From Blattabacterium sp. (Cryptocercus kyebangensis) (GTDB lineage Bacteria > Bacteroidota > Bacteroidia > Flavobacteriales > Blattabacteriaceae), in NCBI RefSeq assembly GCF_003226855.1, contig NZ_CP029820.1, forward strand, positions 545,501 through 609,500: a DNA stretch of 64,000 bases, in the 5' to 3' direction. Position numbers and translations under genes: made by a program. Each line of letters begins with the position of its first letter. The stretch's first letter is position 1. This document shows positions 1-64,000 of this stretch, in pieces. Below the pieces are notes generated by a model. The model had not been told where the DNA came from, did not search any database, and saw nothing but the letters and a program-made list of their open reading frames with translations.

Positions 1-502
<502 letters not shown>

Positions 503-594
503 TTTTATTATATATATGATATTTAGAATTAAATTTATATAATAAGATCATGAACGATATAATTTTTTTTCTTTCTTAATAAAAGTTAATATAT

Positions 595-1209
595 ATGAAA
601 AAGAAAAAAGTAATGATTTTTTTTTGTAGTATGATTTTTATAACAGGAGCAACATTTTTTTTATATAAAAAATTTTATTCATATCCATTAGAAAAAAAAG
701 CTTTGAAAGAATTGATTTACGCTCAAAAATATCTTTCAGAAGGATCTATAGATAAAGCATTAAACCAAAAAAAACTTAAAATTCCTTATCTTGGATTTTA
801 TGGAATTGTCACTAAGTATCCTTCTACTAAAGCAGGTAATATTTCTAAATTTTATGCAGGAATATGTTATTATAAATTAGGAAATTATAAGGAATCTATA
901 AAAATGATGAATAATTTTTCTGCAAAAGATGAATTTTTATCTTCTATAAGATATGGAATGATAGGAGATTCTTTTACACAGATTAAAAATAAGAATGAAG
1001 CTTTAAAAAATTACATCAAAGCAGCTAATATAAGAGAAAACGAAATTACTACACCTCTTTATTATTATAAAGCAGCATTGTTGACTTTTTCCATGAATAA
1101 ATATAGGGATTCTAAATTTTTTTTGGAAAAAATAGAAAAAAAATATCCTCTTTTTTTGTATAAGGATAATGTAGATAAATATCTAATGTTTATTGAAAAT
1201 AAATTATAA
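595..1209 (+). CDS. TPR-repeat protein with N-terminal membrane anchor
   Basis: This 204-residue protein starts with a lysine cluster and one hydrophobic segment (about residues 5-24) that looks like a signal anchor. The rest is helical with TPR-like repeats: a FYAGICYYKLGNYKESI unit near residues 86-102, then a GDSFTQIKNKNEALKNYIKA unit, then a YYKAALLTFSMNKYRDSKFF unit. It lies 12 bp before the ribH start and is probably co-transcribed with it. A TPR protein before ribH is a recurring flavobacterial arrangement. It probably acts as an envelope scaffold, but nothing in the sequence names a partner. Confidence 0.75.
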   Translation: MKKKKVMIFFCSMIFITGATFFLYKKFYSYPLEKKALKELIYAQKYLSEGSIDKALNQKKLKIPYLGFYGIVTKYPSTKAGNISKFYAGICYYKLGNYKESIKMMNNFSAKDEFLSSIRYGMIGDSFTQIKNKNEALKNYIKAANIRENEITTPLYYYKAALLTFSMNKYRDSKFFLEKIEKKYPLFLYKDNVDKYLMFIENKL

Positions 1210-1221
1210 TAATTCTTGATT

Positions 1222-1704
1222 ATGAAAATAGCTCCTGCATATAAAATAGATAAAAATAAAATAAAAAATGAAAAATTAAAATTTGCCATTATTGTTTCAA
1301 AATGGAATCACGATGTGACAAAAAAATTGTATAAAGGAGCTTATGAAACTTTAATTCAATCAGGTATTTTAAAAGATAAAATAAAAACATGGGAAGTTCC
1401 TGGAAGTTATGAACTTATTTATTCTTCTAAAAAAATAGCTCTTTGTTATAATTTTGATTCAATTATTGTTATTGGATCCCTTATAAAAGGAGAAACTCCT
1501 CATTTTGATTATCTTTGTCAAGCAATTTCACAAGGAATAAAAGATATAAATATTCAATATGATGTTCCGGTTATATTTTGTGTTCTTACTGATAAAAATA
1601 AAAAGCAATCTTTTGATCGATCAGGTGGAAAAAATGGTAATAAAGGAATAGAATGCGCTAAAACAGCATTATATATGGCTTCTTTTAAAAAATCTATCGA
1701 ATAA
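1222..1704 (+). CDS. ribH: 6,7-dimethyl-8-ribityllumazine synthase
   Basis: RibH condenses 5-amino-6-ribitylaminouracil with 3,4-dihydroxybutanone 4-phosphate, the penultimate step of riboflavin synthesis. Family landmarks run in order: AIIVSKWNHDVTKKLYKGA near the N-terminus, EVPGSYELIYSSKKIA, VIGSLIKGETPHFDYLCQAI with the catalytic His, and the phosphate-site stretch SFDRSGGKNGNKGIECA. The 160-residue length is normal. The frame extends upstream to a TTG at 1216, but the ATG at 1222 gives the expected N-terminus. It sits 12 bp before mutL in a compact + strand cluster. Flavin is needed by the respiratory enzymes of this organism. Confidence 0.95.
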   Translation: MKIAPAYKIDKNKIKNEKLKFAIIVSKWNHDVTKKLYKGAYETLIQSGILKDKIKTWEVPGSYELIYSSKKIALCYNFDSIIVIGSLIKGETPHFDYLCQAISQGIKDINIQYDVPVIFCVLTDKNKKQSFDRSGGKNGNKGIECAKTALYMASFKKSIE

Positions 1705-1716
1705 AATATTTCCTTT

Positions 1717-3480
1717 ATGAAGGATATTATTCAATTTTTACCTAAAAAAGTGATCAATCAAATTGCAGCTGGTGAAGTGATACAACGTCCTTCATCTGTA
1801 TTAAAAGAACTTTTAGAAAATTCCATAGATGCAAAATCAAAAAGTATTGATATCTTTATAAGAGATTCAGGAAAAACGTTAATTCAACTAATAGATAATG
1901 GAGAAGGAATGAGTTATAATGATGCTAGGAATAGTTTTCAAAGATATGCTACTTCTAAAATAAAAACCAATGAGGATATCTTTAGGATTAATACAAAAGG
2001 GTTTCGTGGAGAAGCTTTAGCTTCCATAGCTTTCATTTCTAAGTTGGAAATACAAACTAAAAATCAAGAAAATATAGTGGGTATTCACATTCTTGTAGAA
2101 GAAGGGAAAATTAAAGAACAAATCCCCATAAATATGCTTAGAGGGACAAGAATTTCGGTAAAAAATATTTTCTCTAAATTTCCTGCAAGAAGACGATTTT
2201 TAAAATCTTCTAGAATAGAATTTAAACATATTATTAATGAATTTTATAAAATTATTTTAGCACACAGAGATATTGTTTATCGTTTTTATCATAACGATAA
2301 AATTATTTATTTTTTTAAAAAAGCTTCTTTAAAAGAAAGAATAAAAGAAATTTTTATTAAAAGAAATAAAACATTACTCCCTATTTTAATAAAAAAAAAT
2401 AAAATTATTATAGAGGGATTTATTAGTGAACCAGATTTTTCAGTAAAAAAAGGAGATCAATTTTTATTTGTGAATCAACGTTGTATAACCAATACCCTTT
2501 TACATAGAAGAATTATTCATTCTTATGAAGGTCTTTTAAAAGATTTAAAAACCGTTTCTTATTTTATTTTTATTAACATAGATCCAATTTTAGTAAATTG
2601 GAATATTCATCCTACAAAAAAAGAAATAAAATTGGAAGAAGAAGATCAGATTTGTAATCTGATTCAACAAGAAATAAAAAATGTTTTATGTTGTCAATAT
2701 AAAGTAAAAAAAGAGGAATTAAAAAATTCCGATTTATTATTATCCTTTAATTCATCTGTTAAAAAAGAATCATTTTTATTGATGAATTATTATGATTCTT
2801 TTTTTGATAAATTTTCTTATAAAGAAAAAGTAACTCAATTAGAGAATTGGTTTCATAAAATGAAAGAATCTCATTTTTTTCTTGATGTTCATCTTACGAA
2901 AAAGTTATCCAATTACATATATCATGAAAAGAAAATAAAAACTTTTCAAATGAACGGAAAATATATAATTTTTCTATGGAATAATGAAAATATAATATTA
3001 GTAGATCAACACAGAGCCCATCAAAATATATTATTTGAATTCTTTTTTAAGGAAAGAAAAAAAAAATTGATAAGCCAACAGTTACTTTTTCCAATTGAAG
3101 TTAAGCTTTTGGATAATGAATTTATTTCATTGAAAAATATTCAATATGAATTGATTGAAATGGGATTTCATTTATACTTTTGGAATAAATCCGCATATTT
3201 ATATTCTATTCCTGAGAATATTCATCAAAATATACTAGTTGAAATTTTTCAAAATATTTTAACATATAATTTTATTAATGGAGAAAAAAATAATAAAAAA
3301 ATACTTATTAAATCTGTATCTAAATCTGCCGCTGTAAAATACGGAACGGAATTACATTCCGATAAAATGGAATGTTTAATTAGAGATTTTTTTTCTTGTA
3401 AAAATATAAATTATACTTATTCAGGAGATCCTATATTTTTTATTTTCAATAAAAATTTTTTAAAAAAAACAATTTTGTAA
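1717..3480 (+). CDS. mutL: DNA mismatch repair protein MutL
   Basis: MutL couples mismatch recognition by MutS to strand removal. The N-terminal GHKL ATPase is intact: AAGEVIQRPSSVLKELLENS with catalytic Glu31 and Asn35, IQLIDNGEGM, and the lid motif KGFRGEALASI. The C-terminal domain has DQHRAHQNILFE starting at Asp430, a variant of the endonuclease motif DQHA(X)2E(X)4E in which the last Glu remains. The Cys/His metal motifs near the end are not obvious, so nicking activity is uncertain. At 587 residues it is slightly short for the family. The next gene starts with the base right after its stop codon. Confidence 0.94.
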   Translation: MKDIIQFLPKKVINQIAAGEVIQRPSSVLKELLENSIDAKSKSIDIFIRDSGKTLIQLIDNGEGMSYNDARNSFQRYATSKIKTNEDIFRINTKGFRGEALASIAFISKLEIQTKNQENIVGIHILVEEGKIKEQIPINMLRGTRISVKNIFSKFPARRRFLKSSRIEFKHIINEFYKIILAHRDIVYRFYHNDKIIYFFKKASLKERIKEIFIKRNKTLLPILIKKNKIIIEGFISEPDFSVKKGDQFLFVNQRCITNTLLHRRIIHSYEGLLKDLKTVSYFIFINIDPILVNWNIHPTKKEIKLEEEDQICNLIQQEIKNVLCCQYKVKKEELKNSDLLLSFNSSVKKESFLLMNYYDSFFDKFSYKEKVTQLENWFHKMKESHFFLDVHLTKKLSNYIYHEKKIKTFQMNGKYIIFLWNNENIILVDQHRAHQNILFEFFFKERKKKLISQQLLFPIEVKLLDNEFISLKNIQYELIEMGFHLYFWNKSAYLYSIPENIHQNILVEIFQNILTYNFINGEKNNKKILIKSVSKSAAVKYGTELHSDKMECLIRDFFSCKNINYTYSGDPIFFIFNKNFLKKTIL

Positions 3481-4179
3481 GTGAATTTTTATACATCAAA
3501 TTTCAATTCAGATGCTGTAAAACACTTGATTAGTATTAATATACTTGTATATACAGCTACCTTTGTTTTTTCACAATATAAAATAGAAAACCTTCTTTCT
3601 TTATATCATCCTCTAGATGATCGATTTGAATTATATCAGATTTTTACTCATATGTTTGTCCATTCCAAACGTCTTTTTTTACATATAATTTTTAACATGT
3701 TAGCCTTATTCATGTTTGGAGGACAAATGGAAACTTTATTAGGAATCAAAAAATTTTTGATAGTATATTTTTTATCTGGTATTTTAGCTTCTTTATTACA
3801 ATTAGTATTTAATACTAGTATCCTTTATTATTTCGTTCATACATTAGATTTCTCCCAAGCAAAAAAAATTTTTGATTATTTGAATCAAGAACAACGAATA
3901 AATCTTTATAGTTCAATGTATTCTCCTATGATGGGAGCTTCTGGAGCTGTTAGTGGAATAGTAGGTGCTTTTGCTAGATATTTTCCAGAACATAAAATAT
4001 TTATTTTACCTTTTCCTTTTCCAATTGCTGTACGAAAAGCTCTTTTGATTTTTATTTTTGGAAGTTTCATTTCTGCTATTTTTAACTTTTCTCCTGGTGT
4101 AGCACATTTTGCTCACATTGGAGGAATTATTTCGGGTTATTTTATAGGAAATTTTTTTCTAAAAAAAGAAAAGGTTTAA
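3481..4179 (+). CDS. rhomboid-family intramembrane serine protease
   Basis: This polytopic membrane protein of 232 residues carries the rhomboid dyad: Ser154 in GASGAVSG and His212 in HFAHIGG. The upstream loop motif HMFVHSKRLFLHIIFNM matches the conserved His/Asn region of the family. The start is GTG, directly abutting the mutL stop codon, which implies translational coupling. Rhomboids cleave transmembrane segments of other membrane proteins; the substrate cannot be told from sequence. A rhomboid after mutL is a common flavobacterial arrangement. All catalytic residues are present, so it is probably active despite genome reduction. Confidence 0.93.
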   Translation: MNFYTSNFNSDAVKHLISINILVYTATFVFSQYKIENLLSLYHPLDDRFELYQIFTHMFVHSKRLFLHIIFNMLALFMFGGQMETLLGIKKFLIVYFLSGILASLLQLVFNTSILYYFVHTLDFSQAKKIFDYLNQEQRINLYSSMYSPMMGASGAVSGIVGAFARYFPEHKIFILPFPFPIAVRKALLIFIFGSFISAIFNFSPGVAHFAHIGGIISGYFIGNFFLKKEKV

Positions 4180-4190
4180 TAAATCACAAA

Positions 4191-5705
4191 TTATTTTTTA
4201 TAGAACAGAGAATAGAATAAAAGATAGGAAAAATATATAAATGAAAATATAAAAAAAAAGGATAAATAAGAATTTTGTCCATATATCGTGATCATAGTAC
4301 GATTCCAACGAAATTTCCAATTAAGAAAATTTAAAGGATTTTCTCTATTCCAGTCAATACTCATCCATATAAATATAGGTTTTCCCACTATATGATCTTC
4401 TGGAACAAATCCCCAATAACGAGAATCGGAAGAATTATGTCTGTTATCCCCCATCATGAAATAATAGTTTCTTTTTATTTTATAAAAATTATTTTTTTTA
4501 TTATTAATGAAAAAATAAGAATATTTTTTTTCAATATTATTTCCTTCAGAAACAATAATATCATAATAAATATTAATATTATTTGAATTTAATCTAATAA
4601 AATCTCCTTTTTTAGGAATCAATAATGGACCAAAAAAATCTCTATTCCAACCAAAATTATTTGGAAATATAGAATCTTCTTGAAAATTAATTGGTAAAAT
4701 ATATTTTTTTATAAAAACTATGTTATCAAATAGATTTTTAATCTGAATTGCTTTTTTTTCTGTTAACATTATTTGATAAAAATATTCGTCATTTTTTTCT
4801 ACTATCATTTCAACCTCTTCAAGATCCATATTCTCTTTAAGAAATTCTATATTTAATGGTATATTTTTCGTTTTAAGAAGGTAAATTTGTTGTTTTTCTA
4901 AAATATTTTTTTTGTAGGATTTTTCTTTTTTATGATTGACAAATAAATCCCCATTTTTTATAGAAATGACATCACCTGGTAACCCTACACAACGTTTAAT
5001 ATAATTTTCTTTTCTATCTATAACTTTATGATTAGAATCTTTAGGGAAATTAAAAACGACAATATCGTTTCTTCGTATAGGTTGTATAGGAGAAAAACGT
5101 AAATAAGGCCATTGGAAAATAGAAATATAAGATTTCCATTTTCCAAAAATAGTGTTATGAGTAAATGGAATAGATATGGGTGTAATTGGCATACGCAATC
5201 CATAATGAATTTTACTTACTAATATAAAATCCCCTACAAGTAAAGTCCCTTCCATAGAAGAAGTAGGTATGGCAAAAGGTTGAACTATATAAGTATGTGT
5301 AAGGAAAGAAAGAATCATAGCAAATAAAATATTTGACCCTGTATTTTTTTTGGATTCTTTTATTTTTGATAGTTCAATATTTTTAGAATAATTTATATAA
5401 AATATATATCCTCCTAGGGTTAAAAAAAATAAAATAATATTTTGTTTTTCATTCTTTCCAAAATTTTTAAGTAAGTCTGTCCATAAAATTCCAAATAAAA
5501 AAATACTTGTTATTGGAATAAATAAAAGAAATAACCACCAAATAGATCTTCGATAAATTTTTAAAAGAAGTATAATATTGTAGATAGGTATAATTGATTT
5601 ATAATAATTTATTCCTAATTTTTTATAAAGTCTCCATGTACCTAAAACATGAATAAAATGTTCAAAAAATAAAAAAATACTACTGAAAAAGAGATATTGG
5701 AACAT
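4191..5705 (-). CDS. lepB: signal peptidase I
   Basis: LepB removes signal peptides from exported proteins at the inner membrane. The catalytic Ser is residue 150 in PTSSMEGTLLVGD and the general-base Lys is residue 237 in YIKRCVGLPGDVISI. The C-terminal box YFMMGDNRHNSSDSRYWG is also conserved. At 504 residues it is much longer than E. coli LepB: about 120 N-terminal residues form extra membrane helices, and a long insert separates the Lys box from the GDN box. Both traits are typical of Bacteroidota LepB. The gene follows dapB by 15 bp and probably shares its promoter. It converges with the rhomboid gene, 11 bp apart. Confidence 0.95.
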   Translation of the reverse strand: MFQYLFFSSIFLFFEHFIHVLGTWRLYKKLGINYYKSIIPIYNIILLLKIYRRSIWWLFLLFIPITSIFLFGILWTDLLKNFGKNEKQNIILFFLTLGGYIFYINYSKNIELSKIKESKKNTGSNILFAMILSFLTHTYIVQPFAIPTSSMEGTLLVGDFILVSKIHYGLRMPITPISIPFTHNTIFGKWKSYISIFQWPYLRFSPIQPIRRNDIVVFNFPKDSNHKVIDRKENYIKRCVGLPGDVISIKNGDLFVNHKKEKSYKKNILEKQQIYLLKTKNIPLNIEFLKENMDLEEVEMIVEKNDEYFYQIMLTEKKAIQIKNLFDNIVFIKKYILPINFQEDSIFPNNFGWNRDFFGPLLIPKKGDFIRLNSNNINIYYDIIVSEGNNIEKKYSYFFINNKKNNFYKIKRNYYFMMGDNRHNSSDSRYWGFVPEDHIVGKPIFIWMSIDWNRENPLNFLNWKFRWNRTMITIYGQNSYLSFFFIFSFIYFSYLLFYSLFYKK

Positions 5706-5720
5706 AAAAATGTATTTAAT

Positions 5721-6425
5721 TTATATACCTAAGACTTCTTTCATAGAAAAAATTCCCTTTTTATTTTGTATCCATTCTGCAGCAATAATAGCTCCTATTG
5801 CAAATCCTTCTCTGTTATGAGCTTTATGTTCAATTTCTATATTTTCTATTTTAGATTGGTATAAAACTCTATGTATTCCTGGTACCTTATCAAATCTTTT
5901 TGAAACAATTAAGATTTCATCTTTTGTTTTTTTTTTATCTAAAACCCATGTTTTTTTCATTTTATTATTAATAATATTTTTTGCTAAAAAAAGAGCTGTA
6001 CCACTAGGTCTATCTATTTTTTTTTTATGATGAATTTCTTCAATTTTTATTTCATAATTTATAGAATATGGAAATAGTAATTTTGATAGTTTATGATTGA
6101 TCTCATAAAAAATATTCATCCCTATACTAAAATTGGAAGAATATAAAAAAGTTCCATTTTTTTTTTTACATATATCTTTAACAAGGTTAAATTTATCTAA
6201 CCATCCTGTAGTTCCACACACTATAGGAATCTTATTTTCTATACAAATCTTTATATTCTTAAATGCTGAATCAGGACGACTAAATTCTACTGCGACATCT
6301 GTATTTTTAAATGAAATATTGCAAGGACTTTTATTAGAAAAAAAAGAAATTTGATGATTTCTAATTTTTGCTATTTTTTCTATAGCCTTTCCCATTTTTC
6401 CATATCCTATTATGGCTATATTCAT
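5721..6425 (-). CDS. dapB: 4-hydroxy-tetrahydrodipicolinate reductase
   Basis: DapB reduces the dihydrodipicolinate precursor with NAD(P)H in the diaminopimelate/lysine pathway, needed for both lysine and peptidoglycan. The Rossmann start IIGYGKMGKAIEKIA, the core VCGTTGW, and the catalytic segment EEIHHKKKIDRPSGTA (His and Lys pair) are all intact. The length of 234 residues is that of short flavobacterial DapB. It is the first gene of a dapB-lepB unit, and a TAnnTTTG box lies 37 bases upstream of its ATG. An intact dapB next to an ilvD pseudogene shows that amino acid pathways are being lost selectively. Confidence 0.95.
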   Translation of the reverse strand: MNIAIIGYGKMGKAIEKIAKIRNHQISFFSNKSPCNISFKNTDVAVEFSRPDSAFKNIKICIENKIPIVCGTTGWLDKFNLVKDICKKKNGTFLYSSNFSIGMNIFYEINHKLSKLLFPYSINYEIKIEEIHHKKKIDRPSGTALFLAKNIINNKMKKTWVLDKKKTKDEILIVSKRFDKVPGIHRVLYQSKIENIEIEHKAHNREGFAIGAIIAAEWIQNKKGIFSMKEVLGI

Positions 6426-6462
6426 ATTTTTCTAAGTTTTTATATATATAAAATTCATTCTC

Positions 6463-6470
6463 CAAAGATA
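6463..6470 (-). promoter_or_regulatory. putative -7 promoter box (TATCTTTG) of dapB-lepB
   Basis: Read on the minus strand this is TATCTTTG, an exact match to the Bacteroidota -7 consensus TAnnTTTG. It ends 37 bases before the dapB ATG, a typical distance. TTTC, one base off the -33 consensus TTTG, lies about 20 bases further upstream. The call rests on consensus and position only. Confidence 0.5.
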
Positions 6471-6519
6471 GATCAACTTTAGTTCTGAAATTTTATTATA
6501 ATAAAATAAATTATATAAA

Positions 6520-7065
6520 ATGAAAAAAAAGTAATTATTACAGGATCCGGAAAGGGAATAGGATATGAAATAGTAAAAAAATTCTTAAATATGGGGGATC
6601 ATGTATTATCTATATCCTATATCTATAAAAATATTAGTCAATTATCCAAATTATTAAATAATAGAAAATTTGGAATTTGTATTCCATTATAAATGTCCTT
6701 AACGGGGAAAAAATCCTATAAAAAAATAGAAAAAATTTTATTAGAATGGATATCTGTAGACTGAATCATTAATAATGATGGTTTTTTATTGAAAAAAAAT
6801 TCAATAATTTAAAATATAAAGATATTTATTATGAAGTAAATGTTTTTTGTTTTTTATCCTATGAAAATAATACAATTAGTAAAGCCTTTTATTAGAAAAA
6901 ATGGACTATCAATATTTAGTTCTTCTAAAGAATCGTTATATAATCTTACGGAAGTTTTATCTGAAAAATTTAAAGAATAAAAAAAATAGACCTAGTGTAA
7001 ATTTCTTATATTTAGAAGGAAATTCATTTTTTAACGGAAAAATAGTCCCTGTTTCTTTAAAATGA
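6520..7065 (+). pseudogene. short-chain dehydrogenase/reductase (SDR) pseudogene
   Basis: Pieces of an SDR oxidoreductase of roughly 240 residues can be followed in order across different frames. The cofactor motif VIITGSGKGIGYEIV follows a frameshift right after the ATG. A fragment with IINNDG stands for the family NNAG motif. Then comes SSSKESLYNLTEVLSEKFKE, the active-site helix, with Phe (codon 6915-6917) where the catalytic Tyr should be. The C-terminal FNGKIVPVSLK is in yet another frame. Stops at 6532, 6690 and 6762 and several frameshifts rule out a functional product. It is divergent from dapB. Family identity is firm; the exact substrate is not known. Confidence 0.88.
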
Positions 7066-7084
7066 AAATGAATTAAAAAATTAA

Positions 7085-7170
7085 ACCCACGTGGTGAAAT
7101 TGGTAGACACGCCACTTTGAGGGAGTGGTATCCGATATAGGATATGCTGGTTCGAATCCAGTCGTGGGTA
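7085..7170 (+). tRNA. tRNA-Leu (anticodon GAG)
   Basis: The 7-bp acceptor stem pairs ACCCACG (7085-7091) with CGTGGGT (7163-7169), and A7170 is the discriminator. The anticodon stem CCACT/AGTGG encloses the loop TTGAGGG, giving anticodon GAG at 7119-7121, which reads CUU and CUC codons. A long variable arm of the leucine type (around 7129-7146) precedes the T arm with GGTTCGAATCC. The CCA end is not encoded. It survives between two pseudogenes on its flanks, which shows the DNA around it is eroding while the tRNA is kept. Confidence 0.95.
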
Positions 7171-7549
7171 CAAAGTATTTATATAGTGGAAATTAACAAT
7201 AAAATAATACTTTTTTTCTTCATATATATAAGAAATTTTTATCGTATTTATTCTGTACTAGTAAAGTACTATCGTTATTTATAACTCTAAATAGACAAAA
7301 AAATAATAGTTTTCCCCCTTTATTTTTTTAGATTAAAAATCTAATAACGATCTGGAAAAATATCCAGTTGGATGTTCTACAATAAATACAAAATTATACC
7401 AATCTAAAATAGAAGTACATATCTTTTCTTTCCTTCCGGTGTGGTTTTTAAATCATAAAATACTTGATTAAGTATATATAAAAATTTAAGTAACCTAACT
7501 TTTTACTGGAAATACATCAATAAATATATCTATTTTTTTATTTTTACTT
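7171..7549. other. eroded spacer between tRNA-Leu and the ilvD remnant
   Basis: No intact gene is visible here. On the minus strand one open stretch of 39 codons (7336-7452) stands out; it includes the sequence VFIVEHPTGYFSRSLLDF and then stops at 7333. It may be the tail of another decayed gene, but I do not recognise it. A small inverted repeat, TTAGATT-AAA-AATCTAA, lies at about 7329-7345. The rest is AT-rich sequence full of stops. In free-living flavobacteria the genes after ilvD are other ilv/leu genes; nothing here can be assigned to them. Confidence 0.5.
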
Positions 7550-8240
7550 ACTTGTAGATGAAGAAGAATAGGAGTAAGGAAGCCTCATTCCCATATCTGA
7601 TAAAGAAGATCCCATTGTATTTTATGTGTCCATTCCACCACAATATCCTGTACCTGGACAGGAATTTTTTATAATATTTTTATATTCTTTTTCGGATATT
7701 TTACAGGAGTTATTCTTCTATAATGCCTAAAAAAAAGAAACAATATCTAAATTTTTCCCATTATAAGGACCATAAGAAATACTCCTCCATAAAAAATAAC
7801 AGAAGGTCTATTCAATCTTAGTAAAGCTATCATAACTTCTGGAATATTTTTATCATATCCAGGTATAGCTATTATAATTCCATCATAATGATGTGAATCA
7901 ACTCCCGTTTCTATACTCTATCCTCTATTAATTCTCTAGAATAGAGTGAATAATATATCTTTCCATAAGTTTCCATAGTAATTCCATCACTTATTCCAAT
8001 AGTTGTAAATTGAAATCCTATTAAATTTTTTTTATTTATTATTGAGGATTTAATTTTTTTTCCTAGTTGGTCTAAATGCATGTTACAAGGATTTCCGTCA
8101 TACCAATTACTAACTATTCCGATTTGAGCTTTTAAAAAATAAGAATCATCCATTCCTGTTTCATAAAGCATAAAATGCGAATATGGTAAATTGAGATTTT
8201 TTGTCATTTTTCTGCTAAAATTGTTAATTCTTTTTTTCAT
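7550..8240 (-). pseudogene. ilvD: dihydroxy-acid dehydratase (ilvD) pseudogene, N-terminal third only
   Basis: IlvD makes the 2-keto acid precursors of valine, leucine and isoleucine. The first 109 codons are open and contain the family motifs GNPCNMHLDQL and FTTIGISDGITMETYGK. A one-base loss near 7911 shifts the frame. The next frame reads TGVDSHHYDG, AIPGYDKNIPE and LNRPSV. A further shift reads GPYNGKNLDIVS, and then CPGTGYCGGMDT, the iron-sulfur motif, followed by a stop and NTMGSSLSDMGMRLPYS. Nothing recognisable follows, although the family has about 560 residues, so the last two thirds are deleted. Several lesions make this a certain pseudogene. Confidence 0.93.
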
Positions 8241-8260
8241 GATAGGTTTTATAAATCAAA

Positions 8261-8289
8261 AAGACCTACTGAATAATCAAGTAGGGCTT
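8261..8289 (-). terminator. possible rho-independent terminator after mnmA
   Basis: On the minus strand, AAGCCCTACT and AGTAGGTCTT pair over 10 positions with one internal mismatch around a 9-base loop, and a T-rich run follows. It sits about 50 bp past the mnmA stop codon, before the ilvD remnant. Confidence 0.5.
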
Positions 8290-8340
8290 AAAAAATATCA
8301 TTTTTTATGTGAAATATTTCATATTATAATGAATTTTATT

Positions 8341-9525
8341 TCATGAAATGACTCCGGAACCTATTAATTCTTTATCTAGATACCAAGCAGCAAATTGTCC
8401 TTCGTTGATAGCACATTGCATTGTTTCAAACTCTATGAACATTCCGTTTATTGTTTTGTATAACAATGCTTTTTGCAATGGTTGTCTATAACGAATTCTA
8501 CAAAAAACCTCCATTTTATTTCCATCTAAAAGAATAAAATCTTCTCGTATCCAATGAATATCTTTTTCCTGAATAAATAAAGATTTTTTATATAGCCCAG
8601 GATGGTTTTTTCCCATTCCTGTATAAACAATATTTTTTTTAATATCTTTTTCAATAACAAAAAGTGCTTTTTTATATCCTCCTAAAGAAATTCCTTTACG
8701 TTGTCCTTTTGTAAAAAAGGGTGCCCCTTGATGATATCCAATCAAATTACCATCCGATTTTTTATATTTTTTTTTTCTGGATAAAAAAAATAATTCTTCT
8801 TCTTTTGAAAAAAAAGAGATATTTTTTTTATTATATATTGAGGATTTTGGATTAATATTAATAATTTCGCCTTTTTTAGGAAGTATTTCTTGTTGAAGAA
8901 ATTTAGATAAATTAATTTTTCCAACAAAACATAATCCTTGAGAATCTTTTTTGTATGCATTACACAATTTATTTCTTTCTGCTATTTTTCGTACTTGATT
9001 TTTTGTAAATGGACCTAATGGAAATAGAGATTTTTCTAATTGATATTGTGTTAATTGACATAAAAAATATGATTGATCTTTATTAGAATCTTTTCCAATC
9101 AAAAGACGATAGATAATTTTATTATTTTTTATAATTTTTTCTTTATTAACATAATGACCTGTAGCAATAAAATCGGCTCCTAAATCAATGGCTATTTTCA
9201 AAAAAACATTAAATTTTATTTCTCGGTTACAAAGTATATCTGGATTAGGTGTTTTTCCATATCTATATCCGTTAAACATATAATTTATAATGGATTCTTT
9301 GTATTCTTTTTTCATTTCCACTACTTGAAAAGGGATTTTCAATTCTTTAGCCACTAACATAGCATAAATACTATCTTCCAACCAAGTACATTTATTTATA
9401 TTGATACTAGAATTATCCCAATTATTCATAAATAAACCGATTACTTCATAACCTTTCTTTTTAAGAAGTAATGCCGCAACGCTAGAATCAACACCCCCTG
9501 AAAGTCCTACTACTACTCTTTTCAT
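8341..9525 (-). CDS. mnmA: tRNA-specific 2-thiouridylase
   Basis: MnmA thiolates U34 of tRNAs for Lys, Glu and Gln, using sulfur relayed from a cysteine desulfurase. The ATP pyrophosphatase loop GLSGGVDSSVA lies at the N-terminus. The catalytic pair is Cys99 in NPDILCNREIKF and Cys199 in DSQGLCFVG. The GHY motif (ATGHYV) and the C-terminal β-barrel domain are present, and the 394-residue length is typical. The start ATG is followed at once by KRVVVGLSGG. It lies 59 bp downstream of dnaJ on the same strand. A putative hairpin terminator follows it. Confidence 0.96.
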   Translation of the reverse strand: MKRVVVGLSGGVDSSVAALLLKKKGYEVIGLFMNNWDNSSININKCTWLEDSIYAMLVAKELKIPFQVVEMKKEYKESIINYMFNGYRYGKTPNPDILCNREIKFNVFLKIAIDLGADFIATGHYVNKEKIIKNNKIIYRLLIGKDSNKDQSYFLCQLTQYQLEKSLFPLGPFTKNQVRKIAERNKLCNAYKKDSQGLCFVGKINLSKFLQQEILPKKGEIININPKSSIYNKKNISFFSKEEELFFLSRKKKYKKSDGNLIGYHQGAPFFTKGQRKGISLGGYKKALFVIEKDIKKNIVYTGMGKNHPGLYKKSLFIQEKDIHWIREDFILLDGNKMEVFCRIRYRQPLQKALLYKTINGMFIEFETMQCAINEGQFAAWYLDKELIGSGVIS

Positions 9526-9584
9526 AAGAAAAAGTAATCTTTTATAAGAATAAATTAGTGATTATATATATTAAATATTTTCTA

Positions 9585-10706
9585 TTATGAAAACATTTCT
9601 CTAACACGATCAAAAAAAGATTTTTCTGAATTTCCAGGATGAGGAAAAAAATTTTCATTTTTTCTCATTTTTTCGAAAAAAATTCTTTGTTCTTCATTAA
9701 TTTTTCTAGGAGTCCAAACATTTACATGAATGAAAAGACTTCCATATCCGTATCCTTCAATATTAGGTAATCCCTTATTTTTTAATCTAAGAGTTTTTCC
9801 TGATTGTGTTCCAGGGTCTATTTTAATACGAGCTTTTCCACTAATAGTAGGAATTTCTTTTGAAGCTCCTAATATAGCATCTGGAAATGATATGTATAAA
9901 TCATAATGAAGATTATTACCTTCTCTTTTTAATTTAGGATGAGAGATTTCTTCAATCAATACAATTAAATCTCCAGGAATTCCGTTAAATGGAGCTTCAT
10001 TCCCTTTTCCAGAGACTTTTAGTTGAATTCCTTCTGTAAGTCCTGCGGGGATTTGTATATTCACTAATTCTTCTTCTTTAATTAATCCATGTTTATTGGC
10101 TCCATATGGAATCTTTTCAATCCTTTTTCCAGTTCCAGAACATATGTTACATTGAGACGTTGTTTGCATTCTTCCTAAAATAGTATTAGCTATACGTGTT
10201 ATTTGACCAGTCCCATTACAAGGAGTACAATTTTTAAATTTTACACCATTAGCGACTTTCAATCTTTTTACTTTCACTTTTTTTTCTATTCCATTAGCTA
10301 TTTCTTCTAATGTTAGTTTTACTCGTATTCTAAGATCACTTCCCTTAATAGTTTTGTGTCTTGTAGATTTTCCAAATCCAAAACTAGAAAATCCTTCACC
10401 AAATGCATCAGCAAAAATATCTCCGAAATTTGTAAAAATATCTTCCATATTCATTCCTGATCCACCAGAGGTATTTCCTTTAACACCGGAATGACCAAAT
10501 TTATCATAACGTTGTTTTTTTTCTGGATCGCTTAATACTTCATAGGCTTCAGCCGCTTCTTTAAATTTTTCTTCTGCATTTTTTTTATTATCCGGATTTT
10601 TATCTGGATGATATTTAATTGCTAATTTTCTATAAGCTTTTTTAATTTCTTCTGAAGAAGAATTTCTAGAAATATTTAATACTTCGTAATAATCTTTTTT
10701 CATCAT
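9585..10706 (-). CDS. dnaJ: co-chaperone DnaJ, with a two-repeat zinc region
   Basis: DnaJ delivers unfolded proteins to DnaK and stimulates its ATPase. The J domain carries His33-Pro34-Asp35 in KYHPDKNPD, followed by a Gly/Phe/Met-rich linker, the zinc region, and two C-terminal substrate-binding domains. Only two CxxCxGxG repeats exist (CTPCNGTG and CNICSGTG) instead of the four in E. coli. By alignment these are repeats 2 and 3, which form zinc centre II, so centre I is absent. From memory, free-living flavobacterial DnaJ proteins look similar, so this may be a clade trait. It follows grpE by 15 bp, forming a grpE-dnaJ pair. Two adjacent ATGs are possible starts. Confidence 0.95.
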
Positions 10707-10721
10707 GAAGATAAAATTTAA

Positions 10722-11282
10722 TTATTTACCGGTAATGACTTTAGCATGTCGTATGACTTTTTCCTGAAGGATATATCCAGCTTCTATAATCTCTATTACC
10801 TTCCCTTTTAAGTTTTCTGTCAAAGCTGGGATTTGTGTAATCGCCTCATGAAAATCTGTATTAAAATCATCTCCTTTTTTAATTTGAATTTTATTCAACC
10901 CTTTTTCTTTTAAAATTTTGATTAGTTTTCCCTGTATTAGAGAAATTCCTTGGATTATAAGTTCGTCTTTTGACTTCTTAAGTTCTTTAAGTCCTCGTTC
11001 AAAATCATCTAAAATTGGAATTAAATCTATAATAATTTGTTGATGAACAATTCTAAATAGATCAAATCTTTCTTTTTTAATACGTTTTTTATAATTTTCA
11101 AATTCTGCAAAAATACGTAAAAATTTCTCTTTTTCTTTTTCCAATTTTTCTTTTAGAATTTCTATTTCCTTTAATGGATTATCATGGATTTTTTCTTTTA
11201 AAAAAGATTTTTCCATTTTATATAGATCACTCGTAGATGGAATTTCATCCTTTTTTTCAGTTTTTTTTTGATTCATATTCAT
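10722..11282 (-). CDS. grpE: nucleotide exchange factor GrpE
   Basis: GrpE releases ADP from DnaK and acts with DnaJ in protein folding. The 186-residue protein has the usual layout: a charged N-terminus, a long coiled coil (about residues 40-95) with the motif FAEFENYKKRIKKE, a four-helix region with IPILDDFERGL, and a C-terminal β domain with FNTDFHEAITQIP and GYILQEKVIRHAKV. It is the first gene of the grpE-dnaJ unit. The upstream gap holds the dyad TGTCAT-T-ATGACA, but no clear TAnnTTTG box. Confidence 0.95.
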   Translation of the reverse strand: MNMNQKKTEKKDEIPSTSDLYKMEKSFLKEKIHDNPLKEIEILKEKLEKEKEKFLRIFAEFENYKKRIKKERFDLFRIVHQQIIIDLIPILDDFERGLKELKKSKDELIIQGISLIQGKLIKILKEKGLNKIQIKKGDDFNTDFHEAITQIPALTENLKGKVIEIIEAGYILQEKVIRHAKVITGK

Positions 11283-11350
11283 AACATAAAAAATATTTAT
11301 AAACCAATTCTATGCTCTAGGAGCAAAATATTGGCCATATTTTACAATTG

Positions 11351-11363
11351 TGTCATTATGACA
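11351..11363. promoter_or_regulatory. dyad TGTCAT-T-ATGACA upstream of grpE
   Basis: Two 6-base arms separated by one base lie in the 111-bp gap between the trpS stop and the grpE start. A second short inverted pair, TGCTC-TAG-GAGCA, lies nearer to grpE at about 11311-11323. The gap must hold the start of the grpE-dnaJ unit unless trpS reads through. An operator role is only a guess; neither matches CIRCE. Confidence 0.25.
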
Positions 11364-11393
11364 TGTTATAATTTATAGCCCTCAATATAATTT

Positions 11394-12374
11394 TCATGAA
11401 GGATTAAATTTCAAAGTTTTTCTAATATTATTCAATCTTTCACAAGCAATATGTTTGGCTTTTTTAGCACCTGAAGAAAGGATACGATCTAATAAAGATT
11501 TCTTTTTTATTAAAGAAAAAAATTTTTTTCTTTCAACTGAAAATCTTTTTATTATACATTCATATAAGGCTATTTTAGCTTCTAAATATCCATATCCACC
11601 CTTTATATATTTTTTTCTCATTTCTTCTACTCTATTTATAGGTGCTAGTAATCTATATAAGTACATTATAGAATCTTTATCCGGATTTTTTTTTTCGTTT
11701 AAAGACTTATTATCTGTATGAATACTCATAATTTGTTTTTTTAATATTTCGTCTGAAGAAAATATATTAATCCAATTCCTTTTTGATTTACTCATTTTTT
11801 TACCATCTGTACCAGGAATAGACATCGTTTCTTTTTTAAGAAAGGCTTCAGGTAATACAAATATTTTTTTTCCTATTCGTTTATTAAAACGATTAGCTAT
11901 GTGACGTGTTATTTCTACATGTTGTAGTTGATCTTTTCCTACAGGAATTATTTCTGCATTATACAGTAATATATCAGCGGCCATTAAAATGGGATAAGCA
12001 AATACACCTACATTAATTTTTTCATTATTTTCCCTTTTTTTTTTGAATGAATGAGCTAATGTAAGTCTTTGATAGGGGAAAAAACAATTCAAATACCAAG
12101 CTAGTTCAGTAACTTCTGAAACATCTGATTGTCTATAAAATAGACTTTTTTCTGTATTTAAACCAAAAGCTAACCATGCTGCCGTAATTTGATAAGTATT
12201 ATAACGGATAGTTTCTAGATCTTTCATTTCTATCAGTGAATGTAAATCTGCTACAAATATAAACGAAGAATATTTTGAATGATTAGCTATATCTATAGAT
12301 GGAATTATAACTCCTAAAATATTTCCTAAATGAGGAATTCCAGTGCTTTGAATTCCTGTTAACATATTTTTCAT
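11394..12374 (-). CDS. trpS: tryptophanyl-tRNA synthetase
   Basis: TrpS charges tRNA-Trp and is a class I synthetase. The HIGH-type motif appears as IPHLGNILG near residue 15, and the KMSKS loop is exact in GKKMSKSKRNW. The tryptophan/ATP site includes MAADILLYNAEIIPVGKDQ. The frame can be extended to a TTG at 12398, but that codon lies inside a TAnnTTTG promoter box (12396-12403). The ATG at 12374 (MKNMLTGIQSTG) is therefore the better start, giving 326 residues, the normal family size. It lies downstream of the atp operon on the same strand. Confidence 0.95.
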   Translation of the reverse strand: MKNMLTGIQSTGIPHLGNILGVIIPSIDIANHSKYSSFIFVADLHSLIEMKDLETIRYNTYQITAAWLAFGLNTEKSLFYRQSDVSEVTELAWYLNCFFPYQRLTLAHSFKKKRENNEKINVGVFAYPILMAADILLYNAEIIPVGKDQLQHVEITRHIANRFNKRIGKKIFVLPEAFLKKETMSIPGTDGKKMSKSKRNWINIFSSDEILKKQIMSIHTDNKSLNEKKNPDKDSIMYLYRLLAPINRVEEMRKKYIKGGYGYLEAKIALYECIIKRFSVERKKFFSLIKKKSLLDRILSSGAKKAKHIACERLNNIRKTLKFNPS

Positions 12375-12395
12375 AATCTTTTTATTAAATATTAA

Positions 12396-12403
12396 CAAAT
12401 GTA
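12396..12403 (-). promoter_or_regulatory. putative -7 promoter box (TACATTTG) of trpS
   Basis: On the minus strand the sequence is TACATTTG, an exact TAnnTTTG match, ending 21 bases before the trpS ATG. A short hairpin, GAAATG-TTATT-CATTTC (12411-12427), separates it from atpG and could end the atp transcript. The box argues against the in-frame TTG start at 12398. Confidence 0.5.
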
Positions 12404-12447
12404 ATTAAATGAAATGTTATTCATTTCTCTGTATTTTTACTTTTTTT

Positions 12448-13326
12448 TTAGATTAAGGCTTCTAATCCACTAATGATTTCAAGTATTTCCTTAGTAATGT
12501 TAGTTTGTCTTTCTTTGTTATAATTCAACATAAGATTTCTTTTAATATCATTAGCATTTTCTGTAGCTTTATGCATAGATATCATTCTTGCAGTATGTTC
12601 TGAAGTATATGATTCCAATAAACTTTTAAATATTTTTACGCTAATAAGTTTTGGAATAAGATGATCTAAAATTTCAATATTAGATGGTTCTAAGATAGAA
12701 TATTCATATTCTGATAATTTTTTTTTTCTAAAAGTAGGAATAGAAATTGGAAAAATCTGTTCAACAATGACTTTTTGAAATAAAGAATTTTTTAGATGAT
12801 TATATATTAAGTATATAGAAGAAATTTTTTTAGATAAAAAATCTTCAATAATTTTTTGGACAAACAAATATATATCAGAAAAATTATTTAGAAGATTTTT
12901 ATTGTAATCATACAAAGTATATTTTTTTGATAAAAAGTAATCAAAACCTTTCTTTCCAATAGAAAAAAAAATACATCCATTCTTTAATGAATCCTCTTTT
13001 TTTTGAATTATTTCATGAATTTTATCAAAAATTAAGGAATTGAATGATCCACATAATCCACGGTTAGAAGTAATTACGAGAAACAATTTATTTTTTTTGG
13101 AGGAAAAAAAATAATTGTTTTTTTTTAAAATATCTGTATTTTCATGGAATGAAAATAAAATGTTTTGAAATAACTGTTCTATATGTTTTGAATATTTTTT
13201 GAAATGCAAAAGAGATTCTTTTGATTTTCGTAATTTTACGATAGAAATCATTTTCATAGCTTCTGTGATTTTTATAATAGAAGCTATAGATAAAATTCTA
13301 TTTTTTATTTCTTTTGAATTGGACAT
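12448..13326 (-). CDS. atpG: ATP synthase F1 subunit gamma
   Basis: The gamma subunit is the rotating shaft of F1. The N-terminal helix motif KNRILSIASIIKITEAMKMI and the C-terminal helix with SEHTARMISMHKATENANDI are the two halves of the coiled-coil shaft. The Rossmann-like centre has VITSNRGLCGSFN. At 292 residues it is normal in length. It is the last gene of the atp cluster, starting 2 bp after atpA. atpD and atpC are not next to it, as is usual in Bacteroidota, where they form a separate unit. Confidence 0.96.
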   Translation of the reverse strand: MSNSKEIKNRILSIASIIKITEAMKMISIVKLRKSKESLLHFKKYSKHIEQLFQNILFSFHENTDILKKNNYFFSSKKNKLFLVITSNRGLCGSFNSLIFDKIHEIIQKKEDSLKNGCIFFSIGKKGFDYFLSKKYTLYDYNKNLLNNFSDIYLFVQKIIEDFLSKKISSIYLIYNHLKNSLFQKVIVEQIFPISIPTFRKKKLSEYEYSILEPSNIEILDHLIPKLISVKIFKSLLESYTSEHTARMISMHKATENANDIKRNLMLNYNKERQTNITKEILEIISGLEALI

Positions 13327-13328
13327 TA

Positions 13329-14912
13329 TTAAGATGATAGATATTTTTCACTTAATTCAATTACCACATTTTCTAATATAGAAGCTAATTTTTCATCAAA
13401 AAAACCATTTTTTAAAGAAGTCAATAAATCTTTGTGTTTCTCATTTAAATAAAAAAGATATTCTCTTTCAAAAAATGAAATTTTTTCAATAGGAATGTCT
13501 TTTAAAAGGTTTTTGGTCCCAGCATAAATAATAGCAATTTGATCGGAAATATTATATGGATTATGAGGGGCCTGTTTTAATATTTCTATATTTCTTTTCC
13601 CTTTTTGTATAATGTTCATAGTTGTAGGATCTAATTCAGATCCAAACTGAGAAAAAGATTCTAATTCTCGGAATTGAGCTTGATCTAATTTTAGAGTTCC
13701 AGATATTTTTCTCATAGATTTAATTTGAGCAGATCCTCCTACACGGGAAACGGAAATACTTTCATTAATAGCAGGACGTACTCCAGAATGAAATAGATTT
13801 TTTTCTAAAAAAATCTGTCCATCTGTTATAGAAATGACATTAGTTGGAATATAAGATGATACATCTCCAGATTGAGTTTCAATAATAGGAAGTGCGGTTA
13901 AAGACCCCCCACCCTTTACATGTTCTTTAATGGATTCTGGAATATCGTTCATCTGTTTAGCTATCTTTTGATCTTGTATAATTTTAGCAGAACGTTCTAA
14001 TAAACGAGAATGCAAATAAAAGACATCTCCTGGATATGCTTCTCTACCGGGAGACCGTCGTAATAACAAAGATATTTCTCTATAAGAAACAGCTTGTTTG
14101 GATAGATCATCATACACTACTAAAGAAGAACGTCCTGTATCACGAAAGTATTCCCCAATAGCAGTACCAGAAAAAGGAGAAAAAACTTGTATAGAGGCTG
14201 GATCAGAAGCTTTAGAAGCCATTATAATAGTATAAGGCATGGCGCCTTTTTCTTCTAGAACTTTTGCTATTCTAGCTATTGTAGATCCTTTTTGGCATAT
14301 AGCGACATAAATACAATAAACGGGTTTTTCCGTTTCAAAAAATTCTTTTTGATTAATGATGGTATCAATAGCTATAGTCGTTTTTCCAGTTTGTCTATCT
14401 CCAATGATTAATTCTCTTTGTCCTCTTCCTATAGGAATCATACTATCTATAAATTTTATACCTGTTTGAAGAGGTTCTTTTACAGGTTCTCTATAAATAA
14501 CACCTGGTGCTTTTCTTTCTAATGGCATTTCAAATAGGGGTCCTTCTATTGGTCCCTTACCATCGATAGGAGTTCCTAATAGATCTATTACACGGCCTAG
14601 CATTCCTTCTCCCACTTTTATAGAAAAAGTTTTTCCTGTACGTGTAACTATATCCCCTTCTTTTATATCATTCGAGTGGTTTAGCAATACTATGCTCACA
14701 TAGTCTTCTTCTAAATTCAATACAATTCCTTTTATTCCAGTATGAAATTCTACTAATTCTCCACAAAAGGCCGAGTTCAAACCAAAAGATCTAGCGATTC
14801 CATCTCCTATTTGAACAATAATTCCATATTCAGATAATTTTGATTCATATTGAAAATCAGATATTTGTTTTTTAAGAATGGATGATATTTCAGAATATTT
14901 TAAATCGGACAT
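13329..14912 (-). CDS. atpA: ATP synthase F1 subunit alpha
   Basis: The alpha subunit forms the non-catalytic nucleotide sites of the F1 hexamer. The P-loop [13 protein letters not shown] is intact, as are [20 protein letters not shown] and the signature [17 protein letters not shown], with the Arg that reaches into the catalytic site of beta. The N-terminal β-barrel has [15 protein letters not shown]. The 527-residue length and ends fit the family. It sits between atpH (13-bp gap) and atpG (2-bp gap), consistent with one transcript and coupled translation. Confidence 0.98.
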
Positions 14913-14925
14913 GAAAATAAATACT

Positions 14926-15477
14926 TTATATTAAATTTTTGAATGTTTTTTGAATACTTAATAATTGTTTTTTCACACTTAAATCCCATTCTTTATATCC
15001 TATTCGAAGAAAAAATCCTCCAATAATGGATTTATCAATTTTATTAATGATGTGATATTTTTGAGTTCTTGATTCTTCTGAAGAAAGAATTTTATGTATT
15101 ATCATTTTTTGAATATCTATACTTAAAGGGATGAAAGAAGTAATAATGCATTTCAAGAATCCTTTTTTTTCTTTATATATTTTTTGGTATTCCAAAAAAA
15201 TTTTTTTTAAAAGAGGTTCTCTATTCCGGATAATTAAAATTTTTATAAAATGAAAAAGAAAAATATCAAAAGAATAGAAAATTTTTTCTAAAATTTGTAT
15301 TTTTCTTTCTGAATTTAATAAAGAAGAATGAAAAAATTTATTTAACTCTACATTTTTAGATAATAGAAAAGATATTTTTTTTATATTTTGATAAATAGAA
15401 TCCATGTTATGGTTTTTCATAGAACTTTCAAAAAGTACCATAGCATAATGTTTAATTACTCTTCTTTTCGAAAACAT
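14926..15477 (-). CDS. atpH: ATP synthase F1 subunit delta
   Basis: The delta subunit links the top of F1 to the b-subunit stalk. This 183-residue protein has the expected N-terminal helical bundle ([16 protein letters not shown]) and the conserved C-terminal segment [22 protein letters not shown]. Overall it is diverged and lysine- and isoleucine-rich. Position between atpF and atpA in the standard order supports the call. No sign of truncation. Confidence 0.93.
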
Positions 15478-15502
15478 GTTTATGTATATAGTAAAATTAC
15501 TA

Positions 15503-16000
15503 TTAGTTTAATTTATTTAGCCATTCTTTTATAAATTTCTCTTGTTTTTCCGTTTTTTGATTTTGATCCAACTCTTTTTTTAATATTTTTTCAGCAATTT
15601 TTATGGAAATATTTCCTATTTGATTTTTCAAATCTTGAATAGCAGCTTTTTTTTCTATTTGTATAATTTTTTTTGTTTCTTTTAATATTTTTTTTTTCTC
15701 TAGAAAACCTTCTTCTATCGCTTTAGATTTAATATTTTCTTTAATTTTAAGGGCTTCTTTCAAAATAATATCTCTTTTTATACGAGTTTCTTTCAAGATT
15801 TTATTTTTTTTCTTTTCTACAAAATCCAATTCTTTTTGAATTTGATTAGCTTTTTCTATGGAAATTCGAATTTTTTCTTCTCTTTGATCAATGAATTTTA
15901 TTATTGGTTTCCAAGCATATTTAGAAAGGAATAGTATCAATATCACAAATATTATTGTTTGCCAAACAATTAATCCAATAGAAGGAGTTATCAAATCCAT
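15503..16000 (-). CDS. atpF: ATP synthase Fo subunit b
   Basis: Subunit b forms the peripheral stalk. One N-terminal membrane helix (about residues 8-27, IGLIVWQTIIFVILILFLSK) is followed by the conserved WKPIIKFIDQREEKI and then a long, charged coiled coil rich in Lys and Glu. The length of 165 residues is standard for Bacteroidota. It lies 9 bp after atpE and 25 bp before atpH. The homo-dimer is probably formed from this single b gene, since no second b-type gene appears here. Confidence 0.95.
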   Translation of the reverse strand: MDLITPSIGLIVWQTIIFVILILFLSKYAWKPIIKFIDQREEKIRISIEKANQIQKELDFVEKKKNKILKETRIKRDIILKEALKIKENIKSKAIEEGFLEKKKILKETKKIIQIEKKAAIQDLKNQIGNISIKIAEKILKKELDQNQKTEKQEKFIKEWLNKLN

Positions 16001-16009
16001 TACAAAGAT

Positions 16010-16237
16010 CTATTTAAACACAGCTAATAAAGCAGTTACTATTCCAAAAAGGGCAGCCCCTTCAATAAGAGCTGAAGCAATAATCATTGAATTTTGTATT
16101 TTTCCTGAAGCTTCAGGTTGTCTAGCAATAGCATCCATAGCTGAACTTCCAATTTTACCAATACCTAAACTAGCTCCTATCACAGCGAGACCAGCTCCTA
16201 AAGCAGCTAAACCTGAGTAAGTTAAATCTATATCCAT
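16010..16237 (-). CDS. atpE: ATP synthase Fo subunit c
   Basis: Subunit c forms the membrane rotor ring. It has two membrane helices: the first with the glycine pattern GAGLAVIGASLGIGKIG, the polar loop ARQPE, and the second with the ion-binding Glu59 in ASALIEGAALFG. Residues that mark sodium-binding rings (Gln in helix 1, Ser after the Glu) are absent, so protons are the likely coupling ion. At 75 residues it is a typical short c subunit. Confidence 0.96.
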   Translation of the reverse strand: MDIDLTYSGLAALGAGLAVIGASLGIGKIGSSAMDAIARQPEASGKIQNSMIIASALIEGAALFGIVTALLAVFK

Positions 16238-16246
16238 AATATAATA

Positions 16247-17284
16247 TTATTTCATTTTACATTCATAATTCTTTACGGTGATTCCTATAAGCAAAGCAGA
16301 TAAAGTTGTAAAAATAAAAGCTTGCAAAAAAGAAACCATAATTTCTAAAAGGGAAATAAAAAAACCGAAAATAATGGAAAAACCAGCAATAAAAAAACTT
16401 TTAAAAATAAAAATAAGACAAATAAAACTTAAAATAACAATATGTCCAGCAGTAATATTAGCAAATAAACGAATACATAAAGTTAACGGACGAATGAAAA
16501 TACCCAAAAATTCTATTGGAGCTAATAATAATTTTATTCCTATAGGGACATTGGGCATCCAAAAAGTATGTTTCCAATAACTTTTATTAGCCTTAATATA
16601 GGTTATTATAAAAGTGATGATAGATAAAACAAACGTAATACTTATGTTCCCTGTAACATTTGGAAATCCTGGTAGCATACCTATTAAATTGTTAATCAAT
16701 ATAAAAAAAAATATAGTCAACAAAAAAGGAAAATAAATTTTATATTTTTTTTCCCCAATATTTGGAATAACAATTTCATCACGAATAAATAGTATTAAGA
16801 ATTCTAAAAAAATTCCTAAACTCCATTTTATTTGATTATTTTCGTAGCTTTTCCCCATTTTTATAAAAATAAAGCATAATAGAATAAAGGAAATAAAAAT
16901 GGATACTACATTTTTTGTAATAGAAAAATCCAATGGTTTATCATTTTTTGGATAACCTTTTGAATCCATATATAAATTTCCAATAGAATCGGTTTTATAT
17001 ATTTTTTCTTTAAACATTTTATAATTTCCATATTTTCCTTTTACTACTTTTCCATGAGAAAATTGAGAAGAAAAAAAAAATTCCAAACCATTATCCCACA
17101 AAAATATAGGCAAAGAAAAATTTTCTTCCCCAACAATATTCCATTCATGAGAATCGCTGATATGTTCAATAATTGTTTTAGATACATCAATATTTTTTTT
17201 TTCTTTTGCGAAAAGATTCACATGAATAAAACTAAAAAAAATAAGGATGAATAAATAATATACTACTAATTTGTTTAACCCCAT
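16247..17284 (-). CDS. atpB: ATP synthase Fo subunit a
   Basis: Subunit a holds the proton half-channels next to the c ring. The essential Arg lies in LTLCIRLFANITAGHIV, and the last two helices are typical (LQAFIFTTLSALLIGI). At 345 residues it is longer than E. coli subunit a. The extra N-terminal part begins with a signal-peptide-like segment (about residues 8-26) and an exported stretch of about 100 residues before the first core helix, a feature of Bacteroidota. It is the first gene of atpBEFHAG, and a TAnnTTTG box lies 28 bases upstream. Confidence 0.96.
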   Translation of the reverse strand: MGLNKLVVYYLFILIFFSFIHVNLFAKEKKNIDVSKTIIEHISDSHEWNIVGEENFSLPIFLWDNGLEFFFSSQFSHGKVVKGKYGNYKMFKEKIYKTDSIGNLYMDSKGYPKNDKPLDFSITKNVVSIFISFILLCFIFIKMGKSYENNQIKWSLGIFLEFLILFIRDEIVIPNIGEKKYKIYFPFLLTIFFFILINNLIGMLPGFPNVTGNISITFVLSIITFIITYIKANKSYWKHTFWMPNVPIGIKLLLAPIEFLGIFIRPLTLCIRLFANITAGHIVILSFICLIFIFKSFFIAGFSIIFGFFISLLEIMVSFLQAFIFTTLSALLIGITVKNYECKMK

Positions 17285-17312
17285 TCATTCAATTCAATAG
17301 ACGAACAGAAAA

Positions 17313-17320
17313 CAAATTTA
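17313..17320 (-). promoter_or_regulatory. putative -7 promoter box (TAAATTTG) of the atp operon
   Basis: On the minus strand this is TAAATTTG, matching TAnnTTTG, and it ends 28 bases before the atpB ATG. It lies in the 155-bp gap after cysS, the right place for the promoter of atpBEFHAG. No clear -33 TTTG is visible. Confidence 0.5.
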
Positions 17321-17439
17321 GATTTTTTTCTATAAAAAACGTTAATTTTTTATAAAAGTACCTGAATTAAAATCAATTTAAAAATGAGAGTATGGATCGA
17401 TTATTTTAAAACTAGGATTAAATATCTATAAATATTATT

Positions 17440-18912
17440 TTAAATAATTTTATCATCATGTAAGAAAATCCCTATATAAGATAGTTCATTTCGAATTTGA
17501 TCTGAAAGAAACCAATTTTTCTTTTTTCTTTCTTCTGTGCGAATTTTTATTAATCTTTCAGTAATCCTTTTTAATTTTTTAGAAGATCCTTCTAAAAAAT
17601 CCTTTTCAAAAATTTGAATACCCAGGATATCAAAAATAAAATAATTCATATATTTTTTCAATAAATGAATAGTATCCATATCATTTTCATTTATAAAAGA
17701 AGAATTAATGATATGAGTTACTTCAAATAGATAAGAAATTAATAATGGAGTATTAAAATCATCATTTATCGCTTCATAACATTTTTTTATCCATTTAGGA
17801 ACATTAAATATGAAACTATTATTTTTGTTATTATGAGAATAACAAAAATTTAATTTTTGTATTCCATTCATTAAACGATAATATCCTTTTTCGGCATCTA
17901 TAAGCCCTTTGTTAGAAAAATTTAAAATACTACGATAATGAGATTTCAAAATAAAAAAACGAATAATAGTTGGATGAAAAGTTTTTTTACGAAATTTGGA
18001 AATCAAATCTTTTAATGATAAATAATTTCCTGTTGATTTACTCATTTTTTTATCATTTAATGTTAACATATTTGTATGCATCCAATAATTTGCAAGTTTA
18101 TTATTATAAACACCTACAGCCTGTGCTAATTCACATTCATGATGTGGAAATTTAAGATCCATCCCTCCACCATGGATATCAAAAATTTCTCCTAAATATT
18201 TTGTACTCATAGTAGTACATTCAATATGCCAACCTGGAAATCCTTTTCCCCATGGAGAATTCCAATTCATAATATGATTTTTTTTTGCTCTTTTCCAAAG
18301 AGAAAAATCTTGAAAACAATGTTTTTCTTCTAAAAATTTTTTTTGTTTACTAAATAGTTTATCTGTTTTATTATGACTTAATATTCCATAAGAATAAGAT
18401 TTCCTATACTTTTTCATATTAAAATAAATAGATCCATTTTTTTCATATGCTAAATTCTTTTCAATCAATTTTTGAATTATATCAATTTGTTCTATAATAT
18501 GACCAGTGGCAGTAGGTTCAATACTTGGAGGTAAAGTATTGAAAAGATTTAAGATGTAATGAAAAGAAATAGTATATTTTTGGACAATTTCCATAGGTTC
18601 AAGTCCTTCTATACGAGATTTTTTTAAAATTTTATCCTCTCCGTTATCTTTTTCATTTTCTAAATGCCCTACATCTGTGATATTTCTTACATAACGAACT
18701 TTATAACCTAAATGTTTTAAATAACGAAAAACTAAATCAAACAAAATGAAGGTTCTACAATTTCCTAAATGTAGATGATTATAAACTGTAGGTCCACAAA
18801 CATAAATCCCCACATATTCTTTATGAATAGGTTGAAATAATTCTTTTTTTCTAGTTAAAGAATTATATATTCTTATATGACTTCGTATATTTTTTCTTTC
18901 TTCTATATTCAT
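17440..18912 (-). CDS. cysS: cysteinyl-tRNA synthetase
   Basis: CysS charges tRNA-Cys; it is a class I enzyme with a zinc-bound active site. The HIGH-type motif is HLHLGN in [18 protein letters not shown], and the KMSKS loop is [13 protein letters not shown]. Zinc ligands are visible: Cys in VCGPTVYN, Cys in WHIECTTMS, and His/Glu in [12 protein letters not shown]. The length of 490 residues is normal. It follows folE by only 5 bp, a pairing common in flavobacteria, so the two are probably one transcript. Confidence 0.96.
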
Positions 18913-18917
18913 ATCTT

Positions 18918-19601
18918 TTATGGAATTCCAATATAATGGAAAAATTCTTTTCGAATTTCCGAGTTTTTTTTAAATATCCCTATTAATTTAGTAGTAATAG
19001 TTTTGGTATTTATATCTCGAATTCCGCGAGAATTTACGCATAAATGTTTTGCATCTATAACACAAGCAACATTTTTTGTATCTAATATTTTTTGTAAAGA
19101 TTTTACGATTTGCATTGTTAAACGTTCTTGAACTTGTGGTCTTTTTGCATAGTAATTTACTATTCTATTAATTTTAGAAAGACCTATCACTTTTCCATTG
19201 GAAATATAACCAACGTGAGCTTTTCCAACAATAGGAAGAAAATGATGTTCGCATGTAGAATAAATCGTAATATTTTTTTCTATTAACATTTGGTTATATC
19301 GATATTTATTTTCAAAGGTAGATACCTTAGGGTAAGTTTTTGGATTAAGACCGCTAAATATTTCTTGTATAAACATTTTTGCTACACGTTTAGGGGTCCT
19401 ACGTAAACTATCATCATTCATATTCAATCCTAATATTTCCATAATATGGAAAAAATGTTTTTCTATTTTAGAAATTTTTTCTTCGTCGCTCATAATAAAG
19501 GCATCGTTACGTAATGGAGTCTCATGATCTTCTAAAGAAAAAATAGTTTTCTTTATTTTTTTTTCTAAAAATTTTTTATGTTTTTCTTCCATCATTAACA
19601 T
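18918..19601 (-). CDS. folE: GTP cyclohydrolase I
   Basis: FolE converts GTP to dihydroneopterin triphosphate, the first step of folate synthesis. Zinc ligands are in STCEHHFLPIVGKAHVGYI (Cys and His) and HLCVNSRGI (Cys). Other family motifs are DDSLRRTPKRVAKMF, YAKRPQVQERLT and VIDAKHLCV. The N-terminus is about 40 residues of charged sequence, and three closely spaced ATGs (19601, 19595, 19592) are all possible starts. A TAnnTTTG box lies 27 bases upstream of the first. It heads the folE-cysS unit. Confidence 0.96.
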   Translation of the reverse strand: MLMMEEKHKKFLEKKIKKTIFSLEDHETPLRNDAFIMSDEEKISKIEKHFFHIMEILGLNMNDDSLRRTPKRVAKMFIQEIFSGLNPKTYPKVSTFENKYRYNQMLIEKNITIYSTCEHHFLPIVGKAHVGYISNGKVIGLSKINRIVNYYAKRPQVQERLTMQIVKSLQKILDTKNVACVIDAKHLCVNSRGIRDINTKTITTKLIGIFKKNSEIRKEFFHYIGIP

Positions 19602-19628
19602 TAATTAACTGAATCAATCCATGATAAA

Positions 19629-19636
19629 CAAAGGTA
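19629..19636 (-). promoter_or_regulatory. putative -7 promoter box (TACCTTTG) of folE-cysS
   Basis: On the minus strand this is TACCTTTG, an exact TAnnTTTG match, ending 27 bases before the first folE ATG. It lies in the 144-bp gap between nadE and folE. No convincing -33 element is seen. Confidence 0.5.
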
Positions 19637-19745
19637 CAAAAAGGATTATGTCTTTTTTTTAAGAAAAATACTTTAGATTTTTTAATCTAGAATGTCTAAT
19701 TCTAATACAATTCAATAAAATATGAATAAAATTTTTCATATTTAT

Positions 19746-20552
19746 TCAATTTTTTTTAAGAATATAAGGGATCTTACAGATAGGAATAGGAATAATTTTA
19801 TGCATATTTTTTTGATGTAAAGTTTTATATTTTTGCATTACATTTTTTTCTCTTTCCTTAAAAATATCATAATTGAAAAATTTTTTTTCCTCTTCTGTGA
19901 TTTTCATGGCCCATTCCAATTCTTCATAAGTGGCTTCTAACTGATCTTCATCAGATCTTTGATCATCCCATAATCCATCCGTAGGTTTTGCTTTTTGTAT
20001 ACAATCAAGAATTTTTAATTCTTTAGCTAAAAGACGTATTTCACTTTTTGTTAAATCCGCTATGGGATGGATATCTACTCCTCCATCTCCATATTTTGTA
20101 AAAAATCCAACTCCAAAATCTTCTATTTTGTTTCCAGTTCCTACTACTAAATAATTATTTATATTGGCATAGTAGTATAAAGTTATCATACGAATACGAG
20201 ATTTGGTATTTGCTAGGGCAAGTAGAGTTTTATTTCTTTTTTTAGAAGTATCGTCTACTGTATGAAAAAAAGATAAATATAGAGAAGATAGGTCTTTTTT
20301 TAGATGATGAACATTTAAAAATTTGGATTTTAAAAAAATTGCATGTTTTTGAGATAATAAATTTTTATCCTTTTCTAGGATAGGCATTTCTAATGTTAAA
20401 GTTGGATACTGGGTCATAGCTACTAACATAGATGTTACAGATGAATCTATCCCCCCAGATAGACCAATAATAAATCCATTTGATTGAGATTTTTTTATAT
20501 ATTTTCTTAGCCAGGATATAACATATTCAATTACTTTTTTTGCATTTATCAT
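19746..20552 (-). CDS. nadE: NH3-dependent NAD+ synthetase
   Basis: NadE amidates deamido-NAD to NAD with ATP and ammonia. The PP-loop is FIIGLSGGIDSSVTS near the N-terminus. Further family motifs are VVGTGNKIEDFGVGFFTKYG and DGGVDIHPIADLTKSEIR, plus GLWDDQRSDEDQLEATYEEL. At 268 residues it lacks the glutaminase domain, so it needs free ammonia. That is consistent with a nitrogen-recycling symbiont, though this point is inference. It is divergent from tsaB, with 50 bp between the two starts. Confidence 0.95.
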   Translation of the reverse strand: MINAKKVIEYVISWLRKYIKKSQSNGFIIGLSGGIDSSVTSMLVAMTQYPTLTLEMPILEKDKNLLSQKHAIFLKSKFLNVHHLKKDLSSLYLSFFHTVDDTSKKRNKTLLALANTKSRIRMITLYYYANINNYLVVGTGNKIEDFGVGFFTKYGDGGVDIHPIADLTKSEIRLLAKELKILDCIQKAKPTDGLWDDQRSDEDQLEATYEELEWAMKITEEEKKFFNYDIFKEREKNVMQKYKTLHQKNMHKIIPIPICKIPYILKKN

Positions 20553-20602
20553 TTTAAATTGTTTTTAGATATTTCATAAAAAAATTTTTAATATTTAAAA
20601 AA

Positions 20603-21247
20603 ATGTCCTTAATTCTTAATTTAGAAACTTCTACAAAAAATTGTTCGGTTAGTGTTTCCAAAAATGGAGAATGTATTACCTCTGTAGAAGAACGTTCGGA
20701 TAAATATCTTCATTCAGAAAAATTACATACATTTATACAATATGCTATAAAAATTTCTAAAATTGATATAAATGATTTGCAATCAGTTTGTGTTAGCCAA
20801 GGTCCTGGTTCATACACTTCACTAAGAATAGGAATATCTGCTGCTAAAGGTTTGTGTTACTCATTAGGAGTTCCTTTATTATCGTTGGATTCATTAACAA
20901 TTATGAGTCAAAAGATAGATATAAAAGATGGATTTTTAATACCTATGATACATGCAAAATCCGATTTTTTTTATACATCCTTATTTAATAGATTAAAAAA
21001 AAGGTTGTGTCCTATCTCTATAAAGAATTTAAATGATAAATATTTCAGATTAATCACAAAAAATAAAAAAGTATATTTTTTTGGAAATGTAAATTTTCAA
21101 GAAAAAGAAAAGAATTTATTTACAGATTATTTTCATTTTTTTTCTCATATTTATCCCTCTGCAATGGATATGGCCTTTCTTTCTTATGTTAAATTTTGTA
21201 ATAAAAAGTTCAATAATATTGAAGATTTTATTCCTTTTTATTTATGA
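20603..21247 (+). CDS. tsaB: tRNA threonylcarbamoyladenosine biosynthesis protein TsaB
   Basis: TsaB works with TsaD and TsaE to put the threonylcarbamoyl group on A37 of ANN-reading tRNAs. The ASKHA-type N-terminus ILNLETSTKNCSVSVSKNG, the motif VSQGPGSYTSLRIGISAAKG and LSLDSLTIM are typical. The 214-residue protein is somewhat shorter in the C-terminal half, which is diverged. It is the first gene of a + strand run that continues with hemC after a 75-bp gap. The partner genes lie outside the window. Confidence 0.92.
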   Translation: MSLILNLETSTKNCSVSVSKNGECITSVEERSDKYLHSEKLHTFIQYAIKISKIDINDLQSVCVSQGPGSYTSLRIGISAAKGLCYSLGVPLLSLDSLTIMSQKIDIKDGFLIPMIHAKSDFFYTSLFNRLKKRLCPISIKNLNDKYFRLITKNKKVYFFGNVNFQEKEKNLFTDYFHFFSHIYPSAMDMAFLSYVKFCNKKFNNIEDFIPFYL

Positions 21248-21322
21248 TGATGAATAGATTCTATTTTTATTTCATTTATATGTTTTTTATTTATTCCGAA
21301 AAAAGTAAAAATATATATTTTC

Positions 21323-22258
21323 TTGAATAGAATTATTAGAATTGGAACAAGAAATAGTCCACTAGCCGTTTATCAAGCTAGAGAAGTTCAAACTTTTCTT
21401 CGTAAAAAAGGTTATTCTTCTCGTTTATTTTTTATAAAATCTGAAGGAGATTTAATTCAAAATATTCCTATTCATAAATTAAAAAAATCAGGTGTTTTTA
21501 CTAGAAAAATTACTCAGGTAATGCTTTCAGGAGTAATTGATATTGCGGTGCATTCTTTAAAAGATGTTCCAACTAAATTACCAGAAGAAATAGTTCTTTC
21601 TGCTTATTTAAAAAGAGGGAGTTTTTCTGATTTATTAGTATATAAAGGATCCAATAATTTTTTATTAGATTCAAATATCCATGCCATTATTGCTACTGGA
21701 AGTCTTAGGAGGGGAGCTTTTTGGAGAAATCGTTATCCAAATAATACTATTGTAGATTTAAGAGGGAATATAAATACTAGATTAAAAAAATTACGTGAAA
21801 ATTATTGGAAAGGAGCTCTTTTTGCAAAGATAGGATTGGAACGTTTGGGAATATTACATAATTTAGATGGATTAAATTTTCAAGTATTAAATTGGATGAT
21901 CCCTTCTCCTGGACAAGGAACTATTGTTGTTTCTACATTGAAAAATAATGATTTTATCCACCATTTAACTGAAAAATTAGACGATAAGGAAACTAGATTA
22001 TCTGCAAATATAGAACGTCAGTTTTTGAGAACTTTAGAATGTGGATGTATGACTCCAATAGGTGCTCATGCGGTTATTAAAAACAAAATTACTTATTTTA
22101 CAGGAGTGTTGTTTAGTTTAGATGGTATGCAAAAAATACAAAAAACAAAAATAGGATCTCATAATGATCTTATTGGAATTGAGTGCGCTAAGGAAATATT
22201 AAAAGAAGGGGGAATGGAAATTTTACAAAAGATAAGGGAAAAAAATATTTCAAAATAA
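21323..22258 (+). CDS. hemC: hydroxymethylbilane synthase (porphobilinogen deaminase)
   Basis: HemC joins four porphobilinogen units into hydroxymethylbilane for heme synthesis. Landmarks are IRIGTRNSPLAVYQA at the N-terminus, AVHSLKDVP, ATGSLRRGAFW, and the dipyrromethane-cofactor cysteine, Cys242, in LECGCMTPIGAHA (the usual GGC is CGC here). The start is TTG at 21323, chosen because no ATG gives the family's N-terminal strand. At 311 residues it is complete. It is 3 bp before trkH and in the same run as the broken hemD, the next enzyme of the pathway. Confidence 0.94.
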   Translation: MNRIIRIGTRNSPLAVYQAREVQTFLRKKGYSSRLFFIKSEGDLIQNIPIHKLKKSGVFTRKITQVMLSGVIDIAVHSLKDVPTKLPEEIVLSAYLKRGSFSDLLVYKGSNNFLLDSNIHAIIATGSLRRGAFWRNRYPNNTIVDLRGNINTRLKKLRENYWKGALFAKIGLERLGILHNLDGLNFQVLNWMIPSPGQGTIVVSTLKNNDFIHHLTEKLDDKETRLSANIERQFLRTLECGCMTPIGAHAVIKNKITYFTGVLFSLDGMQKIQKTKIGSHNDLIGIECAKEILKEGGMEILQKIREKNISK

Positions 22259-22261
22259 ATC

Positions 22262-24016
22262 ATGATCCAAATTAAGTTCCGAAAATTATTACCATTATTG
22301 ACTCCAATTATATTTTTGTATATAATTATTTCTTTAGGATGGAAAACTTCCATAAATCCTTTTTTTAATATAGGAATACTTATTGGAATGATATTAATAT
22401 TAAGTTTTTTCCATTTTTTTATCCTTTTTGAAAAAACATTGGATAAAGGATATCAATCTATGATATTTTTATCTTTTTTCGTTTTTATTCCCTCTATACT
22501 ATTTTCTATTGGAAAAATTTTTTTTTATGAAAACGAAAAAATTACAGATGTAAGAGGAATTCTATTAGTTAGTTTAACTATATATATATTAATTCGTGTT
22601 ACCTATTTTATGCGAAAAATATACGTAAGAATTCATAATCCTGTTTTTATTTTTATTACCAGTTTTGTTTTTCTATCTTTTTTAGGATCTGTATTGCTTA
22701 TGCTTCCATCATCAACCGTTAAGAAAATATCATTTATAGATGCTTTATTTACTTCTACTAGTGCTGTATGTGTTACTGGATTAGGAGTATTAGATACATC
22801 CAAAGATTTTACCCATTTAGGAAAAGTTATTATTCTAACTTTAGTAGAACTTGGAGGATTAGGAATTTTAACCGTTACTTCTTTTTTTAGTTATTTTTTT
22901 AGGGATGGTTTTTCTTTTAGGGAGGGAATTTATATAAGAAATTTTTTGAATACAAAGACTACAAGTAATGTTCTTTTTTTAGCCGTAAAAGTAGTTTTAC
23001 TTACTTTAATAGTAGAAATGGTAGGTGCTTTATTAATCTATTTTTCTATTAAGAACGAAAGGGATATTATCGAATCTGATAGTCCTTTATTTTTTTCTAT
23101 TTTTCATTCTATATCTGCTTTTTGTAATGGAGGATTTTCTACTCTTAGTAAAGGTCTTTATTCTGAATCTGTAAGATTTAATTATTTATTACAATTTATT
23201 ATTGCATGTTTATTAATATTGGGTGGGATAGGATTTAATATTTTATTTAATTTTTTTACATATGTATGGTTAACTTTTAAAAAATATTTTTATAAAATTT
23301 TTAAAGATGAATATTTTAGATATCCTGTACATATTTTCACTTTAAATACAAAAATTGTTTTATTTACAACCTTTTTTTTACTTTTTTTTGGAACTATTTT
23401 TTATTATATAAGCGAATATCATTACTCTCTTTCAGAACATTCTTCTATTATTGGAAAGTGTACTGTTTCATTTTTTTCTTCTGCGACATCTAGAACAGCT
23501 GGATTTCAAGTATTGGATATGCAAAGATGGACTCCATTCACTATATTATTTACTATTTTTTTGATGTGGGTTGGTGCTTCTCCAGCTTCTACAGGTGGAG
23601 GAATTAAGACAAGTACTTTTGCATTAGCATTAATGAACATTATTTCTTTATCTATAGGAAAAGATAGATTAGAAATTCAAAGAAAAGAAATTTCTTCAAA
23701 ATCTGTTAGACTTGCTTTTGCAATTATAATATTATCTCTTATTATCATATATATAAGTATTTTGATTATTCTTTTTTTAGATCCAAAAAAAGATATTTTA
23801 TCCATTTCTTTTGAAGCTTTCTCGGCTTTTTCAACAGTAGGATTATCTTTAGGAATTACTCCTAATTTATCCAATGGAAGTAAGTTAGTTTTAATTATTT
23901 TGATGTTATTAGGAAGAATAGGCGTTTTGAATATTATGATAGGATTGTTAAAAAGAAATCGAATCAATTCTTCTTATTATTATCAATATCCTCAAGGATA
24001 CATTCTCATCAATTAA
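22262..24016 (+). CDS. trkH: TrkH/KtrB-family potassium uptake channel subunit
   Basis: This 584-residue protein has many membrane helices and the four pseudo-repeats of the Trk/Ktr superfamily. Selectivity-filter regions are seen as TSTSAVCVTGLGV, SAFCNGGFSTL, SATSRTAGFQVL and AFSTVGLSLGI. The loop GASPASTGGGIKTST is also typical. It forms the ion path, and the TrkA subunit downstream gates it. The two genes are 6 bp apart, so one transcript is likely. The N-terminal 90 residues add extra helices, a common trait in Bacteroidota. Ion preference (K+) is inferred from family membership. Confidence 0.93.
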   Translation: MIQIKFRKLLPLLTPIIFLYIIISLGWKTSINPFFNIGILIGMILILSFFHFFILFEKTLDKGYQSMIFLSFFVFIPSILFSIGKIFFYENEKITDVRGILLVSLTIYILIRVTYFMRKIYVRIHNPVFIFITSFVFLSFLGSVLLMLPSSTVKKISFIDALFTSTSAVCVTGLGVLDTSKDFTHLGKVIILTLVELGGLGILTVTSFFSYFFRDGFSFREGIYIRNFLNTKTTSNVLFLAVKVVLLTLIVEMVGALLIYFSIKNERDIIESDSPLFFSIFHSISAFCNGGFSTLSKGLYSESVRFNYLLQFIIACLLILGGIGFNILFNFFTYVWLTFKKYFYKIFKDEYFRYPVHIFTLNTKIVLFTTFFLLFFGTIFYYISEYHYSLSEHSSIIGKCTVSFFSSATSRTAGFQVLDMQRWTPFTILFTIFLMWVGASPASTGGGIKTSTFALALMNIISLSIGKDRLEIQRKEISSKSVRLAFAIIILSLIIIYISILIILFLDPKKDILSISFEAFSAFSTVGLSLGITPNLSNGSKLVLIILMLLGRIGVLNIMIGLLKRNRINSSYYYQYPQGYILIN

Positions 24017-24022
24017 AAAAGT

Positions 24023-24721
24023 ATGAAAATTATAATTATTGGTTTAGGAAATTTTGGGAGATCTTTAGCTCTTAATTTAACAGATAACGGACATGAAGTT
24101 TTTGGAGTAGACCATAAAATGGAAAAAGTAGACTTATTAAAAGATCATATAGCAGATGTAGTTTGTATGGATGCTAATAACGAAGCTGCTTATAAAGTAT
24201 TGCCTATACAACAAGCTGACTTGGGAATTGTTGCTATTGGAGAAAATGAAGGATCTTCAATAGTAACTACGGCTATATTAAAAAAATATAAAAATCTTAG
24301 AATAGTCAGTAGATCTTTATCAGAGATACATGATACTATATTAGAGGCTATGGGAATTAATGATGTAATTCATCCGGAACAAGACGCAGCTTTTCGGTTG
24401 ACAAAACAAATATCTTTTAATTATGCTTTAGATTATTTTAGAGTAGACAATAAACATTCTATTGCAGAAGTTTTTTCTCCATGTTCCTTTAGTGGAAAAT
24501 CGGTTAAAAGTCTTAAATTAACACAAAAATATTCTGTTTCCTTAATTACTGTAATACGAGAAATTAAAAATTCTATTTCTTCCAATGGAAAATCTAAAAA
24601 AAAAGTTATAGGATTAGTGACTGGGGATACTATTTTACAAAAAGGAGATATATTGACTCTTTTTGGATCTAATAAATCTATAATGAATTTTTTAAAAGAT
24701 AAAGTAACAAATCATGATTAA
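24023..24721 (+). CDS. trkA: Trk/Ktr potassium uptake regulatory subunit (RCK/TrkA-N)
   Basis: A cytoplasmic RCK protein that binds nucleotide and gates the TrkH channel. The Rossmann fold opens with IIIGLGNFGRSLALNL; the acidic end of strand 2 is VFGVDHKMEKVD. An RCK C-terminal (TrkA-C) domain follows from about residue 140. At 232 residues it is a single RCK unit of the KtrA type, rather than the double TrkA of E. coli. Its last codons overlap the start of hemD by 8 bp. Confidence 0.94.
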   Translation: MKIIIIGLGNFGRSLALNLTDNGHEVFGVDHKMEKVDLLKDHIADVVCMDANNEAAYKVLPIQQADLGIVAIGENEGSSIVTTAILKKYKNLRIVSRSLSEIHDTILEAMGINDVIHPEQDAAFRLTKQISFNYALDYFRVDNKHSIAEVFSPCSFSGKSVKSLKLTQKYSVSLITVIREIKNSISSNGKSKKKVIGLVTGDTILQKGDILTLFGSNKSIMNFLKDKVTNHD

Positions 24722-25387
24722 AATACTTATGACAAAATCGGGAGATTATTCTTCTTTTTCTAAAAAAATTTTTTTTGTAAAATCTTGTAATTTTTTATCC
24801 ATAAAATATTTCATTTTAGATAAAAGACCTATTTTAAATGATCAACTAATTTTTACTAGTTGTAATGGAGTGAAGGGCTTCCTATATAATTTTGGAAAAG
24901 ATTTTTTGAAAAAAAAAAAGTTTATGTAGTTGGATCTAAAACTTTTTTTTTTCTAAAAAATTGTGGAATTTTTTCCTTTATTTTTAGAAAAAATTATGTT
25001 CAAGATCTTATGAATGAAATTTTTAAAAAAAAATCAAATCAATCTTATGATTGGTTTTGTGGAAAAAAGAGTAGTATGAATAAATGGACATTTTTTGAAA
25101 AAAAAAATATTTTTCTGAATCAATATGAAGTTTATCAAACTTTATTTCTTCCTAAGAAAATAAAAAATTTATCTAGTTATCATGGAATCATATTTTTTAG
25201 TCCCTCTGGAGCAAAATCTTTTTTTATAAAAAATAGAATACAATATAATTCCAAAACGGAATTTTTCGCTATAGGAAAAACAACAGCTAAATTTGTTTCA
25301 AAGTTTTTGGATAAAAAAATATGGATTCCGGATAATCCTTCTTTAAAAGAAATTTTTATTCTTATAAAAAAAATTTTTTATTTTTGA
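24714..25387 (+). pseudogene. hemD: uroporphyrinogen-III synthase (hemD), split by a one-base frameshift in an A11 tract
   Basis: HemD closes hydroxymethylbilane to uroporphyrinogen III. The first 71 codons (24714-24929) hold IFTSCNGVKGFL and run into a stop just after an 11-A run at 24909-24919. With one more A in the run the frame continues without a stop as VYVVGSKTFFFLKNCG into the C-terminal part, which has GIIFFSPSGAKSFF and FAIGKTTAKFVSKF. The joined protein would have about 224 residues, the normal size. No other lesion is seen. It may be a sequencing error, a new pseudogene, or a gene rescued by polymerase slippage at the poly(A) run, as reported for Buchnera and Blochmannia. Confidence 0.85.
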
Positions 25388-25526
25388 TTTATTAATCAAT
25401 AAAAGAGAATAATAAAACTATTTTTTTTACATAAAATTTTATAAAACATCCATAAAAAATTTAATCTTATCACTAACTTATAATATAAAAAGATGGATTT
25501 TATTACAAGTTCTTTTTTTTACATTT

Positions 25527-26798
25527 TTATATATAAGGATATTTATATTTTTTACTTTCTTGAAAAAAAGGATGTCCAATAGAATTGAGTTTTTTTCTAT
25601 TTAAATTTATAAATAATATATAAATAAAAATATTTCCTATTAGTAATAAAGCTCCTATTTCATGTAATCCAAATTTTGGATAAAAGGGGTCATTGACAAT
25701 GACATCTGGGGCTATTAAATTGTATATATCTATATAATGCCCAACGAGTAAAGAAGAAGAAACTATAAGTACTATTTTTGGATTAATTTTGCTTTTACTA
25801 CTCATTAAACCAAAAAAAGGAACCAAAAAATTTAGAATAAGCATCCAAAAATGGATATTTCCATATAGTTCTTCTCTTTTCAAGAAATGAGATACTTCTT
25901 CTGGAATATTTCCGTACCAATAAAGTAAAAATTGTGAAAACCAAAAATAACTCCACAATAAACTACTAGAAAAAAGATACTTACTTAAGTCATGCAAATG
26001 ATTTTCATTAAAAAAAGGAAAACATCCTATTTTTTTTAGATAAATAGAAAGGATAGTAATAGTTCCAATCCCAGTTACCATATAAGAGCTTAAAACATAC
26101 CAACTAAACAAAGTACTAAACCAGTGAGGATTCAAGGACATAATCCAATCCCATCCCATAAAAATAGATGTTATAGAAAAAAATATTATAAAAATAATGG
26201 AAAGAAAATTTAATTTTTTGTAATCGTTCAAAGAACGTGTCATATTCAAAATATGAGACGTTTTTTTTATTTTAAAATAAAAAAAATTCCAACCTATTAT
26301 ATAAATTAAACTTCTTATTAAGAAAAAAGGGATGTTTAGAAAAGCTCTTTTACTTGAAATAAGTTTATCATATTTTAATGAAGTAGGATCATATAGATTA
26401 ATATCCATCCAGTGAAATATATGAATAATATCCATGGAATTTAATAAAAAAAATATTAGAATCATAAAACATCCATATGGAATAAAAGAAGCTAATTCCT
26501 CTATGATAGGATGAATTATGATGGACCATCCTGATTGTGATGCATATTGTATTCCTAAAAATAATAAAGATCCTAGAGAAATAGTAGTAAAATAAAAAAT
26601 AGCTATATATAACCCTATCCAAGGTTTATTTTCTTTTTTTTCTTCTTTTTTATTCGAAATCGTTTTTAGAAAAAAAAATTTTTTTTGGTTAAAATCTATT
26701 CTATTTAAAATAGGAATTTTATCAAAAAAAAGAAGAAAAAAACCTAACGTCATTAGAAAAAAAATAATTTTTTTTAATTTTTTAGAAAATTTATACAT
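25527..26798 (-). CDS. actF: alternative complex III subunit ActF (quinone-interacting membrane subunit)
   Basis: This 423-residue membrane protein, with about ten helices, is the last gene of the six-gene alternative complex III cluster, a quinol:cytochrome c/electron-acceptor oxidoreductase. It belongs to the ActF family, related to the NrfD-like ActC. The conserved segment GWDWIMSLNPHWFSTLFSWY and the membrane motif SLLWSYFWFSQFLLYWYGNIPEE are characteristic. It follows actE by 6 bp. No terminal oxidase gene follows it here, although one often does in free-living relatives. Confidence 0.9.
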   Translation of the reverse strand: MYKFSKKLKKIIFFLMTLGFFLLFFDKIPILNRIDFNQKKFFFLKTISNKKEEKKENKPWIGLYIAIFYFTTISLGSLLFLGIQYASQSGWSIIIHPIIEELASFIPYGCFMILIFFLLNSMDIIHIFHWMDINLYDPTSLKYDKLISSKRAFLNIPFFLIRSLIYIIGWNFFYFKIKKTSHILNMTRSLNDYKKLNFLSIIFIIFFSITSIFMGWDWIMSLNPHWFSTLFSWYVLSSYMVTGIGTITILSIYLKKIGCFPFFNENHLHDLSKYLFSSSLLWSYFWFSQFLLYWYGNIPEEVSHFLKREELYGNIHFWMLILNFLVPFFGLMSSKSKINPKIVLIVSSSLLVGHYIDIYNLIAPDVIVNDPFYPKFGLHEIGALLLIGNIFIYILFINLNRKKLNSIGHPFFQESKKYKYPYI

Positions 26799-26804
26799 TG
26801 TATT

Positions 26805-27419
26805 TCATCTATTTATTTTTTTTAGATACATTACATATTCTGATAATTTCCATCTATCACTTTCATTTAATTGAGAAGCATAAGAACTCATATTGTTTTT
26901 ACCATAAGTAATAACATGATAAATGCTTCCAATAGTAAGATCCCTATCTTTATAATTAGGAATCCCAAATATTTTTTCATTTTTGACTAAAATTCCTTGT
27001 CCATCTCCATTATCTCCATGACATATAGAACAATTTATTTTATATAGTTTTTCTCCATCTTCTATGTTTTTCTTGTATTTATCCTCGTTTTTTTCTTTTT
27101 TTGAAAAAGTATTATATTCCTTATTTTTTTTTCTTATGTAAGAAAGAATTTCATAAGAATTTCTTGGAATAGTTCCTTTCACTGGTAAAAGAGAGGAAGT
27201 TTTTTCTTTTAAAAAAAGAGAAATTTTAATTTTTCTAACAGTTTTTTTGTAATTAGGGTATGGTTCTGAATAAGGTTCATAAGCATCCGAATAGTACATA
27301 TCTGGCATATATACTCTATTGGGTTTTGATTTATCAAACCAACAGGAATTCAATGATCCATTAATAAATATAAATAAAAAAAGTAAAATAACATAAAAAT
27401 ATTTATTATTCATAATCAA
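26805..27419 (-). CDS. actE: alternative complex III subunit ActE (monoheme c lipoprotein)
   Basis: The N-terminal hydrophobic segment ends in a lipobox-like LNSC (about residues 24-27), so it is probably a lipid-anchored protein facing the periplasm. One class-I cytochrome c domain has heme motif CSICHGDNGDGQG, and a distal Met candidate lies in KNNMSSYASQL. The conserved YMPDMYYSDAYEPYSE near the N-terminus is typical for the ActE family. It probably passes electrons from the pentaheme subunit to a carrier or oxidase. At 204 residues it is complete. Position between actD and actF supports the call. Confidence 0.9.
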   Translation of the reverse strand: MIMNNKYFYVILLFLFIFINGSLNSCWFDKSKPNRVYMPDMYYSDAYEPYSEPYPNYKKTVRKIKISLFLKEKTSSLLPVKGTIPRNSYEILSYIRKKNKEYNTFSKKEKNEDKYKKNIEDGEKLYKINCSICHGDNGDGQGILVKNEKIFGIPNYKDRDLTIGSIYHVITYGKNNMSSYASQLNESDRWKLSEYVMYLKKINR

Positions 27420-27429
27420 TCTTTTTATG

Positions 27430-27960
27430 TTAAATTATTCTTTTTACGTTTACTTCCATAGCTCCATTTTCTTTTAATAAATTCAATATTTTTTCAACAT
27501 TGTTTTTTGCATAAATTTCTATTAGAAACATATTATCAGTAGTTCTTTCATCTGGATTTTTTGGAGAAGACCCAGGGAATAATCTACATTGGATAAGATA
27601 AGTGATACACATAAAATGTGCAGAAAAAAAAATGGAAAATTCAAATATTACAGGAATAAAAGAGGGTAGATTCCTAATCCAAGAAAAAGAAGGTTTTCCT
27701 CCAATATTTTGTGGCCAATCATAAATCATGGTATACCAAGTAAGTAGACTTGCCATAAAAAATCCAAAAAATCCATATAAAAAGGATAAAAAAGATAAAT
27801 TAGTTTTTTTTAATTCAAGTATTTTGTCTAAACCGTGAACTGGAAATGGAGAATATACTTCATATATAGTTATCTTTTTTTTTATAAGAATTTTTATACT
27901 ATTGATCATTAAATCATCATTATTGTATAATGCATGAATATTAAATTCGGATTTATTCAT
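27430..27960 (-). CDS. actD: alternative complex III subunit ActD (DUF3341)
   Basis: A 176-residue membrane protein of the DUF3341 family with two helices. The motif YEVYSPFPVHGLD and the segment WPQNIGGKPSFSWIRNLPSF, followed by FEFSIFFSAH, are conserved in ActD. It is a structural subunit without a cofactor. It starts 2 bp after the actC stop codon. No sign of truncation. Confidence 0.92.
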   Translation of the reverse strand: MNKSEFNIHALYNNDDLMINSIKILIKKKITIYEVYSPFPVHGLDKILELKKTNLSFLSFLYGFFGFFMASLLTWYTMIYDWPQNIGGKPSFSWIRNLPSFIPVIFEFSIFFSAHFMCITYLIQCRLFPGSSPKNPDERTTDNMFLIEIYAKNNVEKILNLLKENGAMEVNVKRII

Positions 27961-27962
27961 TT

Positions 27963-29351
27963 TTATTTTTTTGTAATACTGGTACTTATTTTAGAAGATT
28001 TCAGTATTGTTTTTAATTCCGACTGTGATATAACTGGAAATACACGTATGTATAGCAAATAAAGGACAAAAAAGAAACCTATGGTACCTATAAAAATACC
28101 GACATCTACAAATGAAGGAAGAAAACCTGTCCAAGATGAAGGAAGATAATCATGACTAAGATTTAAAACGATAATATCAAATCTTTCAAACCACATTCCA
28201 ATATTTATGATAATAGCTATTATATAAGACCAAAAAAAACTTCTACGTATTGATTTTATCCATAATAATTGTGGAATTAAAACATTACAAATTATTAAAA
28301 TCCAAAAAGCCCACCAGAATGGACCAGTTGCTGCTTTTACAGAAAAATAAATAAATTTTTCGTAGGGATTACTAGAATACCATGCTAAAATAAATTCGGA
28401 TATATATGCTAATAGAACTATTCCCCCTGTTAATAAAATGATCATATTCATATATTCAATATGATTTCTCGTAATATAACTCTCTAGAGAGAGTACTTTT
28501 CTTGCCACACCTAATAAAGTTTGGACCATAGCAAAACCAGAAAATATAGCTCCAGCAACAAAATAAGGAGGAAAAATAGTACTATGCCATCCCTTAATTA
28601 CAGAGGTTGAAAAATCAAAAGAAACAATTGTATGTACAGAAAAAACTAATGGAGTGCAAAGTCCTGCTAAAACTAAAGAAATTTCTTCAAATCTTTTCCA
28701 ATCTTTGGATCTTCCTCCCCATCCGAAACTAAGAATACCATATATTTTTTTTTGGATAGGATCTTTTACTCTATCTCGTATCATGGCAAAATCTGGAATT
28801 AATCCCATAAACCAAAAAACAGTAGAAACGGAAAAATAAGTACTAATCGCAAATACATCCCATAAAAGTGGAGAATTAAAATTAGGCCATAAACTTCCAA
28901 ATTGATTAGGAATAGGTAATACCCAATGGGCATTCCAGGGTCTACCCATATGAATAATAGGGAATAATCCAGCTTGTATAACCGCAAATATTGTCATAGC
29001 TTCAGCTGATCGATTAATAGATAAACGCCATTTTTGACGAAATAATAATAAAACTGCGGAAATTAAAGTCCCTGCATGACCAATACCTACCCACCAAACA
29101 AAATTAGTTATATCCCAAGCCCAATTAACGGTTCTATTTAACCCCCATACTCCTATTCCTGTACTTACAGTGTAAAAAATACATCCTAATCCCCAAAAAA
29201 AAGCTAAAATTGAAATAAAAAAAGAAATCCACCATAATGATCCAGCTTTTTTTTCTATAGGATTCAGGATATCTTCAGTAATATTTTGAAATGTTTTATT
29301 TCCGATAATTAATGGTTCTCGTATAGGGTTGGATTCACGGTTATTTAGCAT
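27963..29351 (-). CDS. actC: alternative complex III subunit ActC (NrfD/PsrC-like)
   Basis: A polytopic NrfD-family protein of 462 residues with about ten helices, thought to hold the quinol site. Conserved stretches include WAWDITNFVWWVGIGHAGTL and FDFSTSVIKGWHSTIFPPYF. The second includes residues that in known structures line the quinol/proton path. It is preceded by actB at 13 bp. The high conservation against the drifted neighbours suggests strong selection on respiration. Confidence 0.94.
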   Translation of the reverse strand: MLNNRESNPIREPLIIGNKTFQNITEDILNPIEKKAGSLWWISFFISILAFFWGLGCIFYTVSTGIGVWGLNRTVNWAWDITNFVWWVGIGHAGTLISAVLLLFRQKWRLSINRSAEAMTIFAVIQAGLFPIIHMGRPWNAHWVLPIPNQFGSLWPNFNSPLLWDVFAISTYFSVSTVFWFMGLIPDFAMIRDRVKDPIQKKIYGILSFGWGGRSKDWKRFEEISLVLAGLCTPLVFSVHTIVSFDFSTSVIKGWHSTIFPPYFVAGAIFSGFAMVQTLLGVARKVLSLESYITRNHIEYMNMIILLTGGIVLLAYISEFILAWYSSNPYEKFIYFSVKAATGPFWWAFWILIICNVLIPQLLWIKSIRRSFFWSYIIAIIINIGMWFERFDIIVLNLSHDYLPSSWTGFLPSFVDVGIFIGTIGFFFVLYLLYIRVFPVISQSELKTILKSSKISTSITKK

Positions 29352-29364
29352 AAATTTTTTCTAT

Positions 29365-32331
29365 CTATTTCAAATTTTTAACTTTTAATTGATAGGATAC
29401 ATTTGGTCGTATTCCAAGAAAATCAAGAAGTTTATAATTCCTTTTATCTTGAATTTTTTTTGAAATCTGACTATTTTTTTCATTGATATCTCCAAAAACA
29501 ATGGCATTGGTTGGGCAAGAAATACTACAAGCTGTTTCAAATTCATCATCTTTTATTTTTCTATTTTCTTTTTTTGCTATTCCTATAACAAATTGTGTTC
29601 TTTGTATACACAAAGAGCATTTTTCCATAACCCCTCTGGTTCGAACAACTACATCTGGATTTAGGACCATTTTACCTAAACTATTATTCATATTATAATC
29701 AAATTTTTGGTTATTAACATAATTGAACCAATTAAATCTTCTTACTTTATAAGGACAATTATTTGCACAATAACGTGTTCCTACACAACGATTATAACTC
29801 ATCATATTTTGACCTTGCATTCCATGAGAGGTAGCTCCAACTGGACAAACTGTTTCACAAGGAGCATATTCACAATGTTGGCACATTATAGGTTGAAAAG
29901 AAACTTTTGGATTTTTAAAAATTTCCTCTTCATTTTTTGATGAATTTATTTTTTCTGAATAATATCTGTCAACTCGTAACCAATGCATATCTCTAGATTT
30001 TCTTATTTCTTCTTTTCCAACAACAGGAACGTTATTTTCTGAATGACATGAAATAACACAAGATCCACAACCGATACAAGCGTTTAAATCTATAGATAAG
30101 TTAAAATGATGTCCATTTCTTTCTTTTTGATTATTTTTTTCTTCCCAAAGAGAAATTTTTTCTGGAGGGAGCATTCCTTTATGAGTAAGGACCTTTTCTT
30201 CTTCATTCCAAATTTTTTTAGATTTTTTTAAAAAAGTTTCTAAATCTGTTTCTTTGATTAAATTTCTTCCTACCGTTGTATTTTGTACTTGAAAACAAGA
30301 AAATTTATGTATTTTATTTGTTTTTTTTATCTGTATATTTTTTTGTATTAAACTGAAATCTTCATAGACTACGTAGGCATTTTTTCCTTCGCATATTTTA
30401 GATAATTTTCCTATTTTTTGTCCATATCCAAAAGATAACCCTATAGAACCTATACCTTGTCCATGTTGAATGTATACAGGAATATCTTTAATTAAAATTT
30501 TATGGTTCTTGATTAAATTCACGCAATTTCCATTCATAGCTCCACTTCCTGTATACCAATTTTTTAGTCCTATTTTTTTTGCATCATATGATGATATAGT
30601 TAGATAGTTTTCCCAAGTAGTACGTGTAATAGGATCTGGAAACTCTTGTAGCCAAGGATTGTCATGTTGATGTCCATCTCCTATGCTTATTTTTGTGTAT
30701 AATCTAAGTTCAAAATTTTTTTCCACTTTTTTTCCACTATTGATTAATTTTATTCCATATTCATGGATTTCTTTTTGATAATCATATGTGAGTTTATTAT
30801 TTTTTCTATTTTCTTTTTTTTCAACAAATCCATGAAATAAAGCTTCATTAAAAGAAGAAACATTAGACTGTGGAATTATTTTTTTTTCCCAAATTTTTTT
30901 TAAATATTCGTAATAATTTTTTTCTGGAATTTTTCCCCAAATTATTAAAGATTCTTGAAATTGTCTTGTATTAAAAAGGGATTGAATGGTAGGCTGAATC
31001 AGAGTGTAAAAGTTGGTAATAGGATTAGTATCACCCCAACTTTCAAGCCAATGAGGAATAGGAGCTAATACATTCATAATTTCATTAGTTTCATCTTTTT
31101 TCATAGAAAAAGAAATAGTAATTGGAATTTTTTTTAAAAATTTTTTTATTTTACTAGAAAATGGAAGACTATAAATTGGATTGGTATTATGAATTAAAAT
31201 AGCACCAATTTTTCCTTTTTCTAAATCCACTATGAATTTTTTTAATTTTTTATCATTACTTTCTTTTGATAAAATAAATTTATTTTGTAGAGCATTACTT
31301 CGAATTTTTTGGTTTATTAAAAAAGATAGTATGTAAGATTCCTTATCCCCATCTGCAAAAATCACACTTTTTGATCCTTTTTCTGCAATCAAATCGGCTA
31401 TTTTATCAATTTCCTTATCTTGATTTATTCTTTTCCCAAAAAAAAGTTTTTGGTAAATTTCAAATAATATTTTTTTAATATCGGAAGGGGTTTTTGAAAT
31501 ACGAATATCTGCATTTGCTCCAGATAAAGTCATATTACTTTCTATCTGAACATGTTTTAACATTGATTTTTTTGGATTTTTATTCTTTACATAAGATTTT
31601 GCCATATTTTCTGGACTCCAATCTCCTAAAAAATCAGCATCGAAAGATACTATTAATTCCGTTTTTGACAAATCAAAAAGTGGAAAAGCACGAATTCCAA
31701 ATATTTTTTCTGAAGCATCTAAAGCTACAGAATAGGAAATCGCATCATAAGTAATCCATTTAGTAGTAGGATATGTATTTGTAAAATCCTGAATTAATTT
31801 TTTTGTAGAAAAGCTTGGATAAGAAGAGGAAAGAATAACAATATCTTTTTTTATTTTGGATATTTTTTCTAAATGGTTCATTACATAATTGTCTATTTCC
31901 TTCCAAGAACATTTATTTCCATTAATAAAAGGATTTTTTAACCTTTCCTCATCATAAAGGGATAATAAGGAAGATTGTATTCTAACTGATGTTGTATTGA
32001 AATATTTTGAAGTTAAATTAGGTTCTATTTTTATTGGACGTCCTTCTCTTGTTTTCACCAATACACTTCCAATATCAAAAGAATCTATCATAGTCGAGGC
32101 ATAATAAGTAGGAATACCTGGAGTTATAACATCTGGTTTTACAATGTATGGTATAGATTTTATAACTGGGCCTTTACATGCTGCTAAAGCTACTGAAGCG
32201 GTACTAAATCCTACCCATTTTAGAAAATTTCGTCTGGATGTTTTATTTTTTTTTACAAATACTTTAACTAGAGTATTTTTTTCAGAATGAGAAGGAAAAA
32301 CGTTTTCTTTTTTATTATTTGATTTCATCAT
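29365..32331 (-). CDS. actB: alternative complex III subunit ActB (molybdopterin-like and iron-sulfur)
   Basis: A large periplasmic subunit of about 988 residues. A Tat-type signal lies near the N-terminus: SRRNFLKWVGFSTASVALAA, followed by a Cys that may be lipidated. The middle region is molybdopterin-oxidoreductase-like but, as in the family, probably without cofactor. The C-terminal ferredoxin domain has cysteine clusters CIGCGSCVISC, CQHCEYAPCETVC, CVGTRYCANNC and CSLCIQRTQ, enough for four Fe-S clusters. The frame extends to an ATG at 32394 that would overlap actA and add a hydrophobic stretch; the ATG at 32331 is preferred. TatA is encoded at 59856-60044. Confidence 0.93.
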   Translation of the reverse strand: MMKSNNKKENVFPSHSEKNTLVKVFVKKNKTSRRNFLKWVGFSTASVALAACKGPVIKSIPYIVKPDVITPGIPTYYASTMIDSFDIGSVLVKTREGRPIKIEPNLTSKYFNTTSVRIQSSLLSLYDEERLKNPFINGNKCSWKEIDNYVMNHLEKISKIKKDIVILSSSYPSFSTKKLIQDFTNTYPTTKWITYDAISYSVALDASEKIFGIRAFPLFDLSKTELIVSFDADFLGDWSPENMAKSYVKNKNPKKSMLKHVQIESNMTLSGANADIRISKTPSDIKKILFEIYQKLFFGKRINQDKEIDKIADLIAEKGSKSVIFADGDKESYILSFLINQKIRSNALQNKFILSKESNDKKLKKFIVDLEKGKIGAILIHNTNPIYSLPFSSKIKKFLKKIPITISFSMKKDETNEIMNVLAPIPHWLESWGDTNPITNFYTLIQPTIQSLFNTRQFQESLIIWGKIPEKNYYEYLKKIWEKKIIPQSNVSSFNEALFHGFVEKKENRKNNKLTYDYQKEIHEYGIKLINSGKKVEKNFELRLYTKISIGDGHQHDNPWLQEFPDPITRTTWENYLTISSYDAKKIGLKNWYTGSGAMNGNCVNLIKNHKILIKDIPVYIQHGQGIGSIGLSFGYGQKIGKLSKICEGKNAYVVYEDFSLIQKNIQIKKTNKIHKFSCFQVQNTTVGRNLIKETDLETFLKKSKKIWNEEEKVLTHKGMLPPEKISLWEEKNNQKERNGHHFNLSIDLNACIGCGSCVISCHSENNVPVVGKEEIRKSRDMHWLRVDRYYSEKINSSKNEEEIFKNPKVSFQPIMCQHCEYAPCETVCPVGATSHGMQGQNMMSYNRCVGTRYCANNCPYKVRRFNWFNYVNNQKFDYNMNNSLGKMVLNPDVVVRTRGVMEKCSLCIQRTQFVIGIAKKENRKIKDDEFETACSISCPTNAIVFGDINEKNSQISKKIQDKRNYKLLDFLGIRPNVSYQLKVKNLK

Positions 32332-32381
32332 GAATATTATTTTTAATAGAAAAAAAACTATAATATCATTAGTCAGTTTTG

Positions 32382-33701
32382 TCAATAATGACATTTAGCA
32401 CATTCCAGACCACCAATCATATCTACTGTTATTTTTCTTTCTTTTCTTTTTTTTATAAAATTTGGAAAATATTCTTTATAATATTGATTTTCAGTATCTA
32501 TTTCTGTATTCTTATGACAAGATATACACCATTCCATCGTAAAACTATTGGCCATTTCTACTTGATCCATATCTTGGACTTTTCCATGACAGGCATTACA
32601 TGATAAATCTACTTTTTTGGATTTTTTGATCATCTTTTCTCCGGTTATTATATGTTGAGAATGATCGAAATATACAAAATCAGGCATATTGTGTATACGT
32701 ATCCACTGAATTGGATGAGTTTTTTTAGAAAATTCTCTTAATTCTGGATTCCAACCTACTGAATCATATATTTTTTGTATTTCTTTATTGTATTCATCTC
32801 TACTTTTTCCTTTTTCTATATAATTTCCTTTATATTCGTTGATAGTAATATGACAATTCATACAAATATTAGCCGAAGGAATTCCAGATACTTTGCTATA
32901 TTTTGCGGAAGAATGACAATATTGACAATCAATTCCATTTATTCCAGAATGAATTTTATGAGAAAAGTAAATAGGTTGTTCTGGTTTATATCCTTTATTC
33001 ACATCTATTTCCATTAAAAAAATCCATATTCCATATATTCCTAATATGAAAAAAAATCCTATAAAAGAAGAAAGGAAATACCAATTTTTCTTTTTATATC
33101 CTAAAAATTTATATAAAAATAAATAGGATAATATCCAAAAATTTTTTTTCTTTTTTTCTGTAAAAATAAAATCATTACTTAGTAAATGAGTTAAAATATA
33201 AACTTTATATAGAATCCAAAATAAAATTGTAGAGATAATAAAAAGGCCAAAAAAAATTATTTTTATTAGAAATTTATTTTTTTCTAGTTCTAGATTATTA
33301 TGAAATTCTTGTTTATTTTCTTGTTCTTGTTTATTATCTTGTTTTGGTTTTTTAATAAAGGATAATATATCGTCTATTTGTTGTTCGGATAATTTAGGAA
33401 ATGAGTTCATTTCTACGTTTCCATATTCTTTATAAATAGAAATGGCCTCTTTATCTCCACTATTTCTCAGTGATTTATTATCAATTATCCATTTATGTAG
33501 CCATTCTCTATTCCTTTTTTCGGTTACACCATATAAAGCTGGTCCTATCATCTTTTTTTCTAAATCTAGAGAATGACAGGATGTGCAATTTTGTTTAAAA
33601 AGTTCTTTTCCTTTTTTGAAATTTCCTTCTATATTTTTTGCTTCAATTAGAAATATAAAAGTAGAAAATGAAAAAAAAACAGAAAATAAAAAATTTTTCA
33701 T
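32382..33701 (-). CDS. actA: alternative complex III subunit ActA (multiheme cytochrome c with fused monoheme domain)
   Basis: First gene of the complex III cluster, 439 residues. A signal peptide (about residues 1-20) precedes a class-I cytochrome c domain with CTSCH. One or two membrane segments follow near residues 145-165 and 208-230, then a pentaheme part with CQYCH, CMNCH, CNACH, CISCH and CAKCH, six heme sites in all. The extra N-terminal monoheme domain is a variation seen in Bacteroidota. A TAnnTTTG box lies 34 bases upstream. Heme attachment needs the ResB-ResC system, also in this window. Confidence 0.93.
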   Translation of the reverse strand: MKNFLFSVFFSFSTFIFLIEAKNIEGNFKKGKELFKQNCTSCHSLDLEKKMIGPALYGVTEKRNREWLHKWIIDNKSLRNSGDKEAISIYKEYGNVEMNSFPKLSEQQIDDILSFIKKPKQDNKQEQENKQEFHNNLELEKNKFLIKIIFFGLFIISTILFWILYKVYILTHLLSNDFIFTEKKKKNFWILSYLFLYKFLGYKKKNWYFLSSFIGFFFILGIYGIWIFLMEIDVNKGYKPEQPIYFSHKIHSGINGIDCQYCHSSAKYSKVSGIPSANICMNCHITINEYKGNYIEKGKSRDEYNKEIQKIYDSVGWNPELREFSKKTHPIQWIRIHNMPDFVYFDHSQHIITGEKMIKKSKKVDLSCNACHGKVQDMDQVEMANSFTMEWCISCHKNTEIDTENQYYKEYFPNFIKKRKERKITVDMIGGLECAKCHY

Positions 33702-33735
33702 AATTGATGAATAAATTCATAATATTTTTAATCAA

Positions 33736-33743
33736 CAAAAATA
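33736..33743 (-). promoter_or_regulatory. putative -7 promoter box (TATTTTTG) of the alternative complex III operon
   Basis: On the minus strand this is TATTTTTG, matching TAnnTTTG, ending 34 bases before the actA ATG. It lies in the 139-bp gap between divergent genes actA and the M16 peptidase. No clear box is found for the + strand gene. Confidence 0.45.
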
Positions 33744-33840
33744 GAATAAAAGAAAAAAATTCGTAAATTCCTTTTTTGAAAAAAAGAATAAAATAAATAG
33801 AATATTTAATTTTATATTTTTATTTATTCATATACATAAC

Positions 33841-35181
33841 ATGTATAAATTTTCTTTCTTAATATTACTAATCATAACAATAATAATGTTCAATTCTAAT
33901 CATTTGAAAGCAGATAACGAAGCTACGAAAATTAGATTTTTTGAAGAAAAACTGATAAATGGACTACATGTAATCTTACATCAAGATAATACAAATCCTT
34001 TGGTTTCTGTTTCTGTTTTATATCATGTAGGAACTAAAAATGAATTTCCTGGAAAATCGGGATTTGCTCATTTTTTTGAACATCTTATGTTTGAGGGATC
34101 TAAAAATATTAAAAAAGGAGAATTTTTTAAATATATAGCTTCTAATGGAGGGAAAAATAATGCTTATACCAATCATGATGAAACTTGTTACTACGAATTG
34201 CTTCCATCTGATCGTCTTCCTTTAGCTTTATGGTTGGAATCTGAAAGGATGCTTCATGCAAAAATAGATGAGGAAAGTATTAATATTCAGAGAGAAGTAG
34301 TAAAAGAAGAAAAGAAGATGCAAATTGAAAATCAACCATATGCTAAAGCTATTTCCGAAGTTATCCCTTCTTTATTATTCAAAAAACATCCTTATAAATA
34401 TCCTATTATTGGTTTTGAAAAAGATTTGAACACAGCAACAGAAAAAGATTACAAAAAATTTTATGAAACTTATTATGTCCCAAATAATGCAACGTTGGTA
34501 GTGGCTGGTGATTTTGAGATGAATGAGGCTAGGAATCTTGTTTCTAGATATTTTTCTTCTATCCCTAAAGGGAAAATAGATTTTAACATGAAAAAAATAG
34601 AAGAAGATCCCATAAGTAAGGAGATTTTATCTACATATGTAGATAAAAATACTAAAGTTCCCGGAGTTTTTTTATCATATAGATTTCCAAAAATAACTGA
34701 TGAAGATTCTTACGTATTAAAAATTATAGATCATGTCCTTTCTTCTGGAGAAAGTTCACGTATAATGAAAAATGTAATAAATAAAAAACAATTAGCTTCT
34801 TATGCTGGATCTTTTTTAGATTCTATGGAAGATTATGGTATTTTTATTATATACGGATTAATCAATCCAGGAATAACTTTAGATCAATTAACTAAAGTTA
34901 TAGATGAGGAAATAGAAAATTTGAAAGAAAAAGGGATTACACAATATGAATTAGATAAACAAAAAAACTTTTTTGAAAAGAAATTTCTTTTCGATAATTA
35001 TTCTATGAGTGGAATATCCGCAAATTTAGCCCATTATTTTCTATACTATCAAAACACCGATTTAATTAATACGGATATAGAAAAATATCGTAAAGTATCT
35101 GTAGAAGATATTAAGATTGTTGCTAATAAATATTTAAATAAAAATTGTAGAGTACGTTTGTATAATGTCCCAATTAGTTAA
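33841..35181 (+). CDS. M16-family zinc peptidase, active subunit
   Basis: Signal peptide at about residues 1-24, then a peptidase M16 fold of two related halves. The inverted zinc motif HFFEH (His77, Glu80, His81) is intact, and the third ligand, Glu157, lies in REVVKEEKK, 76 residues later as in the family. The 446-residue length fits the half-size bacterial M16B type. It probably works in the periplasm as a heterodimer with the next gene, whose start overlaps its end by 17 bp. Natural substrates are unknown. Confidence 0.93.
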   Translation: MYKFSFLILLIITIIMFNSNHLKADNEATKIRFFEEKLINGLHVILHQDNTNPLVSVSVLYHVGTKNEFPGKSGFAHFFEHLMFEGSKNIKKGEFFKYIASNGGKNNAYTNHDETCYYELLPSDRLPLALWLESERMLHAKIDEESINIQREVVKEEKKMQIENQPYAKAISEVIPSLLFKKHPYKYPIIGFEKDLNTATEKDYKKFYETYYVPNNATLVVAGDFEMNEARNLVSRYFSSIPKGKIDFNMKKIEEDPISKEILSTYVDKNTKVPGVFLSYRFPKITDEDSYVLKIIDHVLSSGESSRIMKNVINKKQLASYAGSFLDSMEDYGIFIIYGLINPGITLDQLTKVIDEEIENLKEKGITQYELDKQKNFFEKKFLFDNYSMSGISANLAHYFLYYQNTDLINTDIEKYRKVSVEDIKIVANKYLNKNCRVRLYNVPIS

Positions 35182-36610
35182 TTTTTTAAAAAAAATTATT
35201 TTTATCATAATAATTAACCTTTTTTTTCAAACCAATATGTTTTCTCAAATATTCGATCGAAATTTACCACCTAAATCTTTAAAAAAAAAGATTTTCATTA
35301 ATATTGAAAAACCAGTTTTTTTTCAAATGAAAAATGGATTAAAAGTTTTAGTTGTGGAAAATCATAAACTGCCTTTAGTTAGAATAGGTTTAGAATTGGA
35401 TTATAAACCATTTTTAGAAAAAGATAAAGCTGGAATCAAAAAAATTTTTGGGCAAATGCTTCGTTCTGGAACAAAAAATTATTCTAAAGAAGAATTAGAT
35501 GAAACTATTGATTATATTGGAACAACTTTATATACTTCGTTCTCAGGAATTTCTATTTCTACTTTAAAAAAAAATTTGGAAAAATCGATTTCTATTATGA
35601 GTGATATTTTGTTGAATAGCAAGTTTGATAATTCTAAAGAATTAGAGAAAATAGTTAAACAAAAAATTATAGATATCAATCTATCCGAAAAAGATCCAAA
35701 TGCTATTTTACAACGTGTACGAAATGTTTTATATTTTGGAAAAAATCATCCTTATGGAGAATATGAAACTTACGATACTATAAAAAATATCACTCTTAAT
35801 GATTTAAAAAAATTGTATCATAAATATTACATTCCGAATATTTCCTATCTTTCTTTTATAGGAGATATTTCTTCAAAAGAAGCAAAAAAATTATGTGAAC
35901 GTTATTTACATAAATGGGAAAAAAGATTTTTTTTTCATGAAAAAAAAAATATAAATGGATTGATAAAATCTCCGAAAATAGAAATAGATTTAGTCGATAT
36001 TCCTTCTCTTACACAATCTACAATTTGTTTTGGAGGACCGGTTTTTTTTAAAAAAAATGATTCTACTTATTTTTCTTCCATTTTAGCAAATGGGATTCTA
36101 GGAGGAGGAGCTCAAAGTCGTTTATTTTTAAATCTTAGAGAAAAAAAAGCTTATACATATGGAGCTTATTCAATTTTAAAATCGGATAGAAATATAGGTT
36201 ATTTTTCCATTTATACTCAGGTAAGAAATGGAGTTACTGATAAGGCAATCGAAGATATTTTAAAAGAAATTATAGAAATAACAAAAAATAAAGTTTCCTT
36301 AGAAGAATTAAAAATTAAGAAAGAAGAAATATGCGGTCAGTTTATCATGGATTTAGAAGATCCTAACAGAATTAGTGATCTTTTTATTAGTGAATTAAAA
36401 AATAATCTTCCAAGTAATTTTTACAAAAATTATTTGAAAAATATTCAGTCTGTGACTATCTATAATATACATTCCTCATGTAAAAAATTTTTTTCTGTAA
36501 AAAATGGAAGAATTTTAATTATTGGAAAAGTTAATGATATTTTACCTAATCTTAAAAAATTTGGTTATCCTATTCGTTTTTTTGATAAATTTGGGAAAAT
36601 ATTAAAATGA
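35165..36610 (+). CDS. M16-family protein, non-catalytic partner subunit
   Basis: This 481-residue protein has the M16 fold but lacks the HxxEH zinc motif: the corresponding stretch reads KAGIKKIFGQMLRSGTKNY. The second-half motif LGGGAQSRLFLNLREKKAYT (near residue 320) is well kept, as is usual in partner subunits that bind substrate but do not cut. A hydrophobic signal sequence is at residues 9-27. It overlaps the active subunit gene by 17 bp, which suggests coupled translation of a two-subunit enzyme. Confidence 0.92.
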   Translation: MSQLVNFLKKIIFIIIINLFFQTNMFSQIFDRNLPPKSLKKKIFINIEKPVFFQMKNGLKVLVVENHKLPLVRIGLELDYKPFLEKDKAGIKKIFGQMLRSGTKNYSKEELDETIDYIGTTLYTSFSGISISTLKKNLEKSISIMSDILLNSKFDNSKELEKIVKQKIIDINLSEKDPNAILQRVRNVLYFGKNHPYGEYETYDTIKNITLNDLKKLYHKYYIPNISYLSFIGDISSKEAKKLCERYLHKWEKRFFFHEKKNINGLIKSPKIEIDLVDIPSLTQSTICFGGPVFFKKNDSTYFSSILANGILGGGAQSRLFLNLREKKAYTYGAYSILKSDRNIGYFSIYTQVRNGVTDKAIEDILKEIIEITKNKVSLEELKIKKEEICGQFIMDLEDPNRISDLFISELKNNLPSNFYKNYLKNIQSVTIYNIHSSCKKFFSVKNGRILIIGKVNDILPNLKKFGYPIRFFDKFGKILK

Positions 36611-36933
36611 ATGAAATAATGAATGAAGATTCATTTTTAGAAGATCGTATTATTTCTTTATTAAAAAAGATATATGATCCAGAAATACCAGTAGATATTT
36701 ATGAGCTTGGTCTCATTTATGATATTCAAATTTCTCGAAAAAAAGATGTTAAAATTGTAATGACTCTTACAACATTAAATTGTCCAGTTGCCGATATTTT
36801 ACCTGTAGAAGTAAAAGAAAAAATTAAATCTATTGAAGAAATTAAAAATGTAGATGTTATTTTAACGTTTGATCCTCCTTGGGATAGAGGATTTATGAGT
36901 GAAGAAGCTCGTTTAGAGCTTGGAATGTTATAA
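36607..36933 (+). CDS. SufT/MIP18-family (DUF59) iron-sulfur assembly factor
   Basis: A 108-residue DUF59 protein. Motifs are KKIYDPEIPVDIYELGLIYD, VMTLTTLNCPVADILPVEV (with the conserved Cys) and VDVILTFDPPWDRGFMSEEA. Members of this family help mature iron-sulfur proteins. That would serve ActB and other Fe-S enzymes here, though a direct link is inference. It starts 4 bp inside the end of the preceding M16 gene. In many Bacteroidota this gene accompanies the suf operon; in this window it does not. Confidence 0.9.
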   Translation: MNEIMNEDSFLEDRIISLLKKIYDPEIPVDIYELGLIYDIQISRKKDVKIVMTLTTLNCPVADILPVEVKEKIKSIEEIKNVDVILTFDPPWDRGFMSEEARLELGML

Positions 36934-36956
36934 ATTTTAATATATAAAAGATAACT

Positions 36957-37904
36957 ATGAGCATTTTTAGTTTACTATTCTATGGATTATTAATTCTTTT
37001 GATCTTATCTCTTTTTTCTAGTTTTATTTTCATAGTTCATCAGGAAACAGCATCTGTTATTGAAAGACTTGGAAAATTTCATAATATTCGTCAGGCTGGA
37101 CTACATTTTAAAATTCCTATCATAGATAATGTAGTTGGAAAACTTACGTTAAAAATTCAACAATTAGATATTTTGGTAGATACAAAAACTAAAGATAATG
37201 TTTTTGTGAAAGTAAAAATTTCTGTACAATTTAAAGTCATCCAAAATAAGGTATATGAAGCTTTTTATAAATTGGATAATTCTAATACACAAATTACATC
37301 CTATATATTTGATGTAGTAAGAGCAGAGGTTCCAAAAATGCGTTTGGATGATGTTTTTGAACGAAAAGATTATATTGCTATTGCTGTAAAAAGAGAACTA
37401 GAAGAATCTATGTTAGATTATGGATATTCCATTATTAAAGCATTAGTTACAGATTTAGATCCTGATGATCAGGTAAAACAAGCAATGAATCGTATTAATA
37501 CTGCTGAGAGAGAAAAAGTAGCTGCAGAATATAAAGCAGAATCAGAAAGAATACAAATTGTAGCTAAAGCTAAAGCGGAAGCTGAAAGTAAAAAATTACA
37601 GGGAAAAGGAACAGCGGATCAACGTAGAGAAATAGCCAGAGGTATTTTAGAATCTGTAGAAGTGTTAAATAATGTTGGAATCAATTCTCAAGAAGCGTCT
37701 GCATTAATTGTAGTAACGCAACATTATGATACTCTTCAATCTATGGGAGAAAGTTCAAATACTAATTTAATTTTATTACCTAATTCTCCGGGAGCAGCTA
37801 ATGATATGTTGAATAATATGATAACTTCATTCAATATATCTAATCAAATTGGAGAATCTCTAAAAAAGAAAAATGAAAGTAAAGATAGTAAAAAAAATAA
37901 ATGA
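36957..37904 (+). CDS. SPFH/Band-7 (stomatin-like) membrane protein
   Basis: One N-terminal membrane helix (about residues 4-27) is followed by an SPFH domain (VHQETASVIERLGKFHNIRQ) and then an Ala/Glu/Lys-rich coiled coil (INTAEREKVAAEYKAESERI). Such proteins form large rings in the inner membrane and influence protease or lipid microdomain function. The 315-residue length is normal. It lies 23 bp after the DUF59 gene and 17 bp before a DUF3127 gene, in one + strand unit. Confidence 0.92.
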   Translation: MSIFSLLFYGLLILLILSLFSSFIFIVHQETASVIERLGKFHNIRQAGLHFKIPIIDNVVGKLTLKIQQLDILVDTKTKDNVFVKVKISVQFKVIQNKVYEAFYKLDNSNTQITSYIFDVVRAEVPKMRLDDVFERKDYIAIAVKRELEESMLDYGYSIIKALVTDLDPDDQVKQAMNRINTAEREKVAAEYKAESERIQIVAKAKAEAESKKLQGKGTADQRREIARGILESVEVLNNVGINSQEASALIVVTQHYDTLQSMGESSNTNLILLPNSPGAANDMLNNMITSFNISNQIGESLKKKNESKDSKKNK

Positions 37905-37921
37905 TAAAATCATAAAATTCC

Positions 37922-38275
37922 ATGGAAATAATAGGAATAGTAAAAAAATTGTTTGATACTCAAAAATTTGATAGTGGATTTCGAAAAAGGGAGATGGTTA
38001 TTACGACAGAAGAGCCATATCCTCAAAATATATTGATAGAATTTATTCAAGATAAAGTAGATTTATTGGAATCTATAAGACCAAAAGATAAAATAAAAAT
38101 TTTTATTAATCTTCGGGGAAGAGAATGGACTAATCCAGAAGGAATTATAAAATATTTTAATTCTATACAAGGATGGAAAATTGAGGAAATACAACATTCT
38201 TTAGGATCTTCAAAAAAAACCTCGACTATATCTCCATCTTTATCTTCCGATGATTTTGATGATTTACCTTTTTAA
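37922..38275 (+). CDS. DUF3127-domain protein
   Basis: A 117-residue protein with a DUF3127 domain (GFRKREMVITTEEPYPQNIL, then INLRGREWTNPEG) and a short acidic, Ser-rich tail ending DDFDDLPF. The fold and the acidic tail resemble small OB-fold, single-stranded-DNA-binding-like proteins; the tail echoes the C-terminal tip of SSB (DDDIPF). A role in DNA metabolism is an inference. Its stop is 2 bp from the converging nth gene. Confidence 0.85.
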   Translation: MEIIGIVKKLFDTQKFDSGFRKREMVITTEEPYPQNILIEFIQDKVDLLESIRPKDKIKIFINLRGREWTNPEGIIKYFNSIQGWKIEEIQHSLGSSKKTSTISPSLSSDDFDDLPF

Positions 38276-38277
38276 TT

Positions 38278-38913
38278 TTATAAAAGATGATTGTTTACTA
38301 ATTTTTGATAAATAATATCTTTTTTAGGATTCCATCTCCTGGATGGAGAATAATTTTTTCCATAAAAAATTATTTGAAGATGTAATTTTTTCCATTTTTT
38401 TTTTGGAAATACACGTTTAGCATCTTTTTCCGTTTGTTCTACATTTTTTCCGTTGCTTAATTTCCATCGGAACATCATTCTATGAATATGGGTATCTACA
38501 GGAAATACAGGTTTTTTCGATCTGTGAAATAAAAAAACAGAAGCGCTCTTATGACCAATTCCAGGTAAAGATTCTAATTCTGAAAAATTTTTTGGGATAA
38601 CTCCATGATATTTATCTATTAAAATATTCGATATATTGTAAATATTTATAGCCTTTTTATTATAAAGTCCTATATTTTTTATTGAATTTTTAATATCATT
38701 TATAGAAATTTTAAGAATTTCTTGAGGATTTTGAATTTTTTTAAAAAAATGTTTTGTCAATTCGTTTACTTTTTTTTCCTTACTTCTGGAAGTAAGCATT
38801 ATAGCTAAAAGTAAAGTATATTCATTAATATGATAGAGTGAACTGATTGGATTAGGATAAAGAAAATCTAAGGTATCTATGATAATTTTTATTTTTTTTT
38901 TCGTTTCTAACAC
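38278..38913 (-). CDS. nth: endonuclease III, without the iron-sulfur cluster loop
   Basis: A HhH-GPD base-excision glycosylase that removes oxidised pyrimidines. The helix-hairpin-helix has LPGIGHKSASV with catalytic Lys122, and the catalytic Asp140 lies in FPVDTHIHRM. In E. coli Nth, four cysteines near the C-terminus bind a 4Fe-4S cluster; here the region reads FYGKNYSPSRRWNPKKDII and has no cysteine. From memory, free-living flavobacteria have a similar cluster-less end, so the feature may be old. The gene is 9 bp downstream of clpC. Activity should be kept, since both catalytic residues remain. Confidence 0.93.
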   Translation of the reverse strand: MLETKKKIKIIIDTLDFLYPNPISSLYHINEYTLLLAIMLTSRSKEKKVNELTKHFFKKIQNPQEILKISINDIKNSIKNIGLYNKKAINIYNISNILIDKYHGVIPKNFSELESLPGIGHKSASVFLFHRSKKPVFPVDTHIHRMMFRWKLSNGKNVEQTEKDAKRVFPKKKWKKLHLQIIFYGKNYSPSRRWNPKKDIIYQKLVNNHLL

Positions 38914-38922
38914 TAAATTAAG

Positions 38923-41034
38923 TTATGATTTTTGAATAGAAATCTGAATATCATTTTTTTTATCGTTCATTTTCAATGTGATCTTATCTCCTTTTTTTAA
39001 GGTTTCACTAATGATACATTCCGATATGGGATTTTTTACAAATTTTTCTATTACTCTTTTTAATGGACGGGCTCCATATTCTTGGTCAAATCCTTTTTCC
39101 TTAATAAAATCTTTTACTTCTGGAAATAAAATTAATTTATATCCTAAATAAGACATATGAATACTTATTTTTTCTAATTCTAGATAAGTTATTTTAGATA
39201 TATCTTCTTGGTTAAGAGTATTAAAAATGATAATATCATCTATTCTATTTAAAAATTCTGGAGAAAAAGTTTTTTTCAAAGTTTTTTCTAAAATATTTTT
39301 ATAATCATTCGATTTTTTTGATTTAGTATAAAAACCTATTTCTTGACCAAATTCTCTTAACTTTTTAGTATCCGTATTTGAAGTAAAAATAATTACAGAA
39401 TTTTTAAAGTTTACTTTTCTTCCAAGACTATCCGTTATACATCCATAATCAAGCATTTGTAATAGAACATGAAATACTTCATGATGGGCCTTTTCTATTT
39501 CATCTAATAAAATAACAGAATAAGGTTTACGACGTATAATTTCTGTTAGTTGTCCTCCTTCTTCGTATCCAACATAACCAGGTGGTGCCCCTATTAATCT
39601 AGAAACAGAAAATTTTTCCATATATTCACTCATATCGATACGTACTAATGATTCTTCTGAATCAAAAAGTTCTTTTGAAAATACTTTTGCCAAATAAGTT
39701 TTTCCCACTCCTGTTTTTCCAAAAAAAATAAAAGATCCTATAGGACAATTAGGATCTTTTAAACCTGTTCTATTCCTTTTAACTGCTTTCACTATTTTTT
39801 CTATAGCTTCATCTTGTCCTATTATTTTTTCTTTTAGAATGCTCATCATTTTATTCAACTTTTTCATTTCCGCTTGAGCTATTCTATTTACTGGAACTCC
39901 ACTCATCATGGAAACGACTTCTTCTACATTTTCTTCAGAAACTATTTCTTTATTTTCTTTGGATAAATTTTCCCATGATTTTTGTTCTTTAATCAATTGT
40001 TTTTCTATACGTTTTTCTGTATCACGTAGCTGCGCTGCTTCTTCATATTTTTGTCTTTTAACTACTTGGGATTTTTTTTCCCTAATATTTTCCAATTCTT
40101 TTTCCAAAGAAACTATTTCTTGAGGAACTTTAATATTTTTAATATGTACACGAGATCCAGCTTCATCTAGGGCGTCAATGGCTTTATCTGGTAAATAACG
40201 ATCAACAATATATCGTACAGTTAAATTTACACAAGCTTTTATAGATTCTTCTGTATAAATTACATTATGGTGACTTTCATATTTTTCTTTTATTTTTTTT
40301 AAAATTTCAATAGTTTCTTCTTCAGAAGATGGTTGTACTATAATTTTTTGAAATCTACGTTCTAATGCTCCATCTTTTTCTATATATTGTCTATATTCAT
40401 TTAACGTAGTGGCTCCAATACATTGAATGGAACCTCTAGCTAAAGCTGGTTTGAATATATTAGAAGCATCCAATGAACCGGTTGTTCCTCCTGCTCCAAT
40501 CATCGTATGAATTTCATCTATGAAAAGAATTAAATCTACATCTTTTTCTGACTCATTTATGATAGTTTTCATTCTTTCCTCAAACTGACCTCTATATTTA
40601 GTTCCAGCGACTAGACTTGCTAAGTCTAAAACAACTACTCTTTTATTATATAAGACTCTGGAAACTTTTTTTTGTACAATACGAAAAGCTAATCCCTCTG
40701 CAATAGCAGATTTTCCTACACCTGGTTCTCCTATAAGAAGAGGATTATTCTTTTTTCTTCTGCTCAATATTTGAGATACTCGTTCCACTTCCTTATCTCT
40801 TCCTACTATTGGATCTAATTTACCTTCAATAGCAATAGAATTTAGATCAATTCCAAAATTGTTCAATACTGGAGTATTGCTTCTTATAGAAGTTCCTTTA
40901 TAATAACTGGAACCCATTCTGATTCCTCCAAATCCACCACCAAATCCACTACTACCATAAGAAGAAGTGGAGCTCTCATTTTCAATATTTTCATCTGAAT
41001 AAGTAGAAGAAAAAAAAAATCTATTATGATTCAT
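38923..41034 (-). CDS. clpC: ClpC-type AAA+ chaperone, lacking the N-terminal Clp_N domain
   Basis: ClpC unfolds proteins for ClpP (encoded at 63273-63950). Two AAA+ modules are present: the first with GEPGVGKSAIAEG and ILFIDEIHTMIGAG, the second with GKTGVGKTYLAKV and VILLDEIEKAH. A UVR motif, KYEEAAQLRDTEKRIEKQL, sits in the middle domain. At 703 residues it is about 140 shorter than usual. Instead of the Clp_N repeat domain there is a Ser/Gly-rich leader of about 55 residues. An in-frame stop lies 10 codons upstream of the ATG and the dnaX gene is only 95 bp away, so the domain is truly missing. Confidence 0.94.
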   Translation of the reverse strand: MNHNRFFFSSTYSDENIENESSTSSYGSSGFGGGFGGIRMGSSYYKGTSIRSNTPVLNNFGIDLNSIAIEGKLDPIVGRDKEVERVSQILSRRKKNNPLLIGEPGVGKSAIAEGLAFRIVQKKVSRVLYNKRVVVLDLASLVAGTKYRGQFEERMKTIINESEKDVDLILFIDEIHTMIGAGGTTGSLDASNIFKPALARGSIQCIGATTLNEYRQYIEKDGALERRFQKIIVQPSSEEETIEILKKIKEKYESHHNVIYTEESIKACVNLTVRYIVDRYLPDKAIDALDEAGSRVHIKNIKVPQEIVSLEKELENIREKKSQVVKRQKYEEAAQLRDTEKRIEKQLIKEQKSWENLSKENKEIVSEENVEEVVSMMSGVPVNRIAQAEMKKLNKMMSILKEKIIGQDEAIEKIVKAVKRNRTGLKDPNCPIGSFIFFGKTGVGKTYLAKVFSKELFDSEESLVRIDMSEYMEKFSVSRLIGAPPGYVGYEEGGQLTEIIRRKPYSVILLDEIEKAHHEVFHVLLQMLDYGCITDSLGRKVNFKNSVIIFTSNTDTKKLREFGQEIGFYTKSKKSNDYKNILEKTLKKTFSPEFLNRIDDIIIFNTLNQEDISKITYLELEKISIHMSYLGYKLILFPEVKDFIKEKGFDQEYGARPLKRVIEKFVKNPISECIISETLKKGDKITLKMNDKKNDIQISIQKS

Positions 41035-41059
41035 AAATAAAAATGTTTCGAGGAAGATA

Positions 41060-41097
41060 AATTATCTATTTCATTTGTACAAATGAAATAGATAATT
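41060..41097. repeat. 38-bp perfect palindrome between dnaX and clpC
   Basis: Two 19-base arms, AATTATCTATTTCATTTGT and its exact reverse complement, meet with no spacer at 41078/41079. It lies in the 95-bp gap between dnaX and clpC, both on the minus strand. It could be a hairpin that ends dnaX transcription, an operator for clpC, or a cruciform site. No run of T follows on the minus strand, which is against a classic terminator. Confidence 0.9.
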
Positions 41098-41129
41098 GAA
41101 TATCTTCAATTGTCTTTTTTTTGTTTATT

Positions 41130-42584
41130 TTATTGTATTGGTATAATAGAAGATGAAAATTTCAAATTTAATCTTTCTATCAATTTATCTACACACTTAT
41201 TTTTTTTGGATAAAAAATTATATTTTTTTTTTGGAAAATTTTCTAATTTTTTTGTTAAAGTTTTAAATTTTAAATGAGGGTTATTTAATTTTTTACGTAA
41301 GTATTTTATAAAATATGTTTGGATTAAGAAATATTCACGATTTTCTAATTTTGAAGGAATTATTAAAATTATTCTATTTTCTAAAATTTGGAATTGTATT
41401 TCATTTTTTAATGAATTTAAATAAATTGGATTTATTTTTTCGGAAAATTTGTGTATAAAAATTTTCCAATTTTCTTTTAAAAATTGAATTTTTTTATTTT
41501 TTAATTCAGAATAATTACGATTTAAATTCCATTTATAAAAACCATTAAATAATTGTATTAAATATATTTCTATTGTTAATCTAGAATTTTTACTCAATTT
41601 AGATTCCTTTTCCATATCATGACAAATGATTAAAGCCTTAATTAAAAAAGAAGAAGATAATCTCTTTGACTGCTGTATATAAGATTGTATAATAGTTTTC
41701 TTTTTATATTTTAAAAGAAATAGGGTATCCGTATTTTTAGATAATAATAAATTTCTAAAATGAGTGGTTAATCCACCTGTAAAATTAATAGATGAAACTC
41801 CATTTTTCAAAAATTTATCCAATAATATTAATATTTTAGATATTTTTTCGTCTAATAGATAATCAATCACTTTAAAATAGGAATCTATATCAAGAATACC
41901 TAGTTTTTCCATTACTAATTTCTTAGAAATTTTTTTTTCTTCATAGAAAGTAAGTCTATCAAAAGTATAAAGGGCTTTACTAACTGAACCATTTCCATAT
42001 TGAGATATGAGAAATAAAGCTTCCTTTTCTATTTGAATACATTCTTTTTCCGAAATTTTTTTCAAAAAAAAATAAATTTCTCTTAAAGAAATTTGTTTAA
42101 ATTCATAAACTTGACTACGTGAAATAATGGGGTCTATTATTTCATTATTTTCTGAACAACAGAAAATTAATAATACATGTGAAGGAAGTTTTTCCATACT
42201 TTTGAAAAGGAGGTTAAAAGATTCTTGAGAAAATAAATGAATATCATTTATAATAAGTATTTTGTACTTTCCTTTTTTTGGATATAAAAAAATTTTCCTG
42301 ATCATTTCAAAAATGGATTCTTGATTAAAAAATCCACTAATTTCAAATACATTCAAGGATACTCCTTCTGAAAAAGAATTTAATTCATTGGCCAAAATTT
42401 GTGCACATGTATTTTTCCCAACTCCTTTTGGCCCCATAAATAATAAAATTTGAGATAAAAAACTGTTTTTTATTGCCTTTTTTAAAATAATTGTAACTTC
42501 ATTTTGACCAATGAGATCATTCCATTTTACAGGTCTATATTTTTTAGTTAATACAGTTTTGTAAGAAAAACCCTTATTATCCAT
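41130..42584 (-). CDS. dnaX: DNA polymerase III subunit gamma/tau, with altered ATPase motifs
   Basis: DnaX forms the clamp loader. The N-terminus TKKYRPVKWNDLIGQNEV and the fold order fit the family. The ATPase motifs are unusual: Walker A reads GPKGVGKNTCA, with Asn where Thr/Ser coordinates magnesium, and Walker B reads ILIINDIHLF instead of the family IDEVH. The four zinc-binding cysteines after Walker A are absent. The arginine-finger motif SRS is kept (IISRSQVYEF). At 484 residues, the tau-like C-terminal half is short and Lys/Asn-rich. It lies 15 bp after sucC. It may be a structural, ATPase-weak subunit. Confidence 0.88.
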   Translation of the reverse strand: MDNKGFSYKTVLTKKYRPVKWNDLIGQNEVTIILKKAIKNSFLSQILLFMGPKGVGKNTCAQILANELNSFSEGVSLNVFEISGFFNQESIFEMIRKIFLYPKKGKYKILIINDIHLFSQESFNLLFKSMEKLPSHVLLIFCCSENNEIIDPIISRSQVYEFKQISLREIYFFLKKISEKECIQIEKEALFLISQYGNGSVSKALYTFDRLTFYEEKKISKKLVMEKLGILDIDSYFKVIDYLLDEKISKILILLDKFLKNGVSSINFTGGLTTHFRNLLLSKNTDTLFLLKYKKKTIIQSYIQQSKRLSSSFLIKALIICHDMEKESKLSKNSRLTIEIYLIQLFNGFYKWNLNRNYSELKNKKIQFLKENWKIFIHKFSEKINPIYLNSLKNEIQFQILENRIILIIPSKLENREYFLIQTYFIKYLRKKLNNPHLKFKTLTKKLENFPKKKYNFLSKKNKCVDKLIERLNLKFSSSIIPIQ

Positions 42585-42599
42585 TATTCTAATTTAATA

Positions 42600-43787
42600 C
42601 TAATCCGATAAAATTTCTTTAATTTTATCAGAGGCTTCTTTTAAAGTATAAGTAGAATAAATCGGTAATTTACTAGTTTCAAGTTTTTTTTTGGCTTTTT
42701 CTTCATTGGTTCCTTGTAAACGAACAACGACCGGTATTTTAATATCATGGTCAATATGATGATAGGAATTAATAATTCCATCTGCAACGGTATCACAACG
42801 AACAATTCCTCCGAAAATATTTATTAATATAACTTGAACCGATGGATCTTTCAATATAAGAAGAAAGGCTTTTTCTACACGTTTTTTATCAGCATCTCCT
42901 CCTATATCTAAAAAATTAGCTGGATAACCTCCACAAGATTTAATCATATCCATAGTAGCCATAGCTAATCCAGCTCCATTTACCATACACCCTACATTTC
43001 CTTCCAATTTTAGAAAATTCAATCTATATTCAAGAGCTTCTATTTCAATAGGCTCCTCTTCTTCTCTATCACGTAGATTAGCATATTTTTTTTGACGAAA
43101 TAATGCATTATCATCTATAATTATTTTTGTATCTACTGCTATAATTTTATTATCAAAAGTATAAATTAAAGGATTTATTTCTAACAATGTAGCATCACAA
43201 GATAAATAAGCATTGTAAAGAGAAATTAAAAAAGAACTTAAATTTTTTATTCCTAAATTAAACCCAATTTTTCTGGCTTGAAATAGATGTAATCCCCATG
43301 ATGGGTCTATTTCTTCTATATATATTTTATTTGGATATTTTTTTGATATATATTCAATATCCATTCCTCCTTCTTTAGAATAAAGAATTACATTTTTTTC
43401 TAGATCACGATTTAGAAATATTGATAAATAATATTCTTTAGGAATGTAGTAAGGAGAAGGAGAAGAATATACATCTTCAGAAATTAAAACTTTATGAACT
43501 AATTTTCCTTTTTTTGAAGTTTGGGGAGTGATTAGATAATTTCCCAAAATTTCTTTGGATTTTTTATATACTTCTTCCAAAGATTGGACAACTTTTATTC
43601 CTCCACCTTTTCCACGACCTCCTGCATGTACTTGTGCCTTAATAACTAAAGATTTTTTATTAGTTTTCTCAAAAATAATTTTTGCAGCTTTTACAGCTTC
43701 TTCTGGAGAAGAAGCAATGATCCCATAAGGGACATGAACTGAAAAAGAATTTAATATTTCTTTTCCCTGGAATTCATGTAAATTCAT
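42600..43787 (-). CDS. sucC: succinyl-CoA synthetase subunit beta
   Basis: SucC, with SucD, makes ATP or GTP and succinate from succinyl-CoA in the TCA cycle. The ATP-grasp N-terminus is MNLHEFQGKEILNSFSVHVP, followed by VIKAQVHAGGRGKGGGIKVV. The C-terminal CoA-ligase part has GCMVNGAGLAMATMD and NIFGGIVRCDTVADGI. The length of 395 residues is complete. sucD is not adjacent. The gene is divergent from the lolD-like gene across a 103-bp gap. Confidence 0.96.
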   Translation of the reverse strand: MNLHEFQGKEILNSFSVHVPYGIIASSPEEAVKAAKIIFEKTNKKSLVIKAQVHAGGRGKGGGIKVVQSLEEVYKKSKEILGNYLITPQTSKKGKLVHKVLISEDVYSSPSPYYIPKEYYLSIFLNRDLEKNVILYSKEGGMDIEYISKKYPNKIYIEEIDPSWGLHLFQARKIGFNLGIKNLSSFLISLYNAYLSCDATLLEINPLIYTFDNKIIAVDTKIIIDDNALFRQKKYANLRDREEEEPIEIEALEYRLNFLKLEGNVGCMVNGAGLAMATMDMIKSCGGYPANFLDIGGDADKKRVEKAFLLILKDPSVQVILINIFGGIVRCDTVADGIINSYHHIDHDIKIPVVVRLQGTNEEKAKKKLETSKLPIYSTYTLKEASDKIKEILSD

Positions 43788-43828
43788 TTAGAATACTTTT
43801 TAAAAGTAAATTTAAACTAAAATTAGTT

Positions 43829-43836
43829 TATTTTTG
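43829..43836 (+). promoter_or_regulatory. possible -7 box (TATTTTTG) for the lolD-like gene
   Basis: TATTTTTG matches TAnnTTTG and ends 54 bases before the ATG, further than in other cases. An inverted repeat, TAAACTAA-AA-TTAGTTTA (43813-43830), overlaps its left end, in the shared sucC/lolD promoter gap. Confidence 0.3.
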
Positions 43837-43890
43837 AAAAGTTTTTTTTAGTTTCTTAATGATAAGATTACTAAATTTACATAAAAATTT

Positions 43891-44558
43891 ATGGTTCAAT
43901 CTGAAAATATTTATAAATCCTTTGGAAAAGAAGAAATTTTGAAAGGAGTCAATCTTATAGTTAAAAAAGGAAGTATAGTATGTATATTAGGTGAATCTGG
44001 ATCTGGAAAGAGTACTTTATTGCATATACTGGGAACTTTAGAGAATCCTACTTTAAAAAAAAAGGAAAAAACAGTTTTAAAAATAGATGGAGAAAATGTA
44101 TTGTCCATTTCGGAAAAAAGACTATCTATTATTAGAAACGAAAAAATTGGATTTATATTTCAAACACCACAACTTCTTCCTGAATTTACAGCATTAGAAA
44201 ATGTTTGTTTGCCAAGATTGATAAAAATTAGGGATAAAAAAAATGTAAAAAAAAAGGAAAAAAATTATTGAATAAATTGAATATTTCTCAATTTGAAAAC
44301 TCAAAACCTGAAGAATTATCTGGAGGTCAAAAACAAAGGATATGTATTGCAAGAGCATTAATTAATGATCCTAAAATAATTTTTGCAGATGAGCCTTCAG
44401 GTAACCTGGATATGAAAAATGCTAAAAAATTACACGATTTTTTTTTTTCCCTAAGAGAAGAATTTAAACAAACTTTTTTAATTGTAACACATAATCTAAA
44501 ATTAGCAGATATGGCAGATGAAAAGTTGAAAATAGAAAATGGAATAGTAATTAAGTAA
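43891..44558 (+). pseudogene. lolD: LolD-like ABC transporter ATPase, split by a one-base frameshift in a poly(A) region
   Basis: LolD powers release of lipoproteins from the inner membrane. Part 1 (43891-44271) has Walker [18 protein letters not shown] and the Q-loop [11 protein letters not shown]. Part 2 (44268-44558) has the signature LSGGQKQR, Walker B KIIFADEPSGNLD and the H-loop IVTHN. The frame changes between 44236 and 44264, where runs of 8, 9 and 7 A occur; one extra A gives [19 protein letters not shown] and a normal protein of about 222 residues. All ATPase motifs are otherwise intact. It may be a sequencing error, early decay, or slippage-rescued, as for hemD. Confidence 0.85.
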
Positions 44559-44569
44559 AATTAACAAAA

Positions 44570-45238
44570 ATGCTTTTAAATAAACTTTCTATTAAACATA
44601 TTATCAAAAAACCAAAAATAGTCAATCAATATTTACCTCCTCTTTTTTTAATGATTCACGGATATGGAAGTAATGAAAAGGATCTTTTCTCTTTTCAAAA
44701 AGATATTCCAGAAAATTTTTTTATAATTAGTATTCAAGGATTTTATTCTTTTGGATCAGATAAATATTCTTGGTATGATATAGATTTTTCTAATGAAGAT
44801 CGATTCATAAATATTTTACAAGCTAAGAAAACTATTGAAAAAATATCTTGTTTTATAGATGAAGCTATTAAAGAATATCAATTAAACAAAAACCAAGTAT
44901 GGTTATGTGGATTTAGTCAAGGGGCTATTCTAAGTTATGCTATTGCTTTTAAAAATCCTGAAAAAGTAAAAAAAGTCATTGCTTTAAGTGGATATTTAGA
45001 AAAAAAACTTTTACCAAAAAAAATGAATTGTGCTTCTTATAAAGATTTAGAATTTTTTATTTCTCATGGAAAATATGATACCATTTGTCCTATTAATTTG
45101 GTAAAAAAAGGGATTCACTTTCTTAAAAATAAGAAAATACTTTCTTTACAATACAAAGAATACGATTCGGGACATTCTTTAAACAATTACAATTATCAGG
45201 ATCTCATTAATTGGATTAAAAAATATAAATATTTTTAA
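44570..45238 (+). CDS. alpha/beta-hydrolase, carboxylesterase/phospholipase family
   Basis: A 222-residue esterase of the LysoPL/carboxylesterase type. The oxyanion region is LMIHGYGSNEKDLFSF, the nucleophile Ser is in LCGFSQGAILSY, the acid Asp is in SHGKYDTICPI, and the His is in YDSGHSLNNYN. The catalytic triad is therefore complete. It lies 12 bp after the lolD-like gene and 11 bp before a small TPR protein. No signal peptide is seen, so it is probably cytoplasmic. Substrate is unknown. Confidence 0.9.
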   Translation: MLLNKLSIKHIIKKPKIVNQYLPPLFLMIHGYGSNEKDLFSFQKDIPENFFIISIQGFYSFGSDKYSWYDIDFSNEDRFINILQAKKTIEKISCFIDEAIKEYQLNKNQVWLCGFSQGAILSYAIAFKNPEKVKKVIALSGYLEKKLLPKKMNCASYKDLEFFISHGKYDTICPINLVKKGIHFLKNKKILSLQYKEYDSGHSLNNYNYQDLINWIKKYKYF

Positions 45239-45248
45239 TAAAAATTTG

Positions 45249-45803
45249 ATGAAAAAATCCACAAAAATACTTTTTTCCTTATTTATTTTTATAGGATCTA
45301 TTTATTTTTTTTGGAATAAAAATTATTTATTTGGAATAATTATAATTTTTTTTGGATTACTTCCTATCTTTTTTTATTTCAGGAATGAATTTTTATTATT
45401 AGCCTTTTTTAAAATAAAAAAAAAAGATATGAAAGGATTAAAGAAGTCTTTAGACTTTATAAAAAATCCAAAATTACAACTAAGAAAAAATCAAATGGCC
45501 TATTACTATTTTCTTCATGGAATTTTATATTCAGAATCGAATATGCATCAATCGGAAAATTATATGCAAAAAGCTATAGATTTTGGGTTAAAATTTAAGC
45601 AAAATATAGCTATAGCTAAATTAAACTTAGCAATTTCCTCTTTATCAAGAGGAAATAAAAAAAAAGCTGAACTATTATTATCAGAAGCAAAAAAGATGGA
45701 TACAAGAGGTCTATTGCATGATCAAATTCAAATAATAAAAATACAAATGAGAAAAATGAATATGGTAGATAGACAAAATCCTTATATCAGAAAAAATTTT
45801 TAA
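45249..45803 (+). CDS. small membrane protein with TPR-like C-terminus
   Basis: The 184-residue protein has two membrane helices (about residues 6-22 and 26-43) and a helical cytoplasmic part with TPR-like units (QMAYYYFLHGILYSESNMHQ; KLNLAISSLSRGNKKKAELL). The frame reaches back to a TTG at 45246, but the ATG at 45249 is simpler. It is the last gene of the lolD-esterase run. I do not recognise a specific family; similar proteins occur beside this esterase in flavobacteria, from memory. Confidence 0.7.
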   Translation: MKKSTKILFSLFIFIGSIYFFWNKNYLFGIIIIFFGLLPIFFYFRNEFLLLAFFKIKKKDMKGLKKSLDFIKNPKLQLRKNQMAYYYFLHGILYSESNMHQSENYMQKAIDFGLKFKQNIAIAKLNLAISSLSRGNKKKAELLLSEAKKMDTRGLLHDQIQIIKIQMRKMNMVDRQNPYIRKNF

Positions 45804-45870
45804 AATATGGTAAATCCATAATATAATCCTTTAATGGTATTTTATTATTTATACTAAAAAGGTCAATTTT

Positions 45871-45904
45871 CTATTGAAAAAATTGATAGAATTCTATCCA
45901 ATAG
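45871..45904. terminator. nested inverted repeat between convergent genes
   Basis: CTATTG (45871-45876) pairs with CAATAG (45899-45904), and inside it GATAGAATTCTATC (45885-45898) is a 14-bp palindrome. It lies in the 149-bp gap between the converging TPR gene and sucB, so a bidirectional end signal is plausible. U-tracts are weak on both sides. Confidence 0.4.
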
Positions 45905-45952
45905 GTTTATAAGTTTCCCCTATATTCTATATTCCAAAATTTTTTTTTAGAA

Positions 45953-47197
45953 TCATAATTCCAATATTTTAGGAATGTTTTTTTCATTTTCTCCCATTAA
46001 AAATTTTATTGGATTTTCTATTGATTCTTTCACAGATACTAAAAATCCAACAGCTTCCTTACCATCAATTATTCTATGATCATAGGATAACGATAAATAC
46101 ATTATGGGACGTATTTCGATGGATTTATTAACAACTACAGGTCTTTCCACTACTTTATGCATTCCTAAAATAGCACTTTGTGGTGGATTTATTATTGGAG
46201 TCGAAAGCATAGATCCAAATATTCCACCATTAGTAATGGTAAAAGTGCCTCCTTTCATTTCATCTATAGAAATTTTTCCATTTCGAACACGTGTAGATAA
46301 TCTACTAATTTCTTGTTCTATACCACGAAAAGATAAATGTTCTGCATTTCTAATGACTGGAACCATCAAACCTTTAGGTCCTGAAATAGCAATACTAATA
46401 TCACAATATTCAAAATTAATTTTTTGTTCTCCATGGATTATTGCATTAATATCTGGATATATATATAGACCTCTAACACAAGAAATAGTAAAAAAAGACA
46501 TAAATCCTAAATTAACTCCATGTATTTCCTTAAAAATACTTTTGTATTTTTCTCTTATTAAGAAAATTTCCTGCATATCTACTTCATTAAAAGTAGTTAG
46601 CATCGCCGTTTTATTTTTTACAGAAACCAATCTCTCAGAGATTTTTCTTCTAAGAGGAGAAAGAGTAGTAACTCTTTTTGAACGATACACTGGAGTAGAT
46701 TTTCCTCCTATAATATAAGGGAAATGTATATCGGTCGTAGTCTCAGAAATAATACAATCTTTTTTTGTTATTCTTCCATGTTTCCCCGTTCCTTGAATGG
46801 ATTCTATAGGAATATTTTTTTCTGCCAATATTTTTTTTGATGCTGGAGAAGGCCAGTTCTTATTATAAGAAACTGTTTCCTTTTTTTTATTTTTATTAAT
46901 CTTATTTTTTTTTTCTTCAGGATATGGTTTTTTAGATTCTTCCTCATAAATTTTTCTTTTTTTAGAAGTGTCTATAGTACATAGAATATCCCCTACTTTT
47001 ATTTTTTTTCCTTTTTTTTCCATTAAGGTTATTACACCATTTTCTTCTGCAGAAATTTCTAAAGTTGCTTTATCTGAATCTAATTCAGCTATTACCTGAT
47101 TTTTGGAAACGTAATCCCCATCTTTAACAAGCCATGAGGTAACTTCTACCTCTGTAATTGATTCTCCTGGAGAAGGGGTCTTGACTTTTATTATCAT
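45953..47197 (-). CDS. sucB: 2-oxoglutarate dehydrogenase E2 (dihydrolipoamide succinyltransferase)
   Basis: E2 transfers succinyl groups from E1 to CoA. The lipoyl domain carries the modified Lys in AELDSDKATLEISAEENG. After a Lys-rich linker comes the E3-binding domain (ASKKILAEKNIP, GTGKHGRITKKD). The catalytic domain has FTITNGGIFGSMLSTPIINP and the active-site SYDHRIIDGKEAVGFL. At 414 residues it is complete. It lies 40 bp after sucA, in the standard order. The E3 subunit is not encoded in the window. Confidence 0.96.
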   Translation of the reverse strand: MIIKVKTPSPGESITEVEVTSWLVKDGDYVSKNQVIAELDSDKATLEISAEENGVITLMEKKGKKIKVGDILCTIDTSKKRKIYEEESKKPYPEEKKNKINKNKKKETVSYNKNWPSPASKKILAEKNIPIESIQGTGKHGRITKKDCIISETTTDIHFPYIIGGKSTPVYRSKRVTTLSPLRRKISERLVSVKNKTAMLTTFNEVDMQEIFLIREKYKSIFKEIHGVNLGFMSFFTISCVRGLYIYPDINAIIHGEQKINFEYCDISIAISGPKGLMVPVIRNAEHLSFRGIEQEISRLSTRVRNGKISIDEMKGGTFTITNGGIFGSMLSTPIINPPQSAILGMHKVVERPVVVNKSIEIRPIMYLSLSYDHRIIDGKEAVGFLVSVKESIENPIKFLMGENEKNIPKILEL

Positions 47198-47237
47198 AGA
47201 TAATTTAAATTTTAAGTATTATTTTATAATTTTAAAA

Positions 47238-49994
47238 CTATAGAAAAGCCTTTTCTAATATTTTATTTTGAATTTTTAAAAAATCTATATAAGATCCTGT
47301 AGATGTACTAGAATTTTCATATGGTGCTATTAAATGAAATGACAGACTATTCCCTATTTTTCTAAAAATAGAACTCCATAATCCCATATTTTCTGGTTCT
47401 TCTTGGACCCAGAAGACTCTTTTTTTATTTTTGTATTTATTAAATAATTCTATAATTTTTTTTATTTTCAAAGGATAAATTTGTTCTATACGAATTATAG
47501 CTGTTGTTTCATCCTTAATAGATTCTTTTTTCTTTAGCAAATCATAATATATTTTTCCAGAACAAAAAATTAATTTTGTTACTTTATCTATATCTATAAC
47601 CGAAGTGTCGTCCAAAATTTCTTGAAATTCTCCTTCAGAAAGTTCTTCCATTTTTGATATACATTTTGGATGACGAAGTAAACTTTTAGGGGTAAAAACT
47701 ACAAGAGGTTTCCGAAAATTTAATTTCATTTGTCTTCTCAAAAGATGATAAAAATTAGCAGGAGTAGTACAGTTAACCAAAAATAAATTATTGTTAGCAC
47801 AAAGTTGTAAATAACGTTCAATACGTGCAGATGAATGTTCTGGACCTTGTCCCTCGTATCCATGAGGAAGGAACATTACAATTCCATTTCTAATTTTCCA
47901 TTTATTTTCTCCAGAGGAAATATACTGATCTATAATAATTTGTCCTCCATTTCCAAAATCACCAAATTGAGCTTCCCATAAAGTCAAAGTATAAGGAGAT
48001 AACATCGCATATCCATATTCAAAACCTAAAACTCCATATTCAGAAAGTGGAGAATTGTAAACTTGCATTTTTCCTTGTCCTATTCGAATATGATTAAGTA
48101 AAAAAATATCCTCTTCTTCTTCTGTTTTTACAATTGCATGTCGTTGAGAAAAAGTCCCTCTTACAACATCTTCTCCTGATAGACGAATATTAAATCCTTC
48201 ATCTAAAAGTGTTCCATAGGATAGCAATTCTGCAATACTCCAATCTACTAATTTTTTTTTAACCATTTCTAATCTTTGTTGAAAGATAGATTTTGTTTTT
48301 TTAAAAAATATTTTATCCGTAGGAAGAGTAAAAATTTTATTGGAAATTTCTATAAGTCTTTCAATTGAAAATTGAGTATTTACTTTATGAAAAATTTCCT
48401 TATTTTTATAAGGAAAGTTTTTCCATTCTTCTTCTAAAAATGAATTTAGAATATTCCATTTAATAGTTTTTGCTTCATCAAATCCTATATTTAGAATTTT
48501 TTCATATTCTTGTTCCATTTTTTTTATTTCAATTGAATTAATGATCCCTTCTTTCTCTAATTTTTCTTTATACAAATTATATGAATTTGTATGTTTGGAA
48601 ATAACTTTATATAAAGTAGGTTGAGTAAAACGAGGTTCATCCGCTTCATTATGTCCATATTTTCTGTACCCAAGTAAATCTATGAAAATATCTTCATGAT
48701 AATGCATTCTAAAATCTACTGCAAAATGAATTGCTCGAATAACAGATTCTATATCATCTGCGTTAATATGTAATACTGGAGAAAGAACAATTTTTGCTAT
48801 ATCAGTACAGTAGGGACTAGAACGGCCTTCTGTGTTATTTGTCGTAAATCCTATTTGATTATTAATCACGAGGTGAATGGTCCCCCCTGTTTTATAACCT
48901 TTTAATTTAGATAGTTGTATTACTTCGTATACAATTCCTTGTCCTGATAAAGAAGCATCTCCATGAATAAGAATGGGAATTATTTTTTTTGAATCACTAT
49001 ATTGATTATAATCAATATCTATTTTAGAACGAGTGAGCCCTTCAACAATAGCGTCTACTGATTCTAAATGAGATGGATTTGGAACAAGACTTATTTTTAT
49101 ATATTTACCACTAAAAGTTTTTCTAATTTTTGTAAAACCTAAATGATATTTAACATCACCGGAAAATGATTTTTCTTTATATTTTTTTTCTTGGAATTCA
49201 CTGAAAATATGAGAATATTCTTTTTTTAAGAAATTAGAAAGAATGTTTAAACGTCCTCTATGAGACATACCTACGACAAAATATTCGGTCATATATTTAT
49301 TGGAAGTGTAATCTATCATTTCTTCCAATGCCGGTAATATAGATTCATTTCCTTCTATAGAAAATCTTTTTTTACCTACGAATTTAGTATGAATAAAATT
49401 TTCAAAGGAAACTGCTTCATTTAATTTTTTTAAAAAAAATTTTTTCTTTTCTTTGGAAAATTCGAATTTTTCTTTTAGAAACCAATTTTCAATCCATTCT
49501 ATTTTTTTAGGATCCGATATATACATATATTCTATCCCTATAGAATTACAATAAATACTTTTTAGATGTTTAATAATGTTTTTTAAACTATTTTTTCCAA
49601 TACCAATTAATTTTCCTGCTTCAAACGAAAGATCAAGTTCTTTTTCAGATAATCCAAAATTTTTTAAATCTAAAGAAGGTAAATGTTTTCTCCTTTTTCG
49701 TATAGGATTTGTATTAGTAAAAAAATGACCAATTTTTCGATAAGCTTGAATCAAATTATAAACTAAAAATTCTTTAGTAATTGTGTTAATAATTGGAACA
49801 TTTATGGGACTACTCTTAGTAGAGAGTTGATTCATTTTTTCATGAAAATTTTGATAATTTTCTTCATTAAAATCAAATCCATAAAAAAAAGCACACCAAC
49901 TTGGTTCTACTGAATTAGGATTTTCTTTATATTTCTTATAAAGAAACTCTATATTATGGATAGAGTTTAGAAAAGAATATCGATCATCACTCAT
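47238..49994 (-). CDS. sucA: 2-oxoglutarate dehydrogenase E1
   Basis: E1 decarboxylates 2-oxoglutarate with thiamine diphosphate. The N-terminal peptide has YKENPNSVEPSWCAFFYGF. The ThDP and substrate regions show MSHRGRLNILSNFL, HGDASLSGQGIVYEV, VINNQIGFTTNN and ISSGENKW, and a typical QGPEHSSARIERYLQL. The frame can be extended to a TTG at 50027, but that codon lies in a TAnnTTTG box (50025-50032). The ATG at 49994, giving MSDDRYSFLNS and 918 residues, matches family N-termini. It heads sucA-sucB. Confidence 0.95.
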   Translation of the reverse strand: MSDDRYSFLNSIHNIEFLYKKYKENPNSVEPSWCAFFYGFDFNEENYQNFHEKMNQLSTKSSPINVPIINTITKEFLVYNLIQAYRKIGHFFTNTNPIRKRRKHLPSLDLKNFGLSEKELDLSFEAGKLIGIGKNSLKNIIKHLKSIYCNSIGIEYMYISDPKKIEWIENWFLKEKFEFSKEKKKFFLKKLNEAVSFENFIHTKFVGKKRFSIEGNESILPALEEMIDYTSNKYMTEYFVVGMSHRGRLNILSNFLKKEYSHIFSEFQEKKYKEKSFSGDVKYHLGFTKIRKTFSGKYIKISLVPNPSHLESVDAIVEGLTRSKIDIDYNQYSDSKKIIPILIHGDASLSGQGIVYEVIQLSKLKGYKTGGTIHLVINNQIGFTTNNTEGRSSPYCTDIAKIVLSPVLHINADDIESVIRAIHFAVDFRMHYHEDIFIDLLGYRKYGHNEADEPRFTQPTLYKVISKHTNSYNLYKEKLEKEGIINSIEIKKMEQEYEKILNIGFDEAKTIKWNILNSFLEEEWKNFPYKNKEIFHKVNTQFSIERLIEISNKIFTLPTDKIFFKKTKSIFQQRLEMVKKKLVDWSIAELLSYGTLLDEGFNIRLSGEDVVRGTFSQRHAIVKTEEEEDIFLLNHIRIGQGKMQVYNSPLSEYGVLGFEYGYAMLSPYTLTLWEAQFGDFGNGGQIIIDQYISSGENKWKIRNGIVMFLPHGYEGQGPEHSSARIERYLQLCANNNLFLVNCTTPANFYHLLRRQMKLNFRKPLVVFTPKSLLRHPKCISKMEELSEGEFQEILDDTSVIDIDKVTKLIFCSGKIYYDLLKKKESIKDETTAIIRIEQIYPLKIKKIIELFNKYKNKKRVFWVQEEPENMGLWSSIFRKIGNSLSFHLIAPYENSSTSTGSYIDFLKIQNKILEKAFL

Positions 49995-50024
49995 ATACAA
50001 ATTTTTACCAAAAAAAATATTTAT

Positions 50025-50032
50025 CAAATTTA
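50025..50032 (-). promoter_or_regulatory. putative promoter (TTTG-N21-TAAATTTG) of sucA-sucB
   Basis: On the minus strand TAAATTTG matches the -7 consensus and ends 30 bases before the sucA ATG at 49994. A TTTG lies 21 bases upstream, close to the Bacteroidota -33 spacing, so both elements are present. The box overlaps the apparent TTG start at 50027, which is therefore probably not used. Confidence 0.55.
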
Positions 50033-50053
50033 AACAATTTTAAAAAAAATCTC

Positions 50054-52741
50054 TCAAAAAGAAATTCTATCATCATTTTTAAAAAATTTTATAAATTCTT
50101 TCGTTTCTTTCAAAACTAAACTTAGTCCATTTATATTGCTTCCTATTGCCATAGAAAAGAAAGATTTACCCCAATATTTTCCATGGATATAATCCGCCAT
50201 TTTACGGATAATTTTATGAGCATGAATATTTTTATTGTTGATTACAGAATCAGAAATAGATATAAAAATCATTATTTTCTTATCTTTGATAAAACTTACT
50301 ACCATAAATAAATTCGATACTTCGTTTCGTAAATCTAAAACAATTTTCTTAATAAGGTTGGGATTTAATTTTTTATCTTCATTAGATATATCACATATAT
50401 ATGTGATATAAGATAGTTGGATCGATTTTAATAAATACTCTTTTTTTAAAATTTTAATTTTCTGTGAAAACCCTTTTTCAAGTTCTTGTTTTAATTTTTT
50501 ATTTTCTATTTGTAAACTAAGAAAACTCTTTATCGGGGATTCCGGATATTTTAGAATTTTTTTTAATGATTTATGTTGAAAATGAATAGATTTTAAATAT
50601 TGAATAGCTTTTTTAGAAGTTATAGCCTTTATCCTACGTATTCCATACGATATAGAAGCCTCTGATAAAATTTCAAAAACTTGAATTAATCCAGTACATT
50701 TGACATGTGTACCAATACATAATTCGGAAGAATTTCCGAAAGTGATTACACGTACTTTTTCTTTATATTTTTCATGAAATATTCCGAAACAACCTTTTTT
50801 TATGGCTTCTTTCAATGGAAAAGATCTTTTTTCTTCTAGAAGAAGATTAGAAAAAATTAATTCTTGAACTAATTTTTCTATTTTATTTAATTCTTCTGTA
50901 GTTATTTTTTTATAATGTGAAAAATCAAAACGTAAATAATCTTCTCCAATATAAGATCCTTTCTGTTGAATATGGTCCCCCAAAACTTTTTTTAATGAGA
51001 AATGTAATAAATGAGTAGATGTGTGATTTTTTTCAATTTCTATTCTTCTATTTTTATTTACTATTGCTTGAAAAGATGAATCAATATTCAAAGGAAGTTT
51101 TCGAACAATATGTAAATTCATAGAATTTTCTTTTATTGTATTTTCAATAAAAATTTTATCTATTTTATTTTTTATAAAACCAGTATCCCCCAATTGTCCT
51201 CCTCCTTCAGGATAAAAAGGTGTTTTGGAAAAAACTAACTCGTAATAAGAATTTTTTCTTTTTTTTACGGATTTATTTTCTACTTTTCTATATTTTAGAA
51301 TGAAAATTTTATATTCTAAAAAATCATATCCTATAAAATTTTCATTTTCATTCACAAATTGATTATTATGAATTTTTATCCAATCACTTTTTATAATGAG
51401 ATTATTATCTATTTTAGATTTTTCTTTTTGTTTTAATAATTCTTTTTGGAATGATTTTTCATCTATAGAAAAATCATTTTTTTCAGCTAATATTCTAGAT
51501 AATTTTATGGGAAATCCATAAGTATCGTACAATTGAAAAATACTTTTTCCGTCAATAATTTTTTGATTTTTTTCTTTAGTTTTTATGATTAAATGATGAA
51601 ATCGTTCATACCCTTTTTCAATTACTCTAAAAAAAGAGGTTTCTTCTTCTTCAATTACATGCTTTATGTATTCTTTTTTATTTTCCAATTCAGGAAAAAA
51701 TATTCTAATTTCTCTTACCCAAGATTCCACAAATTTGTAAATAAAAGGTTTCTTTTTAGATAAAAAACGAGTTGCATAAATAACGGATCTTCTTAAAATT
51801 CTTCTTATAACATAACCAGCTCCATTATTTGATGGTAATTGACCATCGTAGATAGAAAAAACAAGAGCTCTTAAGTGATCGGCTATAATACGTATGGATA
51901 CATCTTGATAAAATTCTTCTTTATAAATTTTTCCTAAAGAATCTTTTATATCTCTAATTATTGGAAAAAATATATCCGTCTCATAACTAGAGAACTTTCC
52001 CTGTAATATCATACATAATCTTTCTAATCCCATCCCTGTATCTACATGTTTTGTAGATAAAATCTCCAAGGATCCATCTAATTTTCTAAAAAATTCTATA
52101 AAAACTAAATTCCAAATTTCTATCATCTTAGGATGTCCTTTATTGATCAGATATTTTCCTGGTAATCTATTTTTTTCTTCTTGATTACGAAAATCAATAT
52201 GAATTTCAGAACAAGGACCACAAGGACCCGTAGACCCCATTTCCCAAAAATTTTCTTTTTTTCCAAAAAAAAGGATATTATTTTTACTTGTTAACGAATT
52301 CCAATATTGGTAAGTTTCTTTATCCATGGATAATCCATCTTTTTCATCTCCAATAAAAACGGATATGTAAATATTTTTTTTTGGAATATTATATTTTTGT
52401 ATTAATAATTCCCAAGCCCATTCTATAGTTTCTTTTCTAGAATAATCTCCAAAAGACCAGTTTCCTAACATTTCAAACATAGTATGATGATAATTATCAT
52501 ATCCTACATTTTCTAAATCGTTATGTTTTCCAGAAACTCTAAGACATCTTTGAATATTAACGATTCTTCGAAATTCCGGATTTTTATATCCTAGAAAGTA
52601 ATCCTTGAAAGGATTCATGCCAGCATTAATAAAAAAAAGTGTAGGATCGTCTTTTAAATAAATAGGGAAAGAAGGAATAATTTTATGTTTTTTTTTTTGA
52701 AAAAAATCAAGGAAAGTATCTATTACATATTTGTATTTCAT
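50054..52741 (-). CDS. alaS: alanyl-tRNA synthetase
   Basis: AlaS charges tRNA-Ala and edits Ser and Gly. The class II core begins at the N-terminus (FFQKKKHKIIPSFPIYLKDD; NVGYDNYHHTMFEMLGNWSF; GPCGPCSEIHID). The editing site has HTSTHLL and, in the second motif, SSELCIGTHVKCTG, where the usual GGTH is IGTH. The zinc-site His and Cys remain. The C-terminal domain (last 150 residues) is short and diverged. At 895 residues it is near full length. It overlaps the upstream acyltransferase gene by 4 bp. Confidence 0.95.
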   Translation of the reverse strand: MKYKYVIDTFLDFFQKKKHKIIPSFPIYLKDDPTLFFINAGMNPFKDYFLGYKNPEFRRIVNIQRCLRVSGKHNDLENVGYDNYHHTMFEMLGNWSFGDYSRKETIEWAWELLIQKYNIPKKNIYISVFIGDEKDGLSMDKETYQYWNSLTSKNNILFFGKKENFWEMGSTGPCGPCSEIHIDFRNQEEKNRLPGKYLINKGHPKMIEIWNLVFIEFFRKLDGSLEILSTKHVDTGMGLERLCMILQGKFSSYETDIFFPIIRDIKDSLGKIYKEEFYQDVSIRIIADHLRALVFSIYDGQLPSNNGAGYVIRRILRRSVIYATRFLSKKKPFIYKFVESWVREIRIFFPELENKKEYIKHVIEEEETSFFRVIEKGYERFHHLIIKTKEKNQKIIDGKSIFQLYDTYGFPIKLSRILAEKNDFSIDEKSFQKELLKQKEKSKIDNNLIIKSDWIKIHNNQFVNENENFIGYDFLEYKIFILKYRKVENKSVKKRKNSYYELVFSKTPFYPEGGGQLGDTGFIKNKIDKIFIENTIKENSMNLHIVRKLPLNIDSSFQAIVNKNRRIEIEKNHTSTHLLHFSLKKVLGDHIQQKGSYIGEDYLRFDFSHYKKITTEELNKIEKLVQELIFSNLLLEEKRSFPLKEAIKKGCFGIFHEKYKEKVRVITFGNSSELCIGTHVKCTGLIQVFEILSEASISYGIRRIKAITSKKAIQYLKSIHFQHKSLKKILKYPESPIKSFLSLQIENKKLKQELEKGFSQKIKILKKEYLLKSIQLSYITYICDISNEDKKLNPNLIKKIVLDLRNEVSNLFMVVSFIKDKKIMIFISISDSVINNKNIHAHKIIRKMADYIHGKYWGKSFFSMAIGSNINGLSLVLKETKEFIKFFKNDDRISF
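50387..50410. repeat. 24-bp perfect palindrome inside alaS
   Basis: TATATCACATAT is followed directly by its exact reverse complement, ATATGTGATATA. It lies inside the C-terminal coding part of alaS (encoding SYITYICDI), so it may be chance in an AT-rich gene. No function is assigned. Confidence 0.7.
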
Positions 52742-53508
52742 AATTTAGTTTTTTTTCTGTTGTAATATTTAGGAGATTGTTCTATAGCGTCCATAATTTT
52801 TTCCATAATCATATTCGTAGTATCATTCTTTAAATCCAATTTAATAGGTTCTTTAAAAATCATTTTTTGTAAAACCCCTTTTTTTTTGATTCGAATTCCT
52901 TTTTTATCATAAGCTTTTTGAAATCCATCTATAACAATAGGAACTACAATAGGATTAAATTTTCTTATAACATGAACAATACCCCTTCGTCCAGGAGCAA
53001 ATTCTTTAGTAGTTCCTTGCGGAAAAGTAATGAGCCATCCATCATTTAAAGCGGTCCCCATACGAGTAATCTCAGATATATCTACGGATCTATTTACTTT
53101 TTTATTCCCCTCTCTCCATGTTCTTTTTACAGTAATAGCTCCTGAATAAGTAAATAATTTTGTAAGTATTCCTTTATTCATTGTTTCTTTAGCTGCTACA
53201 TAGTATAGATTAACTTTAGGATTTAAAAGATAAATAGGATTTTTTATCGTATTTATAAATCCATTTTTTACACTACAAAATACATGAAACATAGCAAACA
53301 CATCTGCAAAATAAGTTTGATGATTAGATACAAAAAGAACTCTTTTATCAGGAAGAGCTTTAATATATTCTGTTCCTTTTAATTGTAATTGATTAAATCC
53401 ATTATAACGATTGTAAGAAATACAACCAAAGGTGAAAATTAAAAAACGTTTTACGAAATGAAAATTTCCAAACGCGTCTCTAAATAGAGTACCCCCCTTT
53501 TTTTTCAA
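52738..53508 (-). CDS. PlsC-family acyltransferase (1-acylglycerol-3-phosphate acyltransferase-like)
   Basis: A 256-residue acyltransferase with the HX4D catalytic motif in VSNHQTYFADVFAMF, the glycerol-phosphate-binding FPQGTTKEF, and VPIVIDGFQKAYDKKG. Such enzymes add the second acyl chain in phospholipid synthesis; which lysophospholipid it uses cannot be told. Its 3' end overlaps alaS by 4 bp, implying one transcript. The N-terminus KKKGGTLFRDAFG has no clear membrane segment. Confidence 0.88.
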   Translation of the reverse strand: MKKKGGTLFRDAFGNFHFVKRFLIFTFGCISYNRYNGFNQLQLKGTEYIKALPDKRVLFVSNHQTYFADVFAMFHVFCSVKNGFINTIKNPIYLLNPKVNLYYVAAKETMNKGILTKLFTYSGAITVKRTWREGNKKVNRSVDISEITRMGTALNDGWLITFPQGTTKEFAPGRRGIVHVIRKFNPIVVPIVIDGFQKAYDKKGIRIKKKGVLQKMIFKEPIKLDLKNDTTNMIMEKIMDAIEQSPKYYNRKKTKL

Positions 53509-53557
53509 ATTTTTCTTTTTTTTACAAAAAATATATAAAATAAGGAATATTACTTAT

Positions 53558-56500
53558 CTATTTTTCCGTAATTTTGTCATTAAATTTATTCGAATAATAT
53601 GAATAATAGGATAAAAGAGAAATGAATCCTAAAATTAGTAAACTATAATAAACCCAATAAGGAATAGAAATTGGCTCTCCCCTAGCATAAGAATGTAATC
53701 CAGAAAGATAATAATTCACTCCAAAATAAGTCATAATAATAGAACTTATAGACAATATACTGGAAAAATTAAAAGAAAATATACCTCTAATTCCTGGTAT
53801 TAGACGCATATGTAATACAAAAGCATATAGCATTATGCTAATGAATGCCCAAGTTTCTTTTGGATCCCAACTCCAATAACGGCCCCAACTACTATTAGCC
53901 CAAATAGATCCTAAAAGAGTTCCTATAGTTAATAGAAATAGGCCTATAGTGAGGCTCATTTCATTAATAATAGTTAATTTATCGATATGAATTTTAATTT
54001 TATTCTTATATTCTTTTTTAGAATTATATTTTAAAAGAATATATAAAAGAAGAACTAAAATTCCTAAAAAGGATCCTGTGAAAAAAAATCCATAGCTTGA
54101 TGTAATGATAGCTACATGTATTATCAACCAATGAGATTTTAAAACAGGTACTAAATTAGTAATTTCTGGATCCAGAGTATCACTATGTGATGCTATCATC
54201 AATAAAATAGAGGCAATTAATGCAGTAATTCCTGAAACAAATTGATTTTTATAAAAGATTAATCCTATACCTACCAAACACCAACTAATAAAAATAGATG
54301 ATTCATATCCATTACTCCATGGAGCATGACCAGAAATATACCATCTTAAAATTAAACCTAAAGATTCAAAAATAAATAGAATGAATAAAAATGAAATTAA
54401 AATTCTATAGATCCAAAATATGTATTTTTTTTCAAAGAAAATTTTTATAAAAGAACTTATAAGAATTATTATTCCAATAACGGAATAAAAAAAAGGCAAA
54501 AAGTAAAAAATATTCAATTTATTATAAAAAATTTCTATATCTATTTTTCTCTTTGAAGGTAAAATAAATTTAGAATTTTTCAATTGATACAATTGTATCT
54601 TTTTTATTTCATTATCCGAAATATTCCAATTATTTTCATTTTTTGCATGAAACAAAGATTTCAAATAATTTTTGAACATCAATAATCCAATTGGATTTAA
54701 ACTATTGGAATCTGGAATTATCCAACTAGACCATGTATGATTTATATCGTTTGGAATAGGGAAAATACGAAGGTATTTACCTTGAAAAATTCCATGAATA
54801 ACTCCTACGCGTTCACTAAGGTTAATAACGGCTTTATCATATTCATTTCTTTGAATGGGACTTTTAGAAAAAGAATTTTCATAATCTTTTTGTAGAATAA
54901 ATTTTAATTTTGATGTTTTTGAATCTACAGTATAAAGATCTATCATAGATACATAACCTTCTTTATTGGCTTTTGTTTGAATTAAAAATTCAGTACCTCC
55001 CTTTTTATCCACTTTAATAAAAGGAATTTTTGCCCAAAATATATTATTTTGATGTATAGATATAAACCATTGATTAGCATCTAAAATTCCTATATGACTT
55101 TTTTTATGAATCTTTCGAAGAAGGTCTAACGCCATAGTATTTATAGGTTTTATTCTTCCTTTATTATCTTGTACTAGTAAACGCCCAAAATTCTCTCCAT
55201 GTTTTTTAGGAATATGAATATTATAGGAAATTTCTTTTAAAGAAATTTTTTTGAATTTTTTCAATTCATGAATATGAGAAAAAATAAAATGGCTGTTGAT
55301 TAATGAAAAAAAAATAAAAAATATAGAAATTTTAGATAAATCTTTTAATTTCTTTTTAAGAAAACTAAATCGAGTTCCTTTCCAAAATAAAGTAAGAAAC
55401 ATTCCTAAACTCATCAAAAAGTATCCAAAATAAGAAAAATTAGTACCTAAATAATCATTATTTACAGAAAAATGGGTCCCCTTTTCATCTGGATCATATC
55501 CAGATTGAAAAAATCTATATCCTTTGTAATTAAGAACATGGTTCATGTAAATGAAATAATTTTTCTTTTTTTCTTTATCTATTAGAGTTATATGACTAAT
55601 AAAAAAAGATGGAAATCCAGAACCTGGATAATTTTCGACCTTAAACTTATTTAACTTTAAAAAAAAAGGAAGATTCAAAAGAATAGATCCATATCCAATG
55701 GAAATTTGGTGATTATTGAAGAATATAGGTTCACTCATTTCCGTTCTATTTTTTCCTCCTAAAAAAGTGACCAATTTATATTTATTTTGAAAGGCTATCT
55801 TAGCCGTAATAGCATCTAATAAATTATCATTTTTTTTATCATCATTACAGGACTTAATATATTCTAATTTTCCTTTTACAATTCCTTCAGGAATAACCCA
55901 TTGAACTACTTCTTTATTTTTTTCTATTTGATATAAACTTCTTATTTTTATAGGTGTAATAGTATTTCTTGATAAGAATGTAATTTCTTTATTGATCATA
56001 TTCATTCTTCTCCCTAAAAAAGGAGATTTTACATAAAGTTTATCATTTTTTTCAAAAATTTGAATTCCAAAAGGAATATCCTTATTTAGGGAAAAAAAAA
56101 ATCCATTTATTTTTATTATTTTTCCATTTTTAAGAAAATTTTCCGTTCTCCCTTTTTTATTGGTTGAAACTATTTTTATAATTTTTTCCCCCGGACTTTT
56201 TTTAGAAAGAAATACTTTTGCACATGGAATATAGTTTATAATATTTATTTTCAATAAATCTCCTTCAAAAAAAAATTTTCCTTTATATCCATTATGAAAA
56301 GAAGATAAAATATAAGGATCATTATAAACCATTGTGTTCATCCCTCTATGTACTTTCAATTTTATATAATTTTTTCTAGAAATAATTTTTCCATTAGTTT
56401 CTCCTTCTCTTAAAGACATCATTCCTTCAAAACTATAGTATCTAGAAATAACTCCTCCCATAAAAATAAATACAAATGATATATGAAAAATTAATAAAGG

Positions 56501-56728
56501 AAATTTTTTTTTATTCCAAAGCTTATATTTCCATATATTTCCTATTAAATTTATTATAATTAGAACAATAATAGTTTCAAACCAAGTAGATTCATAAATA
56601 AATATTTTTGCTATATCTGTAGAATATTTCTTTTCTAAGAAAGTAGCTATTGCCATAGATAAGGCTAACAATAAAAATAAAACAGAAGTAATTTTTGTGG
56701 AAAAAAGAAATTTTTTTAACGTTCGCAT
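53558..56728 (-). CDS. cytochrome c biogenesis protein, ResB-ResC (CcsB-CcsA) fusion
   Basis: A 1056-residue System II heme-handling protein. The N-terminal ResB-like part has helices near residues 12-30, 52-70, 78-100 and 430-450 around a large periplasmic domain. The C-terminal CcsA-like part has about eight helices and the heme-binding WGRYWSWDPKETWAFISI, with His candidates in HWLIIHVAI and FVLHMRLIPG. It moves heme to the periplasm and attaches it to CxxCH proteins such as ActA and ActE. The fused form is typical of Bacteroidota. Preserving so large a gene suggests strong dependence on cytochrome c. Confidence 0.93.
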   Translation of the reverse strand: MRTLKKFLFSTKITSVLFLLLALSMAIATFLEKKYSTDIAKIFIYESTWFETIIVLIIINLIGNIWKYKLWNKKKFPLLIFHISFVFIFMGGVISRYYSFEGMMSLREGETNGKIISRKNYIKLKVHRGMNTMVYNDPYILSSFHNGYKGKFFFEGDLLKINIINYIPCAKVFLSKKSPGEKIIKIVSTNKKGRTENFLKNGKIIKINGFFFSLNKDIPFGIQIFEKNDKLYVKSPFLGRRMNMINKEITFLSRNTITPIKIRSLYQIEKNKEVVQWVIPEGIVKGKLEYIKSCNDDKKNDNLLDAITAKIAFQNKYKLVTFLGGKNRTEMSEPIFFNNHQISIGYGSILLNLPFFLKLNKFKVENYPGSGFPSFFISHITLIDKEKKKNYFIYMNHVLNYKGYRFFQSGYDPDEKGTHFSVNNDYLGTNFSYFGYFLMSLGMFLTLFWKGTRFSFLKKKLKDLSKISIFFIFFSLINSHFIFSHIHELKKFKKISLKEISYNIHIPKKHGENFGRLLVQDNKGRIKPINTMALDLLRKIHKKSHIGILDANQWFISIHQNNIFWAKIPFIKVDKKGGTEFLIQTKANKEGYVSMIDLYTVDSKTSKLKFILQKDYENSFSKSPIQRNEYDKAVINLSERVGVIHGIFQGKYLRIFPIPNDINHTWSSWIIPDSNSLNPIGLLMFKNYLKSLFHAKNENNWNISDNEIKKIQLYQLKNSKFILPSKRKIDIEIFYNKLNIFYFLPFFYSVIGIIILISSFIKIFFEKKYIFWIYRILISFLFILFIFESLGLILRWYISGHAPWSNGYESSIFISWCLVGIGLIFYKNQFVSGITALIASILLMIASHSDTLDPEITNLVPVLKSHWLIIHVAIITSSYGFFFTGSFLGILVLLLYILLKYNSKKEYKNKIKIHIDKLTIINEMSLTIGLFLLTIGTLLGSIWANSSWGRYWSWDPKETWAFISIMLYAFVLHMRLIPGIRGIFSFNFSSILSISSIIMTYFGVNYYLSGLHSYARGEPISIPYWVYYSLLILGFISLLSYYSYYSNKFNDKITEK

Positions 56729-56791
56729 ACTGATATCTATTTAATATTTTTTTTCAAAAAAATTTATAATATAGTTATAATGTCTGAACTT

Positions 56792-56807
56792 CTATTTATA
56801 TAAATAG
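56792..56807. repeat. 16-bp AT palindrome between the MBL gene and the cytochrome c biogenesis gene
   Basis: CTATTTATATAAATAG is a perfect palindrome in the 131-bp gap. On the minus strand no T-run follows, so it is at best a weak terminator or an operator. Confidence 0.4.
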
Positions 56808-56859
56808 GAGATATTCTATGATAAGAAAGATGAGTTAAAATTATATAGTTAATAGTAGT

Positions 56860-57630
56860 TTATATATAATCAATCAGTCCATCATAAGCTAAATAAACAT
56901 TTTTAGGTAATTGATTTTGAATTTCATCGTGAAATCCAAGTAAAGGGCTTATATGTGTAAAATAAGTTTTTTTAGGTCCAATTTTTTGGATTAGTTCCAA
57001 TGATTCGGATAATGTAAAAGGAGAGGAATGTTTTGAAACTTTTCTTAATACATTTAAGACTAAAATATTCAAACCTATTAATTTTTCCATGGTATGAATA
57101 GGAACACTACTTGCATCTGTTATATAGGCAAAGTTTTCTATACGAAATCCTAAAATAGGAAGAGGACCATGCCATATATATAAAGGAATAACTTTAAAAT
57201 ATTCTACTATGAAAGTATCCATATAATTATCCAATTCATAGATAGAAATTTTGGAAGTATTTGAATTTTTATTTTTTGAAAAAATATAGTAAAATCTTTT
57301 TTTTAAATTTTCTAATACACGACGTAATCCATAAACTGGAATCGTTTTTTTCATTTTAAAATTAATAGATCTTATTTCGTCTAATCCCCCTACATGATCG
57401 TGATGTTCATGTGTAATAAAAATCGCATCTATTTTTTCATGATTACTTCTTAACATTTGATAACGAAAATCAGGGCTGCAATCTATCAAAAATGATTTTT
57501 TATCTTTTTCAATAAGAATAGAACTTCGAAGTCTTTTATCTTTTGGACTCTTTGATAAACATACTGGATGTTTGGACCCAATGATAGGGACTCCCTGTGA
57601 GGTACCAGTTCCTAAAAAAGTAATTTTCAT
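56860..57630 (-). CDS. metallo-beta-lactamase-fold hydrolase (PhnP-like)
   Basis: A 256-residue MBL-fold protein. The metal-site motif is THEHHDHVGGLDEIR, with further ligands in HGPLPILGFR, AYITDASSVP and THISPLLG. The N-terminus ITFLGTGTSQGVPIIGS and a zinc-like VCLSKSPKDKRLRSS region match the PhnP-like phosphodiesterase subgroup. The substrate is not known; PhnP itself acts on cyclic ribose phosphates. It starts 9 bp after recA, so the two are probably co-transcribed. Confidence 0.9.
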   Translation of the reverse strand: MKITFLGTGTSQGVPIIGSKHPVCLSKSPKDKRLRSSILIEKDKKSFLIDCSPDFRYQMLRSNHEKIDAIFITHEHHDHVGGLDEIRSINFKMKKTIPVYGLRRVLENLKKRFYYIFSKNKNSNTSKISIYELDNYMDTFIVEYFKVIPLYIWHGPLPILGFRIENFAYITDASSVPIHTMEKLIGLNILVLNVLRKVSKHSSPFTLSESLELIQKIGPKKTYFTHISPLLGFHDEIQNQLPKNVYLAYDGLIDYI

Positions 57631-57639
57631 ATATTTTTA

Positions 57640-58632
57640 CTATTGAAAATGCTGATTTATTATATTTTTTTGCATTTCATTTATAATATTTTTTTTCCCT
57701 TTTAAAAATTCTTTTACGGAATCTCTTCCTTGACCTAATTTCATATCTCCATAATTAAACCAAGATCCATTTTTTTGAATAATTCCCAAATCAACTCCTA
57801 TATCAAGAATTTCTCCTATTTTTGAAATACCTTCTCCGTACATAATATCAAATTCAGCAGTTTTGAAAGGAGGAGAAAGTTTATTTTTTACCACTTTTAC
57901 TTTTGTTCTATTTCCTAAAATATTTTCTCCGTTTTTAATTTGATTTCCTTTCCGAATATCCAATCGTATAGAAGAATAAAATTTTAAGGCATTACCTCCG
58001 GTAGTTACTTCTGGATTCCCATAAACCCCAATTTTTTCTCTTAATTGATTAATAAATATAAGTATACTCTTAGATTTACCTATGCTAGAAGTTAGCTTTC
58101 TCAAAGCTTGAGACATCAGTCTTGCTTGTAGTCCTATTTTGGATTCTCCCATTTCTCCTTCAATTTCACTTTTCGGAGTTAAAGCTGCTACTGAATCTAC
58201 TACTATCATATCCATAATCCCTGATCTGATTAAATTATCCACTATTTCAAGTGCTTGTTCTCCATTATCTGGTTGAGAAATGATTAATTCTTTTATATCC
58301 ACACCAATCTTTTTAGCATAAACACAGTCAAAAGCATGTTCTGCATCAATAAATCCTGCAAATCCACCTATTTTTTGTGATTGACTAATAGCATGTAATG
58401 CTAAAGTAGTTTTTCCAGAAGATTCTGGTCCAAATATTTCTATAATACGACCTTTAGGAAATCCTTTTATCCCTAATGCTATATCTAAACTAAGAGATCC
58501 AGAAGAAATTATTTCTAAATTTTCTATACGTGAATCTCCCATGCGCATTACTGTACCTTTTCCATATATTTTATCCATTTTATCTAATACAAGTCTTAGG
58601 GATTTTTTTTTTTGTTCAAATTTTTCGTTCAT
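57640..58632 (-). CDS. recA: recombinase RecA
   Basis: RecA drives strand exchange and homologous repair. Walker A, GPESSGKT, is at residues 68-75; Walker B is [12 protein letters not shown]; the DNA-binding loops follow, with [20 protein letters not shown] and [20 protein letters not shown]. At 330 residues it is slightly short, lacking the acidic C-terminal tail that limits activity in E. coli. Keeping recA alongside mutL is notable, since many reduced symbionts lose both. It is 54 bp downstream of the transglycosylase gene. Confidence 0.97.
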
Positions 58633-58686
58633 AATCTTGTAAATAAAATGGTATCTGATAGTAGAAATTCATCCATTCATCATCAA

Positions 58687-59796
58687 TTAATTATTATTTT
58701 TTTTTTTTCTCAAAAAGTCTTCCTTCTCTTTCTCTTTTAAAAGAGAAATTTTTCCTTTTGGTAATCTTAAAAAATATTTATTTCCATCTTCAGGAGTAAT
58801 AATATCTACAAGATATTGTGGATTTAAAAACATTAAATCTTTATAGGAAATATTTAATTCGGATGCAAAAAACCTCAAAGATATTTTTTCTTTTATTGGA
58901 ACTAATACGGTATCATTATATCTAATACAAAAATGGGAACATGGGGGTAGTTGTTGTATGTTATGTTCTTTGTAATAATTCATTACATAATTAATAGCAA
59001 TGAATTTTGGAATATAATTTTTGGTTTCTTTCGGGAAAAAATCCCATAAACTCCAAAAATCTTTTTTATTATGAAGCCGTATTATTTTATCTATTGTACT
59101 TGGTCCAGCGTTATAGGCCGCTAGAACCAATTCCCAATTTCCTATTTTATTATATAAATATTTAAAATATCGACAAGCCGCTTCTGTAGATTTCATTGGA
59201 TCATTTCTTTCATCATAAATATTATTGATATGGAGATTGTATATTTTTCCAGTTTCAGGCATAAATTGCCAAATTCCTTGAGCTCCAGATTTAGATGTAA
59301 TGGTAGAATTTAGATTAGATTCTATGATAGCAATATATTTTAATTCTTTTGGTATACGATATTTTTCTAATTTTTCCTCAAACATAGGAAAATAAAAATT
59401 AGATAATGAAATAACTTTTCCTATATATTTTCCCATACGAAGATAGCTTTCTACAGATGCATGTATTATGGTATTATATTTAAGTATTTTTATTTGAGAT
59501 TTTTGATTTAGATTATTTATTCTAGATCTTAATTCATTTGCATCTATATTTGTAATAATAAGAGTTTTTTTATGTGGTAAGGAATTTCTTCTTCCAAAGA
59601 AATATTTTTTTTTGATTCCGAATATTTTTTTCCATAAATTATCTATATATATATGATTTATATCAAATTTTTGAATAGGTAGGCTTTTATTATAATTTAT
59701 TTTCCTTTTCTGTTCAACAAATGATTTTGATACTGATTGTATAATCAGGCTTTTGAATATGAGCATAAAAAACATAATATTTCTTATCTTTTTCAT
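58687..59796 (-). CDS. MltD-like lytic transglycosylase
   Basis: An exported murein transglycosylase of 369 residues. A signal sequence is at residues 4-22. The SLT domain (about residues 140-270) has the catalytic Glu in IAIIESNLNSTITSKSGAQG, followed by IWQFMPETGKIYNL and ELVLAAYNAGPSTIDKI. The C-terminal part has one LysM-like unit (ASELNISYKDLMFLNPQYL). Its retention implies a peptidoglycan wall, in line with dapB. It lies between tatA and recA. Confidence 0.92.
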   Translation of the reverse strand: MKKIRNIMFFMLIFKSLIIQSVSKSFVEQKRKINYNKSLPIQKFDINHIYIDNLWKKIFGIKKKYFFGRRNSLPHKKTLIITNIDANELRSRINNLNQKSQIKILKYNTIIHASVESYLRMGKYIGKVISLSNFYFPMFEEKLEKYRIPKELKYIAIIESNLNSTITSKSGAQGIWQFMPETGKIYNLHINNIYDERNDPMKSTEAACRYFKYLYNKIGNWELVLAAYNAGPSTIDKIIRLHNKKDFWSLWDFFPKETKNYIPKFIAINYVMNYYKEHNIQQLPPCSHFCIRYNDTVLVPIKEKISLRFFASELNISYKDLMFLNPQYLVDIITPEDGNKYFLRLPKGKISLLKEKEKEDFLRKKKNNN

Positions 59797-59855
59797 TCAT
59801 TAATTATTAGTTAAAAAAAAGTGCTAATAAAAAAAACAGAAAATGAAAGAAATTT

Positions 59856-60044
59856 CTATTCTTCTTCTGCGGAATTTTCCTTTTCAGAAGCTTTTTTGAA
59901 CTCTTTTAATCCTGTCCCCAATCCTCTCATTAATTCTGGTATCTTTTTACCACCGAAAAGTAATAGTGCAAGTATAACAATAACCACAATTTCCGTGGTT
60001 CCAAATGTTCCAAGTAACATAAAAAAAATAAAAAATAAATCCAT
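59856..60044 (-). CDS. tatA: twin-arginine translocase subunit TatA
   Basis: A 62-residue protein with one N-terminal membrane helix ([18 protein letters not shown]), the hinge [11 protein letters not shown], an amphipathic helix ([12 protein letters not shown]) and an acidic tail. This is the standard TatA architecture. The Tat path would export folded ActB, which has a twin-arginine signal. tatC is not in the window. A TAnnTTTG box lies 17 bases upstream of the ATG. Confidence 0.93.
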
Positions 60045-60061
60045 TGAATGGAAATTTTACT

Positions 60062-60069
60062 CAAATATA
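60062..60069 (-). promoter_or_regulatory. putative -7 promoter box (TATATTTG) of tatA
   Basis: On the minus strand TATATTTG matches TAnnTTTG and ends 17 bases before the tatA ATG, at the near end of the range seen in this window. It lies in the 140-bp gap after the nucleotidyltransferase gene. Confidence 0.4.
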
Positions 60070-60156
60070 AAAAAAATTATGAATTTTTCATTTAATATGA
60101 AGGTTTTACTTTAAAGCCTTTTTTTTAATTTAAATTTTTTAAGTTAATTATATTGG

Positions 60157-60188
60157 TTAGTTTTTTATTTATATAAATAAAAAACTAA
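60157..60188. repeat. 32-bp perfect AT-rich palindrome at the end of the nucleotidyltransferase gene
   Basis: TTAGTTTTTTATTTAT and its exact reverse complement abut at 60172/60173. It overlaps the stop codon of the nucleotidyltransferase gene and so marks its 3' end. It may stop transcription before tatA, or form a stabilising 3' hairpin. Confidence 0.8.
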
Positions 60189-61207
60189 AAATTTAAAATA
60201 GAATGATCTCCTAAATTTACTTCTTTTGCCATTTCTATATAAGAAGTATAACTTCCAATCATAGAATTGTAAATATTCACATGTTGTATTTTTGTATAAT
60301 CTTGTATTAAAGATTTTTTTATGTTACTGTTCTTTATTTTTGTGAATTTTCCTATTGAAACATAAGGACCAATAATACTATTTTCAATAGTTGTATTCTC
60401 TCCTATAAAACAAGGTCTTATAATTAAACTATTTTTTATCATCGTTTTTTCATGAATTAATTCTAATTTTTTGGATTCAATGGATAATATTTTTGAATTA
60501 GAGGAAATAGTTCTTTTTTTATTTCCAAAATCCATCCATATCTGAACTTGTTGACTAGTAAATCTAATTCCTTTTTTTCTCATATTTTCTAATGCAGAAG
60601 TCAATTGATATTCTTTCTCATTTTTAATATTATGGTCTAGGATATATTGTAATTCTTTTTTCAATAGAGAACTATTTTTAAAATAATAAAGACCAATAAT
60701 AGCCAAATTAGATACGTTACTTTTTGGCTTTTCTATAAAACGAGTAATTAATCCTGATGGTTCACTTTCTACAATTCCAAATAAATTAGGATTTCTAACC
60801 TGTTTTGTCCATATAATATTCTCTATTTTTGTATTTTTTATAATTTCAAAATCATCATTGTAAAATAAAGTATCGGAAAAAGCAATAATTATGGGGCCTA
60901 TTAAAGAATTTTTTGCTTTAAGAAGAGCATCAGCAGTTCCTAATGGTTTTTCCTGATAGTATATTACAATTTTGTGAAATCCTATATCATTAGATATTTT
61001 TATTAATTGTTTTTCTATTTTTTTCCCTACTTTTCCTATAATAAAAACTATTTCTTTTATTGAGAGAATTTCAATAGATTTAAATAAGTTTTCCAACAAT
61101 CTTTTCAAGATCGGTTTTCCTACGATTGAAATCAAAGGTTTAGGAGTTCTTAGAGTGTGTGGCCGAAGACGTGATCCTTCTCCGGCCATAGGAATTATGA
61201 TTTTCAT
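60185..61207 (-). CDS. sugar-1-phosphate nucleotidyltransferase (GlmU/RmlA-like)
   Basis: The N-terminal nucleotidyltransferase domain begins IIIPMAGEGSRLRPHTLRTP, with PKPLISIVGKPILKRL and the sugar-site motif YQEKPLGTADALL. After about residue 245 comes a left-handed β-helix (FIGENTTIENSIIGPYVSIG). At 340 residues the helix is shorter than in GlmU. It may activate a hexosamine or other sugar for the envelope. The frame extends to a TTG at 61237, but the ATG at 61207 gives the normal N-terminus. It follows dut and the flippase in one run. Confidence 0.88.
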   Translation of the reverse strand: MKIIIPMAGEGSRLRPHTLRTPKPLISIVGKPILKRLLENLFKSIEILSIKEIVFIIGKVGKKIEKQLIKISNDIGFHKIVIYYQEKPLGTADALLKAKNSLIGPIIIAFSDTLFYNDDFEIIKNTKIENIIWTKQVRNPNLFGIVESEPSGLITRFIEKPKSNVSNLAIIGLYYFKNSSLLKKELQYILDHNIKNEKEYQLTSALENMRKKGIRFTSQQVQIWMDFGNKKRTISSNSKILSIESKKLELIHEKTMIKNSLIIRPCFIGENTTIENSIIGPYVSIGKFTKIKNSNIKKSLIQDYTKIQHVNIYNSMIGSYTSYIEMAKEVNLGDHSILNF

Positions 61208-61239
61208 ACATTGAAATAGATTAAGTTTAATCCACAATT

Positions 61240-61647
61240 TTATATTCCGGTACTTCCAAAACTATTATTTCCTCTTTTACTTTTATTTAAAATGGAACAT
61301 TTTTTCCATTTTATTTCTATTTCTGGATAAACATCCATAATTGCAATTTTTTCGTTAGGTTGAATTAAAATATTCTTTAAAGAAATATTTATTATAATTA
61401 CTTTTAATTCCTTATAATATTGGTTATCCCCTTTTTCTATTTCTTTTTTTTTATCCGAAATATGGATAATACAAATTGTTCCAGTATCAATAAATTTTTT
61501 TTTTATAAAAAAATCTTTTTTAATATTTTTAGAAAATTTTAAATAAAAACCTGTTGAAATTAACTTTCTTTCCAAAAAAATTATGAAAATTGGTTTTTGA
61601 ATATTTGCTTTTAAAATGAATGTTGATGGATAACTTTTTTTATGCAA
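61240..61647 (-). CDS. dut: dUTPase-like protein with degenerate active site
   Basis: Dut hydrolyses dUTP. The trimeric dUTPase pattern is recognisable at the ends: FLERKLISTGFYLKF near residue 28, LIQPNEKIAIMDVYPEIE as motif 4, and RGNNSFGSTGI as motif 5. Motif 1 lacks its Asp (STFILKAN where AGMDLRAN is usual). Motif 2, with the PRSG loop, is missing. Motif 3 reads KGDNQYYKEL instead of DxDYRGE, so the catalytic Asp is replaced by Gln. The frame is intact at 135 residues. It is either a non-catalytic survivor or a gene in early decay. Confidence 0.8.
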   Translation of the reverse strand: MHKKSYPSTFILKANIQKPIFIIFLERKLISTGFYLKFSKNIKKDFFIKKKFIDTGTICIIHISDKKKEIEKGDNQYYKELKVIIINISLKNILIQPNEKIAIMDVYPEIEIKWKKCSILNKSKRGNNSFGSTGI

Positions 61648-61671
61648 AATATTCCTTTTTTTTTTATTTTT

Positions 61672-63141
61672 CTATTTTAGTTTAGAAAAAAAATTATTTT
61701 TTTCGAATAAAAAAACAATAATTATATATAAAAATTGTAAAAAAAAGTGAATTTCTATCCTATTTTTATGATTAATTATATATGAAACTAGGAAAAAAGC
61801 AAATAATAAATGAAGGATAATATTCCACGTTTTTTTATAGAATTTAAGAAAATTTTTTTTACCCCAAAAATATAGAACTAATACCATACTTCCATAAGAA
61901 GTTATAGTTCCCCAAGCAGGTATCATAAAACTGCTATTAGGAATTAATATAAATGCTATATTGAATAAAATTGTAATAAAAACACCTATTAAGGATATAT
62001 AAGTTCCAATAATAGGTTTATCTATAATTTTATAAAAAATGGATAAATTTGTATAGATTCCTAAAAATAAATTTCCCATCATTACTATTGGAATAATAGA
62101 TATTGCAATATGATATTTTTTATCGATTAAAAAATCTATGAGAATGGAAATATTCCCACATATTAATACGTAAAATATTAAACCAAGTATAATAAATATA
62201 TAAATAATCTCTTCGTAATAATATTTTGCATCAGCATCTTCAGATTTTTTAAAAAAAAAAGGTTCAATTCCTAATCTAAATGCACGAATGTATAAACTCA
62301 TAAAAGATGCGATTTTATAACAAGCGGAATAAGCCCCGTTTATTTCATCGGAAAGCCATCTTTTAATTAATATTTTATCAAGATTTTCATTAATAGAAAA
62401 AGCCATAGTTCCAAGCATAATAGGAATTCCATAATTTAACATTTCTTTAGCTAGAATTTTATTAAACTTTTTTATGGTTACTTTCCTTAAAAGAATAGGA
62501 ATAATTAAAATAAAATTGCTTAAAGAAGCAATCATATTTGCAAAAAATATATATCCTATTTTATCTGTAAAAGAATTAATCCATTCAAAAATGTAAGAAT
62601 AGGATTCTGGGATAAAAGGTGTTTGTTTTAATGGTGTATAAAAAGAAAACATATATATTATAAAAATAGATTGTACTAATATGTTTATAACATTTATAGT
62701 AGTATATCTTAAAGCCATTTCATGAGCACGAATCCAAGCCATAGGTAGAATGCAAATAGTATCAAAAAATATAATTATAAAAAACATGAAAAAATATTCT
62801 GGATGATTTTTATATCCAGCAATAGAAACTAAGTATTTTATTGAATTTATAGAAAATATTAAAAATAAAGATGTTATAAAAAATTGTATAATAACTATTG
62901 TTGAAAAAATAACTTCCTTGTTGTGATTTTTTTTAGATAAAAATCTAAAATAAGTATTTTCTAATCCAAAAGAAAGGAACCCTATAACTAAAAAGGATAA
63001 CGCATACATATCTGTATAAAGAGAAAACTCTTCTCTTTTTAAAGATTTAGTAAAAAATTTTAGAAAAGCATAATTAATAATCTTTGGGAAAAGGAATCCT
63101 ATAGAATAGATTATGGTTTGAATCAATAATTTTTTGTACAC
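61672..63141 (-). CDS. oligosaccharide/lipopolysaccharide flippase (Wzx-like)
   Basis: A 489-residue protein with about 12-14 membrane helices, of the MVF/polysaccharide transporter superfamily. A typical start is MYKKLLIQTIIYSIGFLFPK, and FRLGIEPFFFKKSEDADAKY matches a conserved loop. It probably moves a lipid-linked sugar across the inner membrane. The start is GTG at 63141, with a TAnnTTTG box 19 bases upstream. The order flippase-dut-nucleotidyltransferase is common in flavobacteria. Substrate is unknown. Confidence 0.88.
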   Translation of the reverse strand: MYKKLLIQTIIYSIGFLFPKIINYAFLKFFTKSLKREEFSLYTDMYALSFLVIGFLSFGLENTYFRFLSKKNHNKEVIFSTIVIIQFFITSLFLIFSINSIKYLVSIAGYKNHPEYFFMFFIIIFFDTICILPMAWIRAHEMALRYTTINVINILVQSIFIIYMFSFYTPLKQTPFIPESYSYIFEWINSFTDKIGYIFFANMIASLSNFILIIPILLRKVTIKKFNKILAKEMLNYGIPIMLGTMAFSINENLDKILIKRWLSDEINGAYSACYKIASFMSLYIRAFRLGIEPFFFKKSEDADAKYYYEEIIYIFIILGLIFYVLICGNISILIDFLIDKKYHIAISIIPIVMMGNLFLGIYTNLSIFYKIIDKPIIGTYISLIGVFITILFNIAFILIPNSSFMIPAWGTITSYGSMVLVLYFWGKKNFLKFYKKTWNIILHLLFAFFLVSYIINHKNRIEIHFFLQFLYIIIVFLFEKNNFFSKLK

Positions 63142-63160
63142 AAATTCAAAACTTTTTTAT

Positions 63161-63168
63161 CAAAATTA
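63161..63168 (-). promoter_or_regulatory. putative -7 promoter box (TAATTTTG) of the flippase operon
   Basis: On the minus strand TAATTTTG matches TAnnTTTG and ends 19 bases before the GTG start of the flippase gene. It lies in the 131-bp gap shared with clpP. Confidence 0.4.
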
Positions 63169-63230
63169 AAGGACTTTCTAAGTTCTGCATTATTTTTTTT
63201 AATATATGGATAGATAATAGTAATTATGAT

Positions 63231-63238
63231 TAAATTTG
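63231..63238 (+). promoter_or_regulatory. putative -7 promoter box (TAAATTTG) of clpP
   Basis: TAAATTTG on the plus strand matches TAnnTTTG and ends 34 bases before the clpP ATG. It is back to back with the flippase box in the same divergent gap. Confidence 0.5.
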
Positions 63239-63272
63239 ATAAAATATTATCCATATATATAAGTAAATAAAA

Positions 63273-63950
63273 ATGAATTATCATAAAAAAAATTCTGAAG
63301 AATTTGTGAGATTTGCTGTAAAAGATCAAAGGATAAATAGTTTATTTATAGATCAATATATTAAAATGATGACTCCTTATATTGTTGAAGAACGTAAATT
63401 AAATGTAGCTCAAATGGATGTTTTTTCTCGTTTAATGATGGATCGTGTGATTTTTTTAGGAACTCCTATAGAAGATCAAATAGCTAATATAGTTCAGGCA
63501 CAATTGTTATTTTTGCAATCGGTAGATACATCAAAAGATATACAAATCTATATTAACTCACCTGGAGGTGATGTTCATGCTGGATTAGGAATATATGATA
63601 CAATGCAGATTATTGAACCAGATGTAGCTACTATTTGTACAGGAGTAGCTGCTTCTATGGCCGCTGTTTTACTTTGTTCTGGAGTTAAAAATAAAAGATC
63701 TGGATTGAAACATTCTAGAATTATGATTCATCAACCTATAGGAGGGACCCATGGACAAGCTTCAGATATTGAAATTACCGTTCGTGAAATTTTGAAATTA
63801 AAAAGGGAACTTTATGATATTATCTCCATACATTCAGGATCTCCAATTGAAAAAATTGAAAAAGATTCAGATAGAGATTATTGGATGACTTCTGAAGAAG
63901 CTAAAGAATATGGGATGATCGACGAAGTACTAAAATCTAAAAAAATATAA
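63273..63950 (+). CDS. clpP: ATP-dependent Clp protease proteolytic subunit
   Basis: ClpP is the serine-protease barrel that degrades proteins fed by ClpC or ClpX. The triad is complete: Ser128 in TGVAASMAAVL, His153 in RIMIHQPIGG, and Asp202 in SDRDYWMTSEEA. The spacings (25 and 74) equal those of E. coli ClpP. At 225 residues it has an N-terminal extension of about 30 residues, probably a propeptide. The ATG at 63273 is the first in frame after the promoter box. ClpC, encoded at 38923-41034, is its likely partner. Confidence 0.96.
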   Translation: MNYHKKNSEEFVRFAVKDQRINSLFIDQYIKMMTPYIVEERKLNVAQMDVFSRLMMDRVIFLGTPIEDQIANIVQAQLLFLQSVDTSKDIQIYINSPGGDVHAGLGIYDTMQIIEPDVATICTGVAASMAAVLLCSGVKNKRSGLKHSRIMIHQPIGGTHGQASDIEITVREILKLKRELYDIISIHSGSPIEKIEKDSDRDYWMTSEEAKEYGMIDEVLKSKKI

Positions 63951-63958
63951 TAAAAAAA

Positions 63959-64000
63959 TGATCACGACAGGATTCGAACCTGTGACCTACTGCTTAGAAG
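63959..64000 (-). tRNA. tRNA-Arg (anticodon UCU), 3' part only
   Basis: On the minus strand the sequence runs from the anticodon loop CTTCTAA (anticodon TCT) through GCAGT, the variable AGGTC, the T arm ACAGG-TTCGAAT-CCTGT, and CGTGATC with discriminator A at 63959. The 5' half is beyond the window end. CCA is not encoded. It converges with clpP, 8 bp away. Confidence 0.9.

Follow-up and report, generated by a model that had tools for sequence, protein, structure and literature searches.

A perfect 38-bp palindrome between dnaX and clpC of Blattabacterium, a probable product of template switching next to a conserved promoter-like block

The gap between dnaX and clpC in a Blattabacterium of the Cryptocercus-associated group carries a long perfect palindrome, which raises the question of whether this structure serves one of the two genes or arose as a by-product of mutation. 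To address it, we analyzed a stretch of 64,000 nucleotides of the genome (the window; the genome itself is denoted G000) and compared the gap with those of related genomes. The palindrome, AATTATCTATTTCATTTGT followed directly by ACAAATGAAATAGATAATT, is identical to its own reverse complement, as a preliminary description of the window had stated, and lies between two minus-strand genes, upstream of clpC and downstream of dnaX. A second genome, denoted G001, contains the same 38 bases; an assembly error confined to one genome can therefore not account for them. The features of the locus are as follows.

38923 to 41034, minus strand: clpC, identified as an open reading frame (ORF) with homologues.
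41052 to 41059, minus strand: TATCTTCC, a -7-like box located 20 bases after TTTG, compared with the Bacteroidota consensus TAnnTTTG.
41053 to 41059, no strand assigned: low-coordinate half of an outer stem in the RNA fold, GAAGATA on the plus strand and TATCTTC on the minus strand.
41054 to 41083, minus strand: conserved promoter-like block TTTGTACAAATGAAATAGATAATTTATCTT, comprising the clpC-side arm and the bases that follow it, identified by comparison of relatives.
41060 to 41097, no strand assigned: the 38-bp perfect palindrome, two 19-base arms with zero spacer and no mismatches, read directly from the sequence.
41080 to 41083, minus strand: TTTG, a -33-like box at the centre of the palindrome, present in 22 of 22 aligned genomes, which were chosen by a motif containing TTTG.
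41084 to 41097, no strand assigned: outermost 14 bases of the arm on the dnaX side, a mirror part specific to the lineage and unconserved beyond G000 and G001.
41101 to 41107, no strand assigned: high-coordinate half of the outer stem in the RNA fold, TATCTTC on the plus strand, mirroring the -7-like box.
41130 to 42584, minus strand: dnaX, an ORF with homologues in genomes G011 and G015, named by recognition of its translation.

The palindrome is the longest perfect inverted repeat of the window; the runner-up, at 60157-60188, is a second zero-spacer perfect palindrome with 16-base arms, located at the edge of an ORF. The earlier judgement that its length is far beyond chance was borne out: 264 kb of G000 and 200 kb of G001 contain 12 perfect inverted repeats in which the arms have 16 or more bases and the loop at most 12, and three first-order Markov resamplings of each stretch yielded no arm above 14. 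A search of the genome returned no second copy, and TTTGTASAAATG, searched in the genome at one mismatch, gave 32 matches vs 21 for a backwards control, with the palindrome itself as the only match at zero mismatches. A repeated mobile or regulon element was therefore rejected. Five matches to Rfam RNA families were obtained up to E≤1, each far under its gathering cut-off, and an Rfam RNA was rejected on that ground.

To determine the distribution of the palindrome, ClpC searches were carried out over 49 congeneric genomes; 48 gave a match of some kind and 47 contained clpC. The best match in G011 was only at the level of ClpB-like second matches and G015 gave none, both genomes being without clpC; the clpC of G047 (G047:C1:579449-581532) is in two frames with stops. 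The dnaX-clpC gap was read in all 47 genomes with clpC, and the palindrome is present, letter for letter the same, in G000 and G001 only. In G042, the sister of G001, exactly 48 bases are missing between two copies of ATAATT, of which one is left; this loss has the form expected of a slippage deletion, and clpC is intact despite it. A ClpC codon tree covering 30 of the 47 genomes groups G000 with the pair G001 and G042 at a support of 1.0, the nearest other genome being G044 (support 0.70). The pattern is therefore explained most simply by a single gain on the stem of this trio and one later loss. Of the two origins that the preliminary description had offered, selection or very recent origin, what stands of the second is that the origin is restricted to one clade. 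It is not very recent: the palindrome predates the split of G000 and G001, between which 174 of 216 clpC fourfold sites (81%) are identical.

Only one arm of the palindrome turned out to be conserved. In 22 genomes centred on TTTGTA[C/G]AAATG with at most one mismatch, the columns from -3 to +32 around TTTG are mostly fixed or nearly so, and little is conserved upstream of them. The result is a one-sided block of ∼34 bases with sharp bounds, which consists of the clpC-side arm and adjoining bases. A 34-base consensus of the block is matched at six or fewer mismatches in 24 of the 47 genomes, for each of which 0 of 200 shuffles scored as well. In six others (G005, G029, G025, G007, G036 and G037) mainly the TTTTATCTTTTT end is kept, with 10-12 mismatches, and scoring of the consensus over all 47 genomes gave no clear block in the deep lineages. 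At up to three mismatches, the block occurs as a single copy within the window. The palindrome is absent from most relatives, which the preliminary description had named as evidence against its proposals; the conserved block that overlaps one arm had gone unseen there.

Bacteroidota promoters have a -33 TTTG box at a usual spacing from the -7 box. The block resembles such a promoter, with TTTG, 20 bases and TATCTT: across the 22 genomes TTTG is invariant (as their choice by that motif favours), the TA of the -7 box is found in 21, and the last G of the consensus is absent. In G000 the box TATCTTCC ends in CC. The -7 consensus described for sigma-A of the Bacteroidota member F. psychrophilum, TAnnTTTG (in passages of PMC9723704), has a final TG that this box does not; the likeness to sigma-A promoters of Bacteroidota lies in TTTG, 20 bases and TA..TT in the right order before clpC, and the clpC promoter is putative. 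Among 119 upstream regions of G000, TAnnTTTG occurs 44 times in forward and 20 times in reverse orientation, but the complete pattern of two boxes shows no clear enrichment in these regions. Judged from its sequence, the conserved clpC-side arm is likely to be the clpC promoter. On the opposite strand a working divergent promoter is not expected, because the mirrored -7-like box lies 23, not 20, bases from TTTG there.

Other readings of the block were rejected. A small peptide from its ATG would meet an immediate stop in G000 (ATG AAA TAG). The pairs of a second hairpin, AAAGAGATA/TATCTTTTT, considered as an attenuator, are broken in several genomes when inspected by eye. Sigma-54 promoters have -24/-12 elements, and none were seen here by eye. 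Passages of PMC9723704 describe SM4, which bears on the sigma-54 reading.

The dnaX-side arm behaves differently from the conserved one. Over the first 19 positions the arms pair at 19/19 in G000 and G001 and at 7-14 in the 20 other genomes with the block. Outside the 12-base core ATTTGTACAAAT, these 20 genomes pair at 5.60/13 with their own arm vs 5.49/13 with the arms of other genomes (permutation p 0.34). Two arms of one genome thus match each other no better than arms taken from two genomes, and the palindrome is hence no ancient structure that decayed in the other lineages. In G000 pairing outside the core is 13/13, which 0 of 4000 random upstream segments equalled. The core itself is present in the outgroups G018, G046, G033 and G008. 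The clpC-side arm differs from that of G018 by two bases, indicating that copying was not purely one-way. The dnaX-side arm is poorly polarised, the gap being short and rich in indels, and the ancestral arm is not securely reconstructable. Elsewhere in the genus, G043 has a hairpin with 14-base arms, ATTATCTATTTCTT, resembling the focal arm (L253:112-143), and G031, G025 and G021 have similar matches at comparable places.

These observations are probably best explained by a template switch that started from the ATTTGTACAAAT core and, in the ancestor of the trio, produced an inverse copy of the promoter-like arm. This ancestor would have carried the one-sided clpC block, with ATTTGTACAAAT as a short perfect dyad at its -33 box. 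While the region was being replicated, the nascent strand would have folded back on the core, for which 12 bases may be enough of a seed, and would have been extended on itself in a short-range template switch of the type known as quasipalindrome correction; the dnaX-side flank would thereby have been rewritten as an inverse copy of the clpC-side arm. A function of the palindrome itself would not be needed. Possible side effects are that readthrough RNA from dnaX into clpC folds at this place and that the DNA extrudes a small cruciform. We infer the switch from its evolutionary product, in which two signs of it can be recognized, a rise of arm complementarity over the outgroups that is specific to the lineage (19/19 vs 7-14) and a short inverted repeat that pre-existed as a seed. 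Clustered multi-base changes, which a switch would copy from the other arm, are seen in mirrored form between G001 and G042 in the gene glpD; the focal arm is too rich in indels to be polarised, and a genome-wide test for paired changes was negative (see below).

Mutation of this kind has been described in other systems. In E. coli lacZ reporters, passages of PMC7202029 describe template-switch mutation associated with quasipalindromes, by which an imperfect inverted repeat becomes perfect, or closer to perfect, because the polymerase copies from the nascent strand. There the mutation was measured in a reporter, whereas in Blattabacterium, an uncultured symbiont, only the evolutionary product is seen and a promoter-like block overlaps it. 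According to passages of PMC8794818, a single template switch can create a reverse-complement repeat together with multi-base compensatory changes, as at glpD of Blattabacterium; that work concerns RNA genes, whereas the arms considered here belong to an intergenic promoter-like region and a protein gene. Among titles and the opening parts of abstracts in the open-licence literature, we found no paper on template switching in Blattabacterium.

Three alternatives assign a role to the palindrome, for which the preliminary description had proposed an operator for clpC, a 3' hairpin of dnaX mRNA or a cruciform. According to the first, it is a 3' hairpin of the dnaX mRNA, the stem protecting or ending the transcript, and such hairpins recur after dnaX because they are useful. 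RNA of the dnaX strand is indeed predicted to fold well: palindrome and outer stem together give -22.9 kcal/mol (z -6.85), the 7-base outer stem (41053-41059 with 41101-41107) pairing across a 3-base bulge in which 41098-41100 are unpaired. Moreover, unrelated long hairpins follow dnaX in two other lineages, G030 (L254:105-150; 18-base arms, loop of 10) and G011 (L255:108-148; 20-base arms, loop of 1, clpC lost). On the dnaX strand, however, no U tract follows the stem and the scan gave no terminator-like site, and a canonical intrinsic terminator was rejected because 41053-41107 contains no GC-rich stem with an immediate T run on either strand. Furthermore, the arms are unpaired in the 20 other block genomes, G042 lost the palindrome, long perfect repeats also occur in ORFs, where ending a transcript is impossible, and the few such gaps among the 49 genomes are, on a rough estimate, close to the background density of intergenic repeats. 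We consider this reading unlikely.

An operator is distinctly improbable; here clpC would be controlled by a dimeric protein that recognizes the dyad at the -33 box, and the long palindrome would be a strengthened, extended site. The spacer AAATGaAAgAGATA is conserved beside two promoter-like boxes, and a protein besides RNA polymerase may read it; yet the dyad beyond the core is unconserved, its pairing equalling the cross-genome control, 14 of the 22 genomes aligned read TAG at the centre and so lose the inner symmetry, and searches of the genome and the window revealed no further copies before other genes. Neither an operator nor a terminator is supported, and conservation backs neither the operator nor the dnaX hairpin.

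An origin by ordinary point mutations, with selection in the trio lineage favouring a cruciform or an RNA stem, is very improbable. G000 and G001 agree at all 38 bases when only 81% of clpC fourfold sites are identical, but they also agree throughout 449 of 5740 fully intergenic stretches of 38 bases (a fraction inflated by any RNA genes among them). To reach the palindrome, G018 or G033 would need 7-8 pairing changes and even the best-paired of the other genomes at least five, and G042 deleted it with clpC intact. The compensatory changes for which the preliminary description had looked to relatives are absent between G000 and G001 (38/38 identical), and with the arms unpaired in the 20 other block genomes, the deletion in G042 and the unexceptional identity, its suggestion of selection on the palindrome is not supported.

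Returning to the template switch, we found that long inverted repeats abound in these genomes. When arms of 13 bases or more and loops of up to 12 are counted, perfect inverted repeats number 20 in 264 kb of G000 and 16 in 200 kb of G001, and, in 100 kb each, 7 in G042, 6 in G017, 2 in G044 and 0 in G018; the excess is thus not genus-wide. Mirror-repeat controls gave 1 in G000, 0 in G001, 3 in G042, 1 in G017, 0 in G044 and 1 in G018, and third-order Markov expectations for arms of at least 13 bases were 1, 2 and 0 in G000, G001 and G042, respectively. In G000 and G001, 24 of 36 long repeats lie inside ORFs vs 3 of 42 in 861 kb that cover 80 clpC loci of Bacteroidota. The control genomes for repeat density are uneven, those of G064, g65 and g66 being rich in mirror repeats as well, so weight was put on the contrasts within Blattabacterium. 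The excess agrees with a survey (passages of PMC10434271) in which the Blattabacterium of Cryptocercus punctulatus, of the same group as the genome analyzed here, is an outlier for the frequency of inverted repeats relative to GC content. That survey counts repeats of at least 6 bases, and those passages contain no template-switch mechanism; the long perfect repeats in ORFs and the clpC case come from the present analysis.

Two of the repeats in ORFs were compared over 30 loci each, out of 49 genomes matched. A zero-spacer palindrome of 38 bases in glpD (named from its translation) is perfect in G001 (L208:5068-5105) and G042 (L289), although two adjacent bases differ between the two genomes on both arms in mirrored fashion. 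Pairing is 18/19 in G000 and 15/19 in G044, and at most 12/19 in 26 of the 30 loci. A second quasi-palindrome in an ORF (L201:9805-9855; orthologues L257-L286) is perfect (20/20) in G001 and G028 with different bases, and 11-19 of 20 positions are paired in the 28 other loci. Both patterns resemble template-switch footprints. In a genome-wide test, imperfect inverted repeats of G000 and G001 were aligned with each other and showed no excess of paired changes: where both bases of a pair had changed, 3 pairs stayed paired and 7 broke for repeats chosen in G000, and 4 and 9 for those chosen in G001. As this count is about that expected by chance, we make no claim on a genome-wide rate, and the mechanism is one that we infer. 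Loss of SbcD was rejected as the cause: the protein is absent in 68 of 68 genomes of the family, but in the order, too, only 44 of 148 genomes give any match and 19 are above the cut-off, and its absence therefore does not single out the lineage.

Two further observations concern the genome and the window. A second contig, of 3,669 bases, belongs to the genome and gave matches to nine plasmid records, each from Blattabacterium; the four best, from Cryptocercus hosts, are 94.5-95.1% identical over 76-79% of the query, which places the window in the Cryptocercus-associated group. The record NC_017925.1, labelled as Blattabacterium of Blaberus giganteus, gave the same figures (95.3%, 89-2827) against this plasmid as a Cryptocercus punctulatus record, and its label may for this reason be doubtful. 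At 43891-44558 of the window, two overlapping frames close to an A run together make up an ABC-transporter ATPase (LolD-like by reading), which suggests a frameshift or slippage.

Taken together, the palindrome before clpC is probably an ordinary mutational product and not a conserved control signal. Its case cautions that a perfect palindrome in the AT-rich genome of a symbiont should not be taken for an operator or a terminator, and it draws attention to the promoter-like block conserved before clpC in Blattabacterium. It also offers a tractable example of the birth and loss of a palindrome in reduced genomes, gained in one ancestor, retained by two lineages and deleted by a third. More tentatively, it is conceivable that unusually frequent template switching in the Cryptocercus-group genomes makes and re-makes long perfect palindromes all over the chromosome, rewriting regulatory regions and protein sequence, here the clpC promoter region and the glpD product, in mirrored multi-base steps, and that short-repeat deletions then remove them. 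If this were true, a palindrome in a reduced genome would record how the DNA mutates and not how it is regulated.
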